Shown here one piece after another: positions 1 to 38,253 of a stretch of DNA of 38,253 nt (position 1 is the first letter of the stretch; every line of letters starts with the position of its first letter). The position numbers and the translations under genes were made by a program. The stretch is from contig JAHPYV010000001.1 in assembly GCA_019058495.1 (NCBI GenBank), forward strand, positions 1-38,253, written 5' to 3'. The DNA is from Promethearchaeati archaeon. Its GTDB lineage: Archaea; Asgardarchaeota; Atabeyarchaeia; Atabeyarchaeales; Atabeyarchaeaceae. Under the pieces are notes generated by a model. It was not told where the DNA came from and ran no database searches. It saw only the letters and a program-made list of their open reading frames with translations.

Positions 1-126
1 GGCGCACCATTGTATAAATAGACAAAATATTAAATAGTAAGAGGACTAAATTTATAGTGACCGACATGGACTGTTAGTCCAGGGTCTATTGATCTAGATC
101 TCAATCATTCTAGCAGGTTGATAAAA

Positions 127-402
127 ATGGCCGAGATCGAGGTTAGTGGTGATGATGTCTCAAAACTCGCAAAAGCATTGGCCTCTCAAACTAGATGGGA
201 GATCATGAAACTTCTGCAGAGGCGAGCGGTTGATGTCAGCAGAATAGCGGAAACCCTTTATCAAACTGAGGCGAATATTTCGGCGCAAATCAAGATCCTT
301 GAAGAAGCAGGCTTGGTCAAGGCCCGCTACGAACCTGGCGTGCATGGAGTGCGCAAGATCTGTGAGCCAGCCGTCGATAAGGTTATAATAATATTCCGCT
401 AA
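127..402 (+). CDS. ArsR-like winged-helix transcriptional regulator (short)
   Basis: ORF 118..402; ATG at 127 preferred. LAKALASQTRWEIMKLLQRRAVDVSRIAETLYQTEANISAQIKILEEAGLV is a typical ArsR HTH. Confidence 0.8.
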   Translation: MAEIEVSGDDVSKLAKALASQTRWEIMKLLQRRAVDVSRIAETLYQTEANISAQIKILEEAGLVKARYEPGVHGVRKICEPAVDKVIIIFR

Positions 403-430
403 AAGCCCGCACGAAAGCATTCTTCAGCCG

Positions 431-1942
431 CTACACATCGAAAGTTCTCGCCACATCCTCTATACTTCTTGAGAGTCTTGGTTCGTTAGATTTCCTTTCC
501 CGAACATGAATGAAAACAGGGAAGTTCACTGCAGATCCAACTATCAGCGCCTCGCCAGCTCTTAGAGAAGAAACCGTCTCGAGAGCCGAGCGATCTATTC
601 CTTCGCTACTCTCCCCGATATGTTGGAGATCGTACGGGTTTGTGACTCTCATTATCACATGGGTATTGCATTGGGACAGAACCGTTGTTGACAATCTTAC
701 AGGTCTTTGACTTATAAGGACTAGCGAGGCAAAGAATTTTCTTCCTTCCCTTGCTATAGTTTCAATTATCCCTCTTGACGGAGCATAGCCTCTACTTCCC
801 TCAGGACAAAACTGATGAGCTTCCTCGAGGATCATCGCAAAAGGAGGGACCTCTTCCCTTCTCCTCAGCGAGAATAGTCTCGTAGCCAGATAAGTGATAA
901 TGATCTGCTTCCTGCGCAAGTTCACCGTGTCGCTTAAGTCGATTATGAGCGCTTTGCCTGGGATCAACACGTCGTCCAGTTTGGGATTCTCTTCTCTTCC
1001 GACTATCTTTAAGCTTTCAATATCGTAGAGCCAGCCCAGCAGTGCCTCTTTGGTTCTTGGGTTTATCCGTTCATCGGTTTCCACAGCATTGATGATGTCG
1101 GAGAGATCGAATATCTGTTTTGACTCCTGCATCTTTTTTTTCATGTCATCAATTATTCTACCAAGTTCTCTGGCTTGGATGGGAGACATCTGGGGTGCTA
1201 GTTCCATGATCAGATTGGCAGTGAGGTGTCTCGCAGCAATCTCAAAGTATGCGCCTTTCATTACTTTTACTTTATCGGAGAAATTCTCTAGACTAGGATG
1301 AATTGGTTTCTCTGCGAAGGCTATGTACTCTCCGTGAACGTCAATTACAACTATAGCTAGTCGCCCTTGCTCCCTTTGGCGTGAAAGAAGTTCCTCGATT
1401 AACACCGAGGATAAATATGATTTTCCTGAACCACTCATCGCCAATATCGCAACATGTTTCTGTAGAAGCCTCGTGAGATTCAAACTCACTTCGGTATTAT
1501 GCTGGTAGAGCGCTCCAATGTTCAACCCATTCTCGCGGTCAAAACCTAGAACTTCGCTTAGCATTTCGTCGTCAGCTAAGTAAACCTTCTCTCCAGGACT
1601 AGGTGGGTAATCAACCTTACCAAATCCTCCACTGACACTGCTCCGTACCCCCATCAATTTTGCATTAGCTATGACATACTCCCACCTATCAATGGGGAAG
1701 ATAGATTTGAGCGGAGCCCCTCTCTCAAATTCCTTGACAGCCTCAGCTCTCTCGAAATACCTATTCGTCTTGAAGATTTCGGACACGACACCTATGACTG
1801 TTCCATCTTCTCCTTGGAGTTCAACAAAGTGTCCTTTCCTTACTGGTATACTCTCCGCTGCATTTGTTATTACGAAGCTGAATTCACTTGAGTTTGGACC
1901 ATTCATGGTGCAGATGACTGCCCCAATTTCTCTCTTTTGCAT
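431..1942 (-). CDS. herA: HerA-type bipolar DNA helicase / ATPase
   Basis: Walker A ILAMSGSGKSYLSS, Walker B-like FAMILEEAHQFCPEG, LISQRP motif; downstream of a NurA-like gene. Confidence 0.88.
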   Translation of the reverse strand: MQKREIGAVICTMNGPNSSEFSFVITNAAESIPVRKGHFVELQGEDGTVIGVVSEIFKTNRYFERAEAVKEFERGAPLKSIFPIDRWEYVIANAKLMGVRSSVSGGFGKVDYPPSPGEKVYLADDEMLSEVLGFDRENGLNIGALYQHNTEVSLNLTRLLQKHVAILAMSGSGKSYLSSVLIEELLSRQREQGRLAIVVIDVHGEYIAFAEKPIHPSLENFSDKVKVMKGAYFEIAARHLTANLIMELAPQMSPIQARELGRIIDDMKKKMQESKQIFDLSDIINAVETDERINPRTKEALLGWLYDIESLKIVGREENPKLDDVLIPGKALIIDLSDTVNLRRKQIIITYLATRLFSLRRREEVPPFAMILEEAHQFCPEGSRGYAPSRGIIETIAREGRKFFASLVLISQRPVRLSTTVLSQCNTHVIMRVTNPYDLQHIGESSEGIDRSALETVSSLRAGEALIVGSAVNFPVFIHVRERKSNEPRLSRSIEDVARTFDV

Positions 1943-2045
1943 AACCGACGATCACCTGATCACAGCTCACGGTTACAGAGATAGTTGAGTGACAAAACCC
2001 CCGTAATTCATCAACTGTTCCATGGCCTACTTGTCTGTATCTTGT

Positions 2046-3227
2046 TTATCTGAATGGTCTCCTCTCCCTCCTCAATTTACTGAGGATGAAGGAGTCCCCC
2101 GTTTTCCGAACCAGTTGTTCATATATGATCTCGATATCTCCATCTAGCAAATGCGCTCTTGCATCTGCCTCGATTAAGACTGAAGGTATCCCATACTCCG
2201 CGTTATGGTACGACAGGGGCAGAACAACAGAAGATATTTTTTTCGCTGTTAGTAATTGGTTAGATTCGGTTGCTAAATACTCCACTCTAATTGGTTTATC
2301 ATACTCGACAGTTCTCAGATAGAAAACGTTCACCGAATCAGCCCAAACCTTGTTTCTAAAGTCATCAAATATCGGATAGTCAAGCGGAAACTCAGCATAA
2401 CGAAAGACAGGTGTTCTCTCCCCAGGGTCAAGAACTCGCTGCAGAAACTCGGTGTCCCTTGTCTGCTGAATTACTCTTCTGTAGTCAAGGTCGAGAATTC
2501 TCTTAAGACCTGGTACCTTTTCCACCAAGTGGGGGATTAGCCTGCCGATAATCTGCATGTATCTTATGCTACGGCTATCTTCGATAACTCCAACCAGAAG
2601 CGTCCCAGACTCGATACATGATTTGTAGAGATCTTCGTAAAGTTCTACTACTTTTTCGTACTTGCGAGTCAACGTTGAGTAAGATGGGGGTCTGTCACTC
2701 AGTTGAGGAACTATCGAACCATTAAGAATAATCAAGTCAACTTTGGTATAATCCTGCAACTGTATTGCAAGCTGTATTTCACAGGTTACTCTCTCAATGG
2801 ACGTTCTCAGTTCAAAGTCTGGGATCGGGGACGGTTGGAGGCTCGAGATTATATTTGGAAGAGGAGTCTCCTCAGGAAAGTAGCCGACTTCAAGTTTGCC
2901 ATTAGGCCCATACGTGAAAATTGCAGCAACAGCTCTCGTCAAGATCAGGTTCATATTCTGGTAGGAACGGGCTACGATGCCTCCGTCTATTCCTGCTACC
3001 CGAAGTCCCGCTAAGCTTGTTGGTTTGACTTCGTAATAGGATTTTTCTTCTAAGATGTCACTAGTTATCTGCCGATTGAGAAGAGAGAGATCTAGACTGT
3101 TCTTTGTTTCTTTGAGGATTTCACCTAGTTTGGTTTTGTCTTCTTCAAGTCTCCTGATCTCAGCGGCGATATTGTTTACTGTTTCGTCAAGTTTATTGGC
3201 GTCCCTGCTATCATGCTGTCCTCTCAT
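2046..3227 (-). CDS. nurA: NurA domain nuclease
   Basis: VAGIDGGIV near the N-terminus, LIILNGSI, VGVIEDSRS and the usual NurA layout; ATG overlaps the pyrG stop (ATGA); next to HerA. Confidence 0.82.
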   Translation of the reverse strand: MRGQHDSRDANKLDETVNNIAAEIRRLEEDKTKLGEILKETKNSLDLSLLNRQITSDILEEKSYYEVKPTSLAGLRVAGIDGGIVARSYQNMNLILTRAVAAIFTYGPNGKLEVGYFPEETPLPNIISSLQPSPIPDFELRTSIERVTCEIQLAIQLQDYTKVDLIILNGSIVPQLSDRPPSYSTLTRKYEKVVELYEDLYKSCIESGTLLVGVIEDSRSIRYMQIIGRLIPHLVEKVPGLKRILDLDYRRVIQQTRDTEFLQRVLDPGERTPVFRYAEFPLDYPIFDDFRNKVWADSVNVFYLRTVEYDKPIRVEYLATESNQLLTAKKISSVVLPLSYHNAEYGIPSVLIEADARAHLLDGDIEIIYEQLVRKTGDSFILSKLRRERRPFR

Positions 3228-4930
3228 TTTGTGGAACTCACTTCAATCAGTTTAGGCGGATGAGTTTTCTTTCCTCCGTCTTTCCATTCTATGGCAGCCC
3301 TAATGAACGCAGAGTAAAGCGCGTTAGGGTTATCTGGCCTGCTCGTAAACTCGGGGTGAAATTGGACACCTAGGATCCATGCGTCTCCATCTACTTCGAT
3401 GGCATTGATGATCTTGCCTGTCTCATCGTAAGCTGACACTAAGAGTCCGGCTTTCTCTGCTTTCTCTACATAGTCTCTGATCAGATGGTATCTGTGTCTG
3501 AACCGCTCGATAACAGTGTCTTTTCCATATGCATTGTAGAGCTTGGTTCCTTTCTTTATTTTGACTACATGACCTCCAAGGCGCATCGTTCCGCCTTTAG
3601 TATCTATTAGCTTCTGATCTGGAAGCAGATCAACCACAGGGAATGGCGTATTGGGCTCAACTTCACTTGTGTTGGCACCCTTCAAGCCGAGAACTAATCT
3701 GCAGAATGCAATGAACAGCATTTGTGCGCCATAGCAGATTCCCAGGTAGGGTATCCCAAGTTCCAAAGCTGTCTGGGCGGTCAGGATCATTCCTTCGACT
3801 CCTCTCTCGCCAAACCCTGGAGTCGCAAGGATTCCATCATACTTCAGAAGCTCTTCTCTCCTTTCTGGCTCCTTCTCCATAAGCTCTGTATCTATCCAGT
3901 TGATCTTCACGGTCGCGCTGGAAAATGCGGCCGCGTGTTTCAAAGCCTCATTGATGCTGACATAGCTATCTGGGATTGCGACGTATTTTCCAGGCATTGC
4001 TATGGATATCTCTCTAGTTACATTCCTGTAAAGGTTCACAACGCTTACCCATTGGTTACTATCTACTCTCCTCTTTGGAAGCTCAAGTATCTTGCAAAGA
4101 TAATCGCCTAGTCCTTCCTTCTCGAACAATAGTGGAAGTTCATAGATGACTCCCAGATTCGGATTTGATATTACGGCCTCCGGTTGAACGTTACAGAACA
4201 AACTGATCTTCCGTTTAACGTCACTCGTAAGTGGAACTACGGCTCTGCCAAGTATCACGTCAGGCTGCAAACCAGCTTGCTGCAGCAATCTGACACTGTG
4301 TTGCGTAGGCTTAGACTTAAGCTGACCTACAGTTTCAAGATACGGCACCAAAGTCACATGGACTAGAACCACATTATCCCTTCTCTCTTCCAATCTGATC
4401 TGCCGGATAGCTTCCAAATAGGGACTAGATTCAATGTCACCAACAGTTCCACCAACCTCAGTTACAAGTAAGTCAGGTTTGTCGTCTTCAACAACCTTCC
4501 TGAGTCTGCCCTTAATCTCATCTGTGATGTGTGGAATGATCTGAACAGTCTTACCGAGAAAATCACCACGCCTTTCCTTCATAATCACGGTCAGATAGAC
4601 CTGGCCTGAAGTTATGTTGTGTGATGGATCAATATTCTTGCCGAGAAACCTCTCATAGGTGCCGAAATCCTGGTCTATCTCCGAGATTCTGAGGGTCATA
4701 TCCTTAGAAGGTTTAAACTCCCAAACATTATTAGTTATGAAAACCTCGCCATGCTCCACTGGGTTCAATGTTCCTGGATCAACATTGAAATAGGGATCAA
4801 CTTTTATCGCATCAACATCAAAACCCCTAAACTGCATAATCTTGCCTATCGAAGCCGCGCTGACCCCTTTGCCTAGACCCGACATAACACCGCCCGTTAC
4901 AAAAACGTACTTTGTATTGCCTCTCATCAT
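3224..4930 (-). CDS. pyrG: CTP synthase
   Basis: KYVFVTGGVMSGLGKG, KVDPYFNVDPGTLNPVEHGEVF, GATase domain GICYGAQM and QFHPEFTSRP. Confidence 0.97.
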   Translation of the reverse strand: MMRGNTKYVFVTGGVMSGLGKGVSAASIGKIMQFRGFDVDAIKVDPYFNVDPGTLNPVEHGEVFITNNVWEFKPSKDMTLRISEIDQDFGTYERFLGKNIDPSHNITSGQVYLTVIMKERRGDFLGKTVQIIPHITDEIKGRLRKVVEDDKPDLLVTEVGGTVGDIESSPYLEAIRQIRLEERRDNVVLVHVTLVPYLETVGQLKSKPTQHSVRLLQQAGLQPDVILGRAVVPLTSDVKRKISLFCNVQPEAVISNPNLGVIYELPLLFEKEGLGDYLCKILELPKRRVDSNQWVSVVNLYRNVTREISIAMPGKYVAIPDSYVSINEALKHAAAFSSATVKINWIDTELMEKEPERREELLKYDGILATPGFGERGVEGMILTAQTALELGIPYLGICYGAQMLFIAFCRLVLGLKGANTSEVEPNTPFPVVDLLPDQKLIDTKGGTMRLGGHVVKIKKGTKLYNAYGKDTVIERFRHRYHLIRDYVEKAEKAGLLVSAYDETGKIINAIEVDGDAWILGVQFHPEFTSRPDNPNALYSAFIRAAIEWKDGGKKTHPPKLIEVSSTK

Positions 4931-5633
4931 ATCTACACCTAAAGAAGAGTTGCTTACTAGTCAAGAAAAGTTAATTGCAGTATTATTCAAATCAGGAACA
5001 GAAGTACCACTCATAATATTCCCATGTGTGATAAGATGTATTTTACATTCCTCTTAAACGACTCTCATGGAAAAGTTGGGGTCATCGCGAGGATGTAACA
5101 TACTCTGCAATTGCATTTGAGGGCTCATCACTTTACTATTTCATCACCACGTTTCCTGACCCGCTTGCAGAACCGTCGTTTCCTCGTCTAAATCATGGAA
5201 AGGCACGATATTAAGCTTGTCTCTCCTCGCGGTAGTGCATGATGTGTAATTCCTGAAATACTGGTTACAAAGCACCAGAAATGTTGCTCCAACACTAGAC
5301 TATTTAGTGCGTCACATGGTTGCAGTAGGATACTTTGCTATTTTTCTAAATAGGTTAACGGAAACATGAAATATACCGCGTCGTATCTGTGATGTCACTT
5401 CATGATCCATCGTTGACGAGATGGTAAGCATTAGTTGTTCCTCCGACCCTACGATTATTCTTCGGTACCGGCTATGTCTGACTGATTTTTGCTGTAGGGT
5501 TTTAAGAAGGTTCTCATTTGTTTTTCGCCTTATATAGAATGGTTATTGATCGCGGTTCTGAATAACGCGGACAACAGAAAATTCGCGACCGATATCTGAG
5601 AAAAGTCGAGAGAATCAACGATGTGTTCTTGGA

Positions 5634-5643
5634 GTATAAATAT
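5634..5643 (+). promoter_or_regulatory. Candidate TATA box for the 720-aa ORF
   Basis: GTATAAATAT about 100 nt upstream of the ORF, flanked by CGATGT (5619-5624) and ACATCG (5656-5661). Confidence 0.45.
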
Positions 5644-5738
5644 CGTATTTGCCCAACATCGCCTTGGAAACGATGCATCATCATCATTTGACCAAGCTGT
5701 ATCGCCTCACTTGATAGCTTAACTGCAGCGAGAACACG

Positions 5739-7901
5739 ATGGAAGGGGTTGAGAGGATGCATACTGAAAACGGAGAAAACGTACGAGGAAACCCGGAGAA
5801 TCCAAGGGAAGACGACAAGGAAGGGGACAATCTAGAACTTTGTCTAAAAGAATATCAGGATACATTGAACCAATCAGAAGAACCTGTCGAGGAGAAATCA
5901 GAAGCCGAATCAATAGTCCCCATCGATGAATCTGGGAGAAGGGAAGAAGACGGCGGAGACGCCGACCTAGAACAGTGTCTGAAAGAATTCCAAGAAACAT
6001 TAAACCAACCAGAAGAACTCGACCAGACAAGTCCAGAGGAGGAATCAATAGTCCTCAACGATGGATTCGGCGGGAAGGGAACGGAAGCCCACGAAATTGA
6101 AACAAAAAGCCCTGAGGATGAAAACCCGAAAGCACTCAGTACGGGAGGAGAAGATGGAACAAGTCAAGAGAGCCAAGAAGCAACGGACAAACAAAAAACA
6201 GACGACGGAGAGGCTACTCAAGTACCCGAGAAAGAAGAACAAAGGACAGATGCCGATATTAAGAGCCAATCAACAAAAGAGGAAAAAAGGCTTCCTCAAC
6301 AGAGCGATAGGAGCCTCAACCAAGATGAAGAACGAGGAGAATTCAAAGCGGAGAGGGATAAGAATGCTACAGAAGAACCTCAACCGACATCAGAGCATCA
6401 AGAAGGCGACCTAGAACACAACAAACACCAGGAGACACGAGCAAATAAACAGCATGAGATCAACGAAAGCAAGAAAACCGAGATAAGAAACGCCAAGCAA
6501 GATACTGAAAACCAAGAACAAAGGCCCACTTCTCCGAAACCGAGTGATAACCCCAGAGCATTTCTCGAAGCCAACCGCGAGCTCCTCATGATGGAAGGAA
6601 TAGCCTTCAAGAACGATGAAGCAAAGCTGGACGAGAAAACGACGCTGAAGTTGAACGTGAACGAGGGATTCACAATAATCCATGAAAACTGGAGCTACAT
6701 GATCACGACTACAAAGCAAGAAAGCATAGGAAACCTGGTGCTAAGCAGATACAGAACACGACAAGGGGAAGAATTCCTTCACATACCAGAGCAGGGAAAA
6801 GTGGTTCCACCCCACGAAACACCGTGGTATGCCTTATCACCAGATACTAGAATATACCTTGAAAAAGGCTACAAGCATGAGTTACTCCGAGCTGCAATAG
6901 CCAAAGCGGGAGGAGAGGCTCAACTCAGGCGAGAATTGAAGGACAGAGAAACACACCTATGTGACAACTACTTATACAGACATCTGCGTGAACAACGAGA
7001 AAGCATGCAAGCAGGCAAGCTAGTTGCAATTCTAACAAATCTTGAGAAAGACCTCGATGAACCAAATAGCCACATTACCGCAATCGGAAACAAAAGAGCA
7101 ATAGAAACCCCAAATTTACCATTCAGCCTCAACAGCACTGATGGTGCAAGAATAATGGCAGCAAGGTACTCAGATGGGACCAACTGTACACCAGAAGGAA
7201 GAGGACCGGAGTTTGACTACGCAAACAACGACCTGGAATGCAGAAATCGGGTCGAAGAATCCTTGAGAGAAGTCTTCGGTAGAGCGAACATAGTCAACAA
7301 AGAATATGAGACAGGTGAGGTGCCAAAAGTGCGAACGTCAACATACATTATCGGACAAACACTGGAAAGAGCAGGAGCAGTAATTGGTGAAGTAATCGAA
7401 CAAAACCCGCATGTGCCCACCTTTATATTGGAAGGGTCAAGAGAAATGAAACGTGAGTGGCTAATACAGGCTTTTGGCGATGAAGGATACGTATGGCCAC
7501 AAAGAGGAAAAATTCGCCTAGGGAGAGCGGCAGAAGTGACAGGAGTCCTATCCGAGGATATGAAGAAATACCTCGAACAACTAAAATGGGAGGACAAAAT
7601 CTTTCGCGGAAACTTAATCTGCCGAGCACACCCATACGATGATCTTCCATTTGAAATCAAGGAAGCAATAGGAAACCACCCGCCTAACCTATTATTAGAA
7701 GAGAGGAGCATGCTCAGGAGCTTCGGGATTAACACGAAAATGTATCCTAGAGATATCTATCGTAGAGAAGGAGGCTTTGGAGCTAACTGGATTCTGCAAA
7801 CTGAAACCAGAGAAGATGGCAAACGTTTTCTTTACGAAATAGGTTTTCCACAAGAAAGGAAGAGGATGGAACTGATCTCAATGCTGAGACTCGAGAAGTG
7901 A
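5739..7901 (+). CDS. LAGLIDADG homing-endonuclease-like protein with a long charged N-terminal region
   Basis: HTH-like HELLRAAIAKAGGEAQLRRELKD...YLYRHLRE; ITAIGNKRAIETPNLPFSL; LAGLIDADG-like motif 1 IMAARYSDG (7152-7178) and motif 2 LIQAFGDEG (7461-7487) with the usual spacing and NPHVPTFI before motif 2. Possible alternative start at 5757. Confidence 0.75.
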   Translation: MEGVERMHTENGENVRGNPENPREDDKEGDNLELCLKEYQDTLNQSEEPVEEKSEAESIVPIDESGRREEDGGDADLEQCLKEFQETLNQPEELDQTSPEEESIVLNDGFGGKGTEAHEIETKSPEDENPKALSTGGEDGTSQESQEATDKQKTDDGEATQVPEKEEQRTDADIKSQSTKEEKRLPQQSDRSLNQDEERGEFKAERDKNATEEPQPTSEHQEGDLEHNKHQETRANKQHEINESKKTEIRNAKQDTENQEQRPTSPKPSDNPRAFLEANRELLMMEGIAFKNDEAKLDEKTTLKLNVNEGFTIIHENWSYMITTTKQESIGNLVLSRYRTRQGEEFLHIPEQGKVVPPHETPWYALSPDTRIYLEKGYKHELLRAAIAKAGGEAQLRRELKDRETHLCDNYLYRHLREQRESMQAGKLVAILTNLEKDLDEPNSHITAIGNKRAIETPNLPFSLNSTDGARIMAARYSDGTNCTPEGRGPEFDYANNDLECRNRVEESLREVFGRANIVNKEYETGEVPKVRTSTYIIGQTLERAGAVIGEVIEQNPHVPTFILEGSREMKREWLIQAFGDEGYVWPQRGKIRLGRAAEVTGVLSEDMKKYLEQLKWEDKIFRGNLICRAHPYDDLPFEIKEAIGNHPPNLLLEERSMLRSFGINTKMYPRDIYRREGGFGANWILQTETREDGKRFLYEIGFPQERKRMELISMLRLEK
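5826..6064 (+). repeat. Intragenic direct duplication in the N-terminal region of the 720-aa ORF
   Basis: NLELCLKEYQDTLNQSEEP...ESIVPIDESG and DLEQCLKEFQETLNQPEEL...ESIVLNDGFG, about 130 nt apart. Confidence 0.8.
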
Positions 7902-7956
7902 GGATCCAAAAAAACCTCGGATGATGGAGGATTCGTAGAATTGGCTGAGCGAGCAT

Positions 7957-7998
7957 GCCCCCGGTCACAAGAATATATTTCGTGTTAGTTCTCATCAA
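7957..7998 (-). pseudogene. Displaced 5' fragment of pyrG (14 codons)
   Basis: Encodes MMRTNTKYILVTGG against pyrG MMRGNTKYVFVTGG: 11/14 aa identical, about 28/42 nt identical, most differences at third positions; same strand as pyrG. Confidence 0.85.
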
Positions 7999-8044
7999 TA
8001 GATACCTCTAACCCAGAGTTGACACAGTTAGAATAAAGCTCTCC

Positions 8045-8062
8045 TACCTTCCCTTGAAGGTA
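8045..8062. repeat. Hairpin/inverted repeat
   Basis: TACCTTC CCTT GAAGGTA, perfect 7-bp stem. Confidence 0.7.
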
Positions 8063-8080
8063 TGACGATACATAATAGGA

Positions 8081-8116
8081 TGTCTACTAAACTCTTTTAA
8101 AGAGTTTTCGTAGACA
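8081..8116. repeat. 36-bp near-perfect inverted repeat
   Basis: TGTCTACTAAACTCTTTTAAAGAGTTTTCGTAGACA. Confidence 0.8.
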
Positions 8117-8130
8117 ACACATGAAACACT

Positions 8131-8249
8131 ACGACGGCGTATGCGCACTGTATGTGCGCGAGAGATCAGTCGCTGTACGCTTCGTCACCGCGCCTCTAGG
8201 CGCTCCCGAGACCGTCGTCACATCATCTTGAATAAAAAGATATGTGACG
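8131..8249 (+). ncRNA. Candidate structured RNA of unknown family
   Basis: Closing stem ACGACGG(8131-8137)/CCGTCGT(8212-8218); GCGTA(8137-8141)/TACGC(8176-8180); hairpins GCGCAC-TGTAT-GTGCGC (8143-8159) and GCGCC-TCTA-GGCGC (8190-8203); 3' hairpin CGTCACAT(C)ATCTT/AAGATATGTGACG (8216-8249). Strand uncertain. Confidence 0.45.
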
Positions 8250-8531
8250 CGGATTTTAAACTTATCTATCGTAAGACTAAATCCAAGTTGAGCTTGTGAA
8301 CAAAATGATGCTGGGCTCGTTCTAATGCCTTTTCGTCACTTTTGACCTTGATATCAGAACTCTCTATAATTCATTGCCCAGCATCTGATCCTTAAGAAGG
8401 TAAGATTCGTATTTTAATGTAACTCAGAACAGGTAGATGCGTTAGGTAAGGTTTAATATGGAATTTGATCAAACTACTTTGTTTCTTTGTGCGAAGCATG
8501 ATGACTTCAATAGTACTGAGGTGAGGGTTCT

Positions 8532-9578
8532 TTGCCGTGTACAGTAATAGTAGGAGGGTTCTTTGGTGATGAGGGGAAAGGTAAGATTGTGGCTTATCTC
8601 TCGGTCAAGGACCGCCCGACTGTGGTTGCTAGGGCTGGTGTGGGAACGAATGCTGGTCACTCGTTTAACCTCGATGGAGCGTCTGTTAAGCTACGGCAGG
8701 TGCCAAGTGGTTTTCCTTACAGGAATGCTAGACTTTTGATTGGTCCTGGTGTTTTGGTTGATCCGGTTGTATTCTTCGACGAAGTTGAGAAGACCAAAGT
8801 TAACGGAAGAATTGGCGTTGATAAGCAGTGTGCCATTATAGAGCAGCAACACATCGAAAGGGACAAGTCGGACATGCATCTTTCGTCTAAGGTTGGTACG
8901 ACTGGAAGTGGAACGGGACCCTGTAATTCTGATAGAGCATTGAGGCTGACGAAGCTTGCAAAGGATTTACCTGAACTGAAGGAGTACATCGCAGATGTGC
9001 CTAAAGAAGTAAACGATGCGCTGGACAAGAACCAGTCTGTCATTGTGGAGGGAACGCAAGGAACTTTTCTGTCATTATTTCACGGAACTTATCCCTATTG
9101 TACAAGCAAGGATGTCTGCGCCTCGCAGGCATGCGCTGATGTTGGGATTGGACCGACCCGAGTCGATGATGTCCTGGTTATCTTTAAGTCGTTCGTTACT
9201 CGTGTTGGAGCAGGTGAGTTGGCTGGAGAACTTGGCGAAGAGGAGATAGAGCGAAGAGGTTGGGTAGAGTATGGAACTGTGACAGGTAGACTGAGAAGAG
9301 CAGCCCCATTCAACTTCGATCTGGCGCGTAGAGCAGTGATGCTCAACGGAGCAACTCAAGTAGCAATAACCAAACTAGATGTGATATTCCCCGAATGCAA
9401 AGATGCTAAGTCCGAAAAAGATCTTCCAAAGGAAGCTGCTGCATTTATCAAGAAGGTTGAGGGAAGCATCAAGGTGCCGGTTGCACTTGTCGGAACAGGT
9501 CCAGACATTAATTCAATCATAGATTTTAGGGAGAAACGATCTCACCCCAAAGACCAGCAGAAGACTACCAAGAGCTGA
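8532..9578 (+). CDS. purA: Adenylosuccinate synthetase
   Basis: TTG start after GAGGTGAGG; VGGFFGDEGKGKIVAYL, GVGTNAGHSF, VEGTQGTFLSLFHGTYPYCTSKD, TGRLRRAAPFN. Confidence 0.95.
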   Translation: MPCTVIVGGFFGDEGKGKIVAYLSVKDRPTVVARAGVGTNAGHSFNLDGASVKLRQVPSGFPYRNARLLIGPGVLVDPVVFFDEVEKTKVNGRIGVDKQCAIIEQQHIERDKSDMHLSSKVGTTGSGTGPCNSDRALRLTKLAKDLPELKEYIADVPKEVNDALDKNQSVIVEGTQGTFLSLFHGTYPYCTSKDVCASQACADVGIGPTRVDDVLVIFKSFVTRVGAGELAGELGEEEIERRGWVEYGTVTGRLRRAAPFNFDLARRAVMLNGATQVAITKLDVIFPECKDAKSEKDLPKEAAAFIKKVEGSIKVPVALVGTGPDINSIIDFREKRSHPKDQQKTTKS

Positions 9579-9612
9579 CCCCACTATTCGTAGCAGTGAC
9601 CTGGCGATTTCA

Positions 9613-10170
9613 ATGTCGAAGAAAGGTATTCCTAGTAGCGAGAAGAGCTTACTTCTCCTCAGAAAGCTAGGCACAGATGAGAAGGTTATAGAGCACTCTA
9701 TGGCGGTCAGAAGAACTTCACTCGAGATTGCTAAGAGAATTGAGGAAAACGGTGTGGATGTCGACATGAAGCTGGTTGAGGCTGGTGCACTTCTTCATGA
9801 CATCGGAAGATCTAAGGTCCACGGAATAGAACATGGCCGAGTTGGAGGAGAGATATTGCGCGAGCTGGGCTACCCTGATTCTCTTGCCAGAATTGCTGAA
9901 ACTCATGTTCTCTGTGGAGTGTCGAATGAAGATGAGAGTGAATTGTCGGCAACAGGAGAGCAAGACAGCAATCCAGCACGATTAGAAGAGAAGATAGTCT
10001 GTTACGCTGACAAGACGACCCTAGAAAACAAAAGGACTACTTTGGCGAAGCGATTTAGCAAATGGTTCAGGCAGTACGGCAGAAATCCAATGCTTATGCG
10101 TGCCTATCTTCATTCAAAAGAGATTGAGGCTGAATTGAATTCACTGCTATCCCGAAAACGGTCAGATTAG
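9613..10170 (+). CDS. HD-domain phosphohydrolase-like protein (archaeal HDIG type)
   Basis: VIEHSMAVRRTSLEIA...EAGALLHDIGRSKVHGIEHGRVGGEILRELGY. Confidence 0.85.
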   Translation: MSKKGIPSSEKSLLLLRKLGTDEKVIEHSMAVRRTSLEIAKRIEENGVDVDMKLVEAGALLHDIGRSKVHGIEHGRVGGEILRELGYPDSLARIAETHVLCGVSNEDESELSATGEQDSNPARLEEKIVCYADKTTLENKRTTLAKRFSKWFRQYGRNPMLMRAYLHSKEIEAELNSLLSRKRSD

Positions 10171-10186
10171 GCATTACACCGCATTA

Positions 10187-10933
10187 TCAGGGATTAAAGG
10201 TTCTTAGCCTCTTTACTAGCTCGTCTATACCTTTTATTGTTGAAACTGCCAATGAGATATGTTCAGCCTCGGCTATTTTTAGGGCTACAATGTCAACCCT
10301 GTTAGGATCAAGGCCATGTAGCACAATGAGAGCTGGTTTCACTTTGTTTTGAAATCCTATCTGGCTTGTCTTAAAAGCGACGAGAGGTGATCTTCCAGTT
10401 GATACATTGGTGAATATCGCTGATCGCCCTATTGTTTGTCGGTACAACTCAAAAAGCTGCTTGACATCTAGTCTGAGTATCGCGGCTACGCTGTTTATGG
10501 CGGTGTAGCCCCAGACTTCTCTCTCGAGAAATTCTTTGCCAGCGACAACTTTGCAGTGTAGGTATTCACAGAAGTCTTTTGCCTTGACAGGCGCCTGAAA
10601 CTTTCTTAAGTCGAGCAGAATATCAGGGGGTATCCCACTACCGATGACCCTCTTAAGTCCTCTTGAGACGGGGCTCCCTCTGACTTTGTCTAGCAAGAGC
10701 AGTGCGTCGACGAACTTTTTAATAGTTTCGACTCTGGGGGACGACCGTCTTCCACTTTCATAGTCGCTTATGACTGAAGGGGAGATCTCAAGATGAACAG
10801 CAAGTTCCTTCTGTGGCACTTGGAACTTTTCTCTCCACTTCTTCATGATTTTTCCTGGTCCCTCGGAAAGCGCTATTTCGCCAGCGATTCCTTGTGCCAA
10901 ATCTTCGTATTCATTAATGTCTGAATATGACAC
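10187..10933 (-). CDS. XRE-type HTH transcriptional regulator with conserved archaeal C-terminal domain
   Basis: KKWREKFQVPQKELAVHLEISPSVISDYESGRRSSPRVETIKKFVDALL; GTG start with GGAAGGTGA upstream. Confidence 0.85.
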   Translation of the reverse strand: MSYSDINEYEDLAQGIAGEIALSEGPGKIMKKWREKFQVPQKELAVHLEISPSVISDYESGRRSSPRVETIKKFVDALLLLDKVRGSPVSRGLKRVIGSGIPPDILLDLRKFQAPVKAKDFCEYLHCKVVAGKEFLEREVWGYTAINSVAAILRLDVKQLFELYRQTIGRSAIFTNVSTGRSPLVAFKTSQIGFQNKVKPALIVLHGLDPNRVDIVALKIAEAEHISLAVSTIKGIDELVKRLRTFNP

Positions 10934-10946
10934 GCGAATTCACCTT

Positions 10947-11009
10947 CCGATCCTAACCTACTGTTACCAGATGTAACCCGCACGGGTTCGAATGCATAGG
11001 TGCTATCGG
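10947..11009 (-). promoter_or_regulatory. Nested inverted repeats in the leader/promoter of the HTH gene
   Basis: CCGAT/ATCGG outer pair, ACCTA/TAGGT second pair, GTTAC-CAGAT-GTAAC hairpin and perfect AACCCGCACGGGTT dyad (10975-10988), ending next to the SD. Confidence 0.4.
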
Positions 11010-11253
11010 TGAAAAACCAGGTCGATTATAGTTCCCAAGGCCCGTGAAGAACTTGGAAATTGAGCGAGGTATTCACTTATCATGTGGTTAACAGTTTAAA
11101 TACTTTTTGATATGGGAATCAAAATCCGTAACAGAACAATGACGAATACGTGGAATTAGTAAACATTATAACCAATGAAGGCGAAGCAGAAGGCTGTATA
11201 CAGATGATTCGGATATTTTTGAAAAGAGGTTGTAGGAAGGAGGATTACTAGGA

Positions 11254-12066
11254 TTGTCTGATGGTCTTTTCCCAAATGACATTCTGGCACTCCTTATAAC
11301 ATACACTTACGTGTTCATAGTAATAGGGCTTGGAACAGTTCTCCGCAAAAGAAAAGGGCGAGAGAAATCAGATGTCTCTCGAAAGATCGTTCATATTGGG
11401 GCTGGCAACTCTATTCTATTCTGGCCGCTTTACGAACATGCTTGGGCCGTATCAATAGCCCCATGGACACTTGCGATCTTCGTTCTTCTTCTGACTCCAA
11501 AGAGCCGTGTCAAACCATTTAGGGATATGTTTGAATCGATGGCTAGGGAACTGGACCGGAAGAAAGGACATATCATTGGACCACTTTTGTATATTATCTC
11601 GATTGGATTGCTGGTCTCAGCATTTGGCTATGGATCATATTTCCCTTACTTCTTCATAGGTGCCATCGGAATTGAGATAATGATCTGGGGTGACGGTCTA
11701 GCCTGCCTTTTCGGTAAAAAATTCGGGAGCAGCACTCAATACGAAGTCTTTGGTTGTAGTAGAAGCGTAGTCGGTTCAATATCTCTCTTCGTCTTTGGAT
11801 TCATTGCATCAGTGGTCACAATGTTCTACTTCAATTTCATTGTACCTGTAATCCGGTCTGCCTATGCATTACCTCTGGGACTTCCTTTCATTACAATGCT
11901 TGAGATCGCCCTGATCGCTGCTTTCCTTGCCATGATTATCGAGGCGGTAACACCTTTTGGAATCGACAACATCACTGTTCCGTTGTTGGTGACCCTTGTA
12001 GTTTTTATAATACTGTTCGAGATGGGATTCGTTATTCCAGTCGCTTGGCAATGGTTTGTTCAGTAA
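11254..12066 (+). CDS. Multipass membrane protein, phosphatidate cytidylyltransferase / dolichol-phytol kinase family
   Basis: TTG start after AGGAGG; hydrophobic segments, SRKIVHIGAGN and EIMIWGDGLACLFGKKFG...CSRSVVGSISLFVFG. Confidence 0.75.
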   Translation: MSDGLFPNDILALLITYTYVFIVIGLGTVLRKRKGREKSDVSRKIVHIGAGNSILFWPLYEHAWAVSIAPWTLAIFVLLLTPKSRVKPFRDMFESMARELDRKKGHIIGPLLYIISIGLLVSAFGYGSYFPYFFIGAIGIEIMIWGDGLACLFGKKFGSSTQYEVFGCSRSVVGSISLFVFGFIASVVTMFYFNFIVPVIRSAYALPLGLPFITMLEIALIAAFLAMIIEAVTPFGIDNITVPLLVTLVVFIILFEMGFVIPVAWQWFVQ

Positions 12067-12133
12067 GTAGGCAACGAGGAAGAAGATGGAGGGTCTGGAG
12101 CTGAGAGCAGCCACAGTTATTAGCCCTGCTTTC

Positions 12134-12320
12134 TTAGGATCCACGATTTACAATGAGATCGATCAACATCGTTGGAAACTTTCTGATCAAATCATAGAGT
12201 CTTTCAGTTCCCTCGGTTGAGAGATAAAGTTCCAGTTCTTGTTCTACGACTTTGCCTTTCTCTCTTCAAGTACCATGCAAATGCCCGAATTAAGGCTTCC
12301 CATTTATTCGCAACCCAAGA
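12134..12320 (-). pseudogene. Decayed ORF remnant with apparent frameshift
   Basis: Minus-strand frames give SWVANKWEALIRAFAWYLKRERQ, then after a frame change KVVEQELELYLSTEGTERLYDLIRKFPTMLIDLIVNRGS*; protein-like but broken. Confidence 0.4.
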
Positions 12321-12477
12321 TTAGCTATATTACTAATTGATGATTATTATCAGGGTTAGGAAAGAACGAACCGATAGCCAGAATTCACAACTAATAGTTA
12401 TGCATCTCAATTTAGAGCCATACTTCTATGCTCTTGGTCACTAGCCTAGCTTTACAGCGTGGAGGTGGACGGCTATC

Positions 12478-13659
12478 ATGCCATTACCGCTGGAAGAAAT
12501 TCGAGTATTAGATCTTTCAAGGTTGTTGCCCGGCCCGTACTGCTCCCTGATTCTGGCGGACTTGGGTGCAGAAGTGATCAAAATCGAGGAACCTGGTTTT
12601 GGAGATTACATACGCTGGATTCCGCCTTTGATTCACGGGAAAAGTTATCGCTTTCTTGTCCTGAATCGCAACAAGAAAAGTGTCACACTGGACCTGAAGA
12701 CACCTGAAGGAAGAGAAATCTTTCTTAAGCTAGCAGCAAAGTCAGATGTCGTTCTAGAAAGTTTCAGACCGGGTGTAACCAAACGGCTCAGAATCGGTTA
12801 CGACGAGTTGAAGGCCATAAATCCACGAATAATCTATTGCGCGATCTCTGGATACGGCCAAGATGGCCCCTACAGCACTCTTCCAGGGCACGACATTGAT
12901 TATATTGGCTTCGCAGGGATACTCGGCATAACAGGTGAAAAGAATGGACCACCAATAATACCTGGCGTTCAGATCGCCGATGTTGGAGGAGGAGGAATGC
13001 TTGCTGCCACATCAATACTTGCCGCATTATTGGCAAGGACTAAGACCGGTAGAGGACAGTTCGTGGACGTTTCAATGCTTGATGGAGTAGTCTCATGGCT
13101 CACGATACATGCGGCTGAATACTTTGGCGAAGGCAAATCACCTGAACGCGGTAGAATGATGCTCTCAGGTGGATTGGCTGCATACAATGTTTATGAAACT
13201 AAGGACGGTAGGTATCTAACCTTGGGCATTCTTGAGGAGTGGTTCTGGAAAAACCTATGTGAAGCGCTCAAAAGGGAGGATCTATCCAAGGCCAACTTCA
13301 TGAACCCAAATGAACAACCAAAGCTATTCTCAGCACTCAAGGAGGTATTTAAGACGAAAACCCTTTCTGAATGGATCAGTTTCCTCGGCGCTGCTGATGT
13401 TCCGTGTGGACCAGTAAACTCGATAGAAGACGCCTTCAAAGACAAGCAGGTACTTCATAGAAAGATGCTTGTCGAGATGGAAGATCCAGTTGCAGGAAGA
13501 ATAAAGCAGATAGGAATACCAATAAAGCTCTCAGAAACGCCAGGAAGTATTAGAAGTCTACCTCCAGAACTCGGTCAACATACAGAAGAGATACTAACAA
13601 GGGTAGCAGGTCTAACCAAAGAGGAAGTCAAGAGACTTCGGAAAGTCAAGGTTGTATGA
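12478..13659 (+). CDS. CoA-transferase family III (CaiB/BaiF)
   Basis: IRVLDLSRLLPGPYCSLILADLGAEVIKIEEPGFGD, NRNKKSVTLDLKTPEGR, GYGQDGPYSTLPGHDIDY; SD GGAGGTGG upstream. Confidence 0.93.
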   Translation: MPLPLEEIRVLDLSRLLPGPYCSLILADLGAEVIKIEEPGFGDYIRWIPPLIHGKSYRFLVLNRNKKSVTLDLKTPEGREIFLKLAAKSDVVLESFRPGVTKRLRIGYDELKAINPRIIYCAISGYGQDGPYSTLPGHDIDYIGFAGILGITGEKNGPPIIPGVQIADVGGGGMLAATSILAALLARTKTGRGQFVDVSMLDGVVSWLTIHAAEYFGEGKSPERGRMMLSGGLAAYNVYETKDGRYLTLGILEEWFWKNLCEALKREDLSKANFMNPNEQPKLFSALKEVFKTKTLSEWISFLGAADVPCGPVNSIEDAFKDKQVLHRKMLVEMEDPVAGRIKQIGIPIKLSETPGSIRSLPPELGQHTEEILTRVAGLTKEEVKRLRKVKVV

Positions 13660-13912
13660 AAGTCAACACGATTAACTTACTGGATTCTGGCAAATTGACG
13701 CGGTTCGCCGATGTTAGATCATATTGATGATTTAGATTTTCTTGTGGGAACTTCAGCATCATCCACCGTCAGAATTCGCATTCGATCTCCTGCTTTTTTT
13801 GCTACACTTATGTCTTTCTGTTTATAGGCTATGTTCGTAATACTTCTGGTAAGCGGAATAATACTCAACTTTATAAGGAAACAGCTTAACCTATATTTAG
13901 TGCCTAGGAATC

Positions 13913-13920
13913 TATTTATA
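13913..13920 (+). promoter_or_regulatory. Candidate TATA box for the SCP2 gene
   Basis: TATTTATA about 50 nt upstream of the ATG, with SD AAAGGAGGA at 13951. Confidence 0.5.
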
Positions 13921-13969
13921 GACGGTTTCAAGAATTTTATTCCGTTAGAAAAAGGAGGAACGAGGAAAA

Positions 13970-14365
13970 ATGTCTAAGAAACCAGCAAAACCAGCAGCAA
14001 AGCCAGCAGCAAAGCCAGCAGCAAAAGGTTCACCATTGATGGACGCAGTCGGCACACTAGTTGGACAAATTAACAAGTCCTCTGCAGCACAAGCTGAACT
14101 CGAAGACTGGGATCGTGTAATGCAGTTTGCAGTTAGCGACGGGGCACCATTCTACGTTGAGTTCAAAGCCAAGAAAGCGGCGGGCCCAAACGCTGGAACA
14201 CACTCATCCCCAGACATTACCCTGGAGGCAGATACAGCCACTTTCACAGGTATGTTGAAGGGTGAGATCGACGCCACCTCTGCATACATGGGAGGACAGC
14301 TAAGGATCCAGGGACCACTTCCCGACGCTATCAAGTTCAGAACGATCCTAGAGGCTGTTAGATAG
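13970..14365 (+). CDS. SCP2 sterol-carrier-domain protein with Lys/Ala/Pro repeat tail
   Basis: FYVEFKAKKAAG...PDITLEADTATFTGMLKGEIDATSAYMGGQLRIQGPLPDAIKFRTIL; N-terminal PAKPAAKPAAKPAAK. Confidence 0.85.
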   Translation: MSKKPAKPAAKPAAKPAAKGSPLMDAVGTLVGQINKSSAAQAELEDWDRVMQFAVSDGAPFYVEFKAKKAAGPNAGTHSSPDITLEADTATFTGMLKGEIDATSAYMGGQLRIQGPLPDAIKFRTILEAVR

Positions 14366-14470
14366 GATTTCAGCTTCAAGACATTCAACAACTGCTGACT
14401 TAATCTCTTTCTTTTTTTGTTCTACTTCTTGCTTGTCCATACCAAGTTGACAAGTGGTGATACTAGAGCA

Positions 14471-14938
14471 ATGAACCCTGATCGAGGCAAAATGGATTCA
14501 TCTTTGATACCAGGGCCGCTTTTAAAGAAGATCAAAGACTATTATCCTCATCATCCCGATCTGATGAAGGATCTAAGCGTTGGCGCCATATGGGAGTATC
14601 ACATCAGAGGACCCACTTTAGAGGGTTATGAAAGGATTGTATTTCATTTGAAAAAACTGGCTGATGGCCGTTTAGAACTTGGCGTTGGACCAGCGCCAGA
14701 AACCCCTGATTTGATTCTATACTTCACCGAAGAAGCAATAATGGAACTAATATCATCGTCTCCTGACGCTGTAACGTACTATGCAAACTACTCAAGGATT
14801 ATGAAGGAAGGATCAGGTACGCGCGACTTGGATTACAAAGTAAACAAAAGCAAAATGCCGCTCTGGAGACTTGGCTATCGGGAATGGGCGAAAAGATATT
14901 CTTTCATGGATCAAGTTGGGGAAAAAGAACTGAGATGA
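14471..14938 (+). CDS. SCP2-like domain protein
   Basis: VFHLKKLADGRLELGVGPAPETPDLILYFTEEAIMELISSS...; start refined to ATG 14471; domain matches the C-terminus of the 14989..16548 product. Confidence 0.65.
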   Translation: MNPDRGKMDSSLIPGPLLKKIKDYYPHHPDLMKDLSVGAIWEYHIRGPTLEGYERIVFHLKKLADGRLELGVGPAPETPDLILYFTEEAIMELISSSPDAVTYYANYSRIMKEGSGTRDLDYKVNKSKMPLWRLGYREWAKRYSFMDQVGEKELR

Positions 14939-14988
14939 GGAAAAGAAACTGGCCGTGTGGAAACCTACCAATATTCCTTTTGTGTCTG

Positions 14989-16548
14989 CTACTCTTCTTC
15001 TAGTATCCCTGCTTCTCTGGCGAACTTCCCGTATCCCATTCTTATGAGTGTCTTTGTACTCTTATTCAGAATGAAATCGATCCACTTTGTTTCGGTAGGT
15101 TCGTTATAGAATCGACCGAATTTCTTGGCATACTCATCTCTGTTATCGCTTGCCACTAGATCTCTGACTGCTTCTGGTGAGAAGTTTAATGCAACATCCG
15201 CTCTTTCTGCACGTCCAGGCTTGATCTCTATCCCACCTTGCAGTCGTTTGACGTGGAACACAGACAGAGGCTTTTCTCCTTTGTCGAATGAATTCCATGA
15301 GTTGAACTTTGCAAAGTCGAGGATTGAATCAATAACGAGATCCTCAAAGATCTCTGGATGATTCTCCAAGTAACTTGGAAAGTTGTCTTCTGTCAAGGCA
15401 ACGTCTTTGAAAGACCCAGCGCCAGTTTCCTCTTCGCCAACTCCTGCGCTGAGATTGTCGGCAAGATATTCAACCATATCTGCGATCTTGACTAATCCGT
15501 TTGATCTATCAGTCAGGTTTGTCTTGCAGAACGGACAGGCTGTGAGAACCAGATCCGCCTTGATCTCTAGTGCTTCACCTATTCGTTGTCTCGCGATTTG
15601 GCCAGCAAGATCAGGGTAGGTGGATTTCACCCCGCCTCCTGCACCGCAACAGTGCGCATAGCTTCTGTTTGTCTTCATTTCGACTAGCTCTACGCCTTTG
15701 ACCCTCTCAATTAACCTTCTCGGCGACTCATATACGCCGCCATGTCTGCCGAGGTGGCAAGGGTCATGGTACGTAACTCTAATTGGTTTGTTAGTGGAGA
15801 ATTGTATCAGTTTCTTATCCGCGAGCTGATCGAGCAGTTCTGTTATGTGAAGTACCTTGAATTGCAGACCATCGTCGCTACTCGCACTCTGGTATGTATC
15901 TTTGTAAGTTCTGTAGCAGCCAGCACAAGATGTAACAACTGTCTCCGCTCCAGTTCTCTTGATTTCATCGATGTTATGCCTCATCACTTCTCTTCCCAAA
16001 TTGTCATACCCAAGCCTAAGGTGTACGGATCCACAACACCACTCGTCTTCAAGCAACGTGAAGTCTTGGCCCGCAAATTCCAGTAGTTTAATGGTAGCTT
16101 CGGCAACGCTTCGCTGTCTGTAAGACGCTGTGCAGCCAACGAAATACACTGTTTTAGCATGTCTTGGCATTTCTTGGCCTTTCAAGAAGTCTCTCCTTCT
16201 TGAATGAGGTTCTCCATACGGGTTGTGGTGATTCAAAGTCGAGTCACTGATGCTGAGATGCTTTTCAATGGTTAAGCCTTGAGAGACAACGTCCTTTCTC
16301 AATGCCTCAATCATTGAGGGGGTATCGATGCCGCCCGGAATGGCAAGACATGTTTCCTTACAGTTGGCGCAAGTGGTGCATGTGTAGAGCCAGTCTAGGA
16401 GTTTCCTATCTGGTTTGATTCTTCCCTCAAGGAGTTTCTTTAGTACAATTATTCTGCCCCGGGCATCTGTGGGCGACTTCCGCGTCAAGTCGGTTGACGA
16501 TGAATGAGCCTGAGGGCCCTTCCTTCTTCGATTCTTGGCGCTTTCCAT
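14989..16548 (-). CDS. HdrD/GlpC-type Fe-S oxidoreductase (one 4Fe-4S motif, two CCG domains) with C-terminal SCP2-like domain
   Basis: CTTCANCKETC; WCCGS...CAGCYRTY; CHLGRHGG...HCCGAGGG...CPFCKTNL; C-terminal VFHVKRLQGGIEIKPG...ADVALNFSPEAVRDLV. Confidence 0.85.
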   Translation of the reverse strand: MESAKNRRRKGPQAHSSSTDLTRKSPTDARGRIIVLKKLLEGRIKPDRKLLDWLYTCTTCANCKETCLAIPGGIDTPSMIEALRKDVVSQGLTIEKHLSISDSTLNHHNPYGEPHSRRRDFLKGQEMPRHAKTVYFVGCTASYRQRSVAEATIKLLEFAGQDFTLLEDEWCCGSVHLRLGYDNLGREVMRHNIDEIKRTGAETVVTSCAGCYRTYKDTYQSASSDDGLQFKVLHITELLDQLADKKLIQFSTNKPIRVTYHDPCHLGRHGGVYESPRRLIERVKGVELVEMKTNRSYAHCCGAGGGVKSTYPDLAGQIARQRIGEALEIKADLVLTACPFCKTNLTDRSNGLVKIADMVEYLADNLSAGVGEEETGAGSFKDVALTEDNFPSYLENHPEIFEDLVIDSILDFAKFNSWNSFDKGEKPLSVFHVKRLQGGIEIKPGRAERADVALNFSPEAVRDLVASDNRDEYAKKFGRFYNEPTETKWIDFILNKSTKTLIRMGYGKFAREAGILEEE

Positions 16549-16782
16549 GCGATAACTCTATCTTCTTTCCCAGTTTCGTTCGCTTTTTTTCACACCTAAG
16601 ACGCTACAAAAAACACGTGGACGATAGCAGTTGTTCGATCCTTTTATGATCTGTGAGGGCTGAGTAGAGTGAAACTTTAATTACTAATTGTCTTTACACT
16701 GATCCTTAGAGATGATTAACTATATTTCATTCATATGTTTGATTGGGATCTTTAGTTCCAACGTGTGTGAGGTTTGTGAAAT

Positions 16783-17754
16783 ATGAGTGACGAGTCTCCA
16801 CTCTGGACAGAGAAGTACAGGCCCCGTAGCCTCTCAGAGATAACTAATCAAAAGGAGATAGTTGAGCGCTTAAAGATGTTCGTCAAGGAGAAGAATGTTC
16901 CCCATCTGTTATTTGCTGGTCCTCCTGGAACTGGGAAGACTACTGCAATACTAGCGCTTGCTCATGATTTGTATGGTGGTCGAGTTGAAGGAAATATCCT
17001 TGAGCTCAATGCGAGTGACGAACGAGGCATAAATGTTGTAAGAACTAGAATCAAGGATTTTGCGCGAACGATCCCAATTAGTGATGTGCCCTTTAAGATA
17101 ATAGTATTGGATGAAGCTGACGCGGTGACATCTGATGCTCAGAATGCGCTCAGGAGAACGATGGAACGATATTCGAAGAATTCTCGATTCACACTTCTCT
17201 GTAATTACTCGAGCAAGATAATTGAGCCTATACAGAGTCGATGCGCCGTTTTCCGCTTTGCGCCGCTACGTGAGAAAGATCTTACTTTGAGACTGAAATT
17301 CATTGCTGATAGGGAGTCTGTGAAGCTCGACGAATCAGGTTTGAAGGCGGTTCTCTACATTGCTGGCGGTGATCTTAGGCGAGCAATAAACACATTGCAG
17401 GGAGCATCTGCCATGGGTGGAAATCTCACTGAGGACATTGTTTTCAAGGTTGCGAGCAGGGCGAGACCAGAAGAAGTCCTGAGGATGCTCGAATCGGCGC
17501 TATCAGGCAACTTCATGGACGCTAGAAATATGTTACACGAACTTCTCATAAACTATGGTCTCTCGGGAACTGACGTGATTAGGCAAATCCACAGAGAGAT
17601 CTTCAACCTTAAGATCCCTGAAGTTGAGAAAGTCAAATTAACGGACCATGTTGGGGAGATCGATTACCGCCTAACTCAGGGCGCAAATGAAGAAATTCAA
17701 CTGAGTGCCTTGCTTGCTCAGTTCACGAGCGCTGGCTGCAAAATGAACCGCTAG
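16783..17754 (+). CDS. rfcS: Replication factor C small subunit
   Basis: WTEKYRPRSLSEITNQ, FAGPPGTGKTTAILALAHDLYG, LDEADAVTSDAQNALRRTMERYS. Confidence 0.97.
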   Translation: MSDESPLWTEKYRPRSLSEITNQKEIVERLKMFVKEKNVPHLLFAGPPGTGKTTAILALAHDLYGGRVEGNILELNASDERGINVVRTRIKDFARTIPISDVPFKIIVLDEADAVTSDAQNALRRTMERYSKNSRFTLLCNYSSKIIEPIQSRCAVFRFAPLREKDLTLRLKFIADRESVKLDESGLKAVLYIAGGDLRRAINTLQGASAMGGNLTEDIVFKVASRARPEEVLRMLESALSGNFMDARNMLHELLINYGLSGTDVIRQIHREIFNLKIPEVEKVKLTDHVGEIDYRLTQGANEEIQLSALLAQFTSAGCKMNR

Positions 17755-17762
17755 TTCAAAGT

Positions 17763-19142
17763 GTGATGAAAGTGATGAACGGCAGTTCCCGAATCACAAC
17801 GCCTGACAACAGCTCCATATGGGTTGACAAATACGCACCAAGAATAGCTTCCGAAATACTTGGTAACAGCGATGCTGTGTCAAAAGTGATGAACTGGTTA
17901 TCTATCTGGACTGGTGGGAGAATCCCCGAGAAAAGGGCTATTCTGCTTTTTGGTCCTACCGGAACTGGGAAGACATCATTGGTCTATGCTATTGCAAGCG
18001 AATCTGGATATGAAGTAGTTGAAATAAACGCTAGCGACAAACGTGACAGAGAAACTTTGAGAAGACTCATTGGATCATCTTCCTCCCTTGGCTCACTGTT
18101 CAGTGAGATTAAGGGCAGAATTCTTCTAATCGACGAGGTCGATGGTCTAAGTGGTGACGAGGACCGTGGTGGAGTCTCTGCTATCATTGAGACAATAAAG
18201 GAAACCAGGAATCCAATCATCCTGACTGCAAACGACAAGTGGGATTCGAAAATAAGATCACTTCACAGCCACTGCCTGTCCATTGAAACTAGGAGAATAA
18301 TCGTCAGTACAGTAGTCAATGCTCTGAGCAAGATCTGCCGAAAGGAAGGTATCAGGCCAAACGTAGAGGCTCTGAAAATCATAGCGGATCACTCCAATGG
18401 CGATCTGAGATCCGCTATAAACGACCTTCAAGCTTTTGCTGAAGGAAAACGCGAAATAAGTGTAGATGATGTCAACGGTTTGTCAGCTAGAAGAGACCGT
18501 GTCAAGGGTATCTTTGAGGGCTTGAGAGAAATGTTCCAAGCTGATACTTTCAGGAAAGCGTTGTACTCCATTGAATCTTTGGACATCGATCATGATATGC
18601 TGATTCAATGGGTATATGAGAATATACCAAGAGAGTTCACCAATCCTTCAGAGTTGTCTCAGGCGTTCGATGCTCTTTCAAGGGCGGATATCTTCCTTGG
18701 AAGAATAAAGAGAAGCCAGGACTGGGGTCTGCTATCTTACGTATACGAATTAATGAGCGCCGGCGTGGCTTTAGCTAGAACAACTTCCCAGAGACGCTTC
18801 GTAAGTTACTCATTTCCTAATTATATCAGGGGGCTCAGCGCAACTAGAGCTAGGAGAGGCGCCTTGAGGGAAGTTTGTTTGAAGATCGGATCGAGAACAC
18901 ACACATCGACACGCGAGATACTCCACGAGTATCTACCAACTGTGCGGACAATCATGGAAAACAGCGCAAACATGGCTGGAAGAATGATCAAGTGGTTCGA
19001 CCTCAACGAGGAAGACATTGATGCAATTACTGGAGGAAAGAAGATCAAAGTAGTCAAGGAGAAGAAAGCAAAGACACCCGATAAGAAGAAAACAAAGAAT
19101 AAAGAAAAGCCAAAACAAGCAAAACAGACTCTTTTGTTCTGA
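17763..19142 (+). CDS. rfcL: Replication factor C large subunit
   Basis: WVDKYAPRIASEILGN, LLFGPTGTGKTSLVYAIA, LIDEVDGLSGDEDRGG, C-terminal Lys-rich tail ending KQTLLF (PIP-box-like). Confidence 0.95.
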   Translation: MMKVMNGSSRITTPDNSSIWVDKYAPRIASEILGNSDAVSKVMNWLSIWTGGRIPEKRAILLFGPTGTGKTSLVYAIASESGYEVVEINASDKRDRETLRRLIGSSSSLGSLFSEIKGRILLIDEVDGLSGDEDRGGVSAIIETIKETRNPIILTANDKWDSKIRSLHSHCLSIETRRIIVSTVVNALSKICRKEGIRPNVEALKIIADHSNGDLRSAINDLQAFAEGKREISVDDVNGLSARRDRVKGIFEGLREMFQADTFRKALYSIESLDIDHDMLIQWVYENIPREFTNPSELSQAFDALSRADIFLGRIKRSQDWGLLSYVYELMSAGVALARTTSQRRFVSYSFPNYIRGLSATRARRGALREVCLKIGSRTHTSTREILHEYLPTVRTIMENSANMAGRMIKWFDLNEEDIDAITGGKKIKVVKEKKAKTPDKKKTKNKEKPKQAKQTLLF

Positions 19143-19163
19143 GAAGGTAAAGAGATGTGAAAA

Positions 19164-20003
19164 GTGCAAAGGTATGCATTCAAAGTCTTCTATGAAGGTA
19201 CAAAGCCCTTCTACGGTTCTCAACGACAGGCAAACATCAGGACAGTAGAAGGAGATCTCATACGTGCACTAATGCGAACGCAAGTCTTACCCTCTGACCT
19301 CAATGCGGTCAAGTTCGCCTCGGCTGGTAGGACCGACAGATACGTTTGGTCATTAGGAAATGTTTTTGCGGTAAACGCTGAAAGAGACTTGACACCAGCA
19401 GCAGTCAATTCGAAGATGGGGAGTGATGATATTCGAGTCTGGGCAAGTGCCCGCGTTTCAGATTCCTTCAATCCTCGTCGAGCGTTGAGAAGACACTACA
19501 AGTACTTCGCATGCGTTGCCCAAGGAATGGATTTAGAACTGTTGATTGAAACTTCAAAGTTATTCGTGGGTGCACACGACTTTAGAAGCTTTGCACATCG
19601 CCCTTCAAAGGAGAATTCCACGAGAGAGATCACTGATTTCTCAGTAGTTGGGCCATCCGACAACTTCATTTGCTTTAGCATTATTGGGGATAGCTTTCTT
19701 AGACGAATGGTTAGAAAAATCGTTGGAGCGTTATTGTATGTGGCTCTCGGACTCCTAAAACCAACAGAAATCCAACAATTGTTTGACCCAATGACCCCAA
19801 TTCCAAAAATGGGGGTACCTTCTGCTCCTGCAGAAGGTCTTGTATTATGGGACGTGGACTACGGGTTTCCTTTTGAAGTAGATGGCTATGCTGTAAAGAA
19901 ACTTCGGGTAGCCCTGATGAACAGCATTAGGCAGCTAATGATCAAGAAAGTATTGTTGAACGAATTGATGGACTCAGCGAAGAATGACCTTCACCAAGAA
20001 TAA
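19164..20003 (+). CDS. truA: tRNA pseudouridine synthase A
   Basis: VFYEGTKPFYGSQRQANIRTVEGDL, ASAGRTDRYVWSLGNVFAV, RHYKYFA, FLRRMVRKIVGALL. Confidence 0.88.
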   Translation: MQRYAFKVFYEGTKPFYGSQRQANIRTVEGDLIRALMRTQVLPSDLNAVKFASAGRTDRYVWSLGNVFAVNAERDLTPAAVNSKMGSDDIRVWASARVSDSFNPRRALRRHYKYFACVAQGMDLELLIETSKLFVGAHDFRSFAHRPSKENSTREITDFSVVGPSDNFICFSIIGDSFLRRMVRKIVGALLYVALGLLKPTEIQQLFDPMTPIPKMGVPSAPAEGLVLWDVDYGFPFEVDGYAVKKLRVALMNSIRQLMIKKVLLNELMDSAKNDLHQE

Positions 20004-20015
20004 CGCATTTATTGC

Positions 20016-20528
20016 CTACGCGACCATCGAAGAACTGAAGTAATCTTCGATGGTGTCCACAAGAGTTCTGTCGCTGAATCGCTCTGCTTTGGCAGTCTTC
20101 CCTCCTTTTCTTATTTCCCGCTGGTTTATCACCACGGCAATTGTGTCTCCTTGTACTTCTCGCGGGTATTCTGACTCAGAGTTAACAACAATGATTTTGG
20201 GGTACTTCGACTGCCTGAACCCCTCAACTAGGATATAGTCGAGTTCCTTGGGCATCTGTGACACTGCGACTTCCAGAGTGACTGATAGATCCCTTCTAAT
20301 AGTCACGATCTCCGATGATGTCAGTGCCAAGGTTACTGTTGAACCTGCTTGGATGTGTTTGCCGGTGTCTTTGTCTTTAAAGTCGAATGTTGAGTGGCTG
20401 CCAATGTGTTTTATGGTCCCAACGTTAAGCTTTCTCCTCTTCATCTCCTTGAGAATTTTAATAAGAACGGTAGTTTTGCCTACATGTCGCCCCGTCCCAA
20501 TGATGCAAACGACAGACTGTCTTTTCAT
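20016..20528 (-). CDS. mobB: Molybdopterin-guanine dinucleotide biosynthesis protein B
   Basis: VVCIIGTGRHVGKTTVLIKILKEMKRRKLNVGTIKHI; YILVEGFRQSKYPKI. Confidence 0.9.
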   Translation of the reverse strand: MKRQSVVCIIGTGRHVGKTTVLIKILKEMKRRKLNVGTIKHIGSHSTFDFKDKDTGKHIQAGSTVTLALTSSEIVTIRRDLSVTLEVAVSQMPKELDYILVEGFRQSKYPKIIVVNSESEYPREVQGDTIAVVINQREIRKGGKTAKAERFSDRTLVDTIEDYFSSSMVA

Positions 20529-21836
20529 CTAGAGTTCTTCACCCATTGGATCGTTCATTTTTTCGACCTTGTGCGGAAAAACATGGAGATCAACCTCTTG
20601 GTTTTCGCCGACGATCTCAACATTTTCTTCAATAATTATGAATCCGTCAGCCTTACCAAGCGTGGTTATAGCCTCGCTGCCAGTAGGCATAGGTATGACG
20701 TAGAACCTTCCATCATCGCGACTCGAGATTCTGCAAGGTTTGAATTCTTTTCGACCAATTTCCGAGTAGAACCTTGTGGATGTGTATGCTTTCACTATCT
20801 GAAATCTGTAAGGTGGTTGACGCGCCATCTTTCTGATACAAGGGTCTACGAGGGTATAGTAGACAATGAGCGCTGAAGTTGGATATCCAGGTAGTGTAAG
20901 TAGCAACTTTCCTCTTATGGATGAGAGAATTGTTGGTTTCCCAGGTTTCATAGCTATTCCATGGACAAAGAAGCTAGGTGTGCCAATTCCTTGAATGACT
21001 TCGGGCATGAGGTCTCCAGGTCCCTTCGATGTGCCACCTGAAACTAAGACAATGTCAGATGATGATAGTGCGGATTCAACAGCTTCAAGTATCAGAGAAT
21101 ACTCGTCTGGGAGCATTCCGAACTCTATCGGAGCGCCACCTGACTCAAGTACCGCTTGATGGATAGTAACCGAGTTGACATCATAGATCTTGCCAGCGTC
21201 AAGCCGCTGCCCAGGAGTCACCAACTCGTTTCCGGTGCTTATGATGGCAACTTTCGGTTTCCTAAACACATCGATTTTCGAAAGCCCGATCGATGCGAGA
21301 ACTCCTGAGTCGAATACTGTGAGTTTCTTCGCCTTTCTTAAGACTACTTCGCCGGCCTTAAGGTCTGTCCCGACCTTTGTGATGTTATCCCCTGGTGAGA
21401 CCGGGCGGTAGACCTTGATTCGTCCGTTGCCCTCTTCTGTATACTCAACCATAATTATGCTATCTGCGCCTTTAGGAACCATGGCGCCAGTCGAAATCTT
21501 CACGCATTGCCCTCTCTGCAAAACCACACTTGGTTTTGTTCCAATGCAGACTTCACCTACACTGTGCAAAAGAACCGGCTTATCCTCTTCCGCGCCGAAC
21601 GTGTCGGCTGAGATCACCGCGTACCCATCGCGTGAAGATCCGGGGAAATCTGGCACATCGATCGGTGACTTTACGTCCCTGAATAGTATTCTGTTCAAAG
21701 ACTCTTTCAGAGGGACTTTCTCGCTTTCTTCCATTGGATACGAGAATTTCTGCAGTTGCGAGAATGCATCGTCGAACTTGGTTATCTTGAGAAAGACGCT
21801 ATCCTTCACTTTAATTCTCCCTGAACACCAATGCAA
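20529..21836 (-). CDS. moeA: Molybdopterin molybdenumtransferase, MoeA paralog 1
   Basis: SPIDVPDFPGSSRDGYAV, STGAMVPKGADSIIMVEYT, VAIISTGNELV, SGGTSKGPGD. Confidence 0.93.
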   Translation of the reverse strand: MHWCSGRIKVKDSVFLKITKFDDAFSQLQKFSYPMEESEKVPLKESLNRILFRDVKSPIDVPDFPGSSRDGYAVISADTFGAEEDKPVLLHSVGEVCIGTKPSVVLQRGQCVKISTGAMVPKGADSIIMVEYTEEGNGRIKVYRPVSPGDNITKVGTDLKAGEVVLRKAKKLTVFDSGVLASIGLSKIDVFRKPKVAIISTGNELVTPGQRLDAGKIYDVNSVTIHQAVLESGGAPIEFGMLPDEYSLILEAVESALSSSDIVLVSGGTSKGPGDLMPEVIQGIGTPSFFVHGIAMKPGKPTILSSIRGKLLLTLPGYPTSALIVYYTLVDPCIRKMARQPPYRFQIVKAYTSTRFYSEIGRKEFKPCRISSRDDGRFYVIPMPTGSEAITTLGKADGFIIIEENVEIVGENQEVDLHVFPHKVEKMNDPMGEEL

Positions 21837-21849
21837 TAGTAGGAGTCAC

Positions 21850-23085
21850 TTACCTGGGGAACAATTTAACAATTACCTTTGAGCCTTTCTCTAGACCTTC
21901 CAGATCTTCAGAGATTTCTATTAGACCATCCGCCTTGGTCATGCTACTGATAATTCCTGACCCTGAACTTCTCACAGGATATGCTACTGTCTGCCCTTCC
22001 TCATCCAATTGAAGTCTCACCCTTACGTAATCCCTTCTGCCAAGAGTGGAAGGCACTCTCTTTCCAAGTAGTGCTGTGATCTCGCTTCTGGGGTCTAAGC
22101 ATTTCGCATTCATCATCTTGCGAATAGCTGGACCAACGAAGGTCTCAAATGTTATCATGGCTGCCACAGGGAAACCCGGTAATAGGAAGACATGTTTTCC
22201 ATTCACTAAGCCGACTGTTGTTGGATTTCCAGGGCGCATCGATACTCCTCGAAAAACGAGCCTCCCTACTGAAGAAACAACTTCAGGTAGCATGTCCTTT
22301 TTTCCGACTGATGTGCTTCCTGAGAAAACTACCAGATCATATTTCAGAGCTGACTCTAACACCTTCTTGAGTTCCTCGAAAGAGTCTCCAACAATCCCAA
22401 GGTCAATAGGTAGTCCACCATATAGCGTCACGTAGGCCGACAGTGAGTGAGTGTTTATGTTGAATACCTTTCCCGGAATCTGAGTCTTCTGTGGTTCAAT
22501 GAGTTCGTTTCCTGTCGCGATTACTCCCACGGTTGGCTTCTTTGCCACCTGGATTCTCAAAACGCCACATGCCAAGAGAAGTGAAATGTCCTGCGGTCTT
22601 ATGAATTGACCTGCGTCTATTATCACTTCACCTTTCTTCAGATCCTCTCCGACCCTAGAGATATTGTCTCCTGGAGTGACTGGCAAAAATACCTTCAACT
22701 GATTTCCAGTACGATCCGTATTCTCAATCTTGACAACCGCATCTGCTCCTTTTGGAATTTGCGAACCTGTTGCAACTTCAACGGCTTTGCCTGATGCTAT
22801 CGTGGCTCTCGGAACCCTGCCGACGTTAGACGCACCAGTGATTTCTAGTTTTGCAGGTTTCTGCTGGCTGCAACCAAATGTATCGCCTGCGATAACTGCA
22901 AAACCATCCATAGCGGAACGATCAAAGTGTGGCACATCTGACTCTGATCTGATTTCCTTGGCAACCACTCTGCTCAGAGAATCAACAACGTCAACCTCTT
23001 CGGTAATAACTTTCCGTATGCTAGAGTAGATAAGTTTCTGAGCTGTCTCAACGTCTACTCGACGCTCTATTTCGTGAAAACTCAT
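21850..23085 (-). CDS. moeA: Molybdopterin molybdenumtransferase, MoeA paralog 2
   Basis: SDVPHFDRSAMDGFAVIAGDT, ATGSQIPKGADAVVKIENT, VGVIATGNELIEP, SGSTSVGKKDMLPE. Confidence 0.93.
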   Translation of the reverse strand: MSFHEIERRVDVETAQKLIYSSIRKVITEEVDVVDSLSRVVAKEIRSESDVPHFDRSAMDGFAVIAGDTFGCSQQKPAKLEITGASNVGRVPRATIASGKAVEVATGSQIPKGADAVVKIENTDRTGNQLKVFLPVTPGDNISRVGEDLKKGEVIIDAGQFIRPQDISLLLACGVLRIQVAKKPTVGVIATGNELIEPQKTQIPGKVFNINTHSLSAYVTLYGGLPIDLGIVGDSFEELKKVLESALKYDLVVFSGSTSVGKKDMLPEVVSSVGRLVFRGVSMRPGNPTTVGLVNGKHVFLLPGFPVAAMITFETFVGPAIRKMMNAKCLDPRSEITALLGKRVPSTLGRRDYVRVRLQLDEEGQTVAYPVRSSGSGIISSMTKADGLIEISEDLEGLEKGSKVIVKLFPR

Positions 23086-23121
23086 TCTCTCAGTCCTGCC
23101 GAGGGCTACCTCATTTTCGAG

Positions 23122-23646
23122 CTACTCCCGGATATGTTTCAACATGTGTCCAATCTCTGGTAATATCAATTCCTTTAATCCAAGCTCGATAGATTGGGGT
23201 GAGCCAGGGAGACAGAAAACTGGTTTTTCTCGTACGATGCCTGCCATAGCTCTGCTGAGAAGAGCTGCTGTCCCAATTCTCTGAAAACTTATGTTCCTAA
23301 ATATCTCCCCAAACCCAGTGACTTCCTTCTCTATGAGTTTCTTCACCGACTCTATTGTGACATCTCTTCTTGCAACCCCTGTCCCCCCTATTGTTAATAT
23401 TGCGTCTGAATCATCTTGCCCAACATATTTCAGTATGCTTCCAGTTATCATTTCTTTATCGTCAGGTACTATATCTTTGTTTGATACTTCATACCCATTT
23501 TCTTCGATAGCTCTTTTTGCTATGAGAGAGGACTCGTCCTCAACTTTCCTGCCTTCCTTGAACAGCTTGTATCTTGAATCGCTGACGACTATTATGGTGA
23601 ACCTGATCTTGCTAGGTGCCTTTTCTTTGTGTTCTATGTGAGTCAT
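23122..23646 (-). CDS. moaB: Molybdenum cofactor biosynthesis protein MoaB
   Basis: ILTIGGTGVARRDVTIESV, VFCLPGSPQSIELGLKELILPEIGHM. Confidence 0.9.
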   Translation of the reverse strand: MTHIEHKEKAPSKIRFTIIVVSDSRYKLFKEGRKVEDESSLIAKRAIEENGYEVSNKDIVPDDKEMITGSILKYVGQDDSDAILTIGGTGVARRDVTIESVKKLIEKEVTGFGEIFRNISFQRIGTAALLSRAMAGIVREKPVFCLPGSPQSIELGLKELILPEIGHMLKHIRE

Positions 23647-23651
23647 CTACT

Positions 23652-24101
23652 CTACTCTCCCTTAGTTTTCCTCAGAACCCGGATGTCCTTCATCGTCGTT
23701 GATGGGTATTGACCTCTCTCGTCCTTCTCGTATTTCTTCGTCATGTCCCACACTGTGAGTAGCGCGGATGTTGTGGCTGTTAGAGCCTCCATTTCGACTC
23801 CCGTCTTTGCTGTGGCAGAGACTTCGGAAGTTATAACTACATCACTGCCTTCAATTTCGAGTTTAACTAGAATATTCGTGATTGGTATGGGATGACACAG
23901 AGGCACTATCTCATGGGTTTTCTTAGCTGAGAGAATTCCTGCGATCTGGGCACATGATATGACGTCGCCCTTTTCAATGGAATTATTTTTGATCCTCTGA
24001 ATTGTCTCTGGCCTTAGAGTTATCCTACCAATCGCCTTCGCAGTTCGAACCTGATCTTCTTTCCCACTCACATCAACCATTTGGACGGGACTCAATGCCA
24101 T
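23652..24101 (-). CDS. moaC: Cyclic pyranopterin monophosphate synthase MoaC
   Basis: MVDVSGKEDQVRTAKAIGRI, IPLCHPIPIT-like VPLCHPIPITNI, KTGVEMEALTATTSALLTVWDM. Confidence 0.95.
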   Translation of the reverse strand: MALSPVQMVDVSGKEDQVRTAKAIGRITLRPETIQRIKNNSIEKGDVISCAQIAGILSAKKTHEIVPLCHPIPITNILVKLEIEGSDVVITSEVSATAKTGVEMEALTATTSALLTVWDMTKKYEKDERGQYPSTTMKDIRVLRKTKGE

Positions 24102-24124
24102 CTCCTCGCAAACAATTTATGATT

Positions 24125-24922
24125 CTATTTGACCTTGAGGTATTGGACTATCTCCTCGAGTCTGGCACCTGTGAAAACGGGCCCATCTTTACAAACCAAA
24201 TATCTTCCGATATAACAACTGCCACATATTCCAATACCGCATCTCATGTACCTTTCAAGGCTTGCTTCGACTTGAACACGCTTGCTTTCAGCTGTAATGA
24301 TGACTTTATGCATCATCGCTTCAGGGCCACAAGTATACACTCTGTCGAATTCCCCTTTCTTCAATAGAGCCGCCGCGACATCACTAGCGAACCCTCTTGT
24401 GCCTGCCGAACCATCATCTGTCGTTAGTATGAGTCTGGAGCGCCTATGTTTAGACAGTTTCTCAAAACCCTCTTGTAACACCAATTTATCTGCCGATCGT
24501 GCACCAATTATCATTGTAATCCGCTTATTAACGTCTGTTAGTTTTTTTGTAAGGAACAGAAGTGGCGCGGCTCCTATCCCTCCCGCAACTACTAGAATGT
24601 TACGACCTTTTGCTGAGAACCTAGTTCCGTACGGCCCCCGCAATCCGAGTAATTCTCCTTCAGCGACTTTGTGAATAGCTGCAGTAGCCTCGCCCACTTT
24701 CTTGACGGTAATCCATATCTCATCTTTCGTTGTGTTTGAAATACTCATCGGAACCTCGTCAATGCCTGGTACCCAAACCATTAGAAACTGTCCAGGTTGA
24801 GCCATCTTGGAAACATAAGGTGGGGATTCTATTCTCAGCGTGTTGGTATCCTGTGTTTCACGACGTACTGACCTCACTTCACAGATTACTGGACGATTCT
24901 TGACAGCAGCCTTTGACCCCAA
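24125..24922 (-). CDS. pyrK: Dihydroorotate dehydrogenase electron-transfer subunit (FAD/Fe-S)
   Basis: LRGPYGTRF, ILVVAGGIGAAPLLFL, YTCGPEAMM, RYMRCGIGICGSCYIGRYLVCKDGPVF. Confidence 0.9.
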   Translation of the reverse strand: MGSKAAVKNRPVICEVRSVRRETQDTNTLRIESPPYVSKMAQPGQFLMVWVPGIDEVPMSISNTTKDEIWITVKKVGEATAAIHKVAEGELLGLRGPYGTRFSAKGRNILVVAGGIGAAPLLFLTKKLTDVNKRITMIIGARSADKLVLQEGFEKLSKHRRSRLILTTDDGSAGTRGFASDVAAALLKKGEFDRVYTCGPEAMMHKVIITAESKRVQVEASLERYMRCGIGICGSCYIGRYLVCKDGPVFTGARLEEIVQYLKVK

Positions 24923-24944
24923 CCCGAACTTTCCTCCGAACTGT

Positions 24945-25928
24945 TTACCTGTGCGCCCTCCCTATGATATCCTTCAAGCTTTTGAAACTCTTCTTCTTCA
25001 TATAGCTAGTTAATCCTTCCAAAATCTCCTTGAAAACTGATAATCCTTTGATTAAGGCCGTCCCGATTTGTATGCATGATGCTCCAGCGAGGAGGAATTC
25101 GACAGCGTCTCTCCAACCAGATATTCCTCCGACTCCGATTATAGGAACTCTAACCTTCTCATATAACTCGTATACGCACCTCAATGCAATGGGCTTCATT
25201 GCTGGCCCAGAAAGTCCTCCGTATCGGTTTCCAAGAATCGGCAAAAACGCATCTACATCTATAGCCATGCCTTTGACCGTATTAATAGCTGTGATCGCAT
25301 CGCATCCTCCGTCCTCCGCGGCCTTAGCGATCTCAACAATGCTAGTGACATTTGGATTCAATTTAACAAGTAGAGGTATTCTAATTGCACCTTTTACAGC
25401 TTGAGTTACTTCCTTTACGCAATCTGGGTCTAGCCCTATTGAGCCGACCTTTGCATGAGGACACGAAACATTCGCCTCTATCGCCGCGGCTCCTGCTTTC
25501 TCCATTTTGGAAGCTACATAGACAAAGTCCTCAGGGCTACCACCATACACGCTTCCCACTATTGGAACGTCAATCACTTTCCTGAGTTCAGATATTTCTG
25601 GAGCATATGCATCGACACCGGGGTTTGGCAATCCCATGGCATTTAGATAACCACAATCAACTTCAACTATTGTCGGGTTGGAATATCCCTTCTCGGGTTT
25701 TGGGCCAATAGACTTCGTTACAATAGACCCTGCTCCCGCCGAAGCCACTTGCTCCAAGGTAAACCTACTCATGCCAAGTATTCCGGAGGCGAGCATAGTT
25801 GGGTTTCTCATTCTTAGCCCAGCTAACTGCAAAGGCAGATCAAATTCGTCTTTCTTGGGCATGCCTACCACTTTCTTCTTCGTCACGATGAAGCCAATCG
25901 TAGAATAGGGAATAGAATAATAAGCCAA
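24945..25928 (-). CDS. pyrD: Dihydroorotate dehydrogenase catalytic subunit
   Basis: LAGLRMRNPTMLASGILG, NAMGLPNPGVDAY, EANVSCPHAK, GLSGPAMKPIALRCVYEL, GVGGISGWRDAVEFLLAGA. Start may be ATG at 25862. Confidence 0.93.
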   Translation of the reverse strand: MAYYSIPYSTIGFIVTKKKVVGMPKKDEFDLPLQLAGLRMRNPTMLASGILGMSRFTLEQVASAGAGSIVTKSIGPKPEKGYSNPTIVEVDCGYLNAMGLPNPGVDAYAPEISELRKVIDVPIVGSVYGGSPEDFVYVASKMEKAGAAAIEANVSCPHAKVGSIGLDPDCVKEVTQAVKGAIRIPLLVKLNPNVTSIVEIAKAAEDGGCDAITAINTVKGMAIDVDAFLPILGNRYGGLSGPAMKPIALRCVYELYEKVRVPIIGVGGISGWRDAVEFLLAGASCIQIGTALIKGLSVFKEILEGLTSYMKKKSFKSLKDIIGRAHR

Positions 25929-26019
25929 TTAATCATGGTTATAGAAATGTAGTTAAAGCTTTATGGAGTTCGGTAGCCTAAGTGTGGTTCCCCTTCAACT
26001 TTGTCGGAGGATAATTAGA

Positions 26020-27258
26020 TTGCAGGCTTTCATCGTTGAATCGATCATTGGTGTCTTTGGATTTGACGAATCACTCAATCTGCTTGCATCAAGCGTTTTC
26101 CAAAAAGATCCTGAGACTCTGACTAAGAATGTTTCTAGGCTTCAGCAGGGCGAAATAATAGATGAGGTTGATAATATCGTCAAGCGTCTGGTTGAGAAGG
26201 GTTTTGATGGATTCATTTTAGAGGATGAGGAACTCGCCAAGAACATAATCAAGAAGTATGGCGTTCGTGCTCATGTTGAAACTCCAAGCGCAGCGGGCAA
26301 ATCACTAAGGTCAAGAACAGTCAGTTTTTCAGAGGAAGTTGGATTCACAAGCAAACCTGAAGAACTATCTTCACTACTTTACTCGGTTGACCTGTCGCTA
26401 ACTAAGCAAAAGATACGGGGGGCAGCTGAGAGAAGGGATAAACTAATTGTTCAGGCTATTGAGGCAACAGACGATATAGACAAGACCCTTAACTTGTTTG
26501 CTTCCAGGATCAGGGAATGGTATGGATTGTACTTCCCTGAGTTAGACAAGATAATAGAGAACCATCAAACCTATGCTACTCTCGTGAGCAAAATTGGGGA
26601 GAGAGAGGAATTCACTCAAGACAACCTTCGTAATACAGCCACATTCTCAGATGCACTGCGCGCAGAATTGGAGAGGTTAGCCAAAAGCTCCATGGGGGCA
26701 AGAATAGCAGAGTATGACCTTACTCGCATCCGGCACTTTGCGTCCATCATTAAGGATCTATACGAGACTCGGAGTGAAATCGAAGACTACATTGAAGACG
26801 TTATGAAGGAAGTTGCTCCAAACATAACCGGCCTCGCTGGTTCAATGATCGGGGCTCGGTTACTTAGTTTGGCTGGCGGGCTTGAGGAACTTTCAAGACT
26901 TCCTGCTAGCACGGTTCAGGTGCTTGGTGCGGAGAAAGCATTGTTCCGTGCGCTCAAAACGGGCGCAAACCCCCCAAAACATGGGATTATTTTCCAACAT
27001 CCTTTGGTTCATCGTGCTGCGTGGTGGCAGAGGGGAAAAGTTGCTCGCGTCTTAGCTGGAAAACTCTCGATAGCCTGCAGGATTGACACTTACTCAGGCG
27101 AATACCAAGCGGATGAACTGAAATATCTGTTAGAAAAGAGAGTCGAAGACATTCAGAAGAAATATCCTAAACCCACGCACAGAGAGCCTCCGAAATATCA
27201 AGACAAACGTGAATGGAGTAAGAAGAATGTGAAGAGATTCGGTAGAAGGAGATTCTAA
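26020..27258 (+). CDS. nop5: C/D box snoRNP core protein Nop5/Nop56
   Basis: ITGLAGSMIGARLLSLAGGLEELSRLPASTVQVLGAEKALFRALK...PPKHGIIFQHPLV. TTG start at 26020 with SD GGAGG at 26006; the track's earlier M is probably not the start. Confidence 0.95.
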   Translation: MQAFIVESIIGVFGFDESLNLLASSVFQKDPETLTKNVSRLQQGEIIDEVDNIVKRLVEKGFDGFILEDEELAKNIIKKYGVRAHVETPSAAGKSLRSRTVSFSEEVGFTSKPEELSSLLYSVDLSLTKQKIRGAAERRDKLIVQAIEATDDIDKTLNLFASRIREWYGLYFPELDKIIENHQTYATLVSKIGEREEFTQDNLRNTATFSDALRAELERLAKSSMGARIAEYDLTRIRHFASIIKDLYETRSEIEDYIEDVMKEVAPNITGLAGSMIGARLLSLAGGLEELSRLPASTVQVLGAEKALFRALKTGANPPKHGIIFQHPLVHRAAWWQRGKVARVLAGKLSIACRIDTYSGEYQADELKYLLEKRVEDIQKKYPKPTHREPPKYQDKREWSKKNVKRFGRRRF

Positions 27259-27304
27259 GAGTTCATATTATGAATTTGGAGCGCCAGAGGAGCATGTTGC
27301 CAGA

Positions 27305-27991
27305 ATGACGAACGCAAGAGAATTCAAAGGCTGCAAGAATGTGATTTGGGTATCCCCCGAAGACAAGGTTAGCGGTGGAGAGAAGCTCGCAACCCTCAAC
27401 CTTGCTCCAGGTCAGAGAGTATATGGTGAAAGACTCGTTCAGTTTTCAGGAAAGGAATACCGGGTGTGGGACACTTATCGCAGTAAATTAGCTGCCGCCA
27501 TAGCCAAAGGTGTAGAGGAAATTCCTTTGGAACCAGGTTCCAAGGTTTTGTATCTCGGTGCTGCCTCGGGAACAACAGCCAGCCATGTATCCGACATCGT
27601 CGGTCAAGGAGGTATCGTGCACTGTGTCGAGTTCTCACCGAGAGTTATGCGGGAACTCGTAGCTCTATGTGAATATCGAAAGAATATGCTCCCAGTACTC
27701 GCTGACGCTAGATTCCCAGAAAAGTACCGGATGCTAGTGGACCAAGTTGACGTGATCTATCAAGATGTTGCGCAGCCTAATCAAAGCGAGATCATGGTGA
27801 AAAACGCAAGAATGTTCCTCAAGGACGGGGGACATGGGTTTCTGGCTATCAAAGCTAGAAGTGTGGATGTGACCAAGGAACCATCCGAGATATACAAGAA
27901 AGAGATAGAAACGTTGAAACAGTCATTCGAGATCAAGACCGTAGTCCACCTTGAGCCTTATGATAAGGCTCATGTAATGATTCTCTTCTGA
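27305..27991 (+). CDS. flpA: Fibrillarin-like rRNA/tRNA 2'-O-methyltransferase
   Basis: RVWDTYRSKLAAAIAKG, VLYLGAASGTTASHVSDIVG, VYAVEFSPR-like VHCVEFSPRVMREL, DVIYQDVAQPNQ. Confidence 0.95.
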   Translation: MTNAREFKGCKNVIWVSPEDKVSGGEKLATLNLAPGQRVYGERLVQFSGKEYRVWDTYRSKLAAAIAKGVEEIPLEPGSKVLYLGAASGTTASHVSDIVGQGGIVHCVEFSPRVMRELVALCEYRKNMLPVLADARFPEKYRMLVDQVDVIYQDVAQPNQSEIMVKNARMFLKDGGHGFLAIKARSVDVTKEPSEIYKKEIETLKQSFEIKTVVHLEPYDKAHVMILF

Positions 27992-28043
27992 GCTGGACGC
28001 CAGATTATGGTATTATGATGAGATTCTCCATAGCTACACAACT

Positions 28044-28106
28044 AGTTCTTATTGAGAGCAAAGACCGCAGTGTTCCGATCGGACTCGTGGCTGCACACTG
28101 AGAACT
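28044..28106 (+). other. Nested inverted repeats downstream of flpA (possible RNA)
   Basis: AGTTCT(28044)/AGAACT(28101), CAGTG(28068)/CACTG(28096), inner TCCGATCGGA palindrome. Confidence 0.3.
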
Positions 28107-28160
28107 AACCAAAAGACTAATCTATTTTTAGAATGGAATCATTTAGATGATATTGGTGAA

Positions 28161-28298
28161 ATGGGGCAGTTCTGGCGTATTCGCCAAACAGGAGTAGAAG
28201 TGAGTGAAACCTGGGTAAAGGTTCTCATCCATAAGGACATGCTCTCACGCCGCTTAGCGGTGAAGTTGACTTGGTGTATCTCAGAAAAATCGTTTTAA
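28161..28298 (+). CDS. Possible 45-aa leader ORF overlapping the smc start in another frame
   Basis: MGQFWRIRQTGVEVSETWVKVLIHKDMLSRRLAVKLTWCISEKSF*; ATG at 28161; not in the supplied track because it is short. Confidence 0.25.
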   Translation: MGQFWRIRQTGVEVSETWVKVLIHKDMLSRRLAVKLTWCISEKSF

Positions 28299-31200
28299 AG
28301 GGGTTCAAGTCGTTCGGGAAAAGAACTGTGAGCCTCAGATTCTCTAAAGGGCTCACGACTGTCGTCGGAGCTAATGGCAGCGGCAAGAGCAATGTGCTGG
28401 ACGCCATTTGCTTCACTCTCGGAATATTAAGTGCAAAGTTTGTTAGAGCGGGCTCATTCTCTGACCTGATTTATAATCCCGGATCCCCATCCAACGAAAA
28501 ACCAGCTGAGTATGCTCGAGTCACTCTTCACATTGACAATTCAGATAGAAAGATTCCCATAGATACGGACGACATTGTGATGTCAAGACAGGTGGACCGG
28601 CAGGGGCACGGAGTCTACCGCTTGAACGGACGCCTAACAACTAGGACGGAGATACTAGATATTCTGAGCATGGTAGGGATAGATCCTGAAGGATACAACA
28701 TTGTTCCACAGGGCGAGTTAGCTCGAATAATAAGGTTGAGCCATGAGGAACGGAGACAGCTAATAGAGAAGATTGCAGGAATCGCCACATACGACGAAAA
28801 AAGGGAGAGGGCCCTGAAGGAGCTTGAAGAAGTTAACCAGAATCTTCAAAGAGTCAATGATATCGTCAAAATTGTCAAGGAGGAGTTCGAGCGTCTAGAA
28901 AAAGAAAAAGAAGGAGCGATGCGATGGCAGAACATTGACAAGGAGATCAAAAATCTCCAGGCTTCATTGGTATATACACAACTGACCAGGGCGAGGTTAG
29001 CCTCAGAAGAGGTTTCAAAGAAACTTGAGGCCAAGAAGAGTCAGTTGGATAAACTGAAAGTAGATGAAGACACCTTAGTGAAGACTCATGACGCAGTATC
29101 TGGCAGAATCACGGAGATCGAACGTTCTTTAACGAGACGAGAGTCTGAACTTGATACAGCCCAATCGAGGATCCTTGAACTAAGACAGCAAATATCTGAG
29201 AGTGAGAGTGCTTCGAAAATTATTCAAGAGAAGATCAGATCTAACTCAGGTCAATTAAGATCTCTAGAAGAGAAACTACCTAACCTCAAGAAGACTACCG
29301 ACAATGCGTGGGACGAGGTCAAATTGCTTGACGACAGAAAGAAAGCATTAATAAAAAGTATCGAAGATACCAGTGGAATCATCAAGGAGCTCTCGACACA
29401 GATCACAGGACTGGATGAAGAGTTCAACAAGAAAAGACAACAGCTTGATGACGTGGTGTCCAATGTCAATGAACTAAATTCGGAGTTAGCAAGAAACAAC
29501 GCGAAACAACAGATACTCACTAGAGAGAAAACATACTTGGAGCAAGAGATTTCAAAACTAGGCAAATTGAAGGAAGAGTCTGAGAAGAATCACCTTGCAA
29601 TTAAGAATGAGATAGGCTTTTTGATGAAAGAACAGGAGGACACAATAAACAGACTCTCAAACGTACAAACTGAGACCGAAAGAGTCTCAGAAGAACTTGC
29701 GGCCACTGAAAAGCAGTTGCAGGAAACAAATGCTATAATAAAGAAGATAGGGGATGAACTCATTCGAATAAGAGCCAGGGTGGACGCTCTCAGAGAAGCA
29801 AGAATGTATCTTTCACACGGTAGAAGAGCTGCCGTAAGAGAGATTCTCAAACTGAAAGACCGAGGCGGTTTTAATGGGATCTGTGGAACAGTTGCAGACC
29901 TGATAAAAGTTCCTCTCGAGTATTCGACTGCGATAGAAGCTTCTGCTGGCTTTCGTCTAACTTATATAGTAACTAAGACTGAGAACGATGCAGCAAAACT
30001 TATTGATTTCCTTAAAAAGACTAAGACGGGCAGAGCGTCATTTCTTCCACTTGACTCTCTTAAGCCAGGGACCTCTATGGAGTGTCCGAAGGAGAAGGGG
30101 GTAATTGGTTTCGCCAAGGATTTGATCAGCTTTGATGAAGAGATTGAGCCAGCTATTGAATATGTCTTCGGAAGAACCTTAGTAGTAAAGGATTTGGGCG
30201 TTGCTCGCTCCCTCAAACACACACAGTTGCGCAGAGTCACATTAGACGGTGACATAATGGAGCCTGCGGGACTAATAACAGGTGGATTCTACAGAAAAGG
30301 AAAGCAAGTTGATGAGAGATCAAATCTTCCGAAACTGGAGGAAGAGTTGAAAGGACTTGAAGAAACTAGAATAATGCTTTCTGATAAATTACACAGGCTG
30401 ACCCGTCTCAAGTCAGACTCAAGCGAAAGCATTAACACCAACGAAAGAAAACTCGAGGTAACAGGATTTCAACTTAGCGAGAAGAACGGCAAAACAAAGG
30501 AACTTGAACAGATTATCGGAAACACGGAGAAGGAGCTAGTATCGAAAAACGCAAGGCTAGCAGAGGTCACGAAAGACCTAACAAATCTGCGGAACGTCAT
30601 TGAGGACTCCAAGAACAAGCTTGCTGAATTCACTTCTCGGGAAAGAGAGTTGAAAACATTACTCGACACCTCCGAGGCTTCCAAGATCGGGACAGCCGTA
30701 AAGAACAGAGAAAACGAGCTTGCCCGACTGAACGATGAACTCAAGAAAGTTGAGATATCAATCGCCCAGAACATGGGAAAGATCGAGCAACTTGCACCGC
30801 AGACTGAGGAAGCAAAGCAACTCCTTGAAGAGGTTAGGAGTCTGTTACCCTCACTTCAGTCCGACCTAGAGACGAGGCAGGCTGGACTCGACACACTGAA
30901 TGAGGAACTAAAGAATGTTCTAAGTGAAAGGGAACTGGTGAAAGAAGAACTCGACTCATCTAGGAGAGAATTGACTGAGAACAAGACCGCTTCGAGAGAT
31001 AGCTCGAAGAAGCTTAACGCTGTCAGAGAGGAAATTAACACGCTTCAAATGGATATAAGTGGACTCAATATTAGAAAGGAAGATCTAGGATCCGAGGTAT
31101 CATCAGCGGAGAAGAGAATACAGGAGTTCCCTGAATTCCAATCACGCGCAGGGGAAGAGACCGATGAGGAGGAAACGTCGGAACGTATACGCATACTGAG

Positions 31201-31837
31201 AGAAGAACAGGTCGCCCTGGGAAGCGTCAACATGAAGGCCATAGAGCAGTATGACTCCACAAAAAGTAGATACGATGAAGCAATTTCAAAGAGAGAAAAA
31301 GTTCTCCAAGAGAAGACAGCCATTCTGGAGTTTATGGAAAAACTCGAGAGAGAAAAAGTTAGAAAATTCGTGGATGCCTTTAATGACATTTCCAATAACT
31401 TTAGAGAGATATTCAACTACCTTTCTCCTGCCATACGCGCAGAGCTAGCTATTGAAAACCCTGTACAACCCTTGTTGGGCGGAATCGCTATTAAGGTAAA
31501 AACCGCGGGCATGGAAGTCACAAGTATAGAGGCTTTGTCAGGAGGAGAAAAATCGCTAACTGCACTAGCTCTGATATTTGCTATCCAGAAGCATCAGCCC
31601 GCTCCATTCTATGTAATGGATGAGATTGATGCTTTCTTGGATGAGGTCAATGCAGTCAGAGTGGCAGACCTTCTAAAGGAGCTGTCGAAAAACTCCCAGT
31701 TCATCGTAGTCACGCTTAAGCAGGCGGTCATGACTAGATCCGATTCTCTGATAGGAATCTCAAAAAACACTGAAACAGGCATCTCAAACATAGTATCTGC
31801 AAATATTGAGGAGTTTACTAAGCAGGTTGCTATGTAG
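28271..31837 (+). CDS. smc: Chromosome segregation ATPase SMC
   Basis: VYLRKIVLKGFKSFGKRT, VVGANGSGKSNVLDAI, long coiled coils with hinge region, LSGGEKSLTALALIFAI, FYVMDEIDAFLDEVNAVRVADLL. Confidence 0.97.
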   Translation: MVYLRKIVLKGFKSFGKRTVSLRFSKGLTTVVGANGSGKSNVLDAICFTLGILSAKFVRAGSFSDLIYNPGSPSNEKPAEYARVTLHIDNSDRKIPIDTDDIVMSRQVDRQGHGVYRLNGRLTTRTEILDILSMVGIDPEGYNIVPQGELARIIRLSHEERRQLIEKIAGIATYDEKRERALKELEEVNQNLQRVNDIVKIVKEEFERLEKEKEGAMRWQNIDKEIKNLQASLVYTQLTRARLASEEVSKKLEAKKSQLDKLKVDEDTLVKTHDAVSGRITEIERSLTRRESELDTAQSRILELRQQISESESASKIIQEKIRSNSGQLRSLEEKLPNLKKTTDNAWDEVKLLDDRKKALIKSIEDTSGIIKELSTQITGLDEEFNKKRQQLDDVVSNVNELNSELARNNAKQQILTREKTYLEQEISKLGKLKEESEKNHLAIKNEIGFLMKEQEDTINRLSNVQTETERVSEELAATEKQLQETNAIIKKIGDELIRIRARVDALREARMYLSHGRRAAVREILKLKDRGGFNGICGTVADLIKVPLEYSTAIEASAGFRLTYIVTKTENDAAKLIDFLKKTKTGRASFLPLDSLKPGTSMECPKEKGVIGFAKDLISFDEEIEPAIEYVFGRTLVVKDLGVARSLKHTQLRRVTLDGDIMEPAGLITGGFYRKGKQVDERSNLPKLEEELKGLEETRIMLSDKLHRLTRLKSDSSESINTNERKLEVTGFQLSEKNGKTKELEQIIGNTEKELVSKNARLAEVTKDLTNLRNVIEDSKNKLAEFTSRERELKTLLDTSEASKIGTAVKNRENELARLNDELKKVEISIAQNMGKIEQLAPQTEEAKQLLEEVRSLLPSLQSDLETRQAGLDTLNEELKNVLSERELVKEELDSSRRELTENKTASRDSSKKLNAVREEINTLQMDISGLNIRKEDLGSEVSSAEKRIQEFPEFQSRAGEETDEEETSERIRILREEQVALGSVNMKAIEQYDSTKSRYDEAISKREKVLQEKTAILEFMEKLEREKVRKFVDAFNDISNNFREIFNYLSPAIRAELAIENPVQPLLGGIAIKVKTAGMEVTSIEALSGGEKSLTALALIFAIQKHQPAPFYVMDEIDAFLDEVNAVRVADLLKELSKNSQFIVVTLKQAVMTRSDSLIGISKNTETGISNIVSANIEEFTKQVAM

Positions 31838-31869
31838 ATCACGGTTTCAAAGAAGATTTTAGAAGTGAG

Positions 31870-32556
31870 GTGAAACCTCTGAGCGAAAAAAACTCACCAT
31901 TCTGGCTGCAACCTCCATGGTCGTTCCTACTCGATTCATTGAAAGCTAGTAAACTCTCTCCATGGGACATTGATATTGCCTACTTGGTCTCTTCGTTTCT
32001 GCAGAAGATGTACGAACTAGGAGTAATCGACTTCAGGGTCTCCGGACGTGCGCTTCTATCGGCGTCAATAATCCTAAAACTGAAGACAGAACAACTCTTA
32101 GACATTAACGCGAACCTTGAATTGACTGAAGAAGAGAAGGAATTGGTGCTACCCCCTCTTGAGATGCCTCTTCGTTTGACTTCAAGGAAAGTAACTTTGG
32201 ATGAACTTTTGGTAGCCTTGGAGCGAGTCCTGCTGCAGGGAGACGAAAAAGCAAACAAAGCGAAACAGGATGAGAAAGCAAGGTCGTTCGTAACCCCCTT
32301 GGTTTTTGAACTCGAACCCGACATGATCAACGTTGAGAAAAGCATCAATGAAACGCTTCAGAGAATTCTCAAGCTAGCAATGAACGAACCTATTGTAAAG
32401 TTCTCCCACCTCCTTTCCGAGAGAACTTCCAAGGAAGTTGTCAAGATCCTTCTAAGCTGTCTTCACCTGGCCAACCGTGGGAGAATAAGGGTTTGGCAGG
32501 AAGAGGACTTCGGAGAAATACTGATCACTCTAATGAACGGAGGCCCCTCAAAGTGA
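31870..32556 (+). CDS. scpA: Segregation and condensation protein A
   Basis: FLLDSLKASKLSPWDIDIAYLVSSFLQKM...DFRVSGRALLSASIILKLKTEQLL; immediately downstream of smc. Confidence 0.9.
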   Translation: MKPLSEKNSPFWLQPPWSFLLDSLKASKLSPWDIDIAYLVSSFLQKMYELGVIDFRVSGRALLSASIILKLKTEQLLDINANLELTEEEKELVLPPLEMPLRLTSRKVTLDELLVALERVLLQGDEKANKAKQDEKARSFVTPLVFELEPDMINVEKSINETLQRILKLAMNEPIVKFSHLLSERTSKEVVKILLSCLHLANRGRIRVWQEEDFGEILITLMNGGPSK

Positions 32557-33149
32557 ATTCTCCCCTCAACAAGAAGGCACTGATGGAAGCTGCGCTATAC
32601 GCTGCAGGTAGACCTCTTTCAATAGAGGATCTTGAAAAAGTTTCAAAGGCAGGAGGAAGACCTGAAACAGAATCGCTTCTAGAAGAACTCATAAGTGAAT
32701 ATCAAGGTAGATCTAATGCCTTGGAGATAGTACAAGTTTCTAGGGGGAGATACGCGCTTCAACTGAAGCCAGAGTACTCAAGTAGAGTCTCTCGTTTATC
32801 ACCTGGAGGATTACTGAGCCTAGGTTCGCTGAAGACGTTGGCACTGGTAGCTCTTAGACAACCAATTAGGCGGTCAGAAGTAATTGAGATAAGAGGCGCT
32901 CATTCATACGAGCACATTCATAGGCTCGAGCAGCTTGGTTTTATTAGAAAGGAACCGAGTGGGAGAAGTGTCTCACTTACTACGACGAAAATGTTTGCGG
33001 AATACTTCGGGTTCGATGAAGATCTAGCCAAACTCAAAGTCCAATTGCACCGAAAGCTTGTCAAACTTGGTGCTGGAAATCAATCTGAGACCAATCTATC
33101 AAAGTCAAACGAAGCAGACCATCAAGCAGAGAATGAAATTGATACCTAG
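32553..33149 (+). CDS. scpB: Segregation and condensation protein B
   Basis: KKALMEAALYAAGRPLSIEDLEKV...LKTLALVALRQPIRRSEVIEIRGAHSYEHIHRLEQLGFI. GTG start overlaps the scpA stop (GTGA); the upstream extension in the track is a different-frame overlap with scpA. Confidence 0.9.
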   Translation: MNSPLNKKALMEAALYAAGRPLSIEDLEKVSKAGGRPETESLLEELISEYQGRSNALEIVQVSRGRYALQLKPEYSSRVSRLSPGGLLSLGSLKTLALVALRQPIRRSEVIEIRGAHSYEHIHRLEQLGFIRKEPSGRSVSLTTTKMFAEYFGFDEDLAKLKVQLHRKLVKLGAGNQSETNLSKSNEADHQAENEIDT

Positions 33150-33169
33150 ATTAGAAATAGCATTTGGAA

Positions 33170-33466
33170 CTACTTTGCTTCTTTGGTTCTCAATTTCTTT
33201 AGGTTCCTTGCAATCGAAACCAACAATTTCCTTTTGGGCATCACTCTGCCAACAAGAAGTCTTCCGCTTTTCTCCCACCATGCATTCGGGTAAGCGGCGG
33301 ACTTGTCGATCTTACAGGGAATCCCCGACATTTCTGCTGCTCTAGCCAACTCGTCGACTGTTGGTCTCTCTATGGTCAAGTTACGCCCAATTCTCCTCCC
33401 TTCATTCCATGATTTAGTTCCATCGAAATAACTAGGCCACAATATTAGCTCAGCTGATTTTCTCAT
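33170..33466 (-). CDS. srp19: Signal recognition particle 19 kDa protein
   Basis: LILWPSYFDGTKSWNEGRRIGRNLTIERPTVDELARAAE; start refined to ATG 33466. Confidence 0.9.
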   Translation of the reverse strand: MRKSAELILWPSYFDGTKSWNEGRRIGRNLTIERPTVDELARAAEMSGIPCKIDKSAAYPNAWWEKSGRLLVGRVMPKRKLLVSIARNLKKLRTKEAK

Positions 33467-33663
33467 GATTACGCAGCTCTCCTTCAATTAGCATACAAAG
33501 GGGCTTCCGATTTACCGTTTCAATCTAAATGGTTTCCCGAAACATATATTAACTGGCTTTTAAGCTTCAACTTAGTATGTGTCTTAAGAGTCGAGAATGT
33601 TAGTCATCCTCTTAAATATGGTCTTATCACTTGTAAGTTTTGTCTGTGACGAGGTGCAGAAAC

Positions 33664-34050
33664 TTGAGCAAATGGCAAGGACGAGCAGGACGGAGATACA
33701 CGGGCGCAGCAATCAAACTCGCGAGAGGAAAAAGAGCCTACGAAGCTGGCGGAGAATCGGCTGAGACCAAACTCTCTGAAAGAAAGATAGAGTTCAAGAT
33801 CGGAAGGGGTGGCAACCAGAAGATAAAACTACTCCAAGACGAGTTTGCCAATGTAACTGACCCAAAAAGTGACACAACAAAGAAAGTTAAGATTCTCCAG
33901 GTTCTCAAGAACCCTGCAAGCATCGATTATGAAAGACGAGAAATAATCTCGAAAGGTGCGACGATCAGAACCGAACTCGGTGAAGCCGTTGTCACGAGTC
34001 GTCCAGGGCAGCATGGAATGATAAATGCATTGTTAGTAAAAAGAAAGTAG
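33664..34050 (+). CDS. rps8e: 30S ribosomal protein S8e
   Basis: LSKWQGRAGRRYTGAAIKLARGKRAYEAGGES..., ITKGATIRTELG-like ISKGATIRTELGEAVVTSRPGQHGMINALLV; TTG start at 33664 with SD GAGGTG. Confidence 0.95.
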   Translation: MSKWQGRAGRRYTGAAIKLARGKRAYEAGGESAETKLSERKIEFKIGRGGNQKIKLLQDEFANVTDPKSDTTKKVKILQVLKNPASIDYERREIISKGATIRTELGEAVVTSRPGQHGMINALLVKRK

Positions 34051-34086
34051 AAAGGAATACTAGGGCAATCATCTGCCCAATGATTA

Positions 34087-35085
34087 TCACAAGCTTAGCT
34101 TTTCAACAAGCTCTTTGTATCTGTTTCTTACAGTTACCTCTGTAACCCGAGCGACCTCAGCTACATCACGTTGGGTTCTTCTCTCGTTGAGAGCCACGCT
34201 CGCTATATAGATCGCCGCAGCAGCGACGCCAGTAGGCCCGCGACCAGACGTTAGTCCCTTCATACTAGCGTGCTTTAGTATCTCGACCGCTTTTGCCTGG
34301 GCCTCCCCTGACAGACTCAATTGGCTTGCAAACCGCGGGATGTAATCAACGGGATTCGTTGGAGGAATGGCGATATTCAGTTCCCTTGCTATGAATCTGT
34401 AGCTTCTGCCAGTCTCCTTCTTGCTCACACGAGAGACCTCAGTTATCTCGTCCAATGTTCTCGGGACTTTGCACTGTCTACATGCAGCATATAGGGCCGC
34501 AGCTGCAACACCTTCAATGGATCTGCCTCGAATCAGTTTTTGTTCTACCGCTTTTCTGTAGATTACGGCTGAGGCTTCTCTCACGTTACGGGGAAGCCCC
34601 AGGTGTGACGCCATCCGATCAAGCTCTGAAAGGGCGAATGCGAGGTTCCTTTCCATAGCATCTGAGACTCTTATTCGTCTCTGCCACTTTCTCAAGCGGT
34701 ATATTTGAGCCCTCTTCCTCGGAGCTAAATCCTTTCCAAAACTGTCGCGATTCCTCCAGTCAATCATTGTGGAAAGACCCTTGTCATGTATTGTGTAGGT
34801 CGTAGGGGTCCCCGCTCTAGCTCTCTTCTCCCTTTGCTCGTGGTCGAACGCTCTCCACTCTGGTCCCGTGTCTATCATGCGATCCTTTATCACCAAGCCG
34901 CAATTCAGGCAAGTCAATTCCGCTCTTTCGTAGTCCCTAATAAACTTGGTATTCCCACACTCACTACACTGAACCAAATGTTCAGGCATCATCCTGTCCT
35001 TGTCACTTTTCTCCAGAACCCCTCTACTATTATCCAACATACTCTCCTCGTTTTCCCCTGAAAGGCCTTGACTCGCTATCTTCAT
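34087..35085 (-). CDS. tfb: Transcription initiation factor B (TFIIB homolog)
   Basis: Zn ribbon [43 protein letters not shown], two cyclin repeats. Confidence 0.97.
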
Positions 35086-35335
35086 ACTCTGTTTTCATCC
35101 CCCTCTTTTCTCTGTAGAAGAGAACCCTCCCTACAAGGCTCTGCAAGAAAGCTTCGTCTGAAGGCGATTTCACCGAGACAAATGGTGCCCTTTTCGGACC
35201 GAAAATATCGACGACACGCCCAATTTCCTTGGCATCGCCGGTCAAAACTGCTGTTCCAAGCGGTGGGGCGATCTCAACACGAAGAATCAGGTTCTTGCTG
35301 GAAGAGATGTGAAGGAGTTTCCCAAGCTTGATCAA
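35030..35335 (-). CDS. gar1: H/ACA snoRNP protein Gar1
   Basis: [56 protein letters not shown] start at 35335 with SD GGTGG; 3' end overlaps tfb. Confidence 0.85.
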
Positions 35336-35762
35336 GAAGCCACCACCAAAAAATGAAACGAGATTAGAGAAATACAAGAACTTTATTAACTTTATGGTCA
35401 TCAATTCATTTGCTTTATAAGACACTGAGAAGATTCCAGAAAAAAGAGAACGGCCGTAGTTTTTCTGCAAGAAGACTGGAAAACGTATGGAGAACTATTA
35501 CTGTGGATAATGCAATATAGTCTACATCATATCGCAACAAAGCACAATCTGATGTGACAGCTAATCTCCAAAACAAAATATGGCTTATCGGCCGATCTCA
35601 ACATAACTTATTTATTCGAAACCTGCCTAATAGTAAAAGTAGACTTGAATGCACTATTTAACTCCCCTATCACAATCAGTTCCGCCAGTATACCCTTCTC
35701 GTACGTTTGATTACTGCAGACATTCGTCGTGGGAAATATCGCTTCTGCGGAGGTTCATAGTA

Positions 35763-36236
35763 ATGAGACAACCAAGTCGAGGCCGTCAAAAGAGTGCGCG
35801 TCGTTCCACAAAAAGAGAGAAGAGTACGCCAGAAGCTTCGACTACAGGGGTAAATTCCAATATTGAGTCAATGGCTTTCGATATGATCAAGAAAGCAGGT
35901 GAAAAAGGACTTCTGCAAGTTGATCTCCTGAAAAAACTAGGCACAGATAACCGCAGAGGGTCCAAATTGATATCAGGACTTGAAGAACAAGGTTTGATTA
36001 GTAGGTCGAGAGAACTCTATCGAGGAAAATACACCTACAGACTTGCTTTGCTTGCAGACAAAATCCCAGTTGTGACTTGGGGAGACATGGATTGCCCTTG
36101 CTTCTTCTGTAATGACTCCGGGAGATGCGGTCTCGGTAATGTTGTGTCTCCGAGCTCTTGCTCTGATCTATCAGGCTGGCTGAAATCGTTCATAGAAGGA
36201 AAGGATGGCAATCAGCCCAGTACCCAACCAGCTTGA
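35763..36236 (+). CDS. tfeB: Transcription factor E beta (Rpc34/RPC39-like, wH plus Fe-S motif)
   Basis: Winged helix ...KGLLQVDLLKKLGTDNRRGSKLISGLEEQGLI; C-terminus CPCFFCNDSGRCGLGNVVSPSSCSDLSGWLKSF matches the RPC39/TFE-beta C-x2-C...C...SPxxC..L..WL pattern. Confidence 0.8.
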   Translation: MRQPSRGRQKSARRSTKREKSTPEASTTGVNSNIESMAFDMIKKAGEKGLLQVDLLKKLGTDNRRGSKLISGLEEQGLISRSRELYRGKYTYRLALLADKIPVVTWGDMDCPCFFCNDSGRCGLGNVVSPSSCSDLSGWLKSFIEGKDGNQPSTQPA

Positions 36237-36275
36237 CCGCTCCTAGAAAACACAATTGAGGGCTTCTCTTCTCAT

Positions 36276-37484
36276 TCACCCTAATTGTCTTACGATTGAC
36301 TTGACTGTCTCCGTGTCTGCCGTTGTGCGGACACACGTTCCTCTGAAATGCGTTGGCGAAGCAAAGAATCCCTTGCTTCGCAGGAGTTCTATTACATTGG
36401 ATGTGGAAGGCGAATTCACACCTTCCGAATCAGAAATACTGTGTAAATCATAGTAGGTTGGGGGGCCATCCAGTTCAGACAGGATCAAATCTAGCATTCG
36501 GTTTAGCCGTCTATTAGATTTGTACTTCGATTGCCCAACTATGGTCTTGACAACTTCGGTGAATGATCTATCCCAGATTTTTCCACACCAAAGTGGCCCT
36601 GCTGATCGCATAATCGACCCGCAGAATTCACATTTTGCTTCTTTCAGGGGCGCTAACGAGGGTAGGACTCTTCTGTTGCCACAATGGAAGCAATGGAGGA
36701 TGTACCCGATTTCTTTGAGATTCCCGTCAGCTTCGGTTGCATCTCTCTTAGTCAACAAGTAGGCTCTGACGTAGTGGTCTGAGCTGTGAGAAAAAACAAC
36801 TTTTGCTCCCAGATCATGCCTCGATGCAATACGAATGGTCGCCCCTACTAGAAGTCTTAGTGCAATCTCGTGGCAGTATTCGGTACGCAAGGATAGACCT
36901 CCATACTTCCGTAGACATGCATCTTGGTGGATGCCGCAGAGTGGCTGCATGTCAGTCGCTGTCAGGCAGAGTAACCCTCCCTCCTTCTTGAGTGCATTAA
37001 CCGCTGAATCTACGAAGTAAATCGGAGAGCCAAAAGGGTCCACATCTACAACATCGAACCTACGTCCATGTAACGGGCAATCATCTAGAAGACGAGTTGC
37101 TTCGTTCCATCTGACATCCACTTTGTTCAATACGCCGTTTAAGTAGGCATTAGCATTGGCAAGGAGAACTGCTTTTGGATTTAGGTCTCCAGATAAAACG
37201 TTTCTGATCCCAGGTACTTCACAAGCCCATCTGATCGCTCTCACGCCACAACTTGTTAGAGGTTCACACAGATCCATTTCCTTCCCAGTTATGTTATGGT
37301 ACGCGTGGACCAGGTAGACCGAGACGTCCCTAGAGAATTCCATTCGAGGATTATAGAAAACGATGTCAGATGTAGTCACAACTTGCTTGACTATGGGAGC
37401 AAAGAAGTCCACTTTCCCCTCTCTATATTTTCTGAGAGGAGACCCCAAGGCCTCTTCCAATTCCTTGACAACTTGTTCAGACAT
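36276..37484 (-). CDS. trm1: tRNA (guanine26-N2)-dimethyltransferase
   Basis: FFAPIVKQ...FYNPRMEFSRDVSV, LCEPLTSCGVRAIRWA, VDVDPFGSP, LCLTATDMQPLCG, CHEIALRLLVG. Confidence 0.95.
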   Translation of the reverse strand: MSEQVVKELEEALGSPLRKYREGKVDFFAPIVKQVVTTSDIVFYNPRMEFSRDVSVYLVHAYHNITGKEMDLCEPLTSCGVRAIRWACEVPGIRNVLSGDLNPKAVLLANANAYLNGVLNKVDVRWNEATRLLDDCPLHGRRFDVVDVDPFGSPIYFVDSAVNALKKEGGLLCLTATDMQPLCGIHQDACLRKYGGLSLRTEYCHEIALRLLVGATIRIASRHDLGAKVVFSHSSDHYVRAYLLTKRDATEADGNLKEIGYILHCFHCGNRRVLPSLAPLKEAKCEFCGSIMRSAGPLWCGKIWDRSFTEVVKTIVGQSKYKSNRRLNRMLDLILSELDGPPTYYDLHSISDSEGVNSPSTSNVIELLRSKGFFASPTHFRGTCVRTTADTETVKSIVRQLG

Positions 37485-37526
37485 TACGGAGAAGCAGCTT
37501 CCTTAAAGCCTTGCTTGTCGGTTCAG

Positions 37527-38253
37527 TTACTGTATTATTCGACGCATTCGAACGTTGATTGCCTCCAGAAGCTCAGAAGCATCGTCCATAGATTCCAGTT
37601 CATCTCTGCTTACAACAGGGACCCCTTTTACTAAACTCGAACGGGGGCGATCCAGCACAAACATTGCAAGTGATCTCACGATGTTGGAGAAGCTTCCAAT
37701 GGCCTCTATTCTGTTCTGGACTCTTCTTTCTGCAACATGTCCGACGCCTGTAACTACAACGTCATTTCTCTCGCGAGTATATGTTATAGCGTCGAAAGGA
37801 GTTCCCTTCGACCACACGACTTTCAGACCTAGATCCGAAAGAACCTTTCCAACGCTCTCCTCAATTTCGTCATCTAATGATCTGGCAACAGCTTTACCTT
37901 CAACAACTCCCCCTTCAACACTCCATGAGAGTATGTTGAATGGAACCGTTACAGAAGTCTGGAGCAACTCTTCAAGCTTGACTGCTGTATCCAACGTGCT
38001 GTCCATTTCATTCCTTTCATACTCGTATATCGTCCGCCTCGAGACTCCAAGGATTTCAGCCATGCCTCCGAGCGAGAATGAACCTTTCCCTCTCTCTCGT
38101 CTTATCTTTTCTCCATTCAAATGAACGTAGAATCCGCCTCTCTTTGCATATACAACTGGGAACACGCCATGGAGCAACGCCTGTTCAAGCGTGCTGTAGC
38201 TGATAGCTGGTATGCCAAACCTTTCGTATAATGTCTCATCTTCGACTTTGCCC
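37527..38253 (-). CDS. HTH transcriptional regulator, partial (runs off the window edge)
   Basis: EKIRRERGKGSFSLGGMAEILGVSRRTIYEYERNEMDSTLDTAVKLEELL; frame stays open upstream to 38253 (GKVEDETLYERFGIPAISYSTLEQALLHG...). Confidence 0.85.
   Translation of the reverse strand, partial: GKVEDETLYERFGIPAISYSTLEQALLHGVFPVVYAKRGGFYVHLNGEKIRRERGKGSFSLGGMAEILGVSRRTIYEYERNEMDSTLDTAVKLEELLQTSVTVPFNILSWSVEGGVVEGKAVARSLDDEIEESVGKVLSDLGLKVVWSKGTPFDAITYTRERNDVVVTGVGHVAERRVQNRIEAIGSFSNIVRSLAMFVLDRPRSSLVKGVPVVSRDELESMDDASELLEAINVRMRRIIQ

Follow-up and report, generated by a model that had tools for sequence, protein, structure and literature searches.

In a 38,253-nucleotide stretch of Asgard archaeal DNA (the window), the CTP synthase gene pyrG appears to have received a foreign 5′ end, while its original start lies stranded beyond an open reading frame (ORF) for a putative LAGLIDADG endonuclease. 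We consider it very probable that positions 4889 to 7956 are a free-standing homing element working like the WHO elements of yeasts. Sequence comparisons and a structure model demonstrated the insertion, the replaced and stranded gene ends, the endonuclease fold, and the recurrence of the arrangement at other genes. The assemblies analyzed are metagenome-derived.

An insertion at the 5′ end of pyrG

The start of pyrG occurs twice at this locus, at the coordinates given in the first-pass annotation and both times on the minus strand. The proximal copy (4889-4930) is fused to the rest of the gene, and the distal copy (7957-7998) reads MMRTNTKYILVTGG when its TTG first codon is taken as Met. The two share 11 of 14 residues, and their homology ends at codon 14 on either side, again as first described. 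Most of the nucleotide differences had been called silent, and synonymous sites were indeed saturated from codon 2 on (pS of 0.98 versus pN of 0.13), with exactly one base difference per codon at codons 5 to 14. The distal copy with its leader was 83% identical over 54 nt to the intact pyrG start of a relative (E of about 3e-11), so its resemblance is more than chance, and the relative's pyrG also has a TTG start. The earlier description of the copies and the interval between them held in the main, with two corrections: the distal start codon is TTG, and a promoter-like stretch lies within 4931-5738. No further foreign tract was seen in the regional divergence along pyrG.

We compared the locus with relatives that all belong to the host's phylum, Asgard, including Ca. 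Njordarchaeum guaymaensis MAG GB_154. The purA and pyrG genes were directly divergent and a few hundred bases apart in seven relatives. A search for an uninterrupted purA-pyrG arrangement, which the first-pass annotation had proposed, found it on a GB_154 contig (L118), the best empty site, and in seven more distant relatives. When the window flanks were joined (7957 onward and 4888 downward), they aligned to L118 without a gap exactly across codons 14|15, with 44 of 54 nt identical before the junction and 46 of 54 after it. The conserved core of the purA-pyrG intergenic region adjoins the distal copy and is absent from the region upstream of the proximal copy. Together, the gap-free alignment and the position of this core indicate that the distal start is native and that 4889-7956 is the insert. 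Judged by these alignments, the 3068 bp form a precise insertion with nothing of the target lost or duplicated, 7957-7998 being the native pyrG start, still at its original position, and 4889-4930 a foreign replacement. These results bear out the initial proposal of a roughly 3.07-kb insert that stranded the original pyrG 5′ end about 3 kb away and supplied 14 foreign codons. The pyrG insert was present in one genome only.

The GB_154 bin has 12% contamination, and the L118 pyrG is 81% identical to that of the window versus 53 to 59% for the GB_154 genus mates, so the L118 contig may derive from another Asgard lineage. The hairpin at 8307-8390, with the core GTGACGAAAAGGCATT, was kept in seven related loci and resembles a C/D-box sRNA, with no match in Rfam. 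Separately, in L028, L029, and L031, all from one genus (f13/g15), a short conserved hairpin with a stop codon interrupts pyrG near codon 48; this hairpin, at about L029:1467-1499, is like a bulge-helix-bulge mRNA intron.

Table 1. Features of the pyrG locus and gene ends associated with the endonuclease family at other Asgard loci
Feature	Position or locus	Strand	Remarks
pyrG (CTP synthase), chimeric: foreign codons 1-14, native from codon 15 onward	3224..4930	-	Pfam CTP_synth_N 1e-106; 81% identical to L118 pyrG
Replacement pyrG 5′ end, MMRGNTKYVFVTGG, insert-borne	4889..4930	-	28/42 nt identical to stranded copy; synonymous sites saturated
Spacer; 5508-5562 promoter-like	4931..5738		5508-5562 80% identical to promoter-position stretch on contig C274
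720-aa ORF, antisense to pyrG: charged low-complexity N-terminal part, LAGLIDADG endonuclease-like C-terminal part	5739..7901	+	
LAGLIDADG motif 1, ARIMAARYSDG, acidic D479	7146..7178	+	D and G invariant in 25 family members
LAGLIDADG motif 2, REWLIQAFGDEG, acidic E582	7452..7487	+	Aligned with family YLxxLIPEEG and intein endonucleases
Possible remnant of small ORF, cut at junction	7902..7956	+	Weak similarity to small ORF after this gene in L005, L006, L074
Stranded native pyrG 5′ end, codons 1-14, TTG start	7957..7998	-	Gap-free versus uninterrupted L118 site
Native purA-pyrG intergenic region, conserved hairpin at about 8307-8390	7999..8531		Core common to L017, L018, L020, L021, L028, L031, L118
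purA (adenylosuccinate synthetase), divergent native neighbor of pyrG	8532..9578	+	
Ornithine carbamoyltransferase, duplicated 3′ end	L150		
Lsm protein, two stranded ends	L153		
VhuA hydrogenase, up to four stranded ends	L155		
MTHFR, eleventh case	L158		Endonuclease ORF broken
SufS, duplicated 3′ end	L160		
ScpB, duplicated 3′ end	L193		
FpoD/NuoD-like protein, up to four stranded ends	L197		
HDAC-family protein, duplicated 3′ end	L207, L209		L207 fragment cut by contig end
ETF-alpha, duplicated 3′ end	L246		

The 720-aa ORF and its protein family

The acidic residues of both LAGLIDADG motifs of the ORF, in SDG (D479) and GDEG (E582), aligned across 25 family members. A profile of the family matched the intein endonucleases TliVMA (E of 9e-7) and PI-PkoII (1e-4) in the PDB, and the Pfam LAGLIDADG_3 match of the 720-aa protein fell below its cut-off. 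A first structure model, made from four sequences, was poor (pLDDT of 54) and was superseded by an AlphaFold model of the endonuclease core from a 25-sequence alignment (pLDDT of 91), with which Foldseek returned the TliVMA intein (1.7e-8), I-DmoI (1e-6), and PI-SceI. Judged by its motifs and the modeled core, the product has the LAGLIDADG endonuclease fold, in keeping with the resemblance already noted in the first pass. The ORF is intact, with a dN of 0.3 to 0.4 against a dS of 2 or more, the latter near saturation, in comparisons with three relatives.

The element had been described as neither intron nor intein, and the scans agreed. The ORF is antisense to pyrG, scans with Pfam and NCBIfam matched no protein-splicing domain in it, Rfam matched no RNA, introns included, within 3000-9000, and the gene end is duplicated rather than interrupted. 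The 720-aa translation has no CxxC anywhere and hence no sign of a zinc finger. No recombinase ORF was found in the insert, nor a long identical core at both junctions, and the spacer (4931-5738) resembled neither the native DNA between purA and pyrG nor the other family loci.

Three relatives of the protein are encoded in its own genome, as intact copies on contigs C82 and C157 and as a remnant on C239. Decayed remnants of a HerA-like ATPase precede the C82 and C157 copies and a small ORF follows them, and the same order is intact in GB_154. The window insert has no ATPase, and its small ORF is seemingly cut exactly at the junction, as far as a weak similarity can tell. The 720-aa ORF was absent at all the empty purA-pyrG sites and has these paralogs elsewhere, so it is not the ordinary vertically inherited neighbor that the first-pass annotation had asked about. 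No close homologs were found in GTDB contigs, IMG/VR, plasmids, or phages. Beside the C157 paralog, an MTAP-like gene is interrupted by about 38 nt with a bulge-helix-bulge-like hairpin (L006:4073-4112); removal of these nucleotides would restore its reading frame, and they are a possible mRNA intron.

HerA/CedD-like ATPases adjoin the family ORF in 13 of the 85 loci that we scanned. The family gene follows a membrane HerA/CedD-like ATPase gene in, for example, L074, L110, L111, L112, L142, and L221. Such an endonuclease-ATPase operon may belong to DNA transfer or mobile elements and, since the family is also found in this setting, homing may not be its only role.

Duplicated gene ends at other Asgard loci

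Matches to the family profile at an E of 1e-10 occurred in 74 of 232 Asgard genomes, the weaker ones possibly being other LAGLIDADG proteins. We scanned the surroundings of 85 family ORFs for genes whose ORF-proximal end recurs on the opposite side of the ORF. A loose scan returned such ends at 10 of the 85 family ORFs and at 10 of 387 control ORFs (Fisher 8e-4). Because the control matches fell on short or poorly matching ORFs, a strict criterion was adopted after this result had been seen (gene of at least 140 aa, match at least 55% identical, terminus reached), and the counts became 10/85 versus 0/387 (Fisher 2e-8). One control match, at L221, proved to belong to the endonuclease family, as a second fragment.

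About nine other kinds of gene, in other Asgard genomes, had a duplicated 3′ end stranded beyond a family ORF (Table 1), and most of the stranded fragments reach the gene's own stop codon. The 5′-end arrangement was seen once among the 85 ORFs, at pyrG. The presence of further family members at the ends of other genes strengthens the proposal of gene-end replacement. Several stranded ends, as at L153, L155, and L197, are expected if homing repeats. The breaks fall at DPC|LSC in VhuA, at DPC|FSC in the FpoD-like gene, and just before the P-loop in pyrG (VTGG|VMSGLGKG); the first two look like one conserved metal-binding motif, comparable with the P-loop break.

The SufS locus indicates which of the two ends is native. 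The SufS body in G219 is 95 to 96% identical to those of its two nearest sisters (285/300 and 288/300 nt). Its fused end matched the sister genome G215 at only 107 of 135 nt, and its stranded end matched at 126 of 135 nt and then continued into the sister genome's downstream sequence. The stranded end was also favored by 14 of 15 other close orthologs, the exception being G216. These matches identify the stranded SufS end as the native one and the fused end as foreign, and VhuA agrees in direction. The G216 SufS gene (L250) carries no insert at the end examined, and the sequence of this end falls between the native and the replaced version; gene conversion or loss of an element may have left it as a resistant allele. 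Genus g60 includes genomes with and without the SufS insert, G216 among the latter.

Two further loci were set aside as gene-end cases: the duplicated sequences at L216 are tRNA 3′ ends, L247 reads likewise, and neither was counted. These tRNA 3′-end sequences beside family members (L216:8086-8139 and 2402-2455; L247:8882-8932) are possibly another kind of target. Genes for S-adenosylhomocysteine hydrolase adjoin family members at L077 and L114; the one at L077 appears truncated at the family member, and the sequence read may stop short of a stranded 3′ end.

Proposed mechanism, alternative explanations, and known systems

We propose that the LAGLIDADG endonuclease encoded by the ORF would recognize the conserved P-loop codons of an uninterrupted pyrG and cut there, and that the break would be repaired from an element-bearing template copy. 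The outcome, seen at the locus, is an element lying between the stranded old 5′ end and a 5′ end from the donor that continues in frame into pyrG, the replacement end keeping CTP synthase intact. Almost every codon of the replacement carries a synonymous difference, so half of the recognition site should be lost with it and the host should thereby gain protection. At only 42 nt, the replacement is too short for identifying its donor. Comparable changes at the 3′ ends of roughly nine further Asgard genes are attributed to other members of the endonuclease family.

The structure at pyrG could also have arisen by a one-off capture, in which a break in pyrG, whatever its cause, was closed by end joining on one side and on the other by homologous recombination with foreign DNA where the ORF lay upstream of a pyrG homolog; the ORF would then be a non-homing passenger. 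The distal junction appears to fall within a truncated small ORF, the homology of the ORF to its paralogs starts at its own start, and the copies elsewhere in the genome are not near duplicated gene ends but belong to an operon remnant that includes a HerA-like ATPase, all of which suits a capture. However, both acidic residues are kept, the protein family recurs at the duplicated ends of about nine other kinds of gene, and the several stranded copies at L155 and L197 are as expected from repeated homing; a one-off capture is therefore unlikely.

Some known elements integrate into gene 5′ ends and carry a replacement start in their attachment site. A decayed element of this kind, inserted at pyrG by a site-specific recombinase, would have the same result, a new start on the gene and the native one left stranded; the ATPase-linked relatives resemble parts of transfer elements. 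We regard this origin as very improbable, because the insert has no recombinase ORF, the copies differ throughout with no long identical core at the junction, and the pattern recurs with a LAGLIDADG gene at unrelated genes. A chimera of metagenome assembly is hardly credible: although the genome is a bin of 284 contigs with an estimated 5.85% contamination, it would take two independent misjoins, either in frame or falling precisely at codon 14|15, and equivalent structures occur in several other assemblies.

The homing element reading would have wider consequences. A whole archaeal family would replace the ends of many unrelated genes, the pyrG case being at a 5′ end, and chimeric genes would arise without introns or inteins. 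Asgard archaea are the group used to root eukaryote origins, and single-gene trees of their core genes would be disturbed by such chimeras. New site-specific endonucleases might also be drawn from the family, with the stranded gene ends revealing their targets. On a broader reading, which we put forward with considerable doubt, a large family of homing elements that replace gene ends might be at work in Asgard archaea, overwriting 5′ as well as 3′ ends of numerous core genes time and again where their motifs are most conserved; with the same endonuclease family in HerA/CedD-like ATPase operons, homing might be coupled to cell-to-cell DNA transfer. The Asgard elements would provide an archaeal counterpart to the WHO elements of yeasts, the presumed ancestors of the mating-type endonuclease HO.

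Homing by replacement of one host gene end has been described mainly in yeasts and fungal mitochondria, and a prokaryotic case is, to our knowledge, new; no report of one was found in the openly accessible literature searched. The archaeal intein endonucleases (TliVMA and PI-PkoII) and I-DmoI share the LAGLIDADG fold and both motifs with the window ORF, but no splicing domain was found in the latter, which is out of frame with pyrG and lies outside any intron. The first-pass annotation had pointed to fungal mitochondrial mobile elements, and the logic is the same: in Allomyces atp6 and in Glomus atp6, atp9, cox2, and nad3, an endonuclease ORF comes with a foreign gene end fused in frame, and the native end is left behind (PMC3630166). 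The Glomus atp6 copies are 63.5% identical (PMC3630166), compared with 67% for the pyrG start copies. However, those ORFs are mitochondrial, affect 3′ ends only, and are sometimes in frame with the gene (PMC3630166), and the WHO element is the better analogue. In Torulaspora and Lachancea yeasts, WHO elements consist of a free-standing, intein-related LAGLIDADG endonuclease gene that replaces the 3′ end of the conserved housekeeping gene FBA1 at each insertion, the replaced end being divergent and the native ends stranded and clustered after repeated events (PMC7282813). WHO proteins have a C-terminal zinc finger with several CxxC motifs (PMC7282813), whereas the pyrG element has no zinc finger, its family resides in archaea and has many target genes, and the window case is a 5′ end. 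Because it is archaeal and lacks the zinc finger, we did not file the pyrG element as a WHO element. Both kinds of element nevertheless have one gene end replaced and the native one stranded past the endonuclease gene, as seen at pyrG, SufS, and further loci, and the pattern of native and foreign ends at SufS is the one described for yeast FBA1 (PMC7282813).
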